64,000 nt of DNA, taken from positions 30,159-94,158 of the IMG/VR virus record IMGVR_UViG_3300032289_001637. One strand, written 5' to 3'. The notes beneath the pieces were generated by a model. That model did no database searches. It was not told the DNA's origin and saw only the letters and a list, made by a program, of their open reading frames with translations. The DNA comes from a virus. The translations under genes were made by a program, and so were the position numbers. Below are positions 1 through 64,000 of this stretch, piece after piece. How positions within the stretch are numbered: position 1 is the first letter of the stretch; each line of letters opens with the position of its first letter.

Positions 1-513
1 TACAACTACCCCACCCTCATTAACTTGAGAAAGCTTTGATAAAACTTTTGGTCTACAAGATTCACATGATGAAGTAACTTCTTTAAGAATACTTATAAGT
101 ATTTCTTGCTTTCTTTCTGTTTCTAAAAGTTCATCAGCAAGTTCCTGATTATCAAGTAACCCTGCTTTTTGTAGCATCTCAAGTCTTTTACCTTCAATAT
201 CAGCAATAAGTTTAATAGATGTAGTTTTTGCTGTTAAGTTTGCAGTAGCATCTGCAGAATCTATAACTTCATATGCTTTTTTAATTAAAGATGAGAAGTG
301 TTGGTCTGCACCAGCAAGGGCTTCTTTTGCACGAGCGTGAATTGCCTGATTATTAGCAGCCATCACTCTCCAGTCAGTAAGAAGCTCAGTAACCTTTACT
401 CTAGGAATGTCAAGTATTTTTGAGATCTCTGAAGCATCAGAGCCTTTTAGATACTCTGAAGCAACCTTGTTAACAAGGTCTAAATGGTTAACTAATGCTG
501 CTTCGCTTGACAC
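1..513 (-). CDS. HTH DNA-binding protein, possible small terminase subunit (partial)
   Basis: Open at the left edge: 171 codons are visible and no stop is reached. I place the start at the GTG at 513, preceded on the minus strand by AGAGAGG with good spacing. Residues 1-50 form a helix-turn-helix-like segment (SDASEISKILDIPRVKV), followed by a long helical, charged region and a CESC pair near the end. Its size and layout resemble proteins I remember next to the large terminase gene in actinophages, so small terminase subunit is the leading guess, but no terminase is in the window to confirm it. A general regulator is the alternative. Its start overlaps the end of the upstream gene by 26 bases. 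Confidence 0.6.
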   Translation of the reverse strand, partial: MSSEAALVNHLDLVNKVASEYLKGSDASEISKILDIPRVKVTELLTDWRVMAANNQAIHARAKEALAGADQHFSSLIKKAYEVIDSADATANLTAKTTSIKLIADIEGKRLEMLQKAGLLDNQELADELLETERKQEILISILKEVTSSCESCRPKVLSKLSQVNEGGVVV

Positions 514-775
514 GTTTACCTCTCTTATTTACTGCCTTTACTCTGTCAGGATAAAAAGACCTTGTTGGTCCAGAAATATCTTTAAACATTTGAAAGCAAT
601 CTATCCATTCTACACCATTTACAGGGTTTTTTACAAGACTTTTAAACTTAAAAGTAGAACCATGTTCTCCAGTGATCTTTATAAGATCTCCTTCATTTAC
701 TTCATGACCGCTTTCAGTTACCATTAAAGATTTTCTCTCAAACTTGTCATTGAATATAGTTTTCTTTTTAGCCAC
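488..775 (-). CDS. Conserved small phage protein, function unknown
   Basis: A 95-aa basic protein starting with GTG, whose start overlaps the end of the gene before it by 8 bases. The sequence is lysine-rich at both ends around a core (GDLIKITGEHGSTFKF, then NGVEWIDCF) that looks like a small beta-barrel or KOW/SH3-like fold. The C-terminus is strongly basic (KRGKRVKR), which suggests nucleic-acid contact. I recall similar hypothetical proteins in actinophages but know no assigned function. Its place between a possible base-modification-associated gene and the HTH/terminase-like gene suggests a role in DNA metabolism or packaging, which is inference only. Confidence 0.7.
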   Translation of the reverse strand: MAKKKTIFNDKFERKSLMVTESGHEVNEGDLIKITGEHGSTFKFKSLVKNPVNGVEWIDCFQMFKDISGPTRSFYPDRVKAVNKRGKRVKRSSIS

Positions 776-1103
776 GTTTTTTAGCCTTTTTTAGTAAAAG
801 ATAGCCGATTAAATCGTCTTCATCGTTATCACCTGCGTATAACTTTTTATTTTTAATTCTATTCAACTTATCATCAATACGAACATTTAACTGCTCCATA
901 TCATCTGCATCACTAAAAATACGAATTGGATTAAGAGCAGAGTTACCATAGGCTACATTCTTTTCTAAAAGCATTTCTGTAATGTCTAAGCAAGCAGCAA
1001 GAATGCTGTACCCAGCTGGTGCGGTTTTAGAAAGTTCAAAAATCTTTTTAATCTTTTCTTCGTTCTTATTTACATAAAATACTTCTGACGGATATTCAGC
1101 CAT
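768..1103 (-). CDS. Nmad1/DUF1599-like protein (nucleotide-modification-associated)
   Basis: This 111-aa protein has the layout of the DUF1599/Nmad1 family: a central KNVAYGNSALNP segment, then an IRIDDKL-type helix ending NRIKN, then DLIGYLLL. That family is known from phages and has been linked by genome context to modified nucleotides; the biochemical activity is unclear. The start ATG overlaps the TAA of the small HTH gene upstream (TAATG) and has AGGAG before it, so the two are probably translationally coupled. I assign the family from recalled motif spacing, not a search. Confidence 0.6.
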   Translation of the reverse strand: MAEYPSEVFYVNKNEEKIKKIFELSKTAPAGYSILAACLDITEMLLEKNVAYGNSALNPIRIFSDADDMEQLNVRIDDKLNRIKNKKLYAGDNDEDDLIGYLLLKKAKKRG

Positions 1104-1255
1104 TATTTTCTCCTGCTTTTTCTTAATCCAAATTTACCAAGATATACATAAACAGTCTCAACTGAAACACCACATTCTTTTGCAATATCTTCTGGAGATT
1201 TTTTATCCACTAAAAATCTTTTTCTTAGCCAATTTTCATTCGTGTACATTTTCAT
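1103..1255 (-). CDS. Small HTH protein (50 aa)
   Basis: A short gene encoding 50 residues. A clear helix-turn-helix occupies most of it: SPEDIAKECGVSVETVYVYL is a textbook HTH spacing with the turn at CGVS, followed by a basic tail (RKSRRK). The stop TAA overlaps the next start as TAATG. The start could instead be the ATG two codons in (1249); neither has a strong Shine-Dalgarno, though a TATAAT lies just upstream. It is probably a small DNA-binding regulator or an accessory to a nuclease; partners are unknown. Confidence 0.65.
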   Translation of the reverse strand: MKMYTNENWLRKRFLVDKKSPEDIAKECGVSVETVYVYLGKFGLRKSRRK

Positions 1256-1271
1256 AGTATCATTATATCCT

Positions 1272-1859
1272 TTATAAGTCAAGCTTAGTTATCTTATTCC
1301 AGTTATTTGTTGCATACCATCCAATAGCAATTGCATCTGCAACATCATTATCATTTACATCGGTCATAAATTCTATGTTAACAAGTCTAATAGTTCTATT
1401 CTTTCTAAACTCTCTTTCCTTGCCTTTGTACCAAGAGTCTGACTTTCCAGGAGTTTGTTTTCTTAATTCAACCTTCTCTTCTTTTGTTAAAACCTTATTT
1501 CCAATCCAGTTCTGCCAAGCAACTGGTACGCAAGGGTAGATATCTTTTACGCCATTAATATATGCTGCACTAACAATAGCCCCTTGTGCAAGGGCTAACT
1601 GCATTGATGTTTTTGGAGAGTTTGCAAAAATAGTATTTTCAATTACAACTGCATCAAAATCAAAGTCTTTAAACAATGGAGTAAGTTTTTTACAAGCATC
1701 TCCAGCTTTTTTATAATGATCATTTCCAGTAAAATTAATCTTTCCAAATTTTATTAACTCATTATTTTCAAATATTGCAAAGGCAGCTGAAGTAGAAGAA
1801 GCATCTATTGAGATAAATCTTTTTGGCTTTCCAATATCTTTCCAACTACTTTTGCTCAT
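1272..1859 (-). CDS. RuvC-like Holliday junction resolvase
   Basis: A 195-aa RNase H-fold nuclease. The acidic residues expected of the RuvC family are visible: an Asp in FISIDASST near the N-terminus, a Glu in AVVIENTIF in the middle, and a C-terminal Asp motif (DNDVADAIAIGWYA). Such enzymes cut four-way junctions and branched DNA during recombination and before packaging. I chose the ATG at 1859, preceded by AAAGGA, over a TTG two codons earlier. It overlaps the zinc-finger gene upstream by 14 bases and is followed by the small HTH gene. A second resolvase-like gene lies at 3205-3504. Confidence 0.8.
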   Translation of the reverse strand: MSKSSWKDIGKPKRFISIDASSTSAAFAIFENNELIKFGKINFTGNDHYKKAGDACKKLTPLFKDFDFDAVVIENTIFANSPKTSMQLALAQGAIVSAAYINGVKDIYPCVPVAWQNWIGNKVLTKEEKVELRKQTPGKSDSWYKGKEREFRKNRTIRLVNIEFMTDVNDNDVADAIAIGWYATNNWNKITKLDL

Positions 1860-2139
1860 AATCAAAAAATCCTTTTATGTCTTTTAAAGTTTGATCAAGT
1901 TTTCTTTTACTCATCATACATCCATTACAAAAACCAATATCGTTATAAATGCTAATTTCTATACCACACCCACCAGAACATTTTCTAGACTTAGTAGCAC
2001 GAGACTTAACCTTTGAAACCTTGTATCTTTGCATAATCTTTTCCTTTGTAGCAGTAGACCTGCAATCAGGTGAGCAATATATTTGATTTTTATTATTGCT
2101 TTGAAATTGATTATCACATAGTTTACAAAATTTACTCAA
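1846..2139 (-). CDS. Zinc-finger protein
   Basis: A 97-aa protein with two Cys clusters: CKLC...CSPDC at residues about 5-26, and CSGGC...CNGC at about 54-74. These look like two treble-clef or zinc-ribbon modules, followed by a helical tail. It starts with TTG, supported by AAGGA seven bases upstream, and overlaps the exonuclease gene by 8 bases. Similar small zinc-finger proteins sit beside RuvC-like genes in other phages as I remember them; the role is unknown, presumably DNA binding. Confidence 0.7.
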   Translation of the reverse strand: MSKFCKLCDNQFQSNNKNQIYCSPDCRSTATKEKIMQRYKVSKVKSRATKSRKCSGGCGIEISIYNDIGFCNGCMMSKRKLDQTLKDIKGFFDYEQK

Positions 2140-2911
2140 GGTCTTTCCTTGGTGCTATTTTAATATCACCCTTTGGCTTAGTGCGACATACTGTTTCGAA
2201 ATCACAACCTTTACAAACCTTTGAGTTTGAACGGTAAGGATTTTCAGGCAAAAGACCATCGTCATATGCTTTCTTTACTTCTCGCATCCAATCAAAAAAG
2301 TAGTTAATAAAGTTTTTATAATGGTCAGTTAGTTTAACTGGAAACAAAGAAAGTTCATGACTATTCTTTGATTCATAAACTAAGAATGCAAAACTCTTTT
2401 TAAGAATTTTCATGTAAATAAGAAGCTGTTCAACATGATACTTTCTAGCTTCCCCCTTTACATTTAAGTAATGAAAAGAATCTTCATTAAGTGTTTTAAT
2501 TTCAGTAAGAATATCCATTTCATTCCACTTAATAATTGCATCAGTTCTTCCAGAAATTGGAGGATCTTCGTAAGACAAACGCTCCTCATTAGTTACAAGA
2601 ATACCAGCAGACTCCATAGCTTTTTCAATACGACCATGACGATCAGTACCACTATCCATATTGGCTACCGAATACCAATCTGTTTTTACATCTGATTCAT
2701 TTCCTTCAAACCATAAGTACCAAAATCTAGGACACTTACCTGCACCATAAGTTAATGTTGATGGAGTAAAACTATCTCTTTTCTTAAAGGATGCTTTTCT
2801 TTGTAAAGCATATCCTTCTTTAATCTTGTCAACAATTGCCTGACTATCAATTAAATTTTCTTCACTCTTCTTTGGTTTTTCAACCAACTTATTAATAAGG
2901 CTTTTAGCCAT
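2132..2911 (-). CDS. Cas4/RecB-like exonuclease (PD-(D/E)XK)
   Basis: A 259-aa nuclease of the Cas4-type branch. The PD-(D/E)XK core is seen as ISGRTDAII followed by LTEIKTL. Cysteines suited to an Fe-S cluster occur as KCPRFW in the N-terminal third and VCKGCDFETVC near the C-terminus. It probably resects DNA ends to feed the phage RecA. I chose the ATG at 2911 because it has AGGA at the right distance; the ATG at 2929 has none. The stop of the upstream gene overlaps this start. No CRISPR array or cas1/cas2 gene is in the window, so it should not be read as CRISPR. Confidence 0.8.
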   Translation of the reverse strand: MAKSLINKLVEKPKKSEENLIDSQAIVDKIKEGYALQRKASFKKRDSFTPSTLTYGAGKCPRFWYLWFEGNESDVKTDWYSVANMDSGTDRHGRIEKAMESAGILVTNEERLSYEDPPISGRTDAIIKWNEMDILTEIKTLNEDSFHYLNVKGEARKYHVEQLLIYMKILKKSFAFLVYESKNSHELSLFPVKLTDHYKNFINYFFDWMREVKKAYDDGLLPENPYRSNSKVCKGCDFETVCRTKPKGDIKIAPRKDLE

Positions 2912-3221
2912 TGTTAATCCTAACTGCATATTTCAATGCATCTACTAGTCTATCCGTTGCTTCTTTAGCTGAATAGTATATATTCTTCTTTGCTCTTTCA
3001 TCTTTCTTAACATTAGTATACCAGGAAGCAAGCATTGCAAATTTAGCAGAATACGCTTGTAGCTTTACAATTAGTTCAACACCAACGGCTGCAGGAACAT
3101 CTGGTTTAGAAATTAACTTAGCAACCAAAACCAAAGTCTGTGTGAGTTCATCATCCTGCATATGCTCAGATATTTCATTAAAACCATTTACTTGATTTAA
3201 TAGTTCAATCGTTGTTTCCAT
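2904..3221 (-). CDS. Conserved helical phage protein, unknown function
   Basis: A 105-aa protein, almost entirely alpha-helical in appearance, with a GAGGA-type ribosome site before the ATG. Residues 20-70 form an amphipathic stretch (LTQTLVLVAKLI, then VELIVKLQAYSAKFAMLA). It has no catalytic or metal motif. It is in one transcription unit with the resolvase-like gene upstream and the exonuclease downstream, overlapping both, so an accessory role in recombination or replication is likely. Size and placement recall hypothetical proteins beside Cas4-like genes in actinophages. Confidence 0.65.
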   Translation of the reverse strand: METTIELLNQVNGFNEISEHMQDDELTQTLVLVAKLISKPDVPAAVGVELIVKLQAYSAKFAMLASWYTNVKKDERAKKNIYYSAKEATDRLVDALKYAVRINNG

Positions 3222-3504
3222 TATTCCTCAATTCTTCAAACACTTCCCATTCAATAACAGCAAGTCTAACTTTTTTATTTCCTTCACCGATAACAAGCAT
3301 CAATGCTGGATTCTTAGATCTATCAACCTTTAAAGTGTCTGTAACAATTTTTGCCCAGTTGTCTTGACTTATAGAGAATGATTTGCTATATTCTTTCACA
3401 TCAACAACAAATTCATCATCACTTCCATCAGCTTTTACTGCACCTCTACCAGAATTTTTATGAGCTTTTAAACCTGCTTTTTTAAGCTCTGCACGTTCGC
3501 TCAT
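3205..3504 (-). CDS. Hjc-like Holliday junction resolvase / PD-(D/E)XK nuclease
   Basis: A 99-aa protein resembling small archaeal/phage Hjc-type nucleases: a basic N-terminus with NSGRGAVKADG, then FVVDVKEYSKSFSIS, whose D...VKE pattern fits the PD-(D/E)XK active site, then a helix (WAKIVTDT) and the strand ALMLVIGEG. The start has AAGAGGATC upstream and overlaps the preceding small gene as ATGA. The phage would then carry two resolvase-like genes, this one and the RuvC-like one. It might instead act as a nickase or structure-specific endonuclease. Confidence 0.65.
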   Translation of the reverse strand: MSERAELKKAGLKAHKNSGRGAVKADGSDDEFVVDVKEYSKSFSISQDNWAKIVTDTLKVDRSKNPALMLVIGEGNKKVRLAVIEWEVFEELRNNGNND

Positions 3505-3659
3505 GATGATCCTCTTGTTAAAATAACTTGAGACATATGTCTATTTGAACAAAGCCAAGTTAGCTTCATATCTTCCCTATAAAATCTTGCAATCAAAACT
3601 AATTGCTTACATGAATGGCAAGAGAATTTTCCTCTGTACTCAGAAAAGTTTTTATACAT
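3501..3659 (-). CDS. Small zinc-binding protein (52 aa)
   Basis: A short gene filling the gap between recA and the Hjc-like gene. The start ATG overlaps the recA end by 8 bases; the stop overlaps the next start (ATGA). It encodes 52 residues with CHSC at 14-17 and a C-terminal LCSNRH, a plausible single zinc site. Tight overlap on both sides and AT-rich codon use matching the neighbours support it being real. Function unknown; possibly an accessory to RecA or the nuclease. Confidence 0.65.
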   Translation of the reverse strand: MYKNFSEYRGKFSCHSCKQLVLIARFYREDMKLTWLCSNRHMSQVILTRGSS

Positions 3660-4665
3660 CTAATTTTGCTTCTAAGTCTAAGACTCTTTTAGGATCTTCT
3701 TTTAACCAATCAATAACTTTTGCTCTACCCTGCAATCGCTCTTCTCCTATGGTATACCAGGCTCCACCCTTTTGTATAGCACCAACAAGTTCTGCGGTAT
3801 CAACTAAGTCTGCAACCCTGTCTACACCCATAGATCCATCTCCATCGAAGTAGAAGTCGTAAGAACCTGCAACGAATGCTGGACCAGTCTTATTAAAATC
3901 AACGTGCCAGTTAACTACACGACCAATCTTAGACTCAATAATCTTATCTCCTGAAACTATCTTACCCTTAATTGCCTGATTGTCAGACTCACTTGACCAA
4001 AGTTTAACAATGGTACTACTAAAGAATTTAACAGCATGTCCACCAGTTGGTTGATGGGATGCAAACATTGCACCAATATTATTTCTTTGTTGAGAAATTA
4101 AAACAAGCAATGTTGGCTTATCATTATTATTTGCATAGTTAAGCATCTTTACTGCATTAGTCATGTCTCTTGCCTCTGCACCAATTTGTTTAGTATTTTC
4201 TAACTGCTTTAATTCTTCTGAATCTTTTTCAAAGTAAATAGCAGGAAGGAGTGCAGAGATAGAATCAACAATTAAAATATCTACGCCAGCTTTCATTAGC
4301 TGAACTCCAACGTCTACCATTTCATTTATACTTCTAGCATTTGAATAAATTAGTTGTTCTACATCTACCCCAAGTTTTCTTGCCCACTCTGGATCAAAAG
4401 ATGCTTCTGCATCAATCCAAGCACATATCTTTCCATCTTTTTGAGCATCAGCAATCATTTGTAAACAAAATGAAGATTTTCCTGCAGATTTATTTCCCCA
4501 AATAAGGACTTGACGACCATAACCAAACCCACCTTTTAGTGCATTGTTCAAACTAATGCTTGGAGTTTTTTGCTTAGTTATTTCAATAGTGTTTCCACTA
4601 GTTATTTTCTTACGCAACTTTGGATCTAATTGAGACAAAAACTCATCAAGGTCTATTTTACTCAT
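3652..4665 (-). CDS. recA: RecA-like recombinase
   Basis: A 337-aa RecA/UvsX-type ATPase that forms filaments on ssDNA and drives strand exchange. Walker A is GNKSAGKSSF at about residues 57-66; Walker B is ILIVDSISALL around 130; the DNA-binding loop region follows at ISQQRNNIG and GGHAVKFF. Length is close to cellular RecA, but the long acidic C-terminal tail is absent. Its start overlaps the stop of the MazG-like gene (ATGA) with little Shine-Dalgarno, so translation is probably coupled. It works with the neighbouring exonuclease and resolvases. Confidence 0.93.
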   Translation of the reverse strand: MSKIDLDEFLSQLDPKLRKKITSGNTIEITKQKTPSISLNNALKGGFGYGRQVLIWGNKSAGKSSFCLQMIADAQKDGKICAWIDAEASFDPEWARKLGVDVEQLIYSNARSINEMVDVGVQLMKAGVDILIVDSISALLPAIYFEKDSEELKQLENTKQIGAEARDMTNAVKMLNYANNNDKPTLLVLISQQRNNIGAMFASHQPTGGHAVKFFSSTIVKLWSSESDNQAIKGKIVSGDKIIESKIGRVVNWHVDFNKTGPAFVAGSYDFYFDGDGSMGVDRVADLVDTAELVGAIQKGGAWYTIGEERLQGRAKVIDWLKEDPKRVLDLEAKLDV

Positions 4666-4985
4666 GCTAGTAGCCCATGCATATTTGGTCGTTCTAAATT
4701 ATATTGAGCTTTGTCCAACAAGTTTTCTTGCAATGATTCTTTTGTATATTCATCTTCTACAAGACCTGCATACAAATCTAGAGTTCTAATAATAATATCC
4801 GCCAACTCTCTAACAACAGCACGATCACCTTCGCTCTTACGAAGAGCCTCTGCTACCTCTGCCACTTCAGTTGTTATCATCATTAGCTGTTTAAGATAAA
4901 AGATTATCCCATTGTTGTCATCCCAAAATCCTTTTTGCTTTGCAGTTTTGTGCAAACTACTTGCTAATTCATCTATGTCAATCAT
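4662..4985 (-). CDS. MazG-like nucleotide pyrophosphohydrolase
   Basis: A 107-aa all-helical protein with the metal-binding pattern of the MazG/dUTPase-like superfamily: TTEVAEVAEAL (ExxxE) around residue 40 and ELADIIIRTLD (ExxxD) about 20 residues later. Such enzymes hydrolyse (d)NTPs to monophosphates, cleaning the pool or altering host nucleotide signalling. The start is next to the polymerase stop, with GAAG as ribosome site. Placement between polymerase and recA supports a role in nucleotide metabolism during replication. Confidence 0.82.
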   Translation of the reverse strand: MIDIDELASSLHKTAKQKGFWDDNNGIIFYLKQLMMITTEVAEVAEALRKSEGDRAVVRELADIIIRTLDLYAGLVEDEYTKESLQENLLDKAQYNLERPNMHGLLA

Positions 4986-7900
4986 TAATTTACTTCTTTC
5001 AATGTAATAGTTCCTTCTTTTGTTTCACCAAAATTAATTTTTGCTACTTTTCCAGGCTGACATTTCATATATCCAGTAGAAAACATTGTTGGGAATACCA
5101 TTACAGCAGTCATTTCTCTTGAACTATCAGCAACAATCATGTTAGCCATTCTTTTTCCAGCCTTAGTAACTCTAGGAGTAAATGATAGCACAAAGTGTTC
5201 ATCATTTGCAAATGGTATTTGCTTATAGTTTAAAAACTTTATAAGTGGATTTTCTTTATGCTCTTTTAATTCATCAATTGGAATTGCTTCAGAAATTCTA
5301 TTTGCACCTGCAAGAATTAAATAAGTTCTTCCTGGCTCAATTTTAGTCTCTTCTTCATCAAAGATTCCAATGACTCCAGTAGAGTCCATAATTTCTACTC
5401 TTGACCAGCCCTTGCCACGCTTAATATTTTTTGCAATACCAAGTAGTACAAAGACACCCTGTTCATCAAAGTCTTCTACAAGATCTATATATGCATAGTA
5501 ATGTTGTGGGACACTTGTATTTAATTCTGGAAGATTTAGATACTCATAAAGATTATCTCTAACCTTTGCCTCATCTCTTGGATTATCTTCAAATGTTAGT
5601 GCACCAATAAGATCTAACGCTTCTACTGCTCTTGAATTTATTCCACTACCTTTTTGAATAGCAAATTTTTTAAATTGATCTTTGGATTCAAAAGGTCTTC
5701 CAGCAATGATCTTATTTGCAACACCCTCAGAAAGCCATTTTATTGCAGCAAGTCCAAATCTAATACCCTTACCTTCAATTTTAAAATCTGAATCAGACTC
5801 ATTGATATGTGGAAGCTTTAGAGACAATCCCATACGCTTAGACTCAATTAAATACTCAGTACGAGTATCACTATCCTTTTCACTTTTTAACAACGAAAAC
5901 ATAAATTCAATAGGGTAGTGGTACTTTAGCCAAGCGGTCCAATAGGACAGTGTTGAGTACGCAACAGCGTGAGACTTATTAAAAGAATAACCAGCATGTG
6001 CTTCAAAATCATGCCATAAATCTTTTGCTCTAATGCCAATATGCTTTTCTGCATTGTTAACAAACTTATCTTTAAATATGTCAAACTCTTTAGCATCTTT
6101 TTTCTTACCAATAATTTTTCGAACTTTGTCAGCTTCAACCATTGTCATTCCGCCAAGAACTACACAAGCTTGCATAACTTGTTCTTGATACAAGACACAA
6201 CCATAAGTATCTTTTAGATAATCATTCATAGAAGGATGAATATATTCAACCATCTCCCTGCCGTGCTTACGGGCAATGTATGACTTTCCAATTGTATTCA
6301 TAGCACCTGGACGAACAAGAGCATTTGATGCAACAAGTTCATCAAAGTTTCCAACTCTCATTTTAACTAAAAGATTTGTATATGGAGTTGCTTCACACTG
6401 GAAAACACCCTTTGTACGCCCCTCAGAGAGCATCTCAAAGACTTTCTTGTCATTTAGGGGTATCTGCTTTAGATTTATATCTGTTCCGTGGCGTTCTTTA
6501 ATTGTTTTAATAGTCTGATCAATTACAGTAAGAGTTTTTAGACCAAGTACGTCAAGCTTAATTAGCCCAATTTCTGCAGCCTCTTCCATGTCTACTGCAA
6601 CTACTGGAATTCTTTCTTTACTTCCTGGAGCAATTCGTGTTTCAAGTGGAGCGTACCTAAATATTGAATCTTTTGCAGTAACTACACCTGCAGCATGGAT
6701 GCCAGTACCACGAATTCTTCCACGAAGTTGCTCTCCGTATTTAACAATTTCAGGATACTTCATTCTAAACCACTGAGCATTAGTTGACCTTGTAAAGTCA
6801 TCCCAACTATCTACACCTTTAAGAACTTTATTAACATCGTTAAGAGGAATATTAAATGCTCTAGCAACATCTCTTACAACACCCTTATCTTTAAATGCCA
6901 GAAACGTAGCAATAGAAGCAACATTCTTATATTCACGCTCAAGGTATGCTTTAACTTCATCTCTTCTATCGTCTGCTATATCAGAGTCAATGTCAGGAAA
7001 ATCATCTCTATCTGGATTAATAAAACGGAAAAACAGAAGACCATATTCAATCGGATCAATTTCTGTAATTCCTAATGCATAACAAACCAAAGAACCTGCT
7101 GCTGAACCACGACCTGGACCAACCATGATTCCCTGATCTTTTGCCCAGTTAAGCATATTATGAACAACCAAAAAATATGGTGAAAAGTTTTTACTTTTAA
7201 TAACATCAAGTTCTAAGTTTAATCTATCCAAATATTCTTTATTTTCAGAAAGACCTTTTAAAACTAATCCTCTAGATGCAAGTGCAAGAAGTTCTTCATT
7301 TGGATTCTCAACTTTTATTGGAAGAAGATCTAAGTTACTTTTAATAGTATATTCTTCTATCTTGTTTGCAATCTCAACAGTATTTTCATAAATATCTTCA
7401 CGCTTAATTCCCTGCTGTTGCATTGCTGATTTTATTTCTTCATAAGAAAGCAAGTGAATATCAAAACTTCTAAAAGACATCATTCTATCTTCACCATATA
7501 AATAGTCAAGTCTTTTCATAGGGTCTTCAATTTTTGATGCCTTGTCAAAAGTTGCTTCCTTATTTAACTTAGCGTGAGTATTAAGAAGAAGCATCATTTC
7601 TTGAATTACCTTTTGACTCTTGTCAGAGTGATGGCAATCAGGAGTTACAACTGGCTTTACGTCATAAATATCAGCCATCTCAAGCAATTCTTTATTTAAT
7701 TCTGCAGAATTGTGTGGCATAACCTCTACATAAAAATCGTCACCAAAGGTTTCTTTAAACCATGTCATGTGTTTTTTTGCAGCAGCATATTCTTTATACT
7801 CAATTGCTTTTGCAAGAAGTCCACTCATACATGCTGATAAAACTATTACACCCTCTTTATACTTTGATAGAATTTCAAAATCAATTCTTGGCTTTCTATA

Positions 7901-8254
7901 ATATCCTTCAGTCCAAGCAAGTTCGTTAAGCTTATTTAAATTTTCTAATCCCTTATCATTTTTTGCAAGAAGAACAATATGGTTATAAACCATATCAAGT
8001 GGTTCAATTCTTTCAGACTTATCTCTGTTATCAAATCTATCTGCAGTAATATATCCTTCTATACCCAAAATTGGCTTAATGCCATTTGCTTTTGCAGCTC
8101 TATACATAGGTCTATGACCAGACAGAACGCCATGGTCAGTTATTGCAATTGCTGATAGTCCAATTTCAGAAGCACGTTTTGCATACTCTTCTGGAGTTGC
8201 AACACCATCCATAAGGGAGTAGTGTGTGTGAACGTGTAGTGGAACGTAAGTCAT
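4985..8254 (-). CDS. dnaE: DNA polymerase III alpha subunit (family C, DnaE-type)
   Basis: A 1089-aa replicative polymerase. The N-terminal PHP domain is clear (HVHTHYSLMDG at 7-17, AITDHG near 40). The palm has GPGRGSAAGSL at about 378-388, PDIDSD at about 420 carrying two catalytic Asp, and the third Asp in IKLDVLGLKTL near 566. A C-terminal OB-fold region follows from about 930. It is slightly shorter than E. coli DnaE (about 1160 aa). No clamp, clamp loader or separate proofreading exonuclease is in the window, so it may use host factors. Start ATG has AAAGGT upstream; a perfect stem-loop lies between it and the SSB gene. Confidence 0.95.
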   Translation of the reverse strand: MTYVPLHVHTHYSLMDGVATPEEYAKRASEIGLSAIAITDHGVLSGHRPMYRAAKANGIKPILGIEGYITADRFDNRDKSERIEPLDMVYNHIVLLAKNDKGLENLNKLNELAWTEGYYRKPRIDFEILSKYKEGVIVLSACMSGLLAKAIEYKEYAAAKKHMTWFKETFGDDFYVEVMPHNSAELNKELLEMADIYDVKPVVTPDCHHSDKSQKVIQEMMLLLNTHAKLNKEATFDKASKIEDPMKRLDYLYGEDRMMSFRSFDIHLLSYEEIKSAMQQQGIKREDIYENTVEIANKIEEYTIKSNLDLLPIKVENPNEELLALASRGLVLKGLSENKEYLDRLNLELDVIKSKNFSPYFLVVHNMLNWAKDQGIMVGPGRGSAAGSLVCYALGITEIDPIEYGLLFFRFINPDRDDFPDIDSDIADDRRDEVKAYLEREYKNVASIATFLAFKDKGVVRDVARAFNIPLNDVNKVLKGVDSWDDFTRSTNAQWFRMKYPEIVKYGEQLRGRIRGTGIHAAGVVTAKDSIFRYAPLETRIAPGSKERIPVVAVDMEEAAEIGLIKLDVLGLKTLTVIDQTIKTIKERHGTDINLKQIPLNDKKVFEMLSEGRTKGVFQCEATPYTNLLVKMRVGNFDELVASNALVRPGAMNTIGKSYIARKHGREMVEYIHPSMNDYLKDTYGCVLYQEQVMQACVVLGGMTMVEADKVRKIIGKKKDAKEFDIFKDKFVNNAEKHIGIRAKDLWHDFEAHAGYSFNKSHAVAYSTLSYWTAWLKYHYPIEFMFSLLKSEKDSDTRTEYLIESKRMGLSLKLPHINESDSDFKIEGKGIRFGLAAIKWLSEGVANKIIAGRPFESKDQFKKFAIQKGSGINSRAVEALDLIGALTFEDNPRDEAKVRDNLYEYLNLPELNTSVPQHYYAYIDLVEDFDEQGVFVLLGIAKNIKRGKGWSRVEIMDSTGVIGIFDEEETKIEPGRTYLILAGANRISEAIPIDELKEHKENPLIKFLNYKQIPFANDEHFVLSFTPRVTKAGKRMANMIVADSSREMTAVMVFPTMFSTGYMKCQPGKVAKINFGETKEGTITLKEVN

Positions 8255-8275
8255 TTTAACCTTTCAGTTGTATAG

Positions 8276-8300
8276 GGTGGGGGAGTATTTCTCCCCCACC
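8276..8300 (-). terminator. Intergenic stem-loop between SSB and polymerase genes
   Basis: A perfect 10-bp inverted repeat (GGTGGGGGAG / CTCCCCCACC) with a 5-base loop, directly after the SSB stop codon. No U-run follows in the direction of transcription, so it may slow rather than end transcription, or protect the SSB mRNA 3' end and lower polymerase expression relative to SSB. Confidence 0.6.
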
Positions 8301-8304
8301 ACTT

Positions 8305-8955
8305 TTACCAGTCTACAGAAGTAGATACAGATGGATTGTCAAAGCCAAGATAGAAAGACTCTTGTTCAGCGTAAGGAACTTCTCTTACAACTGCCTCAAG
8401 ATCTGGAACCTCATGCTTGGACCAATCAAACTTTTCTTCATCCTGCTTAATTGGAATTAGAATATAGGTTGTCTCAGTTCCCTTACCATTTCGCTTTAGC
8501 TTCCATGTCATGTTTGAAAGACTTTGAGAATCTTGAACATATTCACGAATTGTATCAAATGTTGCAGACTTTGCAACACCCATGCTCCATACAGCAATGT
8601 ATGGTTCATTAGATCCATCATCAACTAGAACATTTATGTAAAAACGAAGACGTGATCTCCAACCTGCCTTCATGTCTTTTCTGTGCATCTCACAACCAAA
8701 GCAGCGACCTTCGCTTTCAGCAGAACAAGCTGCCTTACGCTTATAGTCCTTTGGGTTTGTATGTTCAGAAACAACAATAGCTAGACCATTTTTTTCGTCA
8801 TAGCTTGGCGAGTCTCCATCAAGTTCATTTACAAAACGAACGGATACACTCTGATTATCTTCTAGTTTTAGCCACGTTACTCGTGGACCATTATTTTCAA
8901 ATTTTGGCTTATCTAGCATTGCTTCGATATTTTTTAGCCCTTTTACAATTGCCAT
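8305..8955 (-). CDS. Single-stranded DNA-binding protein, T4 gp32-like
   Basis: A 216-aa protein with the features of gp32-type phage SSBs: an OB-like core with a zinc site formed by His (VVSEHTNPK) and three Cys (AACSAESEGRCFGCEMH), and a C-terminal part rich in acidic residues (DEEKFDWSKHEVPDLEAVV). It coats ssDNA at the replication fork. AGGAGAAATATT before the ATG is one of the stronger ribosome sites here, fitting high expression. It lies between primase and polymerase genes. Confidence 0.85.
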   Translation of the reverse strand: MAIVKGLKNIEAMLDKPKFENNGPRVTWLKLEDNQSVSVRFVNELDGDSPSYDEKNGLAIVVSEHTNPKDYKRKAACSAESEGRCFGCEMHRKDMKAGWRSRLRFYINVLVDDGSNEPYIAVWSMGVAKSATFDTIREYVQDSQSLSNMTWKLKRNGKGTETTYILIPIKQDEEKFDWSKHEVPDLEAVVREVPYAEQESFYLGFDNPSVSTSVDW

Positions 8956-8997
8956 AATATTTCTCCTAATATTTTGTCCTATAGATGAACAGTTGTA

Positions 8998-9951
8998 CTA
9001 TTGTAACACATTTGCTATTAGATCGTCAAATTGTGAAACAAACTTTTTTAAATCTTCATCTGATAAGTCTGATACATCTTTTACTGATTCTGGAAGACTT
9101 GCATTTATTGCACTTGAACCAAGTATGTTAGATAGCTTTTTAGCCATTTCTTTTCCAGCATCATCGTTATCTCCTAAAATAATTACATTATTAAAATACT
9201 GTTTTAAAAGTTCTCTCTGCTTACCTGACACAGATGCTCCTAAAGTGGCTACAGCGTGTGCTCCTACTTGTTCTAGACGTATTGCATCAAAAGATGACTC
9301 TACAACAAATACCTTATCAAATCTTTTTGCTCTAAATAAATTAAACATTGTCTTTGCTTTTGGAAGTCCTGGAGTATTTTTAAACTCTTTACCCTCTACA
9401 GACCTACCAACAAATCCTAAGCACATGCCATCTGGAGAGTGAACTGGTATTGTAACCATGTCTTGGGATTCAGAGTATCCAAGTAGATACCTTTCAACAC
9501 TTTCCTTTTTTATTCCTCTACCAAGATAGTACTGGGCAGCCCTTTGTGAATTAAGTGCAGAAACATTTAGTCTTTTAATTAATTCATTATCAAACTCTAC
9601 AAACTCAGGCTTTTTATTAAGCTTTGATTCAAGGCTTTCAATAAAATTAATACTCTCTGATTTAGAATCAATCATTCTTGCTGATTCAAAGTATGATCTT
9701 TTTGTTACATGCATTATTACTTCAATGAGTGAATGAGATTCTTGACATCCAAAGCAGTAAAATAATCCGCTTTCTTTTGAAATTTCTGCAGCAGGAGATC
9801 TATAATTATTATGATATGGACAAAAAATTATGAAGTCAGACTCTACTTCGTATACTACATCAATTCCTGCAGCTAACAGACTTCTTCGGACTTGATCCTC
9901 TGAGTAGAAGTAGCCATTACTGGCTTGTTTTTGTCTATCCCTGATATACAC
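8998..9951 (-). CDS. DnaG-type DNA primase
   Basis: A 317-aa primase. The zinc-binding module is at Cys44, His47, Cys66 and Cys69 (CPYHN...CFGC, CHC2 type). The TOPRIM catalytic part has VFVVESSFDAIRL near 215 and GDNDDAGKEMA near 259. It is much shorter than bacterial DnaG (about 600 aa) and lacks the C-terminal helicase-interaction domain. The start appears to be GTG at 9951, which makes it overlap the upstream gene by 79 bases; no in-frame ATG lies nearer the conserved part. Confidence 0.9.
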   Translation of the reverse strand: MYIRDRQKQASNGYFYSEDQVRRSLLAAGIDVVYEVESDFIIFCPYHNNYRSPAAEISKESGLFYCFGCQESHSLIEVIMHVTKRSYFESARMIDSKSESINFIESLESKLNKKPEFVEFDNELIKRLNVSALNSQRAAQYYLGRGIKKESVERYLLGYSESQDMVTIPVHSPDGMCLGFVGRSVEGKEFKNTPGLPKAKTMFNLFRAKRFDKVFVVESSFDAIRLEQVGAHAVATLGASVSGKQRELLKQYFNNVIILGDNDDAGKEMAKKLSNILGSSAINASLPESVKDVSDLSDEDLKKFVSQFDDLIANVLQ

Positions 9952-10184
9952 TCTGCTGTTCTCTTTCCTACATATACGCCATATATTGATATTTCAAAAT
10001 TAAATGTCTTACCATTATAACTAATTGTAAAGTCTGTGTCAATATCATATCTTGGAACATATCCATCAGATCTCATTCCAGCGACTATCATGCTATAGTA
10101 CTGCTCTTTAAGTCTTATAATATGAGAGTCATCATAAATCTCACCATCAAGGCTAAACTTTTTTATTGACTTATGAGCGTACAT
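9873..10184 (-). CDS. Hypothetical protein between helicase and primase
   Basis: A 103-aa protein I cannot assign to a family. The N-terminal half is helical (DDSHIIRLKEQYYSMIV); the middle looks like beta strands (DFTISYNGKTFNFEISIYGVYVG). The C-terminal 26 codons overlap the primase gene in another frame. A TATAAT box ends 7 bases before its ATG and no Shine-Dalgarno is present, suggesting a leaderless transcript starting here within the replication block. I recall similarly placed small proteins in other phages. Confidence 0.65.
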   Translation of the reverse strand: MYAHKSIKKFSLDGEIYDDSHIIRLKEQYYSMIVAGMRSDGYVPRYDIDTDFTISYNGKTFNFEISIYGVYVGKRTAECISGIDKNKPVMATSTQRIKSEEVC

Positions 10185-10216
10185 ATCATCAATTATATCA
10201 ATGGAATTAACTAGTT

Positions 10217-11431
10217 TTATTCAAAATCCTTATAAATAAAGCGACCTGAGTCAAAATCAATATCTACCATAAATTCACCACAGAATCCATGACGGTTTTT
10301 TCTAAATATACATTCAAGAATTGTACTTCCAGTAGCACGACCAAGAGCTAGTACCCAGTCAGCATCATAGGCTAATTGCTTTGACCACGCTACTTGACCA
10401 AGAGACGGAACACTATTCATATCAGTTGCATCATCAGGTGTAGCAGAAGCAATCGCAACAATTGGTACTTGAGAAGAAATTGCAAGAACCTTTAATTCTC
10501 TAGATATATTCTTAATCTTTACAACTTCATTATCATTTCCTTGATTTGAATTCATCAATTGAATATAGTCAACAAATACAACATCAGGGGAATATTGATC
10601 TATTTTTCCTCTAATGACAGAAGGAGACACATCTGCAAGACCATCATTAGAGATTATATAAAATGGTGGCTTATCTTTTAAGTTTTGCTTAGCCCAATTT
10701 TCAAAACCTTCAATATCAACTATTCCTGCACTTAGTTTTCTATGCGAAAAATATCCCTCAGCCATGATTGTGTAAACACGATTTCTAACTTCTTTCTCTG
10801 TCATTTCAAGAGAAATTATTAAAGGTTTCTTGCCAGCTTTCCACGCTTGTACAGCCATAAAAATAGCAAGCCAAGACTTACCAATGGCAGGGTAAGCAAG
10901 AAGAATACCAAATTGACCAGGAGCAATACCACCAGGTAGATAGTTATCAAAACCTGCCAAGTTTGTTCTAACACCGTGTATACCTTTTTCACTTAACTCC
11001 TTAATATGTGTAAAGTGTGCAGAAGCATCCTCTACATCTGTTGCATCAATGTCTCTTACATCAGAGCTAATTCTTTTAAGGTCTGATGTTTTTGAAATTA
11101 TTGAATTAAGAGCCTCAATTGGTTGATGCTCGTTCAATTGCTTTGCACTAGTCATTAGTGCATTTCTTAAATTATCTTCAAGGAACTGTATTCTTAATTC
11201 TTCTAGGTGATGCTTTGTTGTACCAATTTCACCTACTGGTTGAAAGTCTCTAAACTTTTCTACCAAAAGTGACTTAGTAGGAACGGTTGAATTTTGCTCA
11301 TAATAATTTTTTACAAAATCCCAAACATCTTTATGAGTTCTAAACAAAGTATCTGGATTTGCCTGAAATAGCACATGAATTTGCTTATCATTTAAAACTG
11401 CAGATATTACCTTTGCTTCTAAATCAGACAT
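10217..11431 (-). CDS. dnaB: Replicative DNA helicase (DnaB-like)
   Basis: A 404-aa RecA-fold hexameric helicase. An N-terminal helical domain (about 1-110) leads through a linker to the ATPase: Walker A AYPAIGKSW near 177, the LISLEMTEKEV helix, Walker B VVFVDYIQLM near 283, and a C-terminal arginine-finger region (FRKNRHGFCGEF). It unwinds the phage fork and should pair with the primase. The start ATG overlaps the stop of the upstream 102-aa gene (TAATG). Confidence 0.93.
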   Translation of the reverse strand: MSDLEAKVISAVLNDKQIHVLFQANPDTLFRTHKDVWDFVKNYYEQNSTVPTKSLLVEKFRDFQPVGEIGTTKHHLEELRIQFLEDNLRNALMTSAKQLNEHQPIEALNSIISKTSDLKRISSDVRDIDATDVEDASAHFTHIKELSEKGIHGVRTNLAGFDNYLPGGIAPGQFGILLAYPAIGKSWLAIFMAVQAWKAGKKPLIISLEMTEKEVRNRVYTIMAEGYFSHRKLSAGIVDIEGFENWAKQNLKDKPPFYIISNDGLADVSPSVIRGKIDQYSPDVVFVDYIQLMNSNQGNDNEVVKIKNISRELKVLAISSQVPIVAIASATPDDATDMNSVPSLGQVAWSKQLAYDADWVLALGRATGSTILECIFRKNRHGFCGEFMVDIDFDSGRFIYKDFE

Positions 11432-11739
11432 TACCTATTTAGCCATTCCTTTGCTTGTTCTCTAAGTAGCTTTCTAGCTACATCATCTTCTTCTTTAATT
11501 CTTTTTGCATCATAAATTTTATCAGCATTATTGACTAACCATTTCCAGGTTGGTGATGCAGAAACGCTGACGTAGTATTCAATTAGATCATAACTTTGCT
11601 CTATACCGTATGATTCAATCAATGAGTCTGCAGCCCACTGTTGAATGTGTATGTTTATATTTTCTTCTTTTAAGTTTTTTTCTTTTGTTATTTTCTTATA
11701 TCTAGATATTAGTGCAAAGCGATCTTTCTTATCCGCCAC
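11431..11739 (-). CDS. Small helical protein upstream of helicase (possible loader)
   Basis: A 102-aa charged, helical protein starting with GTG after AGAGGACTA. It has no recognisable motif. Position immediately before a DnaB-like helicase with a coupled stop/start (TAATG) is where many phages place a helicase loader or accessory factor, and its small basic/acidic helical make-up allows this. The function is inferred from context only. Confidence 0.6.
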   Translation of the reverse strand: MADKKDRFALISRYKKITKEKNLKEENINIHIQQWAADSLIESYGIEQSYDLIEYYVSVSASPTWKWLVNNADKIYDAKRIKEEDDVARKLLREQAKEWLNR

Positions 11740-11942
11740 TAGTCCTCTAGTTCTTTCTTAGCTTCTTCAACCTTTTGAATTACTTTGTTTTCTACAAATT
11801 GATAAACTCTGTCAAGAGCTTGATCTGTATTTTCTCCGCTACGAACAAAGTCTGTAATTCCTAAATCAATTCTAAGACTTTGAAAATTTCCAAGGTTTAA
11901 TGTATATCCTAGTGTTACTGAAACATTTGTTGTTTCTGACAT
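11739..11942 (-). CDS. Small conserved phage protein, unknown function
   Basis: A 67-aa protein: a beta-rich first half (VSVTLGYTLNLGNFQSLRIDLG) and a helical C-terminus (VIQKVEEAKKELED). GGAGACC precedes the ATG. It resembles short proteins I have seen in many phage replication clusters, with a two-strand plus helix plan, but no function is known to me. Its stop overlaps the next start. Confidence 0.65.
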   Translation of the reverse strand: MSETTNVSVTLGYTLNLGNFQSLRIDLGITDFVRSGENTDQALDRVYQFVENKVIQKVEEAKKELED

Positions 11943-11951
11943 TTTGGTCTC

Positions 11952-12464
11952 CTACCATGTCTCTTCTTGCCAAGTCGGAATGAAACGCCCATCCGATGTC
12001 TTCGTATAAAGCATTATAGCATCTCCCATTCTAGAACGCAAGTCTTGCTCTGTTAACACGTTTCTAGGGGTAATCTTACCATCTTTTCTTGGTCTACCAC
12101 CATGTATAGTTGCCATAATATCCCTAATTTCAAAAATATGATCTTCAGAATAATAAGCATTAATTTGAAAACCTCTTTCTCCACCAAGACTATCACCAAT
12201 TGGCTCAGGAATCAAACCATTTGCAATTATTCTTTGAAACTGTACTCTTGATCTATTTAAAATCCTTGCAGTATTAGCAATTGTGTAAGCCCTTTTTCTA
12301 TGTTTTTTAAAATCTGAGTACAGCATACTTTGCTCTTTACCCTGAGTTACATTATAAAAATTAACGATATTGCTACTTTTATTTATATGAAAAACTTTTA
12401 CAAGCTCTTTGTTTATAAAAAATATTTTTTTACAAGGATTTATTTTATCCTGAGGTTGAGACAT
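11952..12464 (-). CDS. MerR-like HTH DNA-binding protein
   Basis: A 170-aa protein. Residues 1-50 are beta-rich; residues about 55-110 show a winged-helix pattern like MerR/excisionase proteins: YTIANTARILNRSRVQFQRII then LIPEP...YYSEDHIFEIRDIM. It is the first gene after the tail block and heads the replication genes in transcription order, so a regulatory or origin-binding role is plausible. AGGGGAC lies before the ATG. It could be a repressor or activator of the replication operon; the target is unknown. Confidence 0.65.
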   Translation of the reverse strand: MSQPQDKINPCKKIFFINKELVKVFHINKSSNIVNFYNVTQGKEQSMLYSDFKKHRKRAYTIANTARILNRSRVQFQRIIANGLIPEPIGDSLGGERGFQINAYYSEDHIFEIRDIMATIHGGRPRKDGKITPRNVLTEQDLRSRMGDAIMLYTKTSDGRFIPTWQEETW

Positions 12465-12473
12465 GTCCCCTGC

Positions 12474-12908
12474 CTAAGAACTAATTCTTTCACCAATTGC
12501 AATTATTGAAACGTCAGCAGAAAAGTCTCCAGCAGTTGATGATGAAAATACATTTACTGTACAAGAGCTTTGAGTAACTCCATTTAGGACTGCATATAAG
12601 TTTGAAACTCCAGTTACAGAAGTTACTGAGCACAATACTACTGGAGTGGTTTTAAATATTCCAGGATATTGGAATGAAGCAGGGGCATTTGGCTGAACGG
12701 ACAATTTTGCATCAATGATTTTTTGAGTTTCTGCATAGAATGTTAAATTTGATGTTAACACTTGAGATGGAGTAGACGTATCTCTATATTTAATTTTTGA
12801 AAGGCTACTTCCAACCAACTCTGAAACTTTATTTATTTCTTGAGCTATTCTAAATAAATAAGATATGTCAAGTGGTTGACCTCTATCTGGTAATTCAATT
12901 TGTGCCAT
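12474..12908 (-). CDS. Minor tail/virion-associated protein
   Basis: A 144-aa protein with a helical N-terminal part (LDISYLFRIAQEINKVSELVG) and a beta-rich, Ser/Thr/Val-rich C-terminal half typical of small beta-sandwich virion decorations. AGGAGAAAAAG precedes the ATG. It is the last gene of the tail block and follows two other tail-like genes. The exact role (baseplate, fibre base) is not determined. Confidence 0.6.
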   Translation of the reverse strand: MAQIELPDRGQPLDISYLFRIAQEINKVSELVGSSLSKIKYRDTSTPSQVLTSNLTFYAETQKIIDAKLSVQPNAPASFQYPGIFKTTPVVLCSVTSVTGVSNLYAVLNGVTQSSCTVNVFSSSTAGDFSADVSIIAIGERISS

Positions 12909-12930
12909 CTTTTTCTCCTAGTTAATTATA

Positions 12931-13509
12931 TCAGGTTAGTGATACAACGCCTGTATCAAATATTTTAAATAGATCATACACGCCTTGTGCAGATCCAGAA
13001 ATTCCTAAGTAATTGTCAAACGTTTGCTGATATGCTGATGCCGATTGAAAAATTCCTATTACAGGAACGTCTTTTAATGCAACAGTTCCAATAACTCTGA
13101 CTGAAGCAGAGCCATTCGGTATAACAATACTTGTTGTATCTGAAGAAACTCTATCATGATATTCAAAATTTCCCATATCAAATCCTGATCCCCATTGAAC
13201 AAATACATCAGTTTCGTGCTGCTTAGAAGCTCCTGAATTATTATGAGCTATAGAAGCACTGGTAATTGAAGCAGAATTATAGTTATAAATTCTTGGAGTA
13301 TCCCAAGTTAGACTTACTTCTTGTAGAGAAATTACTGCAGTAACATCTGATTCTAAGGGTCTATACTGACCAATACTTTTAATTATATAAAGTTGAGACC
13401 AAGCTGACCATTGGTTTTTATCAACAGATATAATTCTAAATTGGAAAGCATGATCTCCATTTTTATCTGGTGGAGGTAATTTTTCTACAGGAATTCTTAT
13501 CTCTGCCAT
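12931..13509 (-). CDS. Minor tail protein, fibronectin-like
   Basis: A 192-aa beta-rich protein. HAFQFRIISVDKNQWSAWS is the closing part of a fibronectin-III-like strand pattern, and VSLTWDTPRIYNY looks like the opening strand of a second one. The ATG overlaps the stop of the preceding gene. Probably part of the tail-tip or host-contact apparatus. Confidence 0.6.
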   Translation of the reverse strand: MAEIRIPVEKLPPPDKNGDHAFQFRIISVDKNQWSAWSQLYIIKSIGQYRPLESDVTAVISLQEVSLTWDTPRIYNYNSASITSASIAHNNSGASKQHETDVFVQWGSGFDMGNFEYHDRVSSDTTSIVIPNGSASVRVIGTVALKDVPVIGIFQSASAYQQTFDNYLGISGSAQGVYDLFKIFDTGVVSLT

Positions 13510-14696
13510 TAAGAAACCCCTATACCAAACCTATATTCTACATAACTTGTAGAATTTTCTCTCTTTAAAATTGGATTTTTATCTAAAGTTTTTACATACT
13601 CACCAGCAACTAAAGAATATAATGGATTATAGCTAGAAACATTTTCAAATCTTAAGCCGTCATAAAATACAAAATGTTCTCCAGTTCTAACATTAGAGTC
13701 ATTATGAATACATGTATAAATTCTTACACCATTTACAGAACTCCAAGAAAAGTTAGGCTCTGTTGTAAAATCTGACAATTTCCTTGTTACAACTTGATAC
13801 CTTGAATTATCTAAAGATTTACTTGGATCTAATGCATCTATATCTTGAAGTGCAATGTTTACAAAAGCTTTTGATGTAGAATTTCCTGAATTATTCAAGA
13901 ACTCTAACCTAATTTTAACATTGTCTGGAGCTAATGCATTGACTCCTTCTCTTGATAAACTTACTACTGAAAAAGCTAACTTTATTTGATCTGTTGGTAA
14001 ATTTTTTCCTAAGTTTAAACTAATAGAATTATTTTCAATATAATATGAAGCACTACTAGATATATTAATTGAAGCAGAACTTGCTGGCATTGCTGCATTT
14101 ACAACAGAAGTGCTACCAGAAACGCTTAGACTTCTATTCAAATATCTTGGTGGCTCTCCTCTATTTAGTCTATCTGAATATTCAAAAATTGAAGAGTTAC
14201 TATTTATAAAAACAAAATCGTCCCAGTTTATAGCAAATATATCAATATCTCCTACAGGGGAATTTTTAATTGGAACTGGTCCTGCATACAAAACAGTTCC
14301 AGAATTATTTAAATTATTAGAATATGCCCATGGCTCTGAATTAGAAAATGTTGAAATAATTCTACTATCAAAATTTCCAGCTACTGCGTTTGTTGCTGCT
14401 GGATATAGTCCAAGTTCAGTAATTTTATACCTTTGTTCAATAGGAAGTTCTGCTTTAAAAACAATTTTTTCAACATATTCGTTTGCTTGTTGATCAAATT
14501 CTTTTAACAAACCTTTTGACAAAATTGGAACTCTTCCTACTTCAAATTCTAAAGACTGGACACTTGCAGAAAATGTTGCAGAAGAAGATGTTGGATAAGC
14601 CTGTCCACCAACACCAATTGCAATATGACTTGCGAATTCTGGAGCTTGGTTTAAAAGATATTTAGCTACGATATTTTTTCCATTTGTTGTAATCAT
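13509..14696 (-). CDS. Minor tail protein
   Basis: A 395-aa protein. The N-terminal segment (residues 1-100: NGKNIVAKYLLNQAPEFASHIAIGVGG, then KITELGLYPA) is a pattern I know from actinophage minor tail proteins. The rest is Ser/Asn-rich beta structure, ending in a domain with FYDGLRFEN, reminiscent of carbohydrate-binding modules. AAGGTGG precedes the ATG. Confidence 0.7.
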   Translation of the reverse strand: MITTNGKNIVAKYLLNQAPEFASHIAIGVGGQAYPTSSSATFSASVQSLEFEVGRVPILSKGLLKEFDQQANEYVEKIVFKAELPIEQRYKITELGLYPAATNAVAGNFDSRIISTFSNSEPWAYSNNLNNSGTVLYAGPVPIKNSPVGDIDIFAINWDDFVFINSNSSIFEYSDRLNRGEPPRYLNRSLSVSGSTSVVNAAMPASSASINISSSASYYIENNSISLNLGKNLPTDQIKLAFSVVSLSREGVNALAPDNVKIRLEFLNNSGNSTSKAFVNIALQDIDALDPSKSLDNSRYQVVTRKLSDFTTEPNFSWSSVNGVRIYTCIHNDSNVRTGEHFVFYDGLRFENVSSYNPLYSLVAGEYVKTLDKNPILKRENSTSYVEYRFGIGVS

Positions 14697-15253
14697 GATT
14701 CCACCTTATATATTGTACCATTTGTGTCTATTTGAATTTCTACTTGTTGATTTTTTTCTAAATTAATAAGCTCTATAACTAAATCGCCATTTGTATCAAT
14801 ATAGTAATATCCTTTTTGACGAGTAACTATTTTATTATTTTCATCAAGATATTGGTATGTTGAGTTTAAACTTTCTAATGCTATATAGTCTTCTTGAGGT
14901 ATTTTATCTTGAATATTAATAGTATAAATACTTGTAAGAGGCTTAAGCTTATCCATAATGCTTAATTGTTTTACTGTGTCATACTTTTTTCTTACTTCAG
15001 AAAGGTTAGAAATAATTGAATATTTTTGACTAATGCCTTCAATTGTGTCATGTCTTTCAACTTTTGATAGTTCTATTGCAGAAATATTTTCAAATATTAG
15101 TTTTTGAATTTGTTCTGCATCAAATTGTGGAACTAAAGAAGAAATTTCTGTAACATTTCTTGTTGGAGTCCTTACAACACTAGAAGTAGATCCTGTGCTT
15201 GTTGGACTAGGATTTGGAGGCATTGGACTACTGCTGTCTATATCTGTTGGCAT
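14693..15253 (-). CDS. Tail-associated protein, unknown function
   Basis: A 186-aa protein beginning with a low-complexity Ser/Pro/Thr linker (residues 1-30), then a helical middle (QIQKLIFENISAIELSKVERHD) and a C-terminal beta region (KGYYYIDTNGDLVIELI). GGAGGTTTAAG is a strong ribosome site. Between two tail genes; likely a baseplate or tail-tip accessory. Confidence 0.6.
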   Translation of the reverse strand: MPTDIDSSSPMPPNPSPTSTGSTSSVVRTPTRNVTEISSLVPQFDAEQIQKLIFENISAIELSKVERHDTIEGISQKYSIISNLSEVRKKYDTVKQLSIMDKLKPLTSIYTINIQDKIPQEDYIALESLNSTYQYLDENNKIVTRQKGYYYIDTNGDLVIELINLEKNQQVEIQIDTNGTIYKVES

Positions 15254-15254
15254 C

Positions 15255-18200
15255 TTAAACCTCCACCACTCTTAACTGAGTTTTAATATCTGAAGAAGAT
15301 CTTTGGTAAGTGGCAGATATAACTACAAACTTTTTATCTTTATCTACTAATTTAACACCTTCTGGCAAATCATAATTAATTTTTATTAAATCACCAAGTT
15401 GAACATGTTGGGTTCCAAAAGTATCTAATTCAAAAACTTTTCTTGGTCTAATTGTTTTATCTAAAATCCATTTCATAATATCTTTTGCGGAGTCTTCATT
15501 TTGAATATAAACTGAGTCAATAGAAAAAGATTTATTTCCATATATAGATCTACTATTTTTAATATTATCATAAATTTTTTCAGATCTTCCAGGAGACAGG
15601 ATTGTATTTTCAAGAGTCACTGGATCAGAAAAATTAGAAAGCTCTTTAAAATAATCGTCTACCGTAAGAACATTAGAAATATTTTGAGTAAATGTTATTC
15701 CTTGAATCATAATTCTATTTGTAGAACTTTCACTTAAATCAATTGCCTTATCTGTTGTATTAAATATTAGGAATTCAGCCCCATAAGATCCTGGCAAAAA
15801 TCCTGATATTTCATAAGATTTTTCTACAGTAAATGGAGGAACAATCTTTGCTATTAATGCTGGATAGGCTTGATCGTATTTAATATTAAAGTATGCACAC
15901 TCTCTTAAAATTGTTCCAAACTCTTCAAAATAAAAGTCTACAGTTGGTCTTGTCTCTGTACTAATAGAGGATAAAAAAGTATTTTGAATTATTGCTGGTA
16001 CAGAGTATTTTCTTAGAGATTCAGCAGATACCACATTATTTACCTTTTTTGACAAAGAAACATCATCTTCCTTTATATTTTTTAAAGCAAAAATATTTTC
16101 AAACATACACTTAGAAGATCCTCTTGTAAACAAGCAAGTTTTTAATCCACTGCTTGGCATTTGTAAAGGATTGTTATCAGTTACTGTTCCTATTAATTTG
16201 TTATTTAAATAAATATTAAAGTCAATTCTATAAATTCCTTTTGAATTTCTTTGAATTTCAGCATCCAAAGATAGGTCATATACGGGTATATCTTGAGAAG
16301 TTAGCCTATCAGATCCTACAAACTTTCCTTCATCAACAATAATTCTTGCAAGACCTCCCCAAAGTTTTTTAGGAATTGCAATGTTTATTTTTCCTAATTC
16401 TTGTGTAGAATATGGAGTTTTTTCTATTTTATAAAAAATTATATTTTCAATTACAGATTCGTAAGAAGCGGATCCAGAACTTACAGAGCGAGGTGATCCA
16501 TAATATTCAAGAATATCTTCAGACATAGATGCAATTTCAAGGTAGTATCCAGAATTTGTATTTGGATCAACCATATATCCAATTCCACCAGCTCCACCAG
16601 ATAAGGTTTCTAGATTTACATCTCCTACACCTCTATCAATTTTAAAAAGATCTATAGCATTCAAAGCAGACTGAGTTTTATCATCCTTTGTTTTTCCAAT
16701 AATTCTCATTCTAGTTCCAACATGCCTATAATCTGTGTCTAAGTCTTTATAAACATAGCTTATCAAATCTCTGTCAGTAGTTGAAGATAGATTTAAAAGT
16801 TTATATTTTGGATCTTGTAATGCTGGAACAGGATATGGTCCATTAAATATTAATGCAGATGATTGAATTCCTGCAACATCTTGTTGGCTATAGCTAGAAA
16901 ATCCTTCAGACCTTGTTGACTGCTTCATAAAATTAGCAATCTTACTAGTTATTAAAGATTGATTTTGCGATGCCGTATCATTTCCAAGCGGATAAACAGA
17001 CGCTGAAACTGAAGCAGAAATTTCTCCATAAGATAAAAACTCTATTGGTGTTGTGCTAAATATATTTTTAGAATCCATTCTAAAAGATTTTCTATTATTT
17101 AAATTTTCCCAGTAAGGATTTAACCCAGCAAAGTGACTAGTAACAGAAGTTCCAAATTGACCTCTACCACTAGATCTTACTGCACCATTTTTATATCTAA
17201 CATTTTCTTCTAGGTCATCAAAATTAGACCCAGATGCATTTTCATAGTAAGGCTCTGTATAAATTCTAAGAAGTCCTGTTAAAACCATTTTTCCATTAAA
17301 TACCAATTCAGAAAAATACTTTTGATATTCACTATTACTTGTAATCCAAACAAGACCATTTGTTGCAGAAGCAGACGGAGAGTCTACTTGATATTGTTGT
17401 GCATCATATCTTATAATTTCTCCATTAGCAAATAGGTATCCTTGAAATCTTGGAAGCCAAAAAGCACTTTCTCCAACATCAATTGTATTATTAATTATTT
17501 TATGATTTACTACAGTTGGCACAGCACTTCCAAGACTATTTTGCAATGGTACTGCTCCAAGTGCATAACCTACATTTCCTGTTGGTTGATTTATTGTTCT
17601 TGCTTCTTGCTGATCTCCAAGTTCCCAAAGTATTGCACTTTTATATCCATAAGTTCTTTCACTAAGGCTTAAGCTTGCTTGTTCTAGTTTTGATACTTCT
17701 CTTTGTATATATCTAGTTGTATAATTAATTTGACCATCATTTAATATTTTTGTTTCAAAACTAGAAATTGCCTCAATATTTGGAACAATACTATTAGTTT
17801 TTTGTCCATAAAGGGTTGTTAGTCTTTCAGAAATTGCAGAGTTGTCTTCTCTTACAGAAATATCTGGCATTAAATATTCTTTTGGCATTATTACAAAATT
17901 ATTATATTCATCAAAAAACATTGCAGTTTGAGTAGCTTGTGCAAGCCTTTGCAAAATTTCTGAAACAGAAGCATCTGGCTCAACAAAGAAGAATGGAATT
18001 ACTGGATCATTAGCAGTATTAATATTTTTAAATACATAGTTACTAAAACCAATATTGTCTAATAGCAATGCTACTGCTTTCGTTAGGGTAGAGTTTTGTA
18101 AAAATATTGAAGTAGCATTATTAGACTCTAGTATAAAAAAGGCATCTCTTAAATTTAATGAAACATCTTCCATGCCACTAGTAGCAGCTGCAGCATTTTC

Positions 18201-19772
18201 TGAATAAAATGTTTTTAATGGAATAAATTTATCATATCCATTAACATCTAAAATAGCTTCATAAAAATCAAACTTAATCTGTGGCTTAAGATTATTTGCA
18301 ATTATACTTCCAGTTCTAGTTGTACTATTAAAAATATTTAATTCTGTAAATACCCCATCATGATTAGATAGATTAATCTCTCCAGTTGAAGCAACCAGAC
18401 CACCAACTGGAAGACCAAAATCTGTTGCCATAATATTCTTAGTAATTTGATAATCTATAGTATAGTCTGTTATATCAACTTTTAATCTTGGTGATAGCTC
18501 AATTAATTCAAATGGTTTATTTGGGGCATACATTGTTTCTACAACAACTCTAATTCCTTTAATAAAAATAAAATCCCTATAGATATCATTACTTCCAGTA
18601 TTAAAATAATCTGGATTCAATATTTTTTTAATTAATCCAACTCTTTTTGTATCATCCTCTTCTAATAGTGAAAATCCATATTCTACATTGTAAGTTTTCC
18701 ACTCTTCATCTTCTTGGCTCCAAACATAAAGAGTTCCTGGCTGTGTAGTAGAGCTACCAAGTATATAAGCATCTCCATCTCTAACATTTTTTGTGTTATT
18801 GTATATACTTGTATCTGGTAGCTGATCTACTGTGTCAAGATATTGATATAAATGAAAATTTTGTTTAAACTGTTCTGGTATTTTTATACCATAATATATT
18901 TCTACATGACCATCCCAAGGAACAATTCTAGAACCATCTTTTCTTGTAGATGATTCACTAAACCCTATTGCATCTATCCAGTTGTTATTGTCATTAAGAT
19001 ACTGTATTTTCCATCTTTTTGGAACTGATGATTTTGTTATATCTTGAAGTGGATCTATAACTAAATTATTATTAGTTCTAATTTTTCCTGGAACTAAAAA
19101 CTCTCCATTAATTCCAACTGCTTCTGGATCTGCTAAATTAGTTTGTAACTTTATAACTATTCTATTTGTAGCAACCTTATTTTTATAAGTAACAAAAGGA
19201 GCACAGTCATTTATTTTGTAAGAAGGGTCTCCAGTAGTAAAGAATGTAGCAGCCTGACTTGATATACCAAACTCCACCCCATCTTCTTTTCTATAAGAAT
19301 TCCAATATTTAAACTTATCAAATCTTGAGCAAAAGTAATATCTTGGTCTTTTCCCAGATCTAATACTATCTACAAACTTTGTATTATTTATGTTTGACTC
19401 TCCAAAATAAAGAATCTTATTAATTCCAGACCTTGGTCTAAATGGTTTAATACAATCTTTTAAAGAGTAGTAAAGCTCTCTGCTTGTTTCTCCTGAATAA
19501 AATGTTAAAGGTTCGTTTGGATCTTCTGTTTTATATTGAGAAATATAATTAGAGTCTAGAGCATTTGTATAAACATCTGCATTATCTTGAGAGTCATACT
19601 CTGAATATAAATTTCTATAAACAACATTTGCACTATCTGGTCTATATCTATAATTTCCATAATTATCTAGATTTGAAAAATCATTTTGATTCCATTCAGC
19701 AATAACTAAAGAATCTACATCAATGCTATTTTTTGTCTGAAGATAATTTATTAAGTCGTTGTCTAAAAACAT
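15255..19772 (-). CDS. Large minor tail/baseplate protein
   Basis: A 1505-aa protein immediately after the distal tail protein gene. Central region (about 430-800) has the strand pattern of tail-hub proteins: DYTIDYQITKNIMATDFGLPVGGLVAS, then FDEYNNFVIMPKEYL, where a prefix is processed along the tail tip. A later beta-sandwich (about 1080-1230) resembles a LamG/concanavalin-like module. The C-terminus (HVQLGDLIKINYDLP...TQLRVVEV) resembles hub proteins that close the tail tip. It probably combines the tail hub and host-contact roles. I see no peptidase or lysozyme motif. Confidence 0.75.
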   Translation of the reverse strand: MFLDNDLINYLQTKNSIDVDSLVIAEWNQNDFSNLDNYGNYRYRPDSANVVYRNLYSEYDSQDNADVYTNALDSNYISQYKTEDPNEPLTFYSGETSRELYYSLKDCIKPFRPRSGINKILYFGESNINNTKFVDSIRSGKRPRYYFCSRFDKFKYWNSYRKEDGVEFGISSQAATFFTTGDPSYKINDCAPFVTYKNKVATNRIVIKLQTNLADPEAVGINGEFLVPGKIRTNNNLVIDPLQDITKSSVPKRWKIQYLNDNNNWIDAIGFSESSTRKDGSRIVPWDGHVEIYYGIKIPEQFKQNFHLYQYLDTVDQLPDTSIYNNTKNVRDGDAYILGSSTTQPGTLYVWSQEDEEWKTYNVEYGFSLLEEDDTKRVGLIKKILNPDYFNTGSNDIYRDFIFIKGIRVVVETMYAPNKPFELIELSPRLKVDITDYTIDYQITKNIMATDFGLPVGGLVASTGEINLSNHDGVFTELNIFNSTTRTGSIIANNLKPQIKFDFYEAILDVNGYDKFIPLKTFYSENAAAATSGMEDVSLNLRDAFFILESNNATSIFLQNSTLTKAVALLLDNIGFSNYVFKNINTANDPVIPFFFVEPDASVSEILQRLAQATQTAMFFDEYNNFVIMPKEYLMPDISVREDNSAISERLTTLYGQKTNSIVPNIEAISSFETKILNDGQINYTTRYIQREVSKLEQASLSLSERTYGYKSAILWELGDQQEARTINQPTGNVGYALGAVPLQNSLGSAVPTVVNHKIINNTIDVGESAFWLPRFQGYLFANGEIIRYDAQQYQVDSPSASATNGLVWITSNSEYQKYFSELVFNGKMVLTGLLRIYTEPYYENASGSNFDDLEENVRYKNGAVRSSGRGQFGTSVTSHFAGLNPYWENLNNRKSFRMDSKNIFSTTPIEFLSYGEISASVSASVYPLGNDTASQNQSLITSKIANFMKQSTRSEGFSSYSQQDVAGIQSSALIFNGPYPVPALQDPKYKLLNLSSTTDRDLISYVYKDLDTDYRHVGTRMRIIGKTKDDKTQSALNAIDLFKIDRGVGDVNLETLSGGAGGIGYMVDPNTNSGYYLEIASMSEDILEYYGSPRSVSSGSASYESVIENIIFYKIEKTPYSTQELGKINIAIPKKLWGGLARIIVDEGKFVGSDRLTSQDIPVYDLSLDAEIQRNSKGIYRIDFNIYLNNKLIGTVTDNNPLQMPSSGLKTCLFTRGSSKCMFENIFALKNIKEDDVSLSKKVNNVVSAESLRKYSVPAIIQNTFLSSISTETRPTVDFYFEEFGTILRECAYFNIKYDQAYPALIAKIVPPFTVEKSYEISGFLPGSYGAEFLIFNTTDKAIDLSESSTNRIMIQGITFTQNISNVLTVDDYFKELSNFSDPVTLENTILSPGRSEKIYDNIKNSRSIYGNKSFSIDSVYIQNEDSAKDIMKWILDKTIRPRKVFELDTFGTQHVQLGDLIKINYDLPEGVKLVDKDKKFVVISATYQRSSSDIKTQLRVVEV

Positions 19773-20356
19773 TATACTTCCTCAAGAGAAATAGAAATAT
19801 CCCAAAGGTCGTGGTTAGTTCCGCCTCTTTTAACAACATTGTAGCTAAAATCTGAAACAAAAACTTCTAAGATGTCAGAGTATTTGTCAAGTTTACTATA
19901 AGATCCTACAGAAAAACTTTGTGGCTTATCATAAGACAAGAACATGTAAAAAGATCCAGGATTAGTGCTGTACCAGTCTAACAGCTCTGCTCCACCTGCA
20001 CCGCCATCTGCGGTATATTCAACTAAATCATCTATATACTGACCACTTGCAGTAAAAGATTGACTTCCACTAAATGATCTGGATGGTAGTAAATTGTAAG
20101 AAAAAGAAATATTTATCTTATCTGCAATGTGATAAGAACGCATGTGACCGTTTACCATTCTTTTTTTATTTTCAAGTCTATTTGTATTAAAACTAATATC
20201 ACTTCTATTGTGATCAGAGAGTATTATGAAGTCTTCTCCTTCTACCCCAGAAATTTGTGGAACACCGTCTAGAAGCCCTCCAGAATTATTAGAAAAAATA
20301 ACTGCTTGTGGTCTAATCCATTTTTTTCTACTACTTAAATATGCACTACTAACCAT
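19772..20356 (-). CDS. Distal tail protein (Dit-like)
   Basis: A 194-aa beta-rich protein placed right after the tape measure, the usual position of the distal tail protein that forms the ring at the tail tip and anchors the baseplate. The stop of the tape measure gene overlaps its ATG (TAATG). The N-terminal half holds short strands around HNRSDISFNTNRLENKKR. Size matches small actinophage Dit proteins. The call rests mainly on position and size. Confidence 0.65.
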   Translation of the reverse strand: MVSSAYLSSRKKWIRPQAVIFSNNSGGLLDGVPQISGVEGEDFIILSDHNRSDISFNTNRLENKKRMVNGHMRSYHIADKINISFSYNLLPSRSFSGSQSFTASGQYIDDLVEYTADGGAGGAELLDWYSTNPGSFYMFLSYDKPQSFSVGSYSKLDKYSDILEVFVSDFSYNVVKRGGTNHDLWDISISLEEV

Positions 20357-23300
20357 TAGTATCTACTACTCCTTAAATTTCCTCTATTTTGCTGTGAAAG
20401 CTTAGCCATTACAACATTTGCAATATCATCTGGACTTGCATCTGTACCAGCAACATTTACATTTACGTTGTATGTATTATTATACATTGTTTCAGGTCCT
20501 TGTGCTTTACCAGATTGAGGAATGTCGTATCTAGATCCACTAACTCCAAATGTTGGCTGACTCATTTCTGGCAATTCAAAAGCACCCAGATTAATTGCTT
20601 CAAGAAGTGGCATTCCATATTTTCCAACCATTGCTTTTCTTATTACAAATTCTCCAGGAGTTAGTCTTGCGGAAACACTGTCTAGACTTCCAATACCTGG
20701 AACAATTCCTCCAGTATTAAAATAGTTTGTTGATGCAATTGCTTTCTTTACAAATTTTGTAATTTCTATCTTTTTATCATTGCTAAGAGTTGCATACTTT
20801 TCATCCATTTCATCTGCTTTTACAGTATATGCTTTTGGATCTACATATCCCATTTTTTGAGCAATATAGTGTTGTTCTTTATTTTTACCAAAGGAAAGCT
20901 TAGAATTTAAAATACCTGCTTTAAATTCAGCTTTGGTATAAGGAACATAGGCAGCAACAGGGGATATGACAGGAGGCTTCACAGGAGTTGTTACAGGAGT
21001 TGCCACAGGAGTTGCCACAGGAGTTGTCACAGGAGTTGTCACAGGAGTTGTCACAGGAGTTGTCACAGGAGTAGGGGAAAGAGAGTCAACTTTTTCAACA
21101 ACAACTGGTGCAGCAATATTATCGGCTGTACCACCGCCACCACCAGTACCAAGAATTGTGTTATCAGCCTGTCCAGGAGTTCCAATTTTCTCAACAACTG
21201 CAGCTTTTTCTGCAACGTTATATGCATCAATATAGTCTTGCAAGTCTTTTAGTGCTTTACCAGTTAAACCTGCTGCCCTCAATGCTTCAATATTTTGCTT
21301 CATCTTTGTTAGCAATATCTTGTATTCTAATTTAGCTCTTTCCTTATCTATATCATTCTGTTTTTTAGAATTTTCATATATTGCATCTTGAACCACTTGC
21401 ATATCTTGTTCATTTTTGTAAATTGTTTCACCAAAAGAGGAGATTTGTTCTGTAATTTGCTTTCTTGTCATTAAGACACCATTTACAGATATAGATAGTG
21501 ACTCAAGTTCTTTTTGTCTTTGTGTTTCTAATGCAGCCCTTGCATCTTCAATTTGATATTGAGCATCTTGTGTTTGAATTTCACTAGCCATATTTGCTGC
21601 TGCTGCAATATCTCCAGATGCTAAGGCTGATGCTAATCCAACTCTTGAACGGTTTTGTTGATCAATTCTGTTATTTGCTTTTTCAACCTTATCAAGTGCA
21701 GAAATTCTATCATCATAAGTTTTATTAACCTTTTCTTCTTCTTTTGCAAGAAGATCCAAAGCATGGTTTCTTATATTTATTTGACGTTGTATTAATTCAT
21801 TTTCTCTTTCCATTCCAGAAAGTTTTGTTTCTAATGCTGAGTTTTCAAGAGTTATTGCTGAAGCTGCAAGATCTAACGTATCTAAAGTTCTTTCTTCTGA
21901 ACTCTTTGTTAAAAATTCAAGTGCTCTTTGAACATTTAATTGCTCTTTTAATGTATCTATATACTCTTTCTTTGCAGCAGTAGTAGAATGTTGATAAAGT
22001 TCTACATCTATCAATCCAGCAATTTCACCATTAATACCTTGAGTTACAAGTTGCTTGGTTATGTCTAACTGATCTTTTAATCCATTTACATTTTTCTTTA
22101 TATCTACAAGACCTTGTACTGCATTTAGTTTCTTTTGAGCCTCAGTTTGCTTATTTAATTCTTCAATATAGGATTTTCTTTGTTGAGTTGTCATAGCCAA
22201 GAATGCTTTTTGATCAATCATTCCTTCAACATCTGAATTTATTTCAACGCCTAGCTTATTTAATGCATCAGAATATTCGCTTATCTCTTTTGTTTGTTTT
22301 TTAGCATCAGCAAGTGCCATTGTTGCTGCTAGTGTAGATTGTGCCTGTACTTGTTTGTTTAACTCTGCAATGTAAACCTTTCTTTCTGCAGTGGTCATTG
22401 CTAAGAAAGCCTTTTGATCAATCATTCCTTCAACATCAGAATCTATTACAACTCCTAAACCACTTAGTACAGAAGAATAGTCACTCATCTCTTTTGTTTG
22501 TTTTTTAGCATCAGCAAGTGCCATTGTTGCTGCCAACCTAGTTTGTGCTGATGCTTGTTTGTTTAACTCTGCAATGTAAACCTTTCTTTCTGCAGTGGTC
22601 ATTGCAAGGAATGCTTTCTGATCAATCATCCCTTCAATGTCAGAAGTTATTACAACACCCAAAGATCCAAGTGTCTTTGAATATTTACTTAGGTCTGATG
22701 TAGCTTTTTGAGTTTCTGCAAGAACCATTACTGCATTTAATCTATTCTGCAATGCAATTTGAGATTGCATGGTCTTAATAAGGTCTGCTCTTTTATTTTT
22801 TGCAGTATTTAAATATACATCTTGAGGAATCATGCTAAGAGCTTCTACATTATTGGCATCTGCAACACCCTTAATCAGATTTGTATAATTTTTAATTTCT
22901 TTATTTTGACTCTCAGCATCTTTTAAGAATGTTACTGCCTGTTCTTTTTTAGTAGGAGGTTTTGTCCCTCCTCCTCCTCCTCCTCCATCTTCATTAAAAG
23001 GAGTTTGACCTGTACCATCAATGTTTAATGATTGAATAAAGTCTGCCTGATCTTTTATCTTTTTTGCATAGTCTGCTTTTATTTTTGCATTTGCTGCTGC
23101 TACCCCTGCACCACCTCTACCATCTGTTTCTTGTTGAAGCTGTGGCATTGCTCCAACTGTTTGCATTGCAATCACAAAAGATGTTAAATATGTTTTTTGC
23201 TGACTTGCAGGAAGTGCGTTAAATGCATCCACTTCTTTTTGAGTTGCATCATATCCAACTGATTCAAATACGGTTGTTAATGCTTTTTCATTATCACCAC

Positions 23301-26300
23301 CACTTTGCATTATAAGATTATTAGCTTTTGTTACAGCATCTTTAATTTCTTTTTCAGGGTCCTTTCCAGTTCCATCAAATAGTTTAAATAGTTCAATTGG
23401 ATCAAATCCCTTTGGTGCAACTTTAGCAATTTTATCTATTGTGTCTTGTATTGACTTAGTGTAAGCTTCTGGATCTGTAAACTCTGTATCTCCATTTAAA
23501 TATGATGTATACATTGAAAGGTCAAATCCATCAGGAAGACTGTTTAAAACTTCTTCTAAATCTTTTATAGAGTCTGCATTTGTTCCAATTTTTATTGCAA
23601 TATCTGGATCTCCAAGTTCTGTAAGAGCAGATTCTATTTGAGTAAACGATAAAGTTGTTCCAGAATCTGTAATAGCTTTTTGCATATTTGTTGCTACTGT
23701 TTGAGGGTCATAATTTTTAGTAGGACTAGAGGCAATGGTAGCTCCAACAAATTTTTCAAGTTGGGCAGACTCCATAATTGCTTTCATTTCTTGCGGAGTT
23801 GGGGTTGTTCCATCTTCAGATGCCTTTAGCAACTTTTCTTTGTATAAAGCCCAAACGCCTTGAATATCTCCTATTTTTGCTCCATAGTTTTCTGGAGTTA
23901 GTCCATCTAATGTACTTGCAATAATAGTTGAAACAATTTCTTGCTGGGCTGTATCAAGCTTTGAAAAGTCTGCTTGTCCAAAAACTTCTGCAGCAACCTT
24001 ATCTCTATCGGTTGCCCTTGCTACTACAGCTGCTGAATCTGAACTAAATCCTGAAAGAAATAATTGATCAGCTATTGTTTGCTGAGTCGCTCCAGAATCT
24101 TTTGTATTCATTACTGCATTTTCAATATTGTCATAAGATATCTGTCTAATCTCTTGAATCTTTTTTTCTCTAGTTTCAAATTCTTGAGTAGTGATGCTTC
24201 CATTTTTTCTTTCTTCGTTTAAAAGAGCTTCTGCATTTTTTAATTCTTTTAATGTTTGTATTGAAGATCCAAAAGTTTTTCCTACTGCTGCAACATTTGC
24301 TTCTATTGCTTTCTTGTTAGCAAAAAATGCAGTTGCTGCACCGCCAACTGCACCAATTACAGCACCAAGGGCTATACCAAAAGCTGCAAATGGACCACTC
24401 CAGGATGTTAAAACTCCACCAAGAACTGCACCTGCTGCTCCACCAGCAATAGCTCCACCAGCAAAACTTTGATTTGCAGTAAAGCGGTTAGAGTTAATTT
24501 CAGGCAGGTCTTTATTTAAAGCGGCTTGTCTTTTTTCAATAGAAGAAATCATTGCTTTAGATCCAGATTCTAAAGTGCCAGATCTAATAAGACCAATAAC
24601 CTTTGATTTTAATAATGAATCGTCTAATGCAAAAGCAATTGCAGATCCAAAAGATTCTGCTTTTTTAGGATCCATTCCGTCTGCAATAGCCATTTCAAGC
24701 ATAGATGCAACTTTTTTATACCTATCTTCTGATGAAGATTTTTTAAGATCCTCAACTAACTTCTTTCCTTCATCAGTATCAAAGTAAGGCATAATTTCAG
24801 AAGCACCCTGTGCTTGTTTTTCTGTAAACCTATAGTCTTGCGTTCCAGATCTAACTGATGCAAAAGAATATCCAGTAGCAGAACTTATTTCTTCCATTCT
24901 ATTTGCAGTCCCACCAAGATTTGCTCCTGCAATTGCAGAAGACTTTGCAAGACCATCAACATGCTTTCTCATCATTACAAAACCTGCTGCCAGTAGTCCA
25001 ACTCCAGCAGTAACTGTTCCAGCTGTTTTTCCTAGTTGCTGAAGCATTGGAATAATAGCCATAGCAGCACCAACACCCATAAGAGCTTGTTGTTGTTTTG
25101 GATTTTCTACGAAACTTGAAGCCATCATTGGAACCATTGATGCCATCATCATTCCTTGACCTGCTTTTTGCATTCTTTGTGCTCTAGCTTCTGCTCTTGC
25201 TGCTTTTGCTTCAGGAGTATTCCTAGCTTCTTTTCTAGCTAACATAGCAGCTTTTTTATTTTCAATTAAGCTTAAAGCCATATTTTTTCCAAGTAGGGCT
25301 GTATTTTTTGCAGCACCAGTCATTGCTGTTCCAATATTTCCAAGCTGTCTATTTATTCCAATCATTCTATCTTTATTAATGATTTGTTGTTGAACTACCT
25401 TCTTTTCAATTGCCTCTCTTGCTTGAAAATATCTTTCTCCAGCCCTTGCATATACCATATTGTTTGCTGATATAGTTTTAAAAGTTTCTGTCATTTTTTT
25501 TGCAGTAGATGAAAGTGTGGCTGAAGTATCTTTAAATACTCCTTGACCAGTATTAGATCTACTTTGCAACTGATATGGATCACTCATGCCCATCATAATT
25601 CTTGCTCTTCTTGATGGCATTCCAGGAAGTGTTGGAAGAACTACTCTCTGTCTATTTTCTTTAGCAAAATATTGCATACCTGGTACTTTTCCACCAGAAT
25701 TCATCATTAGTCTTGGAGGAGCTTCTCTAGAACCCTTGTAAGCAATTCCTCCCATATTTAGTCCTTGTGCATTTCCACTATTAATAGCAGTTAATAAATC
25801 ATAATTTCTTCTTGTTGCATCTTTATTAACTACAAATTCTCCAGGAGTTAACATTGCAGGAACTGTATCTGTATTGCCTTGACCTGGAACAATACTTCCT
25901 TTATTTGCTTTTAGCATTCCTTGGAATCTTGAAGCACTTGAATAAATATCTCCACCGAGACCTCTGATTGAAGTTAGATCTCTAAGCATAATTGCAGAGT
26001 AAGCTTCATCTGCATTTCTATAACCAGCTGATTTTGCTGCTTCATCTAATGCTGATCTATCTCCAATTCTTGAAGGAAGTTTGAAAGAAGGAACTCTAGC
26101 AATAGCTGACTCAACAGCATCATCATACATTTTTGCAAATTGTGCTTTAGTTAATCCTTCACGAGCAATAGCATCTCCAAGCATCTTAACAAAGTCTTTT
26201 GATGCCCCTGTTTTTTCAGTTACTTGTGTAATTGCTCTTGCAGTATAAGCCCCAGTATTTGTTGCCTCATTTCCAAAACTAATTTCAGACCCAGTTGCTC

Positions 26301-29300
26301 TTCTAAATACACCCTTTGAGTTTCTAATTAATTTAACAGCTGCAGCACCAGGATCAATTGTTGCAAGTCTTCCTCCACCAGTTGAAAGAATGTTTCCAGC
26401 TGTTGCATCCATGTCTCCAAGCATTGATGAAGCAGGTATTTGTTTTAAAAGTTCTTTAGTAGGAAGCGTTGTTCCTGCCTTCATTCCTGGAATCATTGGA
26501 GCAGTTGTTGCAAAGATTTCTCCCTCAGGACCATCCATTCTTACAATTCTTGATCCAGGAGTTGCAGTACCTGCAATTCTTCTTCTTGCGGCATTTCCAA
26601 TTAATTCTGCTTGAGCCTCTGCAAGAGTAGGAAATGGCTTAACAAACATCTTTCTACCATCAACATCATAGACTCCAGCTATGTCTCTAAACCTACTGCT
26701 ATGTCCTGTTGAATCTTCAACCTTTGTTCCAGTAAACTTTTTAATTTGAGATTTTGCAACAACACGATTTGGCATTCTTGCACCAAAGTATTGAACAGCT
26801 CCACCAGCATTATAACCAAGTCTGCTGCCTCCTGTTGTAAGATATTTTTCTAAACCAATTAGTTGGCTTGGAACAAAGTTTTGAGGACCAGTACCAGAAG
26901 CCATAAAGACTTTTCCATCACCTTGACCATCTGATGCTACAAAGGAAATTTTTCCAGGTGTACCTGAAGAACCAATACTTCTATATACTCCAACTCTTCC
27001 TTCAGAATCTCTGTAATTAGCCCCAATACCTCCAAGGCTTTTTAAATCTATAACTTCTTGACGAGACAAGACTCTATATCCTTCTCTTTCTAGTCTGGAA
27101 ATAACTTCAGGCTTATCTAAATCTGATGGTCCTGAAACTTTAAGCTGTCTATTAATTTCCGAAGTTTCAGTTCTAAATTGCATAGGTTTTTTTAATAGTT
27201 TATAAATTTCTGGATTATTCTTTTTAATAATGCTTTGATAAATTGGACCAATATCTGCATCCATTAAAGTTTTGCTTGGATCCATTCTTCTAATTCTTTC
27301 TACAAACTGAGCTTTTATTTTTTCTAAGTTTGCTGGAGATTCAAGTCTTCCTGCAACAGCCGACAATGGTTCAAACATTTTAGAGGCTGGAACATTTTCT
27401 AATCTTTGAGCCAATTCTGATGGACTAAATCCACTTCCACCTCTTCTTAAGTTTTGGTTAATGCTTCTTGGAAGATTAACTGTAAACCCAGTTTGAAGAG
27501 TTAAGGGGGATCCGCCAATTGTTTCAAATATTCTTCTTAACAATGGATGCTTGATTTGCTTAGCTTGAGAAATATTTACCGATTCTAAATCTTTTCTAGA
27601 AAGCATATGTGTTAATTCATATTTTTCATCTATTTGTCCAGCTCCAACAGGCTGATTTCTTGGTTGTAATGGTACTGCTACATTTCCTCTCCTTACTGCT
27701 TGACCTTGTGCAATATTTTCTAGCTCTCTTTGTCTTCTTGCATTTTCTCCTACTCCAACCTGTCCAAATGGAACATCTTCTCTTCTAAGATTATTATTTC
27801 TATTTCTAACTACACGATTTGGTCTTGGTCCTGCAAAATATTGCATTCCAGGAATCATTCCACCATTATTAAAATTATTACCGCTATTAATTGCATCAAG
27901 AAGTGCATAGTTTTGTGCAGTAGCCTGTTTGTTTACAACAAATTCTCCAGGTGTAAGCATCGCTGGAACTGTGTCTGTATTTCCAACTCCAGGAACAGTA
28001 GTTCCTCCAGACATAAAGATTGGTCCACCTTTATTTCTTCTTAGACCTCTTATTCTAATTGAACTAGCTTTTACTCCACTTGCTGCTGCAGCTCCAGCTG
28101 CTGCTGCCACTCCAAGCCCAGGTCTGGTCGCTGCTGCTTGTTGCTGAACTGATATTAATGCTCTGTATTCTGCAACAAGACCTGCTACTGCATTCCTAGC
28201 TGCTCCTGTAGAAGTTGCTTGTTCTAGCATTGCAGCGTTTGCTATCTGTGTAGAACTTGCTAATTGTTTTGCAGCACCAGCTGCTTCTAATTCTTCAATT
28301 GATAAATATTTTGCAGATTGTGTAAGTGCTTTTACTGCTGCTACTGGACCACCCTTAATAAGTGCCTTTCCAAAAATTCCAAATCCATGAGTAATTTTTC
28401 CAAGGGTTCCAAGTAAGTTAATTAAAAGACCAAGGAACATTGTTCCAGCAGGAACTACAACACCAACAATTACTGCTGCAATAGCTGCAAATTGTTTTTG
28501 ACCATCTGAAAGACCATCAAATTTTTCAACAATTTTTGTTAAGAAGTTTACAACTGGAATTGCCATCTTAATAAATATTTCACCAATTGGTTCAAGAGAT
28601 AGTTTTAATCTTTCTACTGCTCCAGTAAGCTGTGTTCCTAAAGCATTTTCTACCGCTGCAAGTTCTTTTTCTGCTGTAGTTCTTAATGCTGTAACATCAT
28701 ATTCCATCAAACTTAAAACTTGACTTGCTTGAGATCCATCTCTAACAATATTTTCAAACAAAGCTCCAAGTCTTGCATATTGATACTTTCCAAACACCTT
28801 TTCAAGTGCTTGTTGCTTTGAAAAATCATCTAATCCTTTAAGGGCTTCACCAAAAGCAAATACTGTTCCCATCAAATCTCCACGATTTGCAGAAATAATT
28901 TTATCTAAATTAATTCCAAATCCTGACAAAGTTTCTGTTGCTGCTTTTGTTGGATTAATTAAAGATGCAAGACCAGACTTTAATGCGTTAGCACCTTGCT
29001 CTGCACTTACACCACCTTCTTGCATTGCTGCAAGGAATACTGACATGTCTCGTACATCTCCACCAAGACCTTTAATAACTGGAGCAACTCTTGGAATTGC
29101 TGCGGATAAGTCTTGCAAAGAAACTACTGTTTGGTTTTCAACCATATTCAAAAAGTTAATTGTATCTGCTAAATCTTCTCCAGATAATCTAAAAGCAGAC
29201 TGTAGGGCTATTGTAGTTTTTAATGCCTCTTGCTGTTCCATTTGACCAAGCGTTGCAAGTCTTGTCGCTTGTCTTGTTGCATCTATCAAATCACCATTTC

Positions 29301-30087
29301 TTGCACCAGATGCTGCTGCGTTTGCAGCCAACCCAATAGTATCTTTTACTGCAATTCCATATTTTGTATATTCTTCAGCAAGTTGTCTAACTTGTGCAAT
29401 GTTTTGATTAACTTCTTCTGGAGTTGTAAAAGCATCTCCATATACCTTTTTAAGGTTTACTAATTGCTTTTCAATATCCATAAAGGTTCTACCTGCAACT
29501 GATCCTAGTACAGTTAATGGAACAGTAAATCCAACCATAAGCTGACGACCAGACCATTGAACATTTTTACCAAAGTTAATCATGTGGGTAGTACCCTGTC
29601 TAAACATTGTATTTAGAAGAGCTTGTCTTTCTGCAGCTATTGCTGCTTTAGAAGAAAAAGCATCAAGTGGTCTAATTGCAAGGGCTTCTCCCATACCCTT
29701 TGCTGATGCACCAGTATTAATAAACTGTGTTTGCAGTGTAGAAGCTCTTCTTGCTGCAAGATCCATAGTTGCTGCAAAAGCAGCACTGTTCTTATTAAAT
29801 GCAGAACTAAAGAATTGACCTAAAGTTCCTCTACCCTTTTTTAAAGTACTATCAAGATTTGCAGCTGCAGAATTCATCTTCATAAATTCTGAAGTGAATA
29901 GCCCACTTGAATTTATTGCTTTTGAAAGATCTCTTGTATAGTCGGAAGCAAACTTGCCTTGGGCAAGATTCCCCTTAGCCAAGGCAGCGTTAAATGAGTT
30001 TATTTGATTTTGAAGTGCTTTAAGCTCAGCAGCAGCAGATCCAGTATTAATCTGGATATCAATAATACCTTTAGCTACTCCAGCCAT
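20356..30087 (-). CDS. Tape measure protein with embedded kinase-like domain and repeats
   Basis: A 3243-aa protein that sets tail length and is normally ejected with the DNA. Residues 1-600 are the classic core (NFGKNVQWSGRQLMVGFTVP near 185, a long helical part, hydrophobic segment AAIAAVIVGVVVPAG near 530). Linkers with the motif TVPAMLTPGEFVVNK occur near residues 695 and 1405, with a diverged copy near 3130. An unassigned domain lies at about 815-1070 and a kinase-like domain at about 1115-1300. Gly-zipper membrane segments follow (GGAIAGGAAGAVLGG), then five repeats of about 68 aa (about 2400-2720), a Gly run, and a TTPV tandem linker near 3010-3040. The ATG has GAGGTGG and overlaps the upstream stop. 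Confidence 0.93.
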   Translation of the reverse strand: MAGVAKGIIDIQINTGSAAAELKALQNQINSFNAALAKGNLAQGKFASDYTRDLSKAINSSGLFTSEFMKMNSAAANLDSTLKKGRGTLGQFFSSAFNKNSAAFAATMDLAARRASTLQTQFINTGASAKGMGEALAIRPLDAFSSKAAIAAERQALLNTMFRQGTTHMINFGKNVQWSGRQLMVGFTVPLTVLGSVAGRTFMDIEKQLVNLKKVYGDAFTTPEEVNQNIAQVRQLAEEYTKYGIAVKDTIGLAANAAASGARNGDLIDATRQATRLATLGQMEQQEALKTTIALQSAFRLSGEDLADTINFLNMVENQTVVSLQDLSAAIPRVAPVIKGLGGDVRDMSVFLAAMQEGGVSAEQGANALKSGLASLINPTKAATETLSGFGINLDKIISANRGDLMGTVFAFGEALKGLDDFSKQQALEKVFGKYQYARLGALFENIVRDGSQASQVLSLMEYDVTALRTTAEKELAAVENALGTQLTGAVERLKLSLEPIGEIFIKMAIPVVNFLTKIVEKFDGLSDGQKQFAAIAAVIVGVVVPAGTMFLGLLINLLGTLGKITHGFGIFGKALIKGGPVAAVKALTQSAKYLSIEELEAAGAAKQLASSTQIANAAMLEQATSTGAARNAVAGLVAEYRALISVQQQAAATRPGLGVAAAAGAAAASGVKASSIRIRGLRRNKGGPIFMSGGTTVPGVGNTDTVPAMLTPGEFVVNKQATAQNYALLDAINSGNNFNNGGMIPGMQYFAGPRPNRVVRNRNNNLRREDVPFGQVGVGENARRQRELENIAQGQAVRRGNVAVPLQPRNQPVGAGQIDEKYELTHMLSRKDLESVNISQAKQIKHPLLRRIFETIGGSPLTLQTGFTVNLPRSINQNLRRGGSGFSPSELAQRLENVPASKMFEPLSAVAGRLESPANLEKIKAQFVERIRRMDPSKTLMDADIGPIYQSIIKKNNPEIYKLLKKPMQFRTETSEINRQLKVSGPSDLDKPEVISRLEREGYRVLSRQEVIDLKSLGGIGANYRDSEGRVGVYRSIGSSGTPGKISFVASDGQGDGKVFMASGTGPQNFVPSQLIGLEKYLTTGGSRLGYNAGGAVQYFGARMPNRVVAKSQIKKFTGTKVEDSTGHSSRFRDIAGVYDVDGRKMFVKPFPTLAEAQAELIGNAARRRIAGTATPGSRIVRMDGPEGEIFATTAPMIPGMKAGTTLPTKELLKQIPASSMLGDMDATAGNILSTGGGRLATIDPGAAAVKLIRNSKGVFRRATGSEISFGNEATNTGAYTARAITQVTEKTGASKDFVKMLGDAIAREGLTKAQFAKMYDDAVESAIARVPSFKLPSRIGDRSALDEAAKSAGYRNADEAYSAIMLRDLTSIRGLGGDIYSSASRFQGMLKANKGSIVPGQGNTDTVPAMLTPGEFVVNKDATRRNYDLLTAINSGNAQGLNMGGIAYKGSREAPPRLMMNSGGKVPGMQYFAKENRQRVVLPTLPGMPSRRARIMMGMSDPYQLQSRSNTGQGVFKDTSATLSSTAKKMTETFKTISANNMVYARAGERYFQAREAIEKKVVQQQIINKDRMIGINRQLGNIGTAMTGAAKNTALLGKNMALSLIENKKAAMLARKEARNTPEAKAARAEARAQRMQKAGQGMMMASMVPMMASSFVENPKQQQALMGVGAAMAIIPMLQQLGKTAGTVTAGVGLLAAGFVMMRKHVDGLAKSSAIAGANLGGTANRMEEISSATGYSFASVRSGTQDYRFTEKQAQGASEIMPYFDTDEGKKLVEDLKKSSSEDRYKKVASMLEMAIADGMDPKKAESFGSAIAFALDDSLLKSKVIGLIRSGTLESGSKAMISSIEKRQAALNKDLPEINSNRFTANQSFAGGAIAGGAAGAVLGGVLTSWSGPFAAFGIALGAVIGAVGGAATAFFANKKAIEANVAAVGKTFGSSIQTLKELKNAEALLNEERKNGSITTQEFETREKKIQEIRQISYDNIENAVMNTKDSGATQQTIADQLFLSGFSSDSAAVVARATDRDKVAAEVFGQADFSKLDTAQQEIVSTIIASTLDGLTPENYGAKIGDIQGVWALYKEKLLKASEDGTTPTPQEMKAIMESAQLEKFVGATIASSPTKNYDPQTVATNMQKAITDSGTTLSFTQIESALTELGDPDIAIKIGTNADSIKDLEEVLNSLPDGFDLSMYTSYLNGDTEFTDPEAYTKSIQDTIDKIAKVAPKGFDPIELFKLFDGTGKDPEKEIKDAVTKANNLIMQSGGDNEKALTTVFESVGYDATQKEVDAFNALPASQQKTYLTSFVIAMQTVGAMPQLQQETDGRGGAGVAAANAKIKADYAKKIKDQADFIQSLNIDGTGQTPFNEDGGGGGGGTKPPTKKEQAVTFLKDAESQNKEIKNYTNLIKGVADANNVEALSMIPQDVYLNTAKNKRADLIKTMQSQIALQNRLNAVMVLAETQKATSDLSKYSKTLGSLGVVITSDIEGMIDQKAFLAMTTAERKVYIAELNKQASAQTRLAATMALADAKKQTKEMSDYSSVLSGLGVVIDSDVEGMIDQKAFLAMTTAERKVYIAELNKQVQAQSTLAATMALADAKKQTKEISEYSDALNKLGVEINSDVEGMIDQKAFLAMTTQQRKSYIEELNKQTEAQKKLNAVQGLVDIKKNVNGLKDQLDITKQLVTQGINGEIAGLIDVELYQHSTTAAKKEYIDTLKEQLNVQRALEFLTKSSEERTLDTLDLAASAITLENSALETKLSGMERENELIQRQINIRNHALDLLAKEEEKVNKTYDDRISALDKVEKANNRIDQQNRSRVGLASALASGDIAAAANMASEIQTQDAQYQIEDARAALETQRQKELESLSISVNGVLMTRKQITEQISSFGETIYKNEQDMQVVQDAIYENSKKQNDIDKERAKLEYKILLTKMKQNIEALRAAGLTGKALKDLQDYIDAYNVAEKAAVVEKIGTPGQADNTILGTGGGGGTADNIAAPVVVEKVDSLSPTPVTTPVTTPVTTPVTTPVATPVATPVTTPVKPPVISPVAAYVPYTKAEFKAGILNSKLSFGKNKEQHYIAQKMGYVDPKAYTVKADEMDEKYATLSNDKKIEITKFVKKAIASTNYFNTGGIVPGIGSLDSVSARLTPGEFVIRKAMVGKYGMPLLEAINLGAFELPEMSQPTFGVSGSRYDIPQSGKAQGPETMYNNTYNVNVNVAGTDASPDDIANVVMAKLSQQNRGNLRSSRY
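20966..21075 (-). repeat. 12-bp tandem minisatellite encoding TTPV
   Basis: A run of about eight near-identical 12-bp units (ACAGGAGTTGTC on the + strand, with some GCC variants) inside the tape measure gene. It encodes a Thr/Pro/Val linker. Copy number could change by slippage and would alter only linker length. Confidence 0.9.
22000..22910 (-). repeat. Five tandem repeats of about 68 aa in the tape measure
   Basis: Copies spaced by about 204 bp. The middle three are close (core MIDQKAFLAMTTAERKVYI, then LNKQ and MALADAKKQTKE); the first and last are diverged (core around PQDVYLNT and LIDVELYQHST). The repeats are helical and follow the membrane-like region, consistent with a tail-length ruler section expanded by duplication. 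Confidence 0.85.
26100..26700 (-). other. Kinase-like domain inside the tape measure protein
   Basis: Reading residues about 1115-1300 of the tape measure, the order of elements matches protein/lipid-kinase-like folds: a beta pair with a candidate ATP-binding Lys (GRKMFVKPF, near 1148), a helix with a Glu (AQAELIGNAARR), then LGDMDATAGNIL near 1222, which fits the D-x-D-x(3)-GN catalytic loop of HipA/PI4-kinase-type enzymes, then ATIDPGAA near 1243 as the metal-binding Asp. Assignment is from motif order alone. Confidence 0.55.
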
Positions 30088-30452
30088 TAATTAACCACCT
30101 CATAATCCAAGCCCATTCCAATTCCGAATCCAGCTCTTTGAGCTGCTATTCCTTGTAGGGCAAGAATATCATCTGGATTAGAAGTCGCACCTTTGCTATA
30201 TGCTCTGGCTTTGATTTCTTCCCATTTATTACTAGACGAAGAGGATTCATCTATATTAACACCTTGAAGTGCTGCTAAAAATTTTCTATCTTCATAGTCT
30301 TGATTATTTTTAGCCTCTAGTATTGCTACTAATTCAGGCATTGATATAGATTCCTCCATTTCAGAATAATTCTTCCAGAATCCTAGAAGAAATACTCTTG
30401 ATTCTAACTCAGCAAGATCTAGTTCGTCCCAACTAGAGCCGCTGCCAGTGCG
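30087..30452 (-). CDS. Tail assembly chaperone, frameshift extension (gpT part)
   Basis: This is the -1 frame continuation of the upstream gene, made by ribosome slippage at CCCAAAC. Read from the slip site it adds 121 residues to the first 101, giving a 222-aa fusion. Just after the slip it reads RTGSGSSWDELDLAELESRV then FLLGFWKNYSEMEES, the pattern I know from gpT parts of other phages. The 90-aa frame starting at the ATG at 30359 is only its C-terminal part and is probably not made separately. The fusion coats the tape measure during tail assembly. Confidence 0.9.
   Translation of the reverse strand, partial: RTGSGSSWDELDLAELESRVFLLGFWKNYSEMEESISMPELVAILEAKNNQDYEDRKFLAALQGVNIDESSSSSNKWEEIKARAYSKGATSNPDDILALQGIAAQRAGFGIGMGLDYEVVN
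30410..30444 (-). promoter_or_regulatory. Stem-loop stimulating -1 frameshift
   Basis: Seven bases after the slip site the mRNA can fold as CAGC...GCTG (outer 4 bp) around TCTAGTT / AACTAGA (7 bp perfect) with a GGGACG loop. The zero-frame stop TAG lies inside the stem. Spacing and position fit a stimulatory hairpin. Confidence 0.8.
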
Positions 30453-30754
30453 TTTGGGTCATTCAATTTAATCCCTGCAGCAACCTCAATTACCTTATAC
30501 ACAGTTGGGAGATCCATGATCTCTTCCAATTGCTCCTTAGTTGCTAACTCTGCATTGTATTGCTTCATTGCAATAACAGCACAGTTTAACAAAAGATCCA
30601 TTGATTTGATATTATCTTCTGCAATTTTTGGATCACTAATCTTTTGAAACTCTTTCATAAAATCTCTTAACAAAGAAATTTTAAGTGGTTTCATAGAAAT
30701 GTTAGAACCATCTAGTAGCTCTACTTCTACAACTTCATATACGCTAGTTGCCAT
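30419..30754 (-). CDS. Tail assembly chaperone (gpG-like)
   Basis: A 111-aa helical protein placed between the major tail protein and the tape measure, the standard position of gpG. ATMKQYNAELATKEQ-like mid helix (seen as VIAMKQYNAELATK) and the C-terminal KLNDPNALAAALVG fit the family. AGGAGG before the ATG is a near-perfect ribosome site, and a promoter (TTGTTT-N16-TATAAT) lies upstream. Most ribosomes stop at 30419; a fraction slip to give the longer product. Most abundant of the two, presumably. Confidence 0.88.
   Translation of the reverse strand: MATSVYEVVEVELLDGSNISMKPLKISLLRDFMKEFQKISDPKIAEDNIKSMDLLLNCAVIAMKQYNAELATKEQLEEIMDLPTVYKVIEVAAGIKLNDPNALAAALVGTN
30452..30458 (-). promoter_or_regulatory. 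Slippery heptamer C CCA AAC
   Basis: Canonical X XXY YYZ slip site in the zero frame: codons 100 (CCA) and 101 (AAC) preceded by C. After a -1 slip, both tRNAs re-pair (CCC, AAA) and the downstream frame is open to 30087. Confidence 0.93.
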
Positions 30755-30779
30755 TTATTCCTCCTATAGAATATATTCA

Positions 30780-30807
30780 ATTATATCATAGAAGCCTTGT
30801 AAAACAA
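30780..30807 (-). promoter_or_regulatory. Promoter for tail chaperone/tape measure
   Basis: On the minus strand, TTGTTT, 16 bases, TATAAT, then AGGAGG and the chaperone ATG. It sits just after the terminator of the major tail protein gene, so it would restart transcription for chaperones and tape measure. Confidence 0.55.
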
Positions 30808-30836
30808 ACAATGCCCACCCTTTTTGGGGGTGAGCA
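30795..30836 (-). terminator. Intrinsic terminator after major tail protein
   Basis: Minus strand stem GCTCACCC / GGGTGGGC (8 bp, one G:U) with a short loop, followed by a T-rich run (ATTGTTTGTTTT). Placed about 26 bases after the stop. It would lower readthrough from the highly expressed tail tube gene. Confidence 0.8.
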
Positions 30837-30861
30837 CTGTTTCTATATTTAGTTTTGTTGG

Positions 30862-31563
30862 TTATCCAACGGTACGATCAACGATCTTACCATAGACACC
30901 ATTGGATGCTGGAAGTAAACGGAATGTAACTTCAAACATAGATGCTTCGTCACGCTTTGCAGATACAGTCACATTCTCAATTGAGAGAACACGATTTGCT
31001 ATATACACACGCTCTACCTTTGCATTACCAGTTGCTAAAGGATCACCAGAACCTGGACCAACAGCGATAAGTGCACGTTCTACAGGAACGTCACCTATTT
31101 CGCCACCTGATAGACTAAGGTCGAATTCTCCAGAAGTCAATCTACCTGAAGCATTCACAGATGCTGAAACACTTGTAACACTTGTTGGTGATGCAATTGC
31201 TACAACAAGGTTTTCAAGAGTGGCTTCAGCAAATGCTGTTACCATGTTTACTTGCATACCTTGCTTGTAAAGCTTTGCAACATCAAGAAGCTGATCTACC
31301 TGAACTTCACCGAAGTCTGGTTGGAACTGTAGTTCTAAACCATTCATTGTGAATCCTAGATTTCTCCAGTTTACAGATGCAGATGCTGTTTCAAGAAGGT
31401 CTGCGTAAGCTCCAGAACCACTTAGTGCTGGAAATGCATTTGCACTACCACTTGAAAATCTGTAATCACTGTTAGCTGTGTTAAATTCTAGTGCACCCTG
31501 CTTCGAAACGAAGAGTTGGGCTGCACCAACGATAATTTGATTGGAATTTCCACGAGTTGCCAT
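30862..31563 (-). CDS. Major tail (tube) protein
   Basis: A 233-aa protein, upstream of the tail chaperones and followed by a strong terminator, the expected position of the tail tube protein. Beta-rich with repeated Ser/Ala/Gly content; core GLELQFQPDFGEVQVDQLLD and a C-terminal NVTVSAKRDEASMFEVTFRLLP resembling actinophage tube proteins. AAGAGGTGAAAAAA is a very strong ribosome site, fitting an abundant structural protein. Confidence 0.85.
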   Translation of the reverse strand: MATRGNSNQIIVGAAQLFVSKQGALEFNTANSDYRFSSGSANAFPALSGSGAYADLLETASASVNWRNLGFTMNGLELQFQPDFGEVQVDQLLDVAKLYKQGMQVNMVTAFAEATLENLVVAIASPTSVTSVSASVNASGRLTSGEFDLSLSGGEIGDVPVERALIAVGPGSGDPLATGNAKVERVYIANRVLSIENVTVSAKRDEASMFEVTFRLLPASNGVYGKIVDRTVG

Positions 31564-31641
31564 ATTTTTTTCACCTCTTTTTTGATCTTAAATTTATGGG
31601 GAGATTGGCGTTTCCTAACTTAAGTATACATCTAGTTTTTA

Positions 31642-32223
31642 TCATTCATTAAACTGTTTTGAATGATAATCATATTTAATAATAAGATCTCTAGTTGGAT
31701 TATATTCCATAAAGTCTGATACGTCTTGTTGATTATCTGTGAATCCAGACTGATAAACATTTACACAATGAAAATGATACCTATTTAACTCTGGATAACT
31801 AGGACTATTGTAGTCTGGCAAATTTTTAGTAAATTCGTTAATATCTTTTCCTGCATCATCTTCCCTATCTAGTATGCTTTGAACTAAAGAAGTAAGATTG
31901 TAAGTAGTTTCAAACCTATCTTGCTGGAACTTATTAACGCCCCACAGAGAGCCACCATGGATAGTATATCTCATCTGATCAGTTTTGATAGGGTAAAAAT
32001 ATTTATACCCTCCACGGATTCTACTAAACTTATCAAACACAATATATGGTAGATCATTTTCTAAAACTTGGGATGGAAGGTTAGAAGCTGGTGCTGGAAA
32101 AAATGGAACTATTTGAGAACCTCCAGAACTTGGTGGATATAAAGATGAAAATTGCGGAGCATAAGTTTTAAACTGTTCCCAAACATATAAGTTTATAATT
32201 TGCTCTGGTCTATAAATTATCAT
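31642..32223 (-). CDS. Tail terminator / tail completion protein
   Basis: A 193-aa protein between the HK97-gp10-like gene and the tail tube gene. This is the usual site of the tail terminator, the ring that caps the tail at the head side. It has beta-rich stretches and a DLIIKYDYHSKQFNE C-terminus. GGAGAAGCC precedes the ATG. Assignment is positional. Confidence 0.65.
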   Translation of the reverse strand: MIIYRPEQIINLYVWEQFKTYAPQFSSLYPPSSGGSQIVPFFPAPASNLPSQVLENDLPYIVFDKFSRIRGGYKYFYPIKTDQMRYTIHGGSLWGVNKFQQDRFETTYNLTSLVQSILDREDDAGKDINEFTKNLPDYNSPSYPELNRYHFHCVNVYQSGFTDNQQDVSDFMEYNPTRDLIIKYDYHSKQFNE

Positions 32224-32903
32224 AAGGCTTCTCCTGGAGCTTTAGCTATCCAAGAAAGTGCAGTTGCTCTTCCTGTAGAAGATCCTCCACCATTTACACC
32301 TGATGAAAAATAATCTTCATACACTTTTGGATTTGAAAAATAATCATAAAATTTTATTGCAGGAAGGTAAACATTTGTAAAGTAGGATCCATAGAACTCA
32401 TTGAAGGCTTCTACAAAAGATCCTCTTGTTGCTTCTCCGCCAGGATTAGCAATTATAATTGGACCAACTCTAAAATATTCTTCACCATTAATTGTAAATG
32501 CAAGAGCTTTTGCATTTTTTTCATTAATAGTTACTGGAATTCCCTCTTCCATAATAATAGCTTTATTATAAAATGGCTCTCCTCCATCTTGAGATGGTAT
32601 ATTTGATTGTAAAAATTCTGCATCAATAACTGCTGAAGTATTATTAACTTGAAGAGATAAGTCATATAGTCTTTCCATTGGATTTCCAACTTCTCCCCAC
32701 TCATAAACATGGTGCAACATTCCAGGGTGGGATCTGGCTAAACCATCAAGGTATTCGTAAAATACTGAAATAGAAGTAGCACCAACTTTTTGATTTAACA
32801 AAGACTTATTTTTATTTAATTCTGTAACAAATCCATTTGAATACTTAACTGTATTATTTAACTTTTTAATTAAATCATCTGCTTTAATTCTTGAACGAAT
32901 CAT
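32220..32903 (-). CDS. HK97 gp10-like tail completion protein
   Basis: A 227-aa protein. Helical N-terminal segment (IRSRIKADDLIKKLNNTV, then TSISVFYEYLDGLARSHP) and the later VRNGG-type basic part are like HK97 gp10 / neck proteins. Its stop overlaps the next gene's start by 4 bases (ATGA style). Also known in this position as neck protein; role is head-tail joining. Confidence 0.65.
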   Translation of the reverse strand: MIRSRIKADDLIKKLNNTVKYSNGFVTELNKNKSLLNQKVGATSISVFYEYLDGLARSHPGMLHHVYEWGEVGNPMERLYDLSLQVNNTSAVIDAEFLQSNIPSQDGGEPFYNKAIIMEEGIPVTINEKNAKALAFTINGEEYFRVGPIIIANPGGEATRGSFVEAFNEFYGSYFTNVYLPAIKFYDYFSNPKVYEDYFSSGVNGGGSSTGRATALSWIAKAPGEAL

Positions 32904-33376
32904 AATTCTTCATCCCATTTCTGATTTCCAGACCTTGAAATAAACATTCTATACATGCCAATATTATGAAACATGTCAAATGATGGAACTATTGTTTTTA
33001 TTTCATACTTTGTTTTTGTAGCACCTTGTTCATATTTAAGGTTTTCTCCATTAACCCAGGCAGGTTCTCCTGACGGGTCTTTTATATTTGTAATTGCTAT
33101 TGCAGTTATTGGATAATACTTTCCAGTATTAGATTTTCTAACATCTTCTGAAACTCTAAAAGCAATGTTTGAACTATAGTCAAAAGTTTTATTTCTCACT
33201 TTTAATTCTGGTGCAATCATTGCATCAACAAGTTCACTAATTGCAGAACAGTTAATTGTTCTATTAAAAACCCATTTTCTAATAATATTTCCATATGGTG
33301 ATTGAGTTTCTTCTGCATAGTATATGTCTGCAGTCATTGGGTAAAAAATACTGTCTAATGAGGAATTAAAAAGCAT
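32900..33376 (-). CDS. Head-tail stopper/connector protein
   Basis: A 158-aa beta-rich protein in the connector cluster after the capsid gene, with a C-terminal strand pattern (YEIKTIVPSFDMFHNIGMYRMFISR). Its size and order fit the stopper (Hc1) class that closes the portal channel until infection. I see no catalytic motif. The exact class is inferred from order. Confidence 0.65.
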   Translation of the reverse strand: MLFNSSLDSIFYPMTADIYYAEETQSPYGNIIRKWVFNRTINCSAISELVDAMIAPELKVRNKTFDYSSNIAFRVSEDVRKSNTGKYYPITAIAITNIKDPSGEPAWVNGENLKYEQGATKTKYEIKTIVPSFDMFHNIGMYRMFISRSGNQKWDEEL

Positions 33377-34249
33377 TTATAACACCCCAATACGAATATT
33401 ATTCTTATACTTTGTTAGGATTCTGTCAACAACAAGATTTCCAGTTGATGCATTAAAATTCTTTGCAAACTTAATTTTAAAATCAGCATTATCAAATGAT
33501 TCAATATACTTATTTAAATATTTCATATTGTCACTTGAAATGTCAGCAACTAAAAGCTCTGTTGCTTCTTTTATGTCTTGAGGAATTACCTTCCATCCAA
33601 AATCTGCATCAACAAGGTATTCAAATCCATCTGCAAAGTCAACATCCAAGTATCTATCTCTCCATACCCTGTTGTAGTTAACTCTATTAGTTTCAGTTTG
33701 TGTTAGCACAATAGATGTCTTATCTTTTGAAATTTCAAATTCTTGGTCATTTACTGCTGCCGTTGCATCATAAACAAGTTCTAAATTTTCATATAGCTTA
33801 TGAAGTTTATGAATCTTTTCATCAATAACGAGATAATCAGATCCCATTCCAACTACTTCTTTTTCTTTTCTTACAAATTTAAATCCACCAAATGTCTCAG
33901 AATCTATGATATATCTTGCAATTCTTTCCATTTCTTTTACTTGTGCAACAGTTTTTCCTAAAGCAGTTGCAAGGGAATAAATATCACAATATGGTCTTAA
34001 AACATCTATATTAGTAACAACTACTTCATCATCATATATGTTATATACTGTTGCTTCTAAATTACCATCATAGGATATATACTTGCTATTTAATACAAAC
34101 GAAACAACTCCAGTAGCATTTGCTGTTGCACTTGCTGAAAATACTTCATCTGTTAAAAGATCTGAATAATCAATTGTATATTGACCATTTGGAATAAGGT
34201 CTGAAAATGAAGCTATTGGCACACTTCCATTAATTCTTAAAATTTCCAT
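33377..34249 (-). CDS. Head-tail connector/adaptor protein
   Basis: A 290-aa protein in the position of the gp6-like adaptor, just after the capsid region. It has a beta N-terminal domain (residues 1-90) and a helical C-terminal part: CDIYSLATALGKTVAQVKEMERIARYIIDS, then LLVADISSDNMKYLNKYIESF. The helix set with a C-terminal (YKNNIRIGVL) is typical of adaptors that dock under the portal. ATG overlaps the stop of the upstream small gene. Confidence 0.7.
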   Translation of the reverse strand: MEILRINGSVPIASFSDLIPNGQYTIDYSDLLTDEVFSASATANATGVVSFVLNSKYISYDGNLEATVYNIYDDEVVVTNIDVLRPYCDIYSLATALGKTVAQVKEMERIARYIIDSETFGGFKFVRKEKEVVGMGSDYLVIDEKIHKLHKLYENLELVYDATAAVNDQEFEISKDKTSIVLTQTETNRVNYNRVWRDRYLDVDFADGFEYLVDADFGWKVIPQDIKEATELLVADISSDNMKYLNKYIESFDNADFKIKFAKNFNASTGNLVVDRILTKYKNNIRIGVL

Positions 34250-34440
34250 TACTTAGCACCGAAAGCTTCGGCTACCTCCTCTGGAGATGCGACTCTAATT
34301 CTTGGGAACTTACTAACCCATACATCAGCATCTTTTTTACTTACAACATTATATCCTCTATTAAGTTTACCAAGACTTGTTTCATAAACGCTTGCATTTT
34401 CTACAAACAAACATATTAAATCTTTTTTAACTTTTTCCAT
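34249..34440 (-). CDS. Small protein after major capsid, unknown
   Basis: A 63-aa protein between capsid and connector genes. Short beta/alpha sequence (DLICLFVENASVYETSLGKLNRGYNVVSK, then WVSKFPRIRVASPEEVAEAFG). A TATAAT is 14 bases before the ATG and directly follows the capsid terminator, so the connector genes probably have their own promoter. Possibly a capsid-decoration or head-completion protein. Confidence 0.55.
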   Translation of the reverse strand: MEKVKKDLICLFVENASVYETSLGKLNRGYNVVSKKDADVWVSKFPRIRVASPEEVAEAFGAK

Positions 34441-34454
34441 AATGCATCTATATT

Positions 34455-34460
34455 ATTATA
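34455..34460 (-). promoter_or_regulatory. Candidate -10 box before connector genes
   Basis: TATAAT on the minus strand, 14 bases before the ATG of the 63-aa gene and right after the capsid terminator. No clear -35 seen. Confidence 0.4.
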
Positions 34461-34476
34461 TCATTCATAAAAAGTA

Positions 34477-34504
34477 GAGGGGAGACAAGTCAATGCCTCC
34501 CCTC
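34477..34504 (-). terminator. Stem-loop terminator after major capsid gene
   Basis: Minus strand inverted repeat GAGGGGAG / CTCCCCTC (8 bp perfect, 12-base loop) followed by ACTTTTTATG. The T-run is short but present. Sits 16 bases after the capsid stop. Confidence 0.7.
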
Positions 34505-34519
34505 CAAATTTGACTAGAA

Positions 34520-35515
34520 TTAGTCGTTCATGAATGCTACTGCATCAGTTTCTTCAACTGCTACACCAAAGCGTAGGAATACTGTATATTCTACGGTATC
34601 CTTCTTTGGCTTGAACTCACGATGTACTGTGATGTCTCTCTGGAAGCCCCAGATGCGGTTTTCTGGGAATGTAAGTGATACATAACCATGTGGCATCAAA
34701 GGAACTTCAACTAATGGAAGACCAAGAACACGGTATGCGATTGGGCTACCAAGGGTCTGCGGAGCAGCACCATCAATAACACGCTCAACGATACGCTCTG
34801 AATTCAAGTTACCAGAAGAACCAAGACCATTGATAATTTCTGCAACGGTTTCAGTGTCTGCATAGAACTTCATGTTTGAACGGGAACCACGGTACTTACG
34901 AGGCATTGCAAGAACAAGTCCCTGCAGTCTTTCGATAGTTGTACCGTAAGTTGCTGAATTACCATCGGCTTCGATTGATACGAAACCTTCAAGGATGTTT
35001 AGGAAGTTGTTTGTACCAGTTCCTGTACCATTGATGGCTAGATCTTCAAGATCGTTAGCAAACGCACGGGTCATTGTACGGACCAAGTGATCCTCCAGAC
35101 CAGAGCCTTCGATATTATCTTCAAGAGCTTCAGTTGAAACTTCCCAATCAAGACGAATCTTCTTGGTTGTAAGAGTAACCTTTGTGAACTGAACATCAGC
35201 ATTGGTGTAGGTTGCATCAGCCTGGGCTGCTGCACGAATTACACGCTCTCCAACATTCATCTTTTCAAGTTCAGTTGTGTTAGCTCTCATTGTGACTCTA
35301 CGACCATCTTGGGCTAGAACCTGCTGTTCAAAGATATATTCGATAAACTGACGTGATTGTTCAGGCTGCAAAATACCGCCATCAGACACTAGAGCACCAA
35401 CTGGGTTAGTATTGTCAAGAATTCCAGCTGCTGGAGTACTTACTCCACCAATACCACCCGATACGATGGAACTAGCTGCAGCCGCTTTTTCTAAAATTTC
35501 ATTATTTTCTGTCAT
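34520..35515 (-). CDS. Major capsid protein (HK97-fold)
   Basis: A 331-aa protein, directly after the protease-scaffold gene. The N-terminal part is a short delta-like region; the HK97-type core is seen from about 60: FIEYIFEQQVLAQDG, then KKIRLDWEVSTEALED and the ALEDNIEG-ANDLEDLAINGTG motif typical of capsids. GGAGGTGAAATAAAAA is a very strong ribosome site, and a terminator follows. It lacks an obvious cross-linking Lys/Asn assignment from sequence alone. Confidence 0.93.
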   Translation of the reverse strand: MTENNEILEKAAAASSIVSGGIGGVSTPAAGILDNTNPVGALVSDGGILQPEQSRQFIEYIFEQQVLAQDGRRVTMRANTTELEKMNVGERVIRAAAQADATYTNADVQFTKVTLTTKKIRLDWEVSTEALEDNIEGSGLEDHLVRTMTRAFANDLEDLAINGTGTGTNNFLNILEGFVSIEADGNSATYGTTIERLQGLVLAMPRKYRGSRSNMKFYADTETVAEIINGLGSSGNLNSERIVERVIDGAAPQTLGSPIAYRVLGLPLVEVPLMPHGYVSLTFPENRIWGFQRDITVHREFKPKKDTVEYTVFLRFGVAVEETDAVAFMND

Positions 35516-35539
35516 TTTTTATTTCACCTCCAGTTTCTT

Positions 35540-36931
35540 TTAATGATATAGGTCAGCGGAATTTAGGAAACGTCCACCCCACACAGACCCTTTTTTGATT
35601 GTATTGCCCTGAACGATCCCGCCAAGATCGCCAGACTTACGGACAGCGGTATCGTCTTCTAGACCATCTACACGCTTTCCAAACTCTTCAAGATTGCCTT
35701 TTACCGCAGAAATATCTTCATTGGTTGTATCAACTGACTTTTTGATACCTGCAACTTCTTCTTTTAGTGACTTAATTGTTGAAACAAGTTCACTCACTGC
35801 CTCTGTTACTGAAACCTTAATTTCGTCAACAGCTTTTACAAGCTCAGAATCAGCTGAATCTGTCTCAACAACAGACTTTTCAACCTCAACACTATCTGAA
35901 GCTTCTTCTGTATCTTCTACAGGTGCTTCTTCTGGATCAGCAGACTTAACCACTGTTTCCTCAACAGCGTCAACTGCGTCAACTGACTTTTCTACGGTTT
36001 CTTCGGCAGGAGCTTCAGCAACAACTTCTTCAGTTGCAACTTCTTCAACGGTCTCTTCTACTACTGTATTATCTTCTGACACGTTGTTCTCCTCCTCTAT
36101 ATTGTTTTTAACAATTGACTCATTATTGTCAATCGCTGTTTCAAGCGTTTCGCCTGAAGTTTCTGGGGTTTTGGAAACATCTTCAGATTTAGAAAGGTCT
36201 GTAGAACCAATAAACTTGTTTAAAATTGATTTAACTGTCATAGCTTTTTCTGTATCCTTTGTCTCAACAAAACCAATATTTTTCATACTGACTTCACATG
36301 ATGGGCAACTTGAATCATCAACTTCTGAAAGTCTGACTATACCATCATTCTCACACCAGTAGACATTTTCAAGGTCTGCTTTTGCAATTATACCATCTAT
36401 TTGTGCATCTTTGTTAATTTTCTGAATTGACACGACATTTGCAAATTGATTTGCTGGATTGTCTACCAAAGACAGCTCATTAAGTTCATAGTCTTTAACT
36501 ACTCTAATTGTCTTAGCAATATTTTCATCGTAGGCATTTTCTGAATCTTTAATTATTCCGCCAATTGAAAAACCTGAAAGAGTGCCATCAAGTACCTTTT
36601 CCCAAGTATCTTGAGCACCTTTAGAAATGTAAGCATCTACATAAACACCATTATAAAGTTTATCTGTAGATTTATCAAAAAACTTTTCTTGTCTAAAATT
36701 GACAACTTTTCCAACTGCAATAGCTTGGTGCATTTCTCTTAAATTACCACGGAACATTTCAAAGGCTTTTATACTAACATCAGTAGGAACAATATCTGCT
36801 TGTTTGTCAATGTTATCAAGCGTGGCAAATCCAGAAACGATTCTACGCTCTACATCCACTTTAGCAATTGGCATAGATAACTTTATATCATCGTTATCTG
36901 AAGTCCAATAAGCCTTGCTTAAATTAGTCAT
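35540..36931 (-). CDS. Prohead protease fused to scaffold domain
   Basis: A 463-aa protein with two parts. Residues about 1-165 are the XkdF/S78-type maturation protease: HH...EMHQAIAVGKV (His) and LSGFSIGGII (Ser) are the likely catalytic pair. Residues about 240-460 form a very acidic, low-complexity, Val/Glu/Ser-rich region with coiled-coil heptads (DTTNEDISAVKGNLEEFGKRV). That is the composition of capsid scaffolds. A CPSCEV and WCEND pair around 190-205 could bind zinc. Most likely a protease-scaffold fusion that is cleaved out on maturation. Confidence 0.82.
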   Translation of the reverse strand: MTNLSKAYWTSDNDDIKLSMPIAKVDVERRIVSGFATLDNIDKQADIVPTDVSIKAFEMFRGNLREMHQAIAVGKVVNFRQEKFFDKSTDKLYNGVYVDAYISKGAQDTWEKVLDGTLSGFSIGGIIKDSENAYDENIAKTIRVVKDYELNELSLVDNPANQFANVVSIQKINKDAQIDGIIAKADLENVYWCENDGIVRLSEVDDSSCPSCEVSMKNIGFVETKDTEKAMTVKSILNKFIGSTDLSKSEDVSKTPETSGETLETAIDNNESIVKNNIEEENNVSEDNTVVEETVEEVATEEVVAEAPAEETVEKSVDAVDAVEETVVKSADPEEAPVEDTEEASDSVEVEKSVVETDSADSELVKAVDEIKVSVTEAVSELVSTIKSLKEEVAGIKKSVDTTNEDISAVKGNLEEFGKRVDGLEDDTAVRKSGDLGGIVQGNTIKKGSVWGGRFLNSADLYH

Positions 36932-36981
36932 GTTAATCCTATTATATATGTATTTTTTTATATATTTATAATATTGTTATA

Positions 36982-38541
36982 TTATAGTACTGATCTTCCT
37001 TCGCCACCAGGATTTCTTCCTGTTGTGGTTGCAGTAGAATCAGACGCTTGTGCCGTTCTTTGCTGATCTCTTTCTCTTGTTCCAGACATTTGAGCATTTT
37101 GCTCTGCACGTTGTTGAGGGGTCATAACTACTGGAGTGTCTCCTTGCGGAACCACTGGGAGTCCAAGTCTAGGTCTAATATCATTTGGAACAACAACTTG
37201 TGCTCTTAGATATCTTTCATCAATTTGACTTTGAGTATTTTCATCAGTCAAAGTTAATTCATTAAACTTTAATAAAAGGATGTCTGTTTTTTCTTTAACA
37301 AGTTTATTTATTGTTTTTTCTAAATTCTTTTGAGCTGGTCTAGCTACCTGTTCTTTAAATGTTCTGTCAGATACAAGTGCTGATGCAATTGAACTACCAG
37401 GATCTGAACCAACTTTAGAAATTGGAACTTGATGTGCCATAAGAATGTCGTGAACATTTGAAGTTCTGTACTTATCAAATGATCCTTCTTGAATTCCATT
37501 TTCAACTGGTTCCATTTTAAATTCAACTTTATTATCTGGACCGTCTCCAGGAAGTGGGATGTAAAGAGTTCTATGGTTCTGTCCACGAAGCCCAGACTGC
37601 AAAAATCTAAACAACTTGTCTTCTGCTTCTGAGCTTAGCTTTGCACCCTTAAGTGTAACAATATATCTTGGGACTGCCTTATTTTCAAAATAGTCAATAT
37701 TGTATCTTGCAGCAAGATGATCTCCAACTACTGAAGTTGCAGCAGATACAACATCTGGAACACCATAATAAGTATTTTTTGGACTATATTTTTTAATATG
37801 AATAAGTTCGTTTGGTCTTTGATCTGTTGTAACTGGATTTACTGTTTTTTTATCTTGAAAGTTTTTAAAAAAAACAACTCTTTGATTTACAATCTGGACA
37901 TAGCCATCACGCATACGTCTTACACGAACTGTTGTTGCAGGGATGTGACCAATATATCCAATCTCTCCAGTATTCTTTCTTCCAATTTCAATGTATCCAT
38001 TTCCAGTTGCTTCATAGTCTGTCATTGCTTTTTCAAGGACATGGGTAAAAGTATCTTCATCGTTTAATTCTTCAAGCCAATTTGCAAGTTCAGACTTTGC
38101 TCTTTCAACTTTTCTTTGTGCTCTAACTCTTTGATTTGGATCATCAATTTCTTCTATTCTTGCTTTAACAATATCGGACATTATAAATCCATATCCAAGA
38201 CCAACTGTATTTGCAACCTTTGCATTAATTGCAGCATGGTTTGCAAATGAATTATCAAAAAAGAATGCTAGTTCATCAAGATTGTAAGGTGGTAGAACAA
38301 CGTCAAAAAGACCATAGGCTGTAGTGATATCTTGTTCTGGAAACAACTGCTTAGACTTTGCACCATCTTGACCAGTATAAGCTTTATTCATTCTTGTAAT
38401 TCTGCGTTTAAAGTTTGCATCTATCCCATCAAAATTTTTTACAAGGTCTGCTTCGGTCATAAAGTCATCTGTTTTATTTGCAGATGGTTTATTTCTATCT
38501 AGATTATCAATTCTAGCAATTACTTCATTACTCATCTCCAT
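36982..38541 (-). CDS. Portal protein
   Basis: A 519-aa portal of the HK97/PBSX type. It has the YNLDELAFFF and NTVGLGYGFIM segments and a long helical stem and clip, with an Arg/Gln-rich C-terminus (QQRAEQNAQMSGTRERDQQR). It forms the dodecameric ring through which DNA enters. The ATG at 38541 has AAGGGG; it overlaps the 123-aa gene by 14 bases. The large terminase normally found upstream is not here; the upstream genes are a tail protein and RNR. Confidence 0.92.
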   Translation of the reverse strand: MEMSNEVIARIDNLDRNKPSANKTDDFMTEADLVKNFDGIDANFKRRITRMNKAYTGQDGAKSKQLFPEQDITTAYGLFDVVLPPYNLDELAFFFDNSFANHAAINAKVANTVGLGYGFIMSDIVKARIEEIDDPNQRVRAQRKVERAKSELANWLEELNDEDTFTHVLEKAMTDYEATGNGYIEIGRKNTGEIGYIGHIPATTVRVRRMRDGYVQIVNQRVVFFKNFQDKKTVNPVTTDQRPNELIHIKKYSPKNTYYGVPDVVSAATSVVGDHLAARYNIDYFENKAVPRYIVTLKGAKLSSEAEDKLFRFLQSGLRGQNHRTLYIPLPGDGPDNKVEFKMEPVENGIQEGSFDKYRTSNVHDILMAHQVPISKVGSDPGSSIASALVSDRTFKEQVARPAQKNLEKTINKLVKEKTDILLLKFNELTLTDENTQSQIDERYLRAQVVVPNDIRPRLGLPVVPQGDTPVVMTPQQRAEQNAQMSGTRERDQQRTAQASDSTATTTGRNPGGEGRSVL

Positions 38542-38899
38542 GTTTTTTCAACCCCTTTGCTGCATCTTGGAAAGCACCAGTGTCAAATTCACTTGGGATG
38601 TATCCTTGCTTCATTCTGTCAATTTGAACAGAGTGCTCTTCATCGGTAATTCTTGTTACACCTGCCATAAACTTTGCTTCCCCTGGACCAGCACCATAGT
38701 ATGCTGCAGCCTGTGTAATTCTATTAATAGCAGCTATGTCATATTTTCTGGCTGGAATGTTCATAAAACTTCCATTACCATCTCCAAATATTTTTCCTGT
38801 TTCTGTTTTCCAAACATATATACCGTATTCAGCATCGTTTTCTACAACTCTTATTTTTGGCTTGTTTGGTAATTTTTGTAATCCTTCTAAATAATCCAT
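38528..38899 (-). CDS. Small protein before portal, unknown
   Basis: A 123-aa protein with Ala/Gly-rich helix (RITQAAAYYGAGPGEAKFMAGV). TACAAT ends 6 bases before the ATG and no Shine-Dalgarno is seen, so the mRNA is probably leaderless. It opens the morphogenesis block, next to the portal. Similar short proteins precede portal genes in some actinophages; function unknown. Confidence 0.65.
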   Translation of the reverse strand: MDYLEGLQKLPNKPKIRVVENDAEYGIYVWKTETGKIFGDGNGSFMNIPARKYDIAAINRITQAAAYYGAGPGEAKFMAGVTRITDEEHSVQIDRMKQGYIPSEFDTGAFQDAAKGLKKHGDE

Positions 38900-38905
38900 G
38901 ACAAC

Positions 38906-38911
38906 ATTGTA
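38906..38911 (-). promoter_or_regulatory. -10 box of leaderless promoter (morphogenesis operon)
   Basis: TACAAT on the minus strand, 6 bases before the ATG at 38899. Transcription would start at the start codon. Confidence 0.5.
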
Positions 38912-38925
38912 CCATAAATTGCTCT

Positions 38926-41900
38926 TTAAACCAAATATTCATCCCAAGTTATGTCATTTATTATTACAATTGAATCTTGGGTGACATTTAATATACTGTT
39001 GTCGTTAGCAATTCCTGATGAAAGACCTAGATAAGTATTGAATACTTCTTGTCCATCTAAAGAAAGTACAGTAACCTCTAAAGACTGTGCATCTAAAACT
39101 TGCGTCCATGTTGCAGATGAAGACCAGTAACTCCAGTTTTGGTCATCAACAACATTCCATTCATCAAAAACAATTAAGTCTTGCTTGATAGGATTTAGCT
39201 CAATAAAACTTGCAACATTATCTATTTTAACTCCAGAGTATATTTCAATTTCACCCATAATTCCATTCAAAGGTATTGAGTTTTCTTGTAAAGATATAGC
39301 AATATAGTTCCAATAAAGTGGTTCAATTACTACATTATTAACAATTTTTCCATTTAAAAAGAATTTAGCGTTAGTAAACTCTGTACCTTTTTTGGAATCA
39401 AAAATTTTAAAGAAAGCTCTTTTTCCATCAGCTTCAGGCTGTAGTACTATGTCATAAGAATCGTCAGAACTGAATATCTTACCAATCTTTTTTGTTTCAG
39501 TAAAAAAGTTAGATTCATTGTACATTAAAAACATCTGTAATCCAACAACTTCTTGATCTTTTTTTAAAGTTTCATTTATTGGAATAGCAAGTCCTTTTAC
39601 CAAATTTTCATCTACATCTGGTAAAACTTCTATTCCAGAATCTCCAGTCAAATATAAATATGGAGAAGATTCAGTATCAATAATTAATGGAGTTTTTCTT
39701 TTATATAAATATTGATCTTGATTCTTAACTATTGGATAAAACTTTCCTGTAGCAGGTGTATTAATTGAATAGAACTGACCTTCATCAAAAGACAGTGAAG
39801 CAAATCCCATATTTTTAATTTTTACATTCTCTGTATTTACTCCTCTAGAAAAAATTTCGACATGAACAGTTATGTAGTAATTAGTAAAACCAGACATATC
39901 TTTTGGAGGGTAGATAATAGTTTTATCATTAATTCTATACTTTGTATCTTCTGAAGAAGTAATTTCTCCTAAATCTAAAATTTTATTCATTCCAATATTT
40001 TCTATATTTGTAAATTGAGTATAAACTACTTGCCCAATCTCAGTAATATTTTGTAATGTTACATAAACTTTTGTTGATAAAGAATCCTCATAATTTGAAG
40101 ACGTTATGTTGTAATTTGAAAAAATTGAACTTGGTGTATCAATGTTAAACTGTATCAAATCTAGGTCGTATTTTAATTCACCATTAGCTTGAGTTATATA
40201 TTTTCCAAAATACGAAAGGGGTATTGAATTTTCCCAATATCCTGCAACTCCCACATCTAAAACTATTGAAGTGTTTGTTGTTTTTGGCAACAATGTGTAA
40301 GATCCAATATAATCATACAATTCTTCGTTAAAGTTTTTAATTGCTATTCCAGAAGAGTTAAATATTTTATATCCGTCTTTATCGGTAAAGAAATCATTAT
40401 TTATTGTTAAAGAAAATATTTTTCCAAAAAAAGTTTCTTCTTGATTACCTGCAAAATTTAAAGAAAGAGTTTCTGGTCTTGAAAAGAAAGATCCAACAGT
40501 TGAGTAGTAAGTTTGCTCAATTTTGTTAAAATCAATACCAACTGCAAAGTAAGAACTTGCACTAATAGGGGATGAATTTAAAATAGTTTCATTATATATA
40601 TACTGGATACTTCCAGAGTTTATAGCTACTTCAAAAATGTTTTCATTAAAACTGTTTGAAATATAAATTAAAGACTGTCTTGTTGAAACGTTGTTGGAAG
40701 ACTTCATTATTGAATGTATAGATCTTGTTTGATAATTTGTTTGATTTAGTTTTGAAAAATAAATTGTTCCATAAGATTCGTTTGCTATATAAGAATTATT
40801 TGGGTCCATAGAAATGTATGGATATTCTTCATTTTGAATTGCATAATTTTCTTCATAAAATCCTGAGGTAATTAAAGATTTTTGATTACCTGTCAATGTT
40901 GAAACATTGTTAAATATAATTTCTGGTAATTTATATTCTGGCAACGTAATTTCTTTATCACTAGCCAGAATGTTATTGTAAAATCCATCATTCCACTTGC
41001 TTCTATCTGGGTATCTAATTGTAGAACCATATCCAGAAAATGGGAAATCTACATAAGAAAGTGTTCCATTTTTTGCTGCAATAATGTTTTCTTGTTCTTC
41101 AACTCCTTGCCCAAACACATATCTCTTTTTTGCAACTTGCTCTGCAACAACATATGGAAATATTGAAAACGAATCTATTTCAAATATATATATAAATTCA
41201 TTTGTATAAAATCCTAAGTAGTCTTCATCTTCTGTTGGAAAAGTTGAAATATCTAATGAATCAATTGTAATTGATATAACTTTTTCTCCATTTATCATTA
41301 AAAAAATTTCATTTGGACTTTGACAGAAGTTTATTAGCATTGGTCTATACCATTTTCCAATAAAGTATGATTTAGTATATTTTCCAACATTTACAGTTAT
41401 AAAATCTCTATCAACGTATATACCATCATTTGATGAAAGTGGTCCAAAAATTCTTTTTCTTGTAGTTGCTTCAGGACTTATTCTTAACCAAAATTCTGCT
41501 GTGAGTGTCTTATTATAGCCGTACTGATTTAAAAATCCTTTTCCAGGAAATATTAGTGCTGGGAAATTAAAATATTGATCTTCTGTCAAATATAAAAATT
41601 GAAAAGCTCCACCTCCATCAATATACTCTAGATATGCTGAAGAAGAAGATCCTCCATCAATAGTTAAAGGCTCTGAAGAAGAACCGTCAATTAGTTCTGT
41701 TAAAACTATTCCATCTTTATTTATTTGTATATTTCCAGAGGATCCGTAAACCATTGGGATTCCAGAAAGTTTTGCAGAAAGAGAATTATTCAAGCATGTA
41801 ACGTATCCATTGTCTGAACTATCATTTAAACCATAGGGGTCTAGTATTGTACATTTTATTAATTCAGGAAAATCTATTAGTGAACTTATGTTACTTGGTA

Positions 41901-42525
41901 AATTAATTAGGGAAGCACTAGAGATTCCAGTACTTATTGAATTATAAGGCTCAGACCATTGTGCAATAGATACTCCATTAAAATAAACAGATGACTCTTC
42001 TTCATTAGCATCAACATCTGGATCAAATACAACTCTTATAAAAGGAGAAAAGCTTTCTCCTGACACTGGTTCTGTGTAAGAAATTTTTTCCCAGTTATTT
42101 GTTTTTAAAAATGAATATCTTGTATACCGTTCTTCTCCATCTACCACAAATCCGATATCTGTATATAAAATAGAAGTTTGTTCAGGTATATATATATAAT
42201 TAGAAATACAAACGCTTCCCTTATTTGGGTCAAACTCTGTATAGGATAATGAAGAGGATAAAGATACTGTAAACTCTATTGTTGCTGCTGAAGCTGTAGC
42301 AAGATATATTTTATTTACATTTAAATCTTCAAATGGATATCCAGACAATGTAAATGCAGCAGAAGAACTAATAGCATTATCAAAGTCCCAGGAAGAAGTA
42401 GTTATTTCTTTTTCTGCTTCTGAAATTAAAGAAATAAAATAGTTTGGCTCATCCATAGCCCATAAAGCTACTGGATGCTCTGCGTAGACTCTTGAAGCAT
42501 AAAGACTTGAACGTGTATAGGACAT
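38926..42525 (-). CDS. LamG/concanavalin-like minor tail protein
   Basis: A 1199-aa protein opening with AEHPVALWAMDE, a signature I know from minor tail proteins of actinophages with LamG-like modules. At least one concanavalin-type beta sandwich is visible at about 340-480 (LTAEFWLRISPE, then GKWYRPMLINF, FLMINGEKVISI). A second likely lies near 960-1120. Such proteins bind host surface glycans. It is unusually far from the other tail genes, between RNR and the small portal-upstream gene. Start ATG has GAGGTAATCT. Confidence 0.8.
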   Translation of the reverse strand: MSYTRSSLYASRVYAEHPVALWAMDEPNYFISLISEAEKEITTSSWDFDNAISSSAAFTLSGYPFEDLNVNKIYLATASAATIEFTVSLSSSLSYTEFDPNKGSVCISNYIYIPEQTSILYTDIGFVVDGEERYTRYSFLKTNNWEKISYTEPVSGESFSPFIRVVFDPDVDANEEESSVYFNGVSIAQWSEPYNSISTGISSASLINLPSNISSLIDFPELIKCTILDPYGLNDSSDNGYVTCLNNSLSAKLSGIPMVYGSSGNIQINKDGIVLTELIDGSSSEPLTIDGGSSSSAYLEYIDGGGAFQFLYLTEDQYFNFPALIFPGKGFLNQYGYNKTLTAEFWLRISPEATTRKRIFGPLSSNDGIYVDRDFITVNVGKYTKSYFIGKWYRPMLINFCQSPNEIFLMINGEKVISITIDSLDISTFPTEDEDYLGFYTNEFIYIFEIDSFSIFPYVVAEQVAKKRYVFGQGVEEQENIIAAKNGTLSYVDFPFSGYGSTIRYPDRSKWNDGFYNNILASDKEITLPEYKLPEIIFNNVSTLTGNQKSLITSGFYEENYAIQNEEYPYISMDPNNSYIANESYGTIYFSKLNQTNYQTRSIHSIMKSSNNVSTRQSLIYISNSFNENIFEVAINSGSIQYIYNETILNSSPISASSYFAVGIDFNKIEQTYYSTVGSFFSRPETLSLNFAGNQEETFFGKIFSLTINNDFFTDKDGYKIFNSSGIAIKNFNEELYDYIGSYTLLPKTTNTSIVLDVGVAGYWENSIPLSYFGKYITQANGELKYDLDLIQFNIDTPSSIFSNYNITSSNYEDSLSTKVYVTLQNITEIGQVVYTQFTNIENIGMNKILDLGEITSSEDTKYRINDKTIIYPPKDMSGFTNYYITVHVEIFSRGVNTENVKIKNMGFASLSFDEGQFYSINTPATGKFYPIVKNQDQYLYKRKTPLIIDTESSPYLYLTGDSGIEVLPDVDENLVKGLAIPINETLKKDQEVVGLQMFLMYNESNFFTETKKIGKIFSSDDSYDIVLQPEADGKRAFFKIFDSKKGTEFTNAKFFLNGKIVNNVVIEPLYWNYIAISLQENSIPLNGIMGEIEIYSGVKIDNVASFIELNPIKQDLIVFDEWNVVDDQNWSYWSSSATWTQVLDAQSLEVTVLSLDGQEVFNTYLGLSSGIANDNSILNVTQDSIVIINDITWDEYLV

Positions 42526-42556
42526 AGATTACCTCTACCCTATTTTATCATAGAGG

Positions 42557-44497
42557 CTACTTTGTAATGTCTACAATTTCACATGCACCAGCAACACAAG
42601 AAAGTTCTTGGCTTCCAGTTGTTCCATCTGTTGTTTCATATAATGAAAGCATATCCCAGCGAATTGAATCGGGCATTTTGCTTAGCCAAGATTCATATTC
42701 TTCTTTAGAAATTTCTTGATAAGGAGCTTGCTTATAAGAGTGCTCTACTGATGGAAGAAATGACACTCCGCCAATTGAATCAAAATTATCAAACACCCAA
42801 GCACCGACACGCATCCATTCATCTTCTTCAACATTTATAGTAACGCTTGGATTATGTTCTGTCCAATGAGTTCTATAAGTCTTCCACATTTCAAGATGAT
42901 CAATTGCAGTTAAGTCTTTTGTCAGAACTGCATTCTTTGGAGCTTTAATTGGGAAGTAAAATACAGTTGTAACTTCTGGTTTCATCACATCTGGTTCAAA
43001 AGGAATTCCAGAATCTTTTAAGAATTGAGTTAAAGGATCTTTATTGTCTGCTCTAACACTTCTTACATAATATTCTGAATACCATGGATGAATGCCAGAA
43101 GATACTCCTGTAAGCTGTGAGACAGTTCCTGAAGGCTTTACACAAGTAATGGATACTGAAGGGTTAATCTTTAAAGACTTAGCCTCTTTATCATTTACTG
43201 AAACAGATAGATCTCTCATTTCATCAAGCAGCGATTCTAAAGCTTTACCATTTGTAGCAGTAATTTTATTTCCATAGATACCTGTTAAAGATACGCCAAG
43301 AAGTCTTTCTTCTTCACAGTTATCTCTCCAGGTCTTTCTGATATATTTAAAGTTAGTTAAAGTTGACTGCCATGTTCCAAGAATAGTAGCTAACCTTACC
43401 TTTTCAAGCAGCGTCTCTTTAGTATCAGTTGCATCAATTACAACCTCAGTTAAATTACAAAATTCATTTGGACGAAGAAGAATTTCTCCACAAGGATTTG
43501 TACCACCAACAAGACTTGAGTCTCTACGACCAAATTTGTCAATATGCTTACGAACAGAATCAATGTTGTAAATTCCACGTTCGCCAGATTTTGACTCATA
43601 CAAGTTTCTCCACTCACGAAGGAACTGTGCAGTGTTTGGCTTTGAATTATACACAGCAGAATTATTTGCTAATGCTCTCTGACCATTTCCTTCCCACCAT
43701 TGACCGCTCTTTGCTTTTGCCATTTCAAAATCATCTAAATTAGAAAGTGAAATTAAAGCACTTCTACGAACTCCTCCAACAACAACAACTTCTCCAATCT
43801 TACACATTAAGTCATGTGCTTCAATTGATTTTAGTCGTCTTCCTGAAGCAACTTTAAATGTTTCAATTGTAAAATTGAATAGATCTACTAAAGGAGCTGG
43901 ACCAGATGCTCTACCACCAAATACCTTTAGTCTTGCTCCAGCAGGACGAACCTTTGAAACATCCCAATTTGGAATCTGACCTTGAAAAAGAAGTGCAATA
44001 AGTTCTTTATAAGCTTTTGCCCAACCAAGCTTTGAATCATCAACAACTATTGTTGTATCTGTTTTAAAGAATGACTCTGAAATAACTGGTAGTTGATTAA
44101 TATATTTTTGTTCAACACTAAATCCAACCCCAGTTCCGTTCATAAGGATATACATAGCCTCATCAAAGGCTCTAGGATTGTCTACAGCGATAAACGAGCA
44201 ATTGTAGGCTGCAATATGGTCTCTTTCTAAAGCAGGTCCAGCGGTCATCAGTGCCCTCATAGATGGCATTATGTGATGATGCAAGATTGCTTTTCTAACT
44301 TCATTAAAAACTTTTGCATTTGGACTATATCCATAATTAAGCACAAGATGGTCTCGCATGAAGTTACAATATCTGTCAACTGTTTCCTCCCACGTTTCTC
44401 TACGGTTTTCGCTTTCAATCCATCGAGCATACCTTGAGATATGAATAAAATTGCGGTATGGATCTGTTATAGATCCGTTGGAGTCAATAAATGACAT
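42557..44497 (-). CDS. Ribonucleoside-triphosphate reductase, B12-dependent (class II)
   Basis: A 646-aa monomeric class II RNR like that of Lactobacillus leichmannii. Visible are SMRALMTAGPALERD, YNCSFIAVDN (a catalytic-loop Cys), MYILMNGTGVGFSV, NPCGEILLRPNEFCNL (thiyl and redox Cys), and the C-terminal pair LSCVAGACEI that re-reduces the active site. It makes dNTPs for replication from rNTPs using adenosylcobalamin, so the host must supply or import B12. I chose the ATG at 44497, preceded by AAGGA, over the upstream one at 44554. Placed next to a tail gene rather than in the replication block. Confidence 0.93.
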   Translation of the reverse strand: MSFIDSNGSITDPYRNFIHISRYARWIESENRRETWEETVDRYCNFMRDHLVLNYGYSPNAKVFNEVRKAILHHHIMPSMRALMTAGPALERDHIAAYNCSFIAVDNPRAFDEAMYILMNGTGVGFSVEQKYINQLPVISESFFKTDTTIVVDDSKLGWAKAYKELIALLFQGQIPNWDVSKVRPAGARLKVFGGRASGPAPLVDLFNFTIETFKVASGRRLKSIEAHDLMCKIGEVVVVGGVRRSALISLSNLDDFEMAKAKSGQWWEGNGQRALANNSAVYNSKPNTAQFLREWRNLYESKSGERGIYNIDSVRKHIDKFGRRDSSLVGGTNPCGEILLRPNEFCNLTEVVIDATDTKETLLEKVRLATILGTWQSTLTNFKYIRKTWRDNCEEERLLGVSLTGIYGNKITATNGKALESLLDEMRDLSVSVNDKEAKSLKINPSVSITCVKPSGTVSQLTGVSSGIHPWYSEYYVRSVRADNKDPLTQFLKDSGIPFEPDVMKPEVTTVFYFPIKAPKNAVLTKDLTAIDHLEMWKTYRTHWTEHNPSVTINVEEDEWMRVGAWVFDNFDSIGGVSFLPSVEHSYKQAPYQEISKEEYESWLSKMPDSIRWDMLSLYETTDGTTGSQELSCVAGACEIVDITK

Positions 44498-44564
44498 TAT
44501 GTAACACGTCCTTCTGATAAAATGGGAATAGTTATATTCTACACGAGTATTCAAGGAGAAGCAA

Positions 44565-44798
44565 ATGGATTTAACAATACAAGAAATAAATTTTTATAAT
44601 AATTTGGTTAAAGATAAAAAAGCATTACAAATTCTTTGTCCATTTAACGAAAATGAAGAATTTCCAGACACCGTAATTAGTAGAATAGATAGTAGTGATA
44701 AAGTTTATTTTTACTGTTTATCTTGCCAAGCATCTTTTTATCCAGGAATTAATTTAATGGAAAAAATTAAAGGATATATTTCTTTAGCTACTTCTTAA
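44565..44798 (+). CDS. Small zinc-binding protein (moron-like, + strand)
   Basis: A 77-aa protein on the opposite strand to its neighbours. AAGGAGAAGCAA precedes the ATG. Cys residues are at ILCPF and CLSCQASF (C-x2-C), so one zinc site is likely. Its end overlaps the end of the leftward amidase-like gene by 11 bases. A promoter-like element (GTAACA-N11-TAAAAT) lies upstream, weakly like the family at the right end. Function unknown. Confidence 0.7.
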   Translation: MDLTIQEINFYNNLVKDKKALQILCPFNENEEFPDTVISRIDSSDKVYFYCLSCQASFYPGINLMEKIKGYISLATS

Positions 44799-45318
44799 AC
44801 AAAAGTTTTGCATTGCTTGTTGGTTCTTGAATATATTTTCTATTAACAAAACTTTTATCACCTGGTTTTTTAATCTTTTCTTTTACTGAGAATGTATCAA
44901 AAACAGTTCCAGGATTAAAATATGAAACAATTCCTTGACCAATTGCTAATGCATAAACTTCTTCATCTATTTCTATTGAACTATTAGTTAAACTTATACA
45001 AAGCGTAGGGCATTTAAATTCTAGATCATATTCTTCTCTTGGTATAGACCTTTTAGAAATTGGGTTAGTTTTAATATCAGCTTTTGAGCATTGATAATTA
45101 ATTCTATTTGCTAGCTCTTCCATGCTTTGGTCGTTGTTATAAAGATATGAAAAGAATCTTCCTTCTGCTGGATATTCTGGAGTAAAAAGACTTATGCACA
45201 AGTCAGCATTTTTTTCATGAACCGATAGATTATGTGGAGTATGTTGCCTAATATATTTTTTTAAAAACTTTTTAACTGGTTCTGAATATTCATCACTTTT
45301 TATATATATGTTAGCCAT
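44788..45318 (-). CDS. Degenerate N-acetylmuramoyl-L-alanine amidase-like protein
   Basis: A 176-aa protein if it starts at the ATG at 45318, where TATAAT ends 6 bases upstream (leaderless); the longer frame begins 16 codons earlier. It resembles the Amidase_3 fold in order of elements: ADLCISLF takes the place of ADLFISIHAN, with the zinc His replaced by Phe, and CPTLCISLTNSSIEID takes that of PAVLVELGFLSN, with the catalytic Glu replaced by Ser. If the match is right, the enzyme is inactive and may bind wall. Alternatively an unrelated protein. Confidence 0.4.
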   Translation of the reverse strand: MANIYIKSDEYSEPVKKFLKKYIRQHTPHNLSVHEKNADLCISLFTPEYPAEGRFFSYLYNNDQSMEELANRINYQCSKADIKTNPISKRSIPREEYDLEFKCPTLCISLTNSSIEIDEEVYALAIGQGIVSYFNPGTVFDTFSVKEKIKKPGDKSFVNRKYIQEPTSNAKLLFKK

Positions 45319-45324
45319 ACATAT

Positions 45325-45330
45325 ATTATA
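45325..45330 (-). promoter_or_regulatory. -10 box of leaderless promoter
   Basis: TATAAT on the minus strand, 6 bases before the ATG at 45318 and overlapping the stop codon of the glycosyltransferase gene. No Shine-Dalgarno in between. Confidence 0.5.
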
Positions 45331-46417
45331 ACGCAAGAATTTTTCTACAAACTTCGTCCCAATCATATCCTCTTTGTTTCATTGAAAAGTTTTCAGATAG
45401 TATTTCAAAGTTTTTATCTCTTTCTTCAAGTCTTACTTTTGGATTTAATAATTCTTCCATGTGACCAATCCATTCATCAGGAGTAGTGGCAGCTCTTCCA
45501 ACTCCAGAATCAGCAAGGAGTTGATATTCTGGCAAGGCTTGTGCAATAAAAGGAATTCCTGCTGCTGCATTTTCTAATCCTTTCAAATATGACTTTGCAT
45601 GATTAAATTCAACATCTCTTAATGGAACAATTCCAACATCCATTTTTCTATATAGTTGTGGAACATTCATCATTGTCTTCATTGGCTCAAATGAGCAATA
45701 TTTTTTATCAAGACCTAGTTGATCTGATGCTTGTGGAGCGTTAATAATATTTCCAGCATGATGAAACTTTAAATGTTTTTTCTTTAAAAAATCTCCAAAG
45801 AATGGCTTTAATGTCTCTAGGTCTCCAGATCTCCAAGGAGTAGCACCAACCCAGCCAAACTTTGGAAGAAGACCAGCATAATCATTTCTCTTTATTCCCC
45901 ATCTTTCAACATCAATACCATTTCTTACCATAAATACTGGTTTATCTGGATATTTTTTTTGATAGAAGTCTCTTAAAAATGGGGTAGAAGTTATCAAAGC
46001 ATCTGCTTGTTCAATAATTGCAATATAGTGATCTCTATTATTATCTGGATTTGAATCTGGATGAGTTGTTTTATAAGCAAGATTAGTTTCTTCAAGACCT
46101 TCCATGTGATCATCAATATCTACAACTATTTTTTGACCCAACTCTTTTGCTATTCTAACATGGTCAACAAATCTTTTAAGCATTACCAATTTTAAAACAA
46201 CTATGTCCCATCCATGTATTGCTCTTTCATCTGGAATTAAAATACCAAAACCATGTTCTTCACTAAACCCTGGAAGTCCTATTCCACTTTCCCAGCCATG
46301 CTCCTTCAATTGCTTCATTGGAAGATATGCTCTATACCAACCACATCCATTTGGTTGTAATGGCTTTACGCCAAATGACCAGTCATAGGTTAAAAAAGCA
46401 ATTGTCGGAGTTGGCAT
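45326..46417 (-). CDS. Glycosyltransferase (GT-B fold)
   Basis: A 363-aa GT-B transferase. The N-terminal acceptor side has VVDIDDHMEGL; the second domain has VRNGIDVERWG, FGWVGATPWRSGDL, and the donor-binding KSYLKGLENAAAGIPFIA. No signal peptide or membrane segment. Could glycosylate phage DNA, virion proteins or host surface polymers to block superinfection; context with a holin-like and an amidase-like gene favours the envelope, but there is also a Nmad1-like gene. Confidence 0.82.
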   Translation of the reverse strand: MPTPTIAFLTYDWSFGVKPLQPNGCGWYRAYLPMKQLKEHGWESGIGLPGFSEEHGFGILIPDERAIHGWDIVVLKLVMLKRFVDHVRIAKELGQKIVVDIDDHMEGLEETNLAYKTTHPDSNPDNNRDHYIAIIEQADALITSTPFLRDFYQKKYPDKPVFMVRNGIDVERWGIKRNDYAGLLPKFGWVGATPWRSGDLETLKPFFGDFLKKKHLKFHHAGNIINAPQASDQLGLDKKYCSFEPMKTMMNVPQLYRKMDVGIVPLRDVEFNHAKSYLKGLENAAAGIPFIAQALPEYQLLADSGVGRAATTPDEWIGHMEELLNPKVRLEERDKNFEILSENFSMKQRGYDWDEVCRKILAL

Positions 46418-46425
46418 AGGTCTTG

Positions 46426-46704
46426 TTACTTACTTTCTGTTTTCTTTACAGCAGCTTTTTTAACTGCTTTAACAACTTCTGTAGCAACTTCTTCTGAGGT
46501 TGAGTTTCCAGAAATTTTTCCAAAAGCAATATCATTCTTATTAAAATAACGAATTGCAACTGGAGCAAATGCAGCTACTAGAGCATATAGATATGTATAT
46601 AGATCTGTATTACCTGCAAGATATAGTGCAAGTGCTGCACCTAAAAATGAGCGACCATAGGATTGCAACATTTCTTTTTGTGACTTTGTTAATTTTAGTA
46701 CCAT
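46426..46704 (-). CDS. Holin-like small membrane protein
   Basis: A 92-aa protein with two hydrophobic stretches (FLGAALALYLAGNT and YLYALVAAFAPVAIRYF) and a basic, Ala/Lys-rich tail (VVKAVKKAAVKKTESK). Such proteins in this place in actinophages are called holins. It is transcribed from its own consensus promoter (TTGACA-N17-TACAAT) with AGGAGAATTAAC at the start. Neighbours are glycosyltransferase and amidase-like genes. Confidence 0.65.
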   Translation of the reverse strand: MVLKLTKSQKEMLQSYGRSFLGAALALYLAGNTDLYTYLYALVAAFAPVAIRYFNKNDIAFGKISGNSTSEEVATEVVKAVKKAAVKKTESK

Positions 46705-46735
46705 GTTAATTCTCCTGTCTATAGTACTTAGTAAT

Positions 46736-46764
46736 ATTGTATCTTAAAAGTATATCATTGTCAA
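46736..46764 (-). promoter_or_regulatory. Sigma-70-type promoter before holin-like gene
   Basis: Perfect TTGACA, 17-base spacer, TACAAT on the minus strand, followed by AGGAGAATTAAC and the ATG. The best consensus promoter in the window. Confidence 0.85.
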
Positions 46765-46768
46765 TACT

Positions 46769-48184
46769 TTAAATTCCATACTTCCATTCTGTTCCATTCC
46801 AAATACGGACTTGAGCAGGTGTCCATACTTGAGCTCCTGCTGTGTTGGTACAAACATAAGCTAAACCAGCAGCTGTAAAAGTAGATCCATTAGTAGATAT
46901 TCTTACAATTCCACCAATACTTGATGTATTTACTGAAGCAGCACCACTAGAGCCAACATCAGTACTAGCAGTAACTGTGTATGTATATGCAACAGAAGGA
47001 GCAACGGTATTGTCGTTAAATGTAGTATTAGAGGTTGTACCTAATGTATTTCCATCACGTCTAATAGTGTATGTAACTGGATATCCGTCACCATTACTAG
47101 CAACCCAAGACAATCCAATGACACCAAAAGTGCTAGTATTTGCATTTAAAGAAGTGGGATTAGTTGGTAAGCTTGGAGTTGTTACGGCAGCAGCAGTTCC
47201 AGTAGCAGAAGTACCTACAGCATTACTAGCACGAACACGAACCGTATAGGAAGTGTTATTGGCTAGTCCTGTAATAACATGACCACTGGTAATATTACTA
47301 GACCAGTTAACATTATCTAATGAGTATTGATAGTTAACAGTTGCTAAACCACCATTACTTACTGCTGGAAAAGTAACGGTAACTTGACGAATACCAGCAG
47401 TAGCAGTAGGAACTGGTGTTCCTGGAACATCATATGTAGTTGCAGATGCAGAATCTGCTGCACTAGTTCCAACACCATTTGTAGCAGTAACTGTATAGGA
47501 ATAGGTAGTACCATCAGCACGACCAGTATCAACAAATGATCTATTAGTGCCAGAGTAAATAGTTGTTGCACCACGCTTTAGCGTGTATCCAGATATTGCA
47601 ACTCCACCATCATCAGGTAAAGTCCAAGATAAAGATACTTGACCATTACCACCACTAGCACTAAGTGATGGAGCATCAGGAACAGTTACTAGTGTGTATA
47701 CAAATGTTCCAACAATGTTGCGAGCAAGAGCAGCAGTTGGAGAAAAGTCATTTAGATTTCCATTAGCTGCATCACCAGTTGCAGTACCGTTAGTCGTACC
47801 ACTTGCACCTTCAACATCCCAGTTGATGCTGTCTGCAGCAGATTTACTAAATCCAACATACCAGAAATCATTAGTACCGTTTACATTATTAAGTAGTCTA
47901 GTTGATCCTGGATCTCCTAAGTTCTTTTCACCAAATGGGGCTGAAGTGTCTGAAGCAATAAGAACTCCAGAACCTTGCCAATAATCTGAACCATTTTTAT
48001 CCCAAATATGACCGTAAACAGTTTCAGATGAACCGTTACCTGCCATCTGAATAGTAACATCTCTTACTAACCAGCATTGACCGTTAGGAACAGTAATCTT
48101 CGTACCAAAACTATAGGGGGGATTGTTTAGTCCACGGTTATTAAAATAACCACCACCAGCTTCACCTAGAATATATGTTGGCAT
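46769..48184 (-). CDS. Fibronectin-III tail protein
   Basis: A 471-aa protein. Residues 1-165 form a beta-sandwich (YSFGTKITVPNGQCWLVRDVTIQM). The remainder holds three fibronectin-III domains, seen as repeated PGTPV/LPTNP openings with the WxxP(S/D)DGG...YTLKRG pattern and SYTVTATNGVGTS closings. The C-terminus ends in a short KYGI motif. AGGAGTCTAG precedes the ATG. Tail surface adhesin, probably attached to the fibre base. Confidence 0.8.
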   Translation of the reverse strand: MPTYILGEAGGGYFNNRGLNNPPYSFGTKITVPNGQCWLVRDVTIQMAGNGSSETVYGHIWDKNGSDYWQGSGVLIASDTSAPFGEKNLGDPGSTRLLNNVNGTNDFWYVGFSKSAADSINWDVEGASGTTNGTATGDAANGNLNDFSPTAALARNIVGTFVYTLVTVPDAPSLSASGGNGQVSLSWTLPDDGGVAISGYTLKRGATTIYSGTNRSFVDTGRADGTTYSYTVTATNGVGTSAADSASATTYDVPGTPVPTATAGIRQVTVTFPAVSNGGLATVNYQYSLDNVNWSSNITSGHVITGLANNTSYTVRVRASNAVGTSATGTAAAVTTPSLPTNPTSLNANTSTFGVIGLSWVASNGDGYPVTYTIRRDGNTLGTTSNTTFNDNTVAPSVAYTYTVTASTDVGSSGAASVNTSSIGGIVRISTNGSTFTAAGLAYVCTNTAGAQVWTPAQVRIWNGTEWKYGI

Positions 48185-48192
48185 CTAGACTC

Positions 48193-49191
48193 CTAGAAAT
48201 CTATCCAGATATCGCCAATGTTGATTGCAGTAGGTTGTGTTGTCTGAACAAAAATGTTTCTATTTGCGATTGTACCCTGATAGCTTAAAGTTGGTTTTAA
48301 GGTAACTGTGTTAAGGTCTGTAGATGTTACGGTTAAAGCAGCACCAGAATTAATTATTGGTGAAGAAATTGATGCTGAAGTTAAAGTCTTGTTAAGAAGT
48401 GTTTGAGTACCAGCAATAGTAGCAAAATCTCCATCAGAAAGTGCAGTATTAAAATCAGCAGTAGTACCAGTTAATTTAGTGGCAACAATAGCTGCAGAAG
48501 CACTAATGTCTGCATTCATAATGGTTCCATCAACAATGTTTGTACTAGTTACAACAGCACCAGTTAAGTTACCATTTAAGGTGGCAGTAATAGTTCCAGC
48601 AGTAAAGTTTCCTGATGCATCTCTAGCAACGATTGCTGAAGCAGTATTTAGATTAGTTGCAGTAGTAGCACTGTTAGCAACTTTTCCAGCAGTAGAAATA
48701 ATTGCAAGCTTAGTGTCAGCAATAGCTGCAGAAGCACTAATGTCTGCATTCATAATGGTTGCATCAGCAATGTTATTTGAAGTAATAGTTCCATTTGCAA
48801 TGTCAGTTCCAGTAACAGTTCCATCAACAATGTTGGTAGAAGTAACAACACCAGTTCCACTAATAGTACCAGTAATAATTGGACTTGATAAAGTTTTATT
48901 GCTTAGTGTCTGCGTATCTGTTGTACCAACAAAACTTCCAGTAATTCCATGGACGTTAAAAGTTGCAGGAGCGTGACCTGTTATTGCTGCATCAGTTGAT
49001 GTAATTCTAGTATCAAAACCTAATAAATGTTCATGAATACTTTTTGGGTTTGTTGTATTTCCAACTGTAGAATCTCCATAGTAAAACAATTCAAATGCGT
49101 TTTGAATATTTGCATTATCCGACAATTCTGGAACATATGTATCAAAGGATTTATCATCAATTCCTTTAGTTGTACTAATTAACTCTGCCAT
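48193..49191 (-). CDS. Tail fibre protein with repeats
   Basis: A 332-aa fibre. Start at the ATG at 49191 (a GTG three codons up is the alternative). It has the NKTLSSPIITG and DGTIMNADISASAAI motifs repeated twice, 240 bp apart, as in many cyanophage and actinophage fibres; short beta-rich and Ala/Thr-rich. The C-terminus (NIGDIWIDF) matches the ending of other fibre genes here. Confidence 0.75.
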   Translation of the reverse strand: MAELISTTKGIDDKSFDTYVPELSDNANIQNAFELFYYGDSTVGNTTNPKSIHEHLLGFDTRITSTDAAITGHAPATFNVHGITGSFVGTTDTQTLSNKTLSSPIITGTISGTGVVTSTNIVDGTVTGTDIANGTITSNNIADATIMNADISASAAIADTKLAIISTAGKVANSATTATNLNTASAIVARDASGNFTAGTITATLNGNLTGAVVTSTNIVDGTIMNADISASAAIVATKLTGTTADFNTALSDGDFATIAGTQTLLNKTLTSASISSPIINSGAALTVTSTDLNTVTLKPTLSYQGTIANRNIFVQTTQPTAINIGDIWIDF

Positions 49192-49192
49192 T

Positions 49193-49786
49193 TTATGCAC
49201 CTACTCCAGCAGTTATGTAAAAATTAATAGGTACTGCAGATGATGAAATTAGAGACATAGATCCTGAAGAAAATTGTGCACCCTTTAATTCTGCAATAAA
49301 AGTTTTAACAGTAGATACTGTTTGAATATTTTTATTTGAAATAGATATAAAAGCTGGATTATTTAATTCTGATATTGCTTGAACAAGGATTGTGTCTGGA
49401 TTTAAATTTTCTGGAGGATTAGAATAAAAGTCTGTTAATGGTATTGAAATAGATCCAGTTCCAGATGTAAAATTAACTAATTTTTGAATGCTATAGGATA
49501 ATGGCTGAAACTTTAAAACTTCTTCCCAAATAGCACCTCCAGGAACTGCATTATAAATATAAACAACTCCATACTTTCCACCGTCAAGTTTTTGATTTAT
49601 ATATAAATCTTTTACTTTTGCACTTGTTAAAATAGAAACGTTTTCAGGTGCAGTTGGAGGTCCTAGTCCAAAAAAGAACTGAGATCCTCTTTCTCCTTCT
49701 GGACCAATATCAACACTTACAGATACTGAAGCAGGTGGTCCAACTACAACTAATTCATCATTAGATATAATAGTATCTATTGCCAT
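49193..49786 (-). CDS. Tail protein, unknown
   Basis: A 197-aa protein with a hydrophobic, beta-rich C-terminal half (KTFIAELKGAQFSSGSMSLI) and N-terminal GPPASVSVSVDIGPEGERG. Its stop overlaps the ATG of the fibre gene. Similar short proteins sit between fibre genes; probable fibre accessory or connector. Confidence 0.6.
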   Translation of the reverse strand: MAIDTIISNDELVVVGPPASVSVSVDIGPEGERGSQFFFGLGPPTAPENVSILTSAKVKDLYINQKLDGGKYGVVYIYNAVPGGAIWEEVLKFQPLSYSIQKLVNFTSGTGSISIPLTDFYSNPPENLNPDTILVQAISELNNPAFISISNKNIQTVSTVKTFIAELKGAQFSSGSMSLISSSAVPINFYITAGVGA

Positions 49787-49787
49787 A

Positions 49788-50174
49788 CTAAGTTACCGCC
49801 ACATCTTGTGTAACATTTATTGTTCCAGTTAAAAGTGTGAATACTTTTCCAAAAGAGGATGAAGACGCACTTGTGTTTTGAATCTGAAGATCATATATGT
49901 ATGATGGAGCTGTTAACTTTCTGCCTCCAGATGGTTTTATAGTACAGGAAACACGTTCTCCATTTTGTACTATTGCTGAAGCATCTGTTGAGGCAGTAAC
50001 AGAGTTTATAGCAGCTGCAGATGCTGATCCACCTCTAACTGTAGAAACTAAGAAAAGTGCGGTATAACTAGAAAGATCATCAAATACTCCACCAGTAGAA
50101 TTTTTGGGGTATACAAAAAACTCAAAGGTATCACCAGCATAATAGTTAAAGTTATATGTTCCTGGAAATGCCAT
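49788..50174 (-). CDS. Small tail-fibre-associated protein
   Basis: A 128-aa protein (FNYYAGDTFEFFVYP near the N-terminus), similar in plan to the 117-aa gene at 57504-57857 (both have a short beta sheet with YDLEI or YDLQI near the end, then a T-rich close). Probably paralogues. A TATAAT and AGGTGATTAACT lie upstream. Likely a chaperone-like or connecting tail part. Confidence 0.65.
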   Translation of the reverse strand: MAFPGTYNFNYYAGDTFEFFVYPKNSTGGVFDDLSSYTALFLVSTVRGGSASAAAINSVTASTDASAIVQNGERVSCTIKPSGGRKLTAPSYIYDLQIQNTSASSSSFGKVFTLLTGTINVTQDVAVT

Positions 50175-50319
50175 AGTTAATCACCTTAAATTATTATACC
50201 ATGTTTGATTTTATAGTTCTATTTATATCTGGTATTTATTACAGTAAATAAACATTATAAAATAGTCAAATTAGTCTTGAATAGAGTAATCTGTTCTACT
50301 TGTCATTGTTTAATCATCC

Positions 50320-52677
50320 TTATGTTGAAAGACCGATAGTGTTGCTATAAGCTGAATTTCCAATAGCGTTTGTATGGTAGACATTAAAAAAGGAAGTATC
50401 ATTATTTTCAAAATCTACAGGCATAGTAACTTCCCAACTTTCACCATTAGGATAGGATTGTGTAGAAGTAGAAACGTATGGACCATCGGTTTTTACTAAT
50501 GTACTGCTTGTAATTGGACTTCCATTATTATTAGTATATGGAGAAGATATATAATGTCTTGTAATGTATCCTACAATAAACTCGCCATATTCATCATAAA
50601 CGGCTTCTTGACCTCCGCCAGAAGAACTAATAGTTGGAGCGTCTGGAACAGAGGCAGAAGAAGGAGTTGTTGCACTTGCAGATGCAGTTGGACCCTCACC
50701 AGCAGAGTTATTAGCAGCAACTGTATATGAATAGGTTGTAGAACCAGCCAATCCACTATCGCTAAATGAAGTATTGGGAGGATAAGTAGTGTAAATTATT
50801 GATCCATTTCTTCTAACTGTGTAACTGCTAATTGAAGCACCACCATTGCTAGATGGTGCACTCCAACTTAGAGTAATAGCACTGGAGCTGGTTGCAGTTG
50901 CAGTAAATGACTGTGGTGCAGAAGGCACATTTGCAAGAGTTGTTCTGCTTACTGAGGCAGTAGGTCCATTACCAATTGAGTTAGTTGCTAAGACAGTATA
51001 CGAATAATTTGTAGCAAAAGACAATCCAGTATCATTAAAAGATGTATTAGGTCCTGTGTAGATCGTTGTAGCACCACGTTTTAATGTATAACTTGTAATA
51101 TTTCCTCCACCAATACTTGAAGGTAATGCCCAACTTAAGTTAATTTGCGTAGAACTTGCTGCGGTAGCAGTAAATGACTGCGGAGCAGTAGGAGTAAATA
51201 CAGGATTTACCCAAGCGGATCCATTCCAAGATTTTGTTGAACTAGTAACCCAACTTGATCCATTCCAAATTTTTGGATATACTGCAACATTAACAGAACC
51301 ATTAAAAATAATTGTTTTTCCACCTACTTGTGTTGTAGCACTTGCAGTTGCTGGTGAGATACTAGAACCATTTGCATTTACCGCATAAACAGTATAAGTA
51401 TATGATGTTTCAGGTGATAGCCCTGTATTACTATAAGACGTTCCAGTTGGGCTTGAAATTAATGTTGCATCACGATATATCTGATATCCAGTAATTGCTG
51501 AACCACCATCACTTGAAGGAGCAGACCAGGATAAATCTACTTGTGATTCACTTACTGCAGTTGCTGAAAAAGATGTTGGTGTTCCTGGAATAGTAGATAA
51601 TGTTGTTGCAGAAGCGGTATTTGATACGCCACCTTGACCCGTATTATTTGTTGCATAAACAGTATAAGAATAAGAAGTATTAGCAGATAATCCAGTATCA
51701 TTAAATGAAGTTCCAGTTGAATTATAAACTAAAGTTGGACTTCCACCTGATGGGGTACGATACAACTGATAACTTACAGTTCCATTTGTACCAACATAAG
51801 CTGGAGCAGTCCAAGATAAGTTAATTTGTGAACTGCTTGCAGCAGTAGCACTAAGGGATGTTGGAGCACCTGGAAGTGTAGCATAAGTATTTGTAAAAAC
51901 AATATCTGGAATACCTACAGAAGTTATAGAATAAGATATTGTTACTGTTATTGTGTATGCTCCTGGATTAGCATATGCTGCAGTTTTTGTTACTGTTTGA
52001 GGACTTGTGTTAAAATTTCTACCAGCTGCCATATTGTTTATAACTTGGTTAGCAGAGCCATCTCCCCAGTTAATAGACATATTTTTAGCAAGGGTTCCAT
52101 TAATTCCACCCAAAGTTACTCTAGGCTGATTGGTTGCTACTGTAGTAACAGAACGAGATATAGTTCCAGCATCATACAAATCATATGTTGCTGTTCCAAC
52201 CATTCTCCTGTTAGTGGTTTGAGTACCAGACAGAAGTAGGGGACCAGCATCGCCAGTACCTTCATAATTTGAAACTCTTGTACTAAAGTCTCCCTCGATA
52301 ACTTGCCAAGCAGTTGGGGACGATGCAAATCTTGAATAACCAACAAATACTTGATTACCACTACCAACATATACATCGCTGATATTAAATATTCTTGCAG
52401 TAAAAGGGGAAACAGTATCACTTGGTGCAGAAACTGCCCCCGTTACGGCTATTGAGTTTCCATCGTTATTCCATATGTTTCCATAAAGACTTGATGTGGC
52501 GGTATTGCCAGAGCAGTTAAGTGTTAATGATGTAAATATCACACCTTCATATCCACCAGACATACTAATGTCACTACCAACAGTAATTCTTGTACCTATT
52601 GCATATGGGGCTTGATTGGCTGTACGAAAATTAGCTGGAAATGGAGAAGATGAGGAAGCAAGAGTTAATACTGCCAT
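50320..52677 (-). CDS. Multi-fibronectin-III tail adhesin
   Basis: A 785-aa protein. After an N-terminal beta domain (about 1-180), a PKD-like segment at about 185-265 (KNMSINWGDGSANQVI), then fibronectin-III domains, each with PSAPQSFTATA or PTSFSATA openings and the TxYSYTVxAxNxxG closings; I count at least four. A KIWNGSSWVTSSTKSWNGSA block sits between. C-terminal strand region ends with NAIGNSAYSNTIGLST. Typical surface adhesin of a tail. Confidence 0.82.
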   Translation of the reverse strand: MAVLTLASSSSPFPANFRTANQAPYAIGTRITVGSDISMSGGYEGVIFTSLTLNCSGNTATSSLYGNIWNNDGNSIAVTGAVSAPSDTVSPFTARIFNISDVYVGSGNQVFVGYSRFASSPTAWQVIEGDFSTRVSNYEGTGDAGPLLLSGTQTTNRRMVGTATYDLYDAGTISRSVTTVATNQPRVTLGGINGTLAKNMSINWGDGSANQVINNMAAGRNFNTSPQTVTKTAAYANPGAYTITVTISYSITSVGIPDIVFTNTYATLPGAPTSLSATAASSSQINLSWTAPAYVGTNGTVSYQLYRTPSGGSPTLVYNSTGTSFNDTGLSANTSYSYTVYATNNTGQGGVSNTASATTLSTIPGTPTSFSATAVSESQVDLSWSAPSSDGGSAITGYQIYRDATLISSPTGTSYSNTGLSPETSYTYTVYAVNANGSSISPATASATTQVGGKTIIFNGSVNVAVYPKIWNGSSWVTSSTKSWNGSAWVNPVFTPTAPQSFTATAASSTQINLSWALPSSIGGGNITSYTLKRGATTIYTGPNTSFNDTGLSFATNYSYTVLATNSIGNGPTASVSRTTLANVPSAPQSFTATATSSSAITLSWSAPSSNGGASISSYTVRRNGSIIYTTYPPNTSFSDSGLAGSTTYSYTVAANNSAGEGPTASASATTPSSASVPDAPTISSSGGGQEAVYDEYGEFIVGYITRHYISSPYTNNNGSPITSSTLVKTDGPYVSTSTQSYPNGESWEVTMPVDFENNDTSFFNVYHTNAIGNSAYSNTIGLST

Positions 52678-52961
52678 TACAAATCATCTCCAATATAATT
52701 TGGAGAATTTGGATCATTAAGAATATCTTCTAAAACAACTTCATCTAATGGATCTGGAATCTCAACAGGGGTAAAAATATTTGATGCAATTTCGTGTGTT
52801 ACATTCCAAATATCACCACTATCGTTAATTATCATAGGACCATCTCCATTAATTTTATCAACACAAGGACAACAATTAGTACAACATAATCCACTATATG
52901 AATGGCAAAGATATTCTGTGTGGGGATTGTAACAAGTTTTGCAATAAAATATTTGTAACAC
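52677..52961 (-). CDS. Cys-rich small protein in fibre cluster
   Basis: A 94-aa protein with eight Cys in its first 33 residues (FYCKTCYN, CHSYSGLCCTNCCPC). Such density suggests zinc or disulphide sites. It starts with GTG at 52961, with AGGAGAAATAA upstream. Its C-terminal half is acidic (DPLDEVVLEDILNDPNSPN). Located between two fibre genes; maybe a fibre tip or assembly protein. Confidence 0.6.
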   Translation of the reverse strand: MLQIFYCKTCYNPHTEYLCHSYSGLCCTNCCPCVDKINGDGPMIINDSGDIWNVTHEIASNIFTPVEIPDPLDEVVLEDILNDPNSPNYIGDDL

Positions 52962-52970
52962 TTATTTCTC

Positions 52971-55139
52971 CTAATATGCAATCCAGATATCGCCAGCAAC
53001 TAGGCTGGTTCCATCTGGTCTAGTTGTTGGGTTTGATCCTGTTCCTGTCATAACTACTCTTCCTACTCCAAATGTACCATTATAAAAAGAAGCTACTGCA
53101 ATATTTTTAGATGCTGCAATGCTTACTGCTCCAGAAAGAGCTAAATTGTTATTGATTGTTGTAGTTCCAGTTGCTGCACCCATAGACAAGGTAGTTGCTG
53201 CACCACCAATATTTAGTGTTGTTGCTCCTGTATTAATTAAATTAAAAGATGAAGATAGTGTTGTTATGCTTGTAGTAATTTCAGGGGAAATGCTAAATAC
53301 TGCTTTAGCACTAGAAGAGAATCCAGTCTCATCATTTATTAGTGCTGCTAATTCTGCAGAACTGGTAAATGATGATCCGCCACCCGAAACTGTTCCCCAT
53401 TCTAGGGCAGTACCACCAGAATTAACTCTAAGAACTTGACCTGCTGTGCCAAGTGTACCATTTAATAATAAATTTTTACCTGATGCAAGACTAATATGTT
53501 CTGATGAAGTCCAAGCGGATGTGGCATTAAGCCAGTTAAATGTTTTATCTGTAGTCCCTTTAAGGGTTATACCACCGCCATTTGCACTGGTATTTGAAGG
53601 ACCAATTACGTTAAATGTTAATTGTCCTGCGGTATTTGCAGATGCTGATGTAAATGTAAATTGTGTTGCACTATCAACAGATGTAACCGTAGTTACTCCG
53701 CCAAATGCTCCAGATCCAGAAATTTTAGTTATTACCATTCCTGGAATTATTCCAGCAGTATTTGTTCCAGTCATTGTTGTTGTTGTGGCAGTAGAGGAAA
53801 TTATTCCAAATCTTGAATCTGATAAGACGGAACCTAATTCAATGTTTTTGTCATTAACAGTTAGTGTTGCAGAATCAATAGTAGTAGTTGTACCATTAAC
53901 CGTTAAGTTTCCATTAAGATACAGTGATGTAGCAGTAATATCGCCAGTACTAATTGATCCTGGAAGAGTTAGAAATCCATTAATTTGAGTAAAAGATCCA
54001 GTACTACCAATTATAATAGTTCTAGAAAGTCCAGTTCCAGTTCCAATATTAACATTTATAAATGCTTCTGCTTCTGGAATTTCACTAGTATTTCCTGTTC
54101 CAATATTAATAATTTGACTGGAATTGCCAGTTGGTGCATATACATCTCTAACAGAATAGTTATCTGTTATTGTAATATCTGAACCAGCACTTTGAATTGT
54201 TCCACCAGAAAGGATGTTATTAGTAGCAGTTATATTTGTATATCCAGTAGACTTACCAATAGTTAAGTTATTTGTTGTATTAAATGCTGAAAATGTAGAA
54301 CCGCCGATAATACTTGTAGTAAATGTAGGGCTTGCACTAAATACCAAAGAACCACTTCCAGTTTCATTTGAAATAATACCAGCTAATTCTGCTGAAGTGG
54401 TAGAAGCAAACTGAGATAATTTACCAGAAGTTGTTGCAAGACCTGCTTCTACTGCTGTTTTATTAACCCATACGCCGTTTGAAAAATCATATGATAGTAA
54501 ATCATTATTTTGAACAGATCCAGAAATTGAAACATCGTGCATCCATTCTAAATGATTATTTCCTGGAAAAATTCTTACTGCAATTTGTCCAGTGGATGCG
54601 TGACGAACGGTAATAAAAGCAACAGCCAGGTCGTGCTGTGGTCTTACCTTAGTAAGTTTTCCAGCAACAGTTGGATGAGCAAAAAGAATATCTCCTGCAG
54701 CCCATGTTTCATCGCCAACAGCTATACTACTAGCAACGTTACCTCTAGTATCTAGTCCAGTTAAAGTTCCAAAACTTATTACTTCTCCATTAACACCGTT
54801 AGAAATATTTGCAGTAGCCATACCCATAACAGTTAGTTCTGAGTTAATTCCACCAACTGCTGCAAAAGGCTCTACGTCTATTCTTCCACTAGGCTCTGCT
54901 CCTGAAGCATAAACCAAAGTTCCCTTTAATATTGTTGATCCAGTATTATTTCTAACTAAATAAACAGAACTAGTTGACTTAGAATTAACGTCACCTGCAC
55001 CAAGGACTGACCAAGCTCCTGCTTGGTAAATCTTTGCAACAGATGCTGAAGAATTAAAATATAGCTCGCCTTCAGAGCCAGTAGCTGGATCTGTATCCAA
55101 TACTACTAAATTTAATCCTGTTAAAAATTTCTTTGCCAT
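52971..55139 (-). CDS. Tail fibre protein
   Basis: A 722-aa fibre if started at the ATG at 55139 (AAAAGGAAAA upstream). It opens with MAKKFLTGLNLVVLDTDPATG, close to the start of the 603-aa gene next door, so the two N-termini are paralogous. The rest is Gly/Ser/Thr-rich beta structure ending in a short module with LVAGDIWIAY. Probably a receptor-binding fibre or its base. Confidence 0.8.
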   Translation of the reverse strand: MAKKFLTGLNLVVLDTDPATGSEGELYFNSSASVAKIYQAGAWSVLGAGDVNSKSTSSVYLVRNNTGSTILKGTLVYASGAEPSGRIDVEPFAAVGGINSELTVMGMATANISNGVNGEVISFGTLTGLDTRGNVASSIAVGDETWAAGDILFAHPTVAGKLTKVRPQHDLAVAFITVRHASTGQIAVRIFPGNNHLEWMHDVSISGSVQNNDLLSYDFSNGVWVNKTAVEAGLATTSGKLSQFASTTSAELAGIISNETGSGSLVFSASPTFTTSIIGGSTFSAFNTTNNLTIGKSTGYTNITATNNILSGGTIQSAGSDITITDNYSVRDVYAPTGNSSQIINIGTGNTSEIPEAEAFINVNIGTGTGLSRTIIIGSTGSFTQINGFLTLPGSISTGDITATSLYLNGNLTVNGTTTTIDSATLTVNDKNIELGSVLSDSRFGIISSTATTTTMTGTNTAGIIPGMVITKISGSGAFGGVTTVTSVDSATQFTFTSASANTAGQLTFNVIGPSNTSANGGGITLKGTTDKTFNWLNATSAWTSSEHISLASGKNLLLNGTLGTAGQVLRVNSGGTALEWGTVSGGGSSFTSSAELAALINDETGFSSSAKAVFSISPEITTSITTLSSSFNLINTGATTLNIGGAATTLSMGAATGTTTINNNLALSGAVSIAASKNIAVASFYNGTFGVGRVVMTGTGSNPTTRPDGTSLVAGDIWIAY

Positions 55140-55159
55140 ATTTTTCCTTTTAAATATGA

Positions 55160-55183
55160 GGGGCTGGGGTTTATTCCAGCCCC
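55160..55183 (-). terminator. Stem-loop between two fibre genes
   Basis: Minus strand GGGGCTGG / CCAGCCCC (8 bp perfect, 8-base loop) downstream of the 603-aa gene. Followed by an AT-rich but not T-rich stretch, so it may act as a weak terminator or mRNA stabiliser. Confidence 0.55.
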
Positions 55184-55200
55184 CCACATTATATTATACT

Positions 55201-57012
55201 TTATCCAATTACTACAACACGGTAAGTGTCAGCATTAATTGTTGTTGCACTATTGATTTTAATAGTTATAGCAGATGTTGATGTATGTTGTACATCTACT
55301 TCTACCTGTGCATAATCAGCAGCAACTTCATATACTTGAACTGTTACATCCTTGGTTCCAAGGTTATGTGTTACAGTCCATGTGCATACTCCAGCGGTTG
55401 ATGTTAGTGATGTATTGCCAATTGCATATTTCTTTGGGAATCCATCAGTTACTAACTTTGATTCTACAGAAGAAATATCAACAGCAAGACCACTACCAGT
55501 TGTCAAATAGCTTGTTGAAGCTGTAATGATACCAGCAGTTAATGTTCCAGCACTTCCAGAATTATCTGAATATGTGAAATCAATCGTTGAAGAGTCTGTT
55601 AGCATTGTGCCAACTGTATCTTCAACATACTCCTGTAATCCAGTTATATCAGATGTTGCATGTGTATGACCTTCAAGAGAGATAGCAGTTTCACTACCTA
55701 GCAATCCAGCTGACCACTTATCTGATGATTCATTCCAAATTAAAGAAGCATTGGTTGAATCACCACGCTCAACTTCAATACCTGCATTTGCTGCAGGAAC
55801 TCCAGTTACGTTGCTATTAAGGGTAATTTGATTATCCTCAACTAGCAAAGTTTCTGTATTTAAAGTTGTTACGCTTCCGCTTACAGTTAGATTACCAGTT
55901 ACACCAAGATTTCCTCCGATTGTTACATCGTCTGGAAGACCAACTGTAATTGCTCCAGCAGATGCTGAAACAGTTACTTCATTAGCTGTTCCTGTGATAG
56001 ATGTCACACCAGTATTAGTAATAACTAGGCTTGAACCTTCACCACCTGAACCAGTTACACTGATACCTGCACCAGATGCACTTGCACCTGATACATAGTC
56101 ACCAGTTGTATCTGTACCAAGAGCAACAGAGTTTGCTGCAATAGTTGCTTCAATCGTTACATTCTGACTTCCGTTAAAGTTAACGCTACCACTTAGATCA
56201 CCACTAAGACCTATAGACCTTTCTGTCTGTAAGGTAGAAGCAGTGCTTGCGTTACCAGTTAAAGCACCAGTTACGTTTGCTGTAATTGAGTCTGGAAGAC
56301 CAATTGTTACTGCTCCAGCAGATCCTGAAACGGTTACTTCATTAGCTGTTCCAGCAACGGATGTTACACCAGTGTTAGAAATGGTTAGAGTTGAACCTTC
56401 ACCACCTGAACCAGTTACGCTGATACCTGCACCAGATGCATTTGCACCTGCTACATAGTCACCAGTTGTATCTGCACCAAGAGCAACAGAATCTGCTACA
56501 ATATCTGCTGTAATTGTTACGTTCTGACTTCCGTCAAAACTAACACTACCACTTAAAGATCCACCAAGACCGATAGATCTTGCTGTCTGTAAGGTATTAG
56601 CAGTGCTTGCGTTACCAGTTAAAGCACCAGTCACGTTTGCTGTAATTGAGTCTGGGAGACCAATTGTTACTGCTCCAGCTGATGCTGAAACGGTTACTTC
56701 ATTAACTGTTCCAGAAACACTAGTCACACCAGTATTTGAAATTGTAAGAGAGTTACCAGCATCATCATAGTTTAATGATATTCCAGTTCCGCTATCAAGT
56801 AGATCATTTACTGCATCTCCAATAAGTTCAACAGAGCCAACGGGTTCCCATTGACTAGTTGTACCATTGTAGACTTTTAGCGACTGAATAACGGTATTAA
56901 AATAAAGTTGACCAGCAACTCCAGTACCTGGATCTGTAGCCAAATTATGTATAACACCATTTTGCAATTCATTACGATTTAAATCAATACTTGTTAAAAA
57001 TTTTCTAGACAT
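55201..57012 (-). CDS. Tail fibre protein with 120-aa repeats
   Basis: A 603-aa fibre. It holds three near-identical repeats of about 120 residues (360 bp period; nucleotide copies at about 55921, 56281 and 56641), each with the GISVTGSGGEG, TANEVTVSxSAGAVTIGLPD and NVTGALTGNAST blocks. The N-terminus (MSRKFLTSIDLNRNEL) is related to the neighbouring 722-aa fibre. Similar repeats are known in cyanophage fibres. GGAGGTGAAAATAT is a strong ribosome site. Confidence 0.85.
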   Translation of the reverse strand: MSRKFLTSIDLNRNELQNGVIHNLATDPGTGVAGQLYFNTVIQSLKVYNGTTSQWEPVGSVELIGDAVNDLLDSGTGISLNYDDAGNSLTISNTGVTSVSGTVNEVTVSASAGAVTIGLPDSITANVTGALTGNASTANTLQTARSIGLGGSLSGSVSFDGSQNVTITADIVADSVALGADTTGDYVAGANASGAGISVTGSGGEGSTLTISNTGVTSVAGTANEVTVSGSAGAVTIGLPDSITANVTGALTGNASTASTLQTERSIGLSGDLSGSVNFNGSQNVTIEATIAANSVALGTDTTGDYVSGASASGAGISVTGSGGEGSSLVITNTGVTSITGTANEVTVSASAGAITVGLPDDVTIGGNLGVTGNLTVSGSVTTLNTETLLVEDNQITLNSNVTGVPAANAGIEVERGDSTNASLIWNESSDKWSAGLLGSETAISLEGHTHATSDITGLQEYVEDTVGTMLTDSSTIDFTYSDNSGSAGTLTAGIITASTSYLTTGSGLAVDISSVESKLVTDGFPKKYAIGNTSLTSTAGVCTWTVTHNLGTKDVTVQVYEVAADYAQVEVDVQHTSTSAITIKINSATTINADTYRVVVIG

Positions 57013-57030
57013 ATATTTTCACCTCCTTCA

Positions 57031-57504
57031 TTATGATAAATAAGCCCTTCCCGAAAATGCTCCGACAAAGGTTAAAACTACAGTACTTGAATTTGGATAG
57101 TTATATGACCCCTCAACAACTGTTCCTGATGTATCAACTACTGTAATATTAGGGGTAAACCCTAATCCATGTGTTATGTTCCATACTGAAGATGGTACTG
57201 ATTGAATATGAACATAACTAATCTCTTGACTTTGAGCTAAACCTGTTGGACTTCCCCAACCAGAATTTGTTTTTGGACCATACAAATTCATGTTTGATGT
57301 ATCTAAGTAAAAATCTCCAATAATGCCAATACCTATTGAAGGCACTCCAACGCCATTTAAAAGACCTGTACTTCTTGGACCTTGTGGACCAGAGGTTCCT
57401 AAATCTACGTTTACTATTTGTTCTGTTAAGTTTATATCTACGTTTGTTTCATTTATAGAAACATTATTATTTATTTGACTAAGCTCTACTTTAACTTCAG
57501 GCAT
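57031..57504 (-). CDS. Tail protein with short collagen-like patch
   Basis: A 157-aa protein. The middle reads GTSGPQGPRSTG, a short collagen-like patch, and the C-terminal half is a beta-rich domain (GLGFTPNITVVDTSGTVVEGSY). The stop of the gene before it overlaps this ATG. Probably a fibre stalk-base protein. Confidence 0.6.
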   Translation of the reverse strand: MPEVKVELSQINNNVSINETNVDINLTEQIVNVDLGTSGPQGPRSTGLLNGVGVPSIGIGIIGDFYLDTSNMNLYGPKTNSGWGSPTGLAQSQEISYVHIQSVPSSVWNITHGLGFTPNITVVDTSGTVVEGSYNYPNSSTVVLTFVGAFSGRAYLS

Positions 57505-57857
57505 TATCTAGTTACCTCTGGAGTTACATTAAATGTACCTTCAATTAATCTATCAACAATATTTGATGGACTTACTATTTCTAGGTCATATACATGTGTT
57601 CCAGTAGGGAATTGAGATGTAGCACTTGCTGAAATTAATATATCAATTGTTCCAGCAGATCCACCTAATGTAATTCCACTACCAGATACTAATGATACTA
57701 ATGGATTTTGTGAATAATATGCTTCTCTTACTTGAAGTCTTGAGGAATAACCAGATAAATTTACTGGAACTTCATCCAAGGTGTATGTCAAAGTTCTTCT
57801 AAACGTGCTTCCTTGTGGACAAACAAAGTTTACAAGCCCTGGGGTCATTTTGGGCAC
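57504..57857 (-). CDS. Small tail-fibre-associated protein (paralogue)
   Basis: A 117-aa protein with a beta layout like the 128-aa gene at 49788-50174 (FVCPQGSTFRRTLTYTLDE, then YDLEIVSPSNI). AGGAGTGCCC before the ATG; a TATAAT lies 20 or so bases further. Function unknown; part of the fibre cluster. Confidence 0.65.
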   Translation of the reverse strand: MPKMTPGLVNFVCPQGSTFRRTLTYTLDEVPVNLSGYSSRLQVREAYYSQNPLVSLVSGSGITLGGSAGTIDILISASATSQFPTGTHVYDLEIVSPSNIVDRLIEGTFNVTPEVTR

Positions 57858-57896
57858 TCCTATTTATTTCTTACTTTCCTATTATAGCAAACTATT

Positions 57897-58193
57897 TTAT
57901 TTCTTATCTGCAATATATGCTACTAGAACATCGTGAATTACTTTTACTTCTCCAGTTAACTGCTTAACATCTGCTTTAATTTCACCTTGATTTTCTGACA
58001 ATCCATTTACTTTATCTGCAAGGCTTGAGCCACCATTTGGAAATATCTGATGCTCTACACGATCAAGGCGATCTGCTATAGTTCTACCCTTTTCATCTTT
58101 ACCAAGAATTCTTTCAAATTTTCTTAGGGTTGCATATCCAACGCCTAGAATGGCGGTAAGTGATAAAAACATTTGCCAGTTTTCAACAAACAT
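57897..58193 (-). CDS. Membrane-anchored coiled-coil protein
   Basis: A 98-aa protein if started at the ATG at 58193, though a GTG at 58211 or a longer frame from 58280 are open. One hydrophobic segment (MFLSLTAILGVGYATL) is followed by a charged helical tail (ADRLDRVEHQIF, then KADVKQLTGEVKVIHDVL). Holin-accessory or spanin-like proteins share this plan. Start unsure because the AGGAG at 58226-58230 is too far from either candidate. Confidence 0.55.
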   Translation of the reverse strand: MFVENWQMFLSLTAILGVGYATLRKFERILGKDEKGRTIADRLDRVEHQIFPNGGSSLADKVNGLSENQGEIKADVKQLTGEVKVIHDVLVAYIADKK

Positions 58194-58280
58194 AGATATT
58201 GAATTATTCACGATTTTATGGTACAATCTCCTATAAGACTTAATCACAATTATAACATATAAATAACATAGGAGTAACAA

Positions 58281-58499
58281 ATGCCTGAAACAAAAGTAAA
58301 AGAAAAAGTATTAAAAATTGCAGATCGTTGTGATAGATGTGGTGCTCAAGCATTTGTACTTGCTAGTGGAGTTTCAGGGGAATTAATGTTTTGTGGTCAT
58401 CATTATCACAAATATGAATATGCAATTACTCAATGGGCTTATAAGATTGTTAATGAATTAGATACTATTAATGAAAAGTCTGCAAGTAGTAATATTTAA
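58281..58499 (+). CDS. Small Cys/His protein, actinobacterial family-like (+ strand)
   Basis: A 72-aa + strand protein, moron-like within the leftward block. It reads ADRCDRCGAQAFV near the N-terminus and LMFCGHHYHKYE in the middle, a C-x2-C plus C-x-H-H pattern as in small actinobacterial proteins I recall (DUF7455-like). AGGAG at the right distance before the ATG. Ends 4 bases into the opposing gene. Supports an actinobacterial host; function unknown. Confidence 0.7.
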   Translation: MPETKVKEKVLKIADRCDRCGAQAFVLASGVSGELMFCGHHYHKYEYAITQWAYKIVNELDTINEKSASSNI

Positions 58500-59359
58500 T
58501 CCCAGTATCCTGGTCCATAATTTTCAAGTGTTAAACTCCAGGTAACTGCTGGACCTACACCAACAGCATTTACTGCTTGAACTGTTAATTCATAATCTCC
58601 CCATGAACCACCTACTGAATAAGAAGTTGAATAATATGGAGAAGTTCCATAATTTAAGAAATAGTAAAGAATAGGGCTGCCGTTATCCGCAGGTGGATCC
58701 CAATAAAAGTTACCAGAAAGGTTTGCAGTTTGAGCACTTCCATATGAAGTTAGAGCACTTGGGACACCAGCAAAAGTAGTAGCACTTGTTGCAGGGTTTG
58801 TATTAGGACCAGCACCAACAGAGTTGTTAGCACGAACTCTATATGAGTATCCAGTTGCAGGAGCTAATCCTGTATCACTAAATGAAGTAGTTGATCCATT
58901 TGCAGTGGTGTGAATTGGAGTTTCGTTTCTACTAATTGTGTAACTGGTAATAGCAGCACCACCGTTGCTAGATGGAGCAGCCCAACTTAGGTTAATGGAG
59001 TTACTACTTGCTGCAGTGGCAGTAAAGCTTTGTGGAGCAGTAGGAACAGTTGCAAGGGTTGTTGTACTAACTGATGCACTTATACTAGATCCAATAGAAT
59101 TATTTGCCGAAACTCTATATGAATAACTAGTTGCATTAGCCAATCCTGTGTCATTAAATGAAGTAACTGATCCACTTGCAGTTGTATGAATTGATGACAA
59201 ACCTCTATAAACTGTATAGTTCGTAATTGGTAAGCCTCCATCAAAACCAGGTGCGACCCAATTTAAAGATACAGAGTTACTTGTAGGACTTGCGGTAAAA
59301 GATGTAGGAGAACCAGGAACAGTTGCTCCACCTTGAGCAATAACACCAACAGGAATCAT
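58496..59359 (-). CDS. Fibronectin-III tail protein
   Basis: A 287-aa protein with two clear fibronectin-III domains (PGSPTSFTASPTSNSVSLNW and PTAPQSFTATAASSNSINLS openings, the latter with SYRVRANNSVGAG closing) and a C-terminal Ig-like remnant. The ATG at 59359 overlaps the preceding stop (TAATG), so I chose it over a TTG nine codons up. Close in sequence to the 785-aa gene. Confidence 0.75.
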   Translation of the reverse strand: MIPVGVIAQGGATVPGSPTSFTASPTSNSVSLNWVAPGFDGGLPITNYTVYRGLSSIHTTASGSVTSFNDTGLANATSYSYRVSANNSIGSSISASVSTTTLATVPTAPQSFTATAASSNSINLSWAAPSSNGGAAITSYTISRNETPIHTTANGSTTSFSDTGLAPATGYSYRVRANNSVGAGPNTNPATSATTFAGVPSALTSYGSAQTANLSGNFYWDPPADNGSPILYYFLNYGTSPYYSTSYSVGGSWGDYELTVQAVNAVGVGPAVTWSLTLENYGPGYWD

Positions 59360-60228
59360 TACTGTAAGTTTCCAATCAATACCCAAGTATTGGTCCCACG
59401 TTTAATCAAAGTTGCAGCAGACCATCTAGATTTAATTATGCGACTAGTAGCACCAGTAAGAGAATAGTAGTCAACTGTTACACTAGCAGAAGGAGAAATA
59501 GTTGTTGCACCAGCACCAGTTTGAATAACAGTAATTTCAGTACCAATTGGAAAAGCAACGCTTGCATTAAGTGGAACGGTAAGTGTATTAGCAGAAGCAT
59601 TGTTCATCTCAACATACTTACCAGCATCAGAAAGAATAAGAGTATAAGTAGTACCAGTTTGAGCATTAGTTGATGGATATAGTGGTGCATAAGTTGTAGA
59701 AGCAGATGCCTGGGTTAGGTAAGTTGTTGAGGCAGATGCTTGAGGAAGATACGTTGTAGAAGCAGATGCCTGGGTTAGGTACGTTGTTGAGGCAGATGCT
59801 TGAGGAAGATACGTTGTAGAAGCAGATGCCTGGGTTAGGTACGTTGTTGAGGCAGATGCTCTGGTTAGATAGTTTGTAGAAGCAGATGCCTGGGTTAGGT
59901 ACGTTGTTGAGGCAGATGCTTGAGGAAGATACGTTGTAGAAGCAGAAGCCTGGGTTAGGTACGTTGTTGAGGCAGATGCTCTGGTTAGATAGTTTGTAGA
60001 AGCAGAAGCCTGAGTTAGGTAAGTTGTTGAGGCAGATGCTGCAGTTAAATATGCTGATAAATCTGAACTATCTAGGAAATAATCTAAAGCAGACCAAACA
60101 CTTGATCCATTTCCAATTTTAAATTTTCCAGTATTTGTTTCAAATCCAATTTCACCTGCAAAAAGAGTGGGATTAGCACTTGTCCAGTTTGCTGCGGTAT
60201 CTCTTCTTACTTGAATTTTAGTTGCCAT
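59359..60228 (-). CDS. Tail fibre with Mtd-like N-terminus and decapeptide repeats
   Basis: A 289-aa fibre. Residues 1-55 match the N-terminal domain of Mtd-type fibres (KIQVRRDTAANWTSANPTLF, then GEIGFETNTGKFKIG). Residues about 60-180 are 12 copies of a 10-aa unit (ASASTTYLTQ and variants). The C-terminus (TNTWVLIGNLQ) is a short cap. A TATAAT lies 8 bases before the ATG, with no Shine-Dalgarno. No reverse transcriptase or template repeat is in the window, so it need not be part of a diversity system. Confidence 0.82.
   Translation of the reverse strand: MATKIQVRRDTAANWTSANPTLFAGEIGFETNTGKFKIGNGSSVWSALDYFLDSSDLSAYLTAASASTTYLTQASASTNYLTRASASTTYLTQASASTTYLPQASASTTYLTQASASTNYLTRASASTTYLTQASASTTYLPQASASTTYLTQASASTTYLPQASASTTYLTQASASTTYAPLYPSTNAQTGTTYTLILSDAGKYVEMNNASANTLTVPLNASVAFPIGTEITVIQTGAGATTISPSASVTVDYYSLTGATSRIIKSRWSAATLIKRGTNTWVLIGNLQ
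59690..60050 (-). repeat. 30-bp tandem repeat array (fibre 2)
   Basis: Twelve 30-bp units, each coding for ASAST(T/N)YL(T/P)(Q/R). Near-identical at DNA level, shared with the array in the adjacent gene. Confidence 0.9.
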
Positions 60229-60236
60229 AATAATTA

Positions 60237-60242
60237 ATTATA
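60237..60242 (-). promoter_or_regulatory. -10 box of leaderless promoter (fibre 2)
   Basis: TATAAT on the minus strand, 8 bases before the ATG at 60228. Confidence 0.5.
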
Positions 60243-60274
60243 TCATTAAAGATTAATTATAATTCTGCAAACTA

Positions 60275-61762
60275 CTACAATTCCGCACTAAATCCGATAT
60301 AGCCAGAAGATGAAAGAGAAAGAACAATTCCCTCACCAATGGTAAATACTGAACTCCCATGTGTGTAAGTAATTGTTGGAATACCTATTGCTTGTAATGT
60401 AGAAGTCAAAACAGTAGTTCCTGTGTTGTATAAAGTCCCAGCCGAAGCAAATCTTGAAACAGAAAAACCTGAAGAATCAATAGATGAAGCTTGAGTTCTA
60501 AGTGAATTTACTGCAAGAACAGGAGCATTAATACCAGTTGCAGAAAACGCATATCCCGTGCCGATAAGAGATGTAGAACCATTGCCATTTAGTCTGTGGT
60601 AATACCTTCGACACAATTCTAGTTCTATACCAACATGTCTGTACTCAAAAGGGGTAGCGGTTGAACCTAGTTCTAGTTGTAAGCCTGTAACTTCAAACCA
60701 GTCATTAGCACCAGCAGTGCCAACTGGTGTTTGAAGAAGAAGAATTGATAGTGAAGACATAGTACTTGAAATAGTTGCTGTATAAGTAAAGCGTTGCCAA
60801 GAAGTAGTTAAAGTTGCTGTACTATTAAGTGCATTTGTTTGATTAGTCATACCATTACGAACAGATTCGTCAATACCAGTTCCTGTAACCAGTTGTACGG
60901 TTAAGGCGTTTGAAGCAGCTGAGTAGTTAGCTCCAGCACGAGCGTAAAAAGATAAGGAAACAGTCCTTCCTCTTAAAGCCCAAGCGTTAGCGGTCTCAAT
61001 ATGTTGAGTAAAAGCAATTGCTGCAGTGGATATATCACTTGCTATACGCTGAACACGAAGTGCGTAACGAAAATTTGCAGGAATTGTTGCGGTATCAGTA
61101 CTTTGAGACCAAGAAGCTCCTGAAGCTAACCCTGCTCGGTAAACATTCCAACGATCTGCTGTGTAAACAGTAGATGCACCAATAGCTGTAGGACTAGCTG
61201 TAGTAGGTGCACCACGTTGCCAAATATCCATTTCACCATTAATAATTAAGTTACGAAAACCTGTTTGAGCTGTTGGAACTATTGGTGCATAAGTGCTTGA
61301 GGCAGATGCTTGGGTAAGATAGGTACTTGAAGCAGAAGCCTGGGTAAGATAGGTACTTGAAGCAGATACCTGAGGAAGATAGGTACTTGAAGCAGATGCT
61401 TGGGTAAGATAGGTACTTGAAGCAGATGCCTGAGGAAGATACGTTGTTGATGCAGAAGCCTGGGTTAGGTATGTTGTTGAGGCAGATGCTCTGGTTAGAT
61501 AGTTTGTGGAAGCAGAAGCCTGGGTAAGATAGGTACTTGAAGCAGATGCCTGAGGAAGATACGTTGTAGAAGCAGAAGCCTGAGTTAGGTAAGTTGTAGA
61601 GGCAGATGCTCTGGTTAGATAGGTTGTTGATGCAGAAGCCTGGGTCAGGTAAGTTGTAGAAGCAGAAGACTGAGTAAGATATATGACTGAGGCAGATGCC
61701 TGGGTAAGTAGGGATCCTAGCTGAGATGATGAAGCTGTTCTAACAACTGTTACATTTGCCAT
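60275..61762 (-). CDS. Tail fibre with decapeptide repeats and carbohydrate-binding-like C-terminus
   Basis: A 495-aa fibre. Residues about 20-160 are 14 copies of the same 10-aa unit as the next gene. Residues about 165-390 begin RNLIINGEMDIWQRGAP, a tail-fibre domain opening I know, and run through a beta-sandwich (RTVSLSFYARAGANYSAAS) to GLQLELGSTATPFEYRHV. This C-terminal half probably binds host glycans. TATAAT lies 8 bases before the ATG; no Shine-Dalgarno. First gene of the fibre block. Confidence 0.85.
   Translation of the reverse strand: MANVTVVRTASSSQLGSLLTQASASVIYLTQSSASTTYLTQASASTTYLTRASASTTYLTQASASTTYLPQASASSTYLTQASASTNYLTRASASTTYLTQASASTTYLPQASASSTYLTQASASSTYLPQVSASSTYLTQASASSTYLTQASASSTYAPIVPTAQTGFRNLIINGEMDIWQRGAPTTASPTAIGASTVYTADRWNVYRAGLASGASWSQSTDTATIPANFRYALRVQRIASDISTAAIAFTQHIETANAWALRGRTVSLSFYARAGANYSAASNALTVQLVTGTGIDESVRNGMTNQTNALNSTATLTTSWQRFTYTATISSTMSSLSILLLQTPVGTAGANDWFEVTGLQLELGSTATPFEYRHVGIELELCRRYYHRLNGNGSTSLIGTGYAFSATGINAPVLAVNSLRTQASSIDSSGFSVSRFASAGTLYNTGTTVLTSTLQAIGIPTITYTHGSSVFTIGEGIVLSLSSSGYIGFSAEL
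61285..61720 (-). repeat. 30-bp tandem repeat array (fibre 1)
   Basis: Fourteen 30-bp units like those in the neighbouring gene, with small differences (TTY, STY, LPQ, LTR). Confidence 0.9.
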
Positions 61763-61770
61763 AATGATTA

Positions 61771-61776
61771 ATTATA
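61771..61776 (-). promoter_or_regulatory. -10 box of leaderless promoter (fibre 1)
   Basis: TATAAT on the minus strand, 8 bases before the ATG at 61762. Context matches the box before the fibre 2 gene base for base except one. Confidence 0.5.
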
Positions 61777-62066
61777 CCATTTTAAAAAATTCGCAAAAAA
61801 TCCGCAAATTAAAAACGCAAAAATCGGCAAAATAGTATAACCCACCCCCTTATATAAATATACAGCTACGCTGTTCTTTGTTATATATGGAGGATTTTTT
61901 GGGGGTTTGAATTATTATATAAATATGCAGATATTCCCTATATGAAGAATATGCCAGATATGTCTATATTGTCAACATGTTAATAAGAATAAAGGATGCT
62001 AACGCATATGACCAGAAATGAATTTAATTAACCCCGAAAATATACAAAAATAGATGTTTTTATTTA

Positions 62067-62147
62067 TTAACTGCCAGATAGTGTAGACATTAAAATTGCT
62101 ACTATTATAATCCAGAAGATGTATCTATAGTATTCTTTATTACTCAT
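62067..62147 (-). CDS. Possible 26-aa membrane peptide
   Basis: A 26-aa frame, MSNKEYY then a single hydrophobic run (IFWIIIVAILM), ending STLSGS. A GAGAAACAC lies just upstream of the ATG. Too short for a statistical case, but charged start plus one membrane span is typical of small phage peptides. Confidence 0.35.
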   Translation of the reverse strand: MSNKEYYRYIFWIIIVAILMSTLSGS

Positions 62148-62346
62148 GTGTTTCTCTTTCTTTTAATAATTTCATTCCCCTGCCCCCCGAATTTTCTAAA
62201 ACTTTTTTGATTCGCTGCACTCATAGTGTAATTGCATTTTTTATACTTGTCAAGTTGAGCTGCCAGAAACATTGAACTATTGAATTATTTGTAACACAAT
62301 TGTAACATATCATCTCACATATTGAGATATATATTCATTACCCCGC

Positions 62347-62407
62347 AAAATCTGAATATTTTTATTTTTGCAGCTAGATCCCATTTTGAAGAAAATCTGA
62401 ATATTTT
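62347..62407. repeat. 16-bp direct repeat pair
   Basis: AAAATCTGAATATTTT at 62347-62362 and again at 62392-62407, 45 bp apart, in non-coding DNA. Possible protein binding site. Confidence 0.8.
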
Positions 62408-62439
62408 GTTAATGTGTATGATGCGTAAAAATAGAAAAA

Positions 62440-62461
62440 GCTCACCTTTTTATTAGTGAGC
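62440..62461 (-). terminator. Intrinsic terminator of small-gene cluster
   Basis: Minus strand stem GCTCAC / GTGAGC with a 10-base loop, followed by TTTTTCTATTTTT. It directly follows the stop at 62470. Confidence 0.85.
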
Positions 62462-62469
62462 CCATCTGG

Positions 62470-62655
62470 TTAGATAATTTGAAAGTCTTCTACCTCTTGG
62501 CAGTTCAAACAATTTTCTAAGTCTTCACAATAGCAACCGTGAAATTCTCCTGCACAGTCTTGACAATAGAGAACACTAGTTGACTTTTTATTTTTAGAAT
62601 TGAAAGCCTTTCCAATTCGATGTCCTGGATGTTCTAAAGTTATAGAATTAATCAT
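62470..62655 (-). CDS. Small zinc-binding protein (61 aa)
   Basis: A 61-aa protein with YCQDCAGEFHGCYCEDLEN in the middle and CLNCQEV near the end: seven Cys, several as C-x2-C or C-x-C. AGAGGGGTAAGAA gives a good ribosome site. Its stop lies just before an intrinsic terminator. Early small protein, function unknown. Confidence 0.7.
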   Translation of the reverse strand: MINSITLEHPGHRIGKAFNSKNKKSTSVLYCQDCAGEFHGCYCEDLENCLNCQEVEDFQII

Positions 62656-62658
62656 TTC

Positions 62659-62847
62659 TTACCCCTCTAACATTTCGCAAATACCTGCACCAATGGCAGA
62701 TAGTAAACCGATAACGGCTGTCGCTATCATCACATTGGCAGACATAAAGTCAAAGCCAATAACTAGTAATTGTAATTCTAGTAGTAGTGCAGGTAATGAG
62801 AATACCGCAATGAATACAAGTGGTGCAATAAGGTTGTAGATAAACAT
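62659..62847 (-). CDS. Small membrane protein (62 aa)
   Basis: A 62-aa hydrophobic protein with two membrane spans (LIAPLVFIAVFSLPALLLEL and VMIATAVIGLLSAIGAGI) and few charges. AGAGG lies about 11 bases before the ATG. Sits between two Cys-rich genes in the leftward early cluster. Function unknown. Confidence 0.6.
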   Translation of the reverse strand: MFIYNLIAPLVFIAVFSLPALLLELQLLVIGFDFMSANVMIATAVIGLLSAIGAGICEMLEG

Positions 62848-62850
62848 AAT

Positions 62851-62982
62851 TTAGAATTCCTCTGTTAGTTCGTAGGAGTCAGGTTCGCAGATAATGCAAT
62901 ACACATTTTCCCAAGGGGTTAGTTTGTCTCCACATTCAACACACTTGGTTTTAGTAATGTTCTCGTATGCTAGTTCAGTCAT
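62851..62982 (-). CDS. Small zinc-finger protein (43 aa)
   Basis: A 43-aa protein with C-x2-C twice (KCVECGDK and YCIICEPD), a compact zinc ribbon. GGAAGTCAAA before the ATG and a leader identical in part (ACAAACGAAAGG) to those of the rightward genes. It is the first leftward gene next to the probable origin; the promoter-like element at 63015-63037 precedes it. Confidence 0.75.
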   Translation of the reverse strand: MTELAYENITKTKCVECGDKLTPWENVYCIICEPDSYELTEEF

Positions 62983-63014
62983 TTTGACTTCCTTTCGTTT
63001 GTTTCTATGTTCTA

Positions 63015-63037
63015 AACTTAGCAGATACCACCGACAA
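63015..63037 (-). promoter_or_regulatory. Promoter-like element, leftward
   Basis: Minus strand TTGTCG, 11 bases ending TCTGC, TAAGTT: same spacing and same TCTGC core as the rightward copies. Upstream of the 43-aa gene. Confidence 0.6.
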
Positions 63038-63276
63038 AATCAAGCCAGAAACGCCTTTTTGAGATGAATAGTTAGTGAACAATAACTCACAGGTTATCCA
63101 CAGGATCCAGGCTGCGCCCCGTTTTCCACAGGTTATCCACAGCCTGTTAAGAAGTTGTTAATAAGTCCCCATTTTCTATGTATAAGTTGTGTATAACTAC
63201 TATGATTTATGTGTATAAGTTGTGAATTAATTGTTCATCTATTGTTCATTTAACTACCCCCCTAAATGGGGCAAAA

Positions 63277-63299
63277 TTGTCAGACCCCTCTGCTAAGAT
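63277..63299 (+). promoter_or_regulatory. Promoter-like element, rightward copy 1
   Basis: TTGTCA, 11 bases (GACCCCTCTGC), TAAGAT. The -10-like box is joined to an extended TGC. It drives the first rightward gene. Confidence 0.7.
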
Positions 63300-63322
63300 G
63301 AAATCATAAAGCAGTTGAGAAT

Positions 63323-63364
63323 GAGCCTAGCAAATAATCCCGCAAGGGTGAGCCTAGCAAATAA
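63323..63364 (+). repeat. 15-bp direct repeat in 5' leader
   Basis: GAGCCTAGCAAATAA occurs at 63323-63337 and 63350-63364, separated by a small CCC-GCAA-GGG hairpin. It lies in the leader of the 49-aa gene and may be a control element. Confidence 0.75.
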
Positions 63365-63393
63365 GTCTTAACACAAACGAAAGGGAAACCGAA

Positions 63394-63543
63394 ATGGCTT
63401 TCACTAAAATCAAAAATGCAAGACTGCTACTAGATGCAGTAAAGGGTTTGGAATACTATGAAAAGCAGTATCCACTAAACGAGTTAATGATTGCTTACTA
63501 CAAAAAGCAGGTTGAGGAATTAACTAAACGAGTCTACGGTTAA
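63394..63543 (+). CDS. Small basic protein (49 aa)
   Basis: A 49-aa helical, basic protein (FTKIKNARLLLDAVKGL, ending KKQVEELTKRVYG). AAAGGGAAACCGAA gives a fair ribosome site. It is the first gene transcribed right of the origin. No family recognised; small basic early proteins often bind host enzymes or DNA. Confidence 0.65.
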   Translation: MAFTKIKNARLLLDAVKGLEYYEKQYPLNELMIAYYKKQVEELTKRVYG

Positions 63544-63546
63544 AAA

Positions 63547-63569
63547 CTGTCAGACCCTTATGCTAAGAT
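63547..63569 (+). promoter_or_regulatory. Promoter-like element, rightward copy 2
   Basis: CTGTCA, 11 bases (GACCCTTATGC), TAAGAT. Precedes the 68-aa gene by about 35 bases. Confidence 0.7.
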
Positions 63570-63603
63570 AAAACTACTAAACAAAAAAAGAAAGAGGTCA
63601 CAA

Positions 63604-63810
63604 ATGACTTACTCAGATGTAATGGAATTAGTAACTACCCCAATGGGTAACACATTCTACAACACCATTCGCTACTATGACGAATGTGAGATTTGCCAAT
63701 CTGCTATGGCTAAAGGTGAGATGCCTTTCATCTCTCACGAGAATTGCTTATACAAGGGCAAGCGTATCGGACACTCATTTGGTCATTGTACCGCTGGGAG
63801 TTGCTACTAA
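63604..63810 (+). CDS. Small Cys/His-rich protein (68 aa)
   Basis: A 68-aa protein with CEICQSAM (C-x2-C) in the middle, ISHENCLYKG, and a C-terminal HSFGHCTAGSCY. Enough Cys/His for one or two zinc sites. AAAGAGGTCACAA before the ATG. Stop overlaps the next start (TAATG), so the two are coupled. Function unknown. Confidence 0.65.
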   Translation: MTYSDVMELVTTPMGNTFYNTIRYYDECEICQSAMAKGEMPFISHENCLYKGKRIGHSFGHCTAGSCY

Positions 63811-63941
63811 TGAACATTTGCCAAAACTGTGATGAATGGTCAGAATGGAAATCCTGCCCTGCCTGTGATGAATCTATCTGTGGCTATTGTGTCTACTATG
63901 TAGAGCAAGACCTAGCCAACTGTGACCGATACGGTCACTAA
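63810..63941 (+). CDS. Small zinc-finger protein (43 aa)
   Basis: A 43-aa protein with three C-x2-C pairs (ICQNCDE, SCPACDE, ICGYCVY). Start ATG at 63810 overlaps the previous stop and has GGGAG upstream; a longer frame from 63744 is open but unlikely. Resembles a zinc ribbon or B-box-like small protein. Function unknown. Confidence 0.65.
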   Translation: MNICQNCDEWSEWKSCPACDESICGYCVYYVEQDLANCDRYGH

Positions 63942-63944
63942 AAA

Positions 63945-63967
63945 CTGTCAGACCTCTATGGTAAGAT
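63945..63967 (+). promoter_or_regulatory. Promoter-like element, rightward copy 3
   Basis: CTGTCA, 11 bases (GACCTCTATGG), TAAGAT, followed by AAACAAACAAACGAAAGG, the same leader as the other copies. Should drive a gene beyond the window edge. Confidence 0.7.
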
Positions 63968-64000
63968 AAAACTAATAAACAAACAAACGAAAGGTTGCCA

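Follow-up and report, generated by a model that had tools for sequence, protein, structure and literature searches.

In phage lambda, host DnaA stimulates the early promoter pR, and transcription activates ori-lambda (PMC3985674, PMC7466680). At chromosomal origins of the E. coli type, DnaA recognizes clusters of weak sites separated by 2-bp gaps and arranged as two opposed arrays (PMC6070618, PMC4285127). Here we describe a locus with features of both systems in a freshwater phage that probably infects actinobacteria. A sequence scan placed an array of strong and weak DnaA boxes at 63083-63229 of the window, the 64-kb stretch of DNA analyzed here, which comprises bases 30159-94158 of a 94,158-bp IMG/VR contig from a genome that is larger than the window. 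Judging from the sequence, the phage probably uses host DnaA for early-gene control and possibly for its own replication start.

The best matches of the DnaE-type polymerase, the DUF932 protein and the major capsid protein are in Streptomyces phages of the Stanwilliamsviridae (51, 53 and 40% identity, respectively; about 40-54% overall), which suggests a distant relationship to this family. Replication and recombination are represented by the DnaE polymerase, a DnaB-like helicase, a primase, a UvsX-like recombinase, a Cas4-like exonuclease and a RuvC-like resolvase. No match to the DnaA domains PF00308 and PF08299 was found in the phage or in 27 other viral contigs, and a phage-encoded DnaA was rejected on this basis for the 28 viral records. 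On the minus strand of the phage contig, L005:16580-17515 weakly matches the tubulin-like PhuZ family (E=2.7e-6).

The initial annotation had described two TTATCCACA boxes and one TTTTCCACA box within 48 bp, followed by AT-rich direct repeats. This box cluster is confirmed, with all three boxes on the plus strand, and the repeats are present as well. Each repeat holds one minus-strand TTATACACA box; these boxes were absent from the annotation and bring the strict boxes of the cluster to five. Putative weak boxes, defined as 9-mers with at least six of nine matches, each lie 11 bp from a neighbor, and the boxes as a whole form two arrays that face each other:

63076-63081, plus strand: TGAACA, single copy
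63083-63091, plus strand: putative weak box TAACTCACA (6/9), followed after 11 bp by the first strong box
63094-63102, plus strand: strong DnaA box TTATCCACA, sequence match
63122-63130, plus strand: DnaA box TTTTCCACA, sequence match
63133-63141, plus strand: strong DnaA box TTATCCACA, 11 bp after the preceding box
63145-63153, minus strand: putative weak box TTCTTAACA (6/9), 11 bp from the next weak box
63156-63164, minus strand: putative weak box TTATTAACA (7/9), from the 9-mer match count
63173-63227, plus strand: AT-rich direct repeats 63173-63194 and 63206-63227, 86% alike
63177-63185, minus strand: putative weak box TTATACATA (7/9), sharing the phase of the strict minus-strand boxes
63188-63196, minus strand: DnaA box TTATACACA, sequence match
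63210-63218, minus strand: DnaA box TTATACACA, 22 bp from the preceding TTATACACA
63221-63229, minus strand: putative weak box TAATTCACA (7/9), in phase
63230-63249, minus strand: TGAACA twice, 11 bp apart, extending the box phase

The three clustered boxes are the only copies of TTWTCCACA in the window; a further copy in the 94-kb contig falls within an ORF. When the window was Markov-shuffled, the mean was 2.07 boxes, and 0/300 shuffles had three within 60 bp, for which the expected number of triples is 2.5e-6; the density is indeed unlikely to have arisen by chance, as had been proposed. The TGAACA element occurs at 7/59 box-bearing promoters vs 1/145 of those without boxes.

The units flanking the array are divergent, as the initial annotation had it, and the one on the left is a short operon of early type rather than the late gene block. 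Early promoters flank the array on both sides and point outward, and the genes run away from it in both directions:

62438-62463, minus strand: terminator-like hairpin closing the leftward operon, from sequence
62470-62982, minus strand: short leftward operon with three small ORFs of 43, 62 and 61 aa, from ORF calls
63015-63036, minus strand: putative leftward early promoter TGTCGG-N10-TAAGTT, 57 bp from the nearest box
63278-63299, plus strand: putative rightward early promoter TGTCAG-N10-TAAGAT, with the nearest strict box 59 bp away
63394-63941, plus strand: first rightward early ORFs (49, 68 and 43 aa), from ORF calls

Besides the copy at 63278, the promoter motif recurs on the rightward side of the window at 63548 and 63946, and at 1164, 1958, 2650 and 5241 of the contig. 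Between the leftward small operon and a tail-fibre gene there is an AT-rich stretch of ~0.7 kb (61763-62437) that lacks convincing genes and contains the perfect repeat AAAATCTGAATATTTT. The N-terminal part of the tail-fibre-like protein (60275-61762) consists of short repeats of the ASASTTYLTQ type.

The early-gene motif, defined only by its recurrence and position, reads TGTCAGACC-N7-TAnGnT, in which 10 bp separate TGTCAG from TAnnnT. A logo was built from 154 copies of this motif in relatives, and no sigma70-type -35 at normal spacing is evident at it. Our first pattern, which had 11-16 bp between the two elements, gave no signal. The regular expression was altered after viewing sequences and widened to TGTCGG after viewing the left promoter of the window. 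With this widened expression, TTATCCACA occurs within 150 bp upstream at 40/180 non-redundant early promoters (shuffled 9-mers, mean 0.15). The nearest box lies 40-90 bp upstream in 32/39, compared with 9.7 +/- 2.6 for random placement in the same intergenic gaps; the 40-90 bp range was set after earlier distances from much the same loci, and this result is a description with a null rather than an independent confirmation. The same expression finds an outward promoter within 150 bp of 19/31 non-redundant multi-box clusters (background 6%) and an inward one within that distance of 0/31. DnaA boxes are thus found at a defined position beside motif-inferred early promoters. Within 150 bp, strict boxes are upstream at 58/203 promoters and downstream at 0, in part because coding sequence follows downstream. 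Most early promoters in the phage family have no boxes, and some clusters of relatives have no early promoter.

No clear helical phasing was seen in the distance from box to promoter, which argues against a rigid contact between DnaA and polymerase. We also considered that the gap separating boxes from promoter might be a low-GC unwinding element and rejected this, as the GC content of the gap is no lower than at promoters without boxes. CRP-like palindromes were rejected as partners of the boxes because they are at least as frequent at box-free promoters. Such CRP/GlxR-like palindromes (GTGA-N6-TCAC), together with a GGCGTGTC motif, occur near early promoters of relatives with or without boxes (L150:4115, L159:3864, L161:254 and others).

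A search with the DUF932 protein recovered 51 loci, 38 of which carry two or more boxes within 200 bp; several of the remainder end too early upstream. Across 24 contigs of relatives, a count that excludes three contigs picked by their boxes, there are 150 perfect boxes vs 23 matches to the reversed pattern, and most boxes in the examined loci fall outside ORFs of at least 80 aa. In 41 non-redundant clusters, neighboring boxes on the same strand are mostly 11, 12, 22, 33 or 44 bp apart. The 11-bp period is strong (R=0.79, p=1e-13) and persists when the closest spacings are left out (p=1.7e-5); boxes on opposite strands are convergent in 16 vs 1 cases and phased (p=8e-7), where all p values assume independence and are weakened by shared descent. 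Relatives carry several box clusters per genome, and the window's contig carries one such cluster. When the region was compared with isolated phages by blastn, only short matches were obtained, over the box stretch. In phages of Microbacterium, Proteus, Lactococcus and Synechococcus (L258, L259, L260 and L261) such matches lie outside annotated genes, and DnaA-box clusters may, on this sequence resemblance, be more widespread in phages.

A second kind of cluster occurs in relatives ~4.5-5.3 kb downstream of the DUF932 start (L146:14846, L147:8841, L148:6450, L157:14592, L171:14521, L175:14453, L177:4917 and L179:6733). Phased boxes are followed by TTACTGAT and an AT-rich stretch, then by GTGGAG repeats and GGATCGTAAT, and the whole resembles the sequence at the start of the terminal repeat of Streptomyces phage Karimac. 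At the homologous site in the phage's own contig (L005:6680-6790) the boxes are lost. In two isolated Streptomyces phages, perfect boxes flank the right terminal direct repeat, 50-95 bp outside its start, at L185:3952 (Samisti12 122951-122995) and L187:4228 (Karimac 119227-119259); the cumulative skew of Karimac peaks ~120 bp from these boxes.

The boxes had initially been called host-type, and a comparison with probable hosts bears this out. We used 20 small actinomycete genomes (GC 0.40-0.50, most ~1.2-1.5 Mb), which are consistent with Nanopelagicales. The 1.2 kb after dnaA in these genomes contains 27 copies of TTATCCACA, 7 of TTGTCCACA, 6 of TTTTCCACA and 2 of TTATACACA. The phages use the same variants as the oriC of these small low-GC actinomycetes, which are likely the host group. 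Given this match of box types, the recurrence of clusters in relatives and the 28 viral records that lack a DnaA domain, the reading of these sites as host-type DnaA boxes is well supported.

At about even confidence, we interpret the array as a host-DnaA binding platform common to the two divergent early promoters. Host DnaA would occupy the strong boxes and spread across the in-phase weak boxes, giving two converging oligomers. These could adjust both early promoters, the leftward one at 63036 and the rightward one at 63278, with TGTC(A/G)G elements that are 57 and 59 bp beyond the outermost strict boxes, with stimulation more plausible than repression; early expression would then track host replication and growth state. 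The sequence itself supplies phased and convergent boxes, their geometry relative to the promoters, the recurrence in relatives and the lack of a detectable phage DnaA gene, from which DnaA binding and its action on transcription are inferred. The variants TTATCCACA, TTTTCCACA and TTATACACA, joined in relatives by TTGTCCACA, match the host oriC set, the 2-bp gaps between 9-mers at 11-bp spacing are those of weak-site clusters in E. coli oriC (PMC6070618), and the phages have no DnaA-like domain. All of this makes it improbable that the boxes are instead operators for a phage regulator reading DnaA-box-like sequences, even though promoter-linked operator arrays are common and most early proteins are of unknown function. 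Titration of host DnaA by the array was another early suggestion and would shut down initiation of host replication. The surplus of perfect boxes in relatives would suit it, and a few sites could count at high phage copy number, but the window's cluster has only five strict boxes, and titration alone requires neither phasing nor convergence and leaves the fixed promoter geometry unexplained; we regard it as very unlikely.

The replication origin proposed in the initial annotation ranks next after the promoter platform, as a possible but tentative reading. Host DnaA on the two converging arrays would open the AT-rich right half, after which the phage's DnaB-like helicase, primase and DnaE polymerase would be loaded, with the early promoters supplying transcriptional activation. 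As at oriC, strong boxes cluster beyond chance, and the phased, convergent strong and weak boxes could permit DnaA oligomers. The phage encodes helicase, primase and polymerase and has no recognized initiator, positions 63200-63260 are among the least stable 10% of the window, genes diverge from the array, and the contig carries this one cluster only. Against a plain single origin, the several clusters per genome in relatives are mostly tied to promoters, the GC content between box and promoter is not reduced, and the phage may possess an unrecognized initiator of its own. Host oriC carries the DnaA-trio TTACTACTACTACC beside an AT stretch; we looked for a similar conserved trio in the phage array and found none comparable, and one relative (L133) lacks the 44-bp block that contains the two strict minus-strand boxes. 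The skew switch expected at an origin was sought by computing GC skew for seven genomes. On the contig of the window, the cumulative curve has its minimum 4.8 kb from the array, at position 88,425, and peaks at 6,375, a point of converging transcription. In relatives, the minimum is ~0.4-1.3 kb from the three clusters of G001, in favor of an origin, but far off in G002 and G004. As skew follows gene direction, it speaks neither for nor against an origin, and we set it aside as a decisive test. Of the original proposal, the host-DnaA part is well supported and the origin part is possible.

Control of divergent early promoters fits the observations better than a plain origin, since it explains the fixed distances and multiple copies; the origin accounts for phasing of the oriC type and for why no initiator is recognizable. 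The two are compatible, as in lambda, and the array may also help start replication. A bolder and rather doubtful extension is that phased arrays serve at once as shared early-promoter elements and phage origins in a widespread group of freshwater actinophages, coupling the timing of infection to the host cell cycle.

If DnaA binding holds true, these phages offer a testable case of phages reading the replication state of their hosts, which probably belong to an abundant group of freshwater bacteria. More generally, perfect DnaA boxes in a phage call for a check of promoter context before an origin is assigned. The action of DnaA at a lambda early promoter is known; we found nothing in the open-access literature on DnaA boxes at actinophage promoters or origins, or on phased arrays that keep a fixed distance to early promoters throughout a phage family. 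Relative to bacterial oriC, the array shares strong boxes, weak boxes at 11-bp spacing and two opposed arrays, but it has no dnaA or dnaN neighbors and no recognized DnaA-trio or defined unwinding element, is linked to promoters and occurs several times per genome in relatives. The Stanwilliamsviridae (Samisti12, Karimac, BillNye) have related core proteins and TTATCCACA clusters too, although in Samisti12 and Karimac the clusters are positioned like the terminus-side ones of the freshwater relatives and unlike the promoter-side array described here. The locus resembles lambda in that sites for host DnaA occur in an early promoter region and that early transcription may be linked to replication. 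Lambda relies on an initiator of its own, O, whereas none is recognized in the present phage. Here, in contrast to lambda, the boxes are perfect and phased, lie 40-90 bp upstream of another class of promoter and between two divergent copies of it, and are found again at many promoters throughout the phage family.
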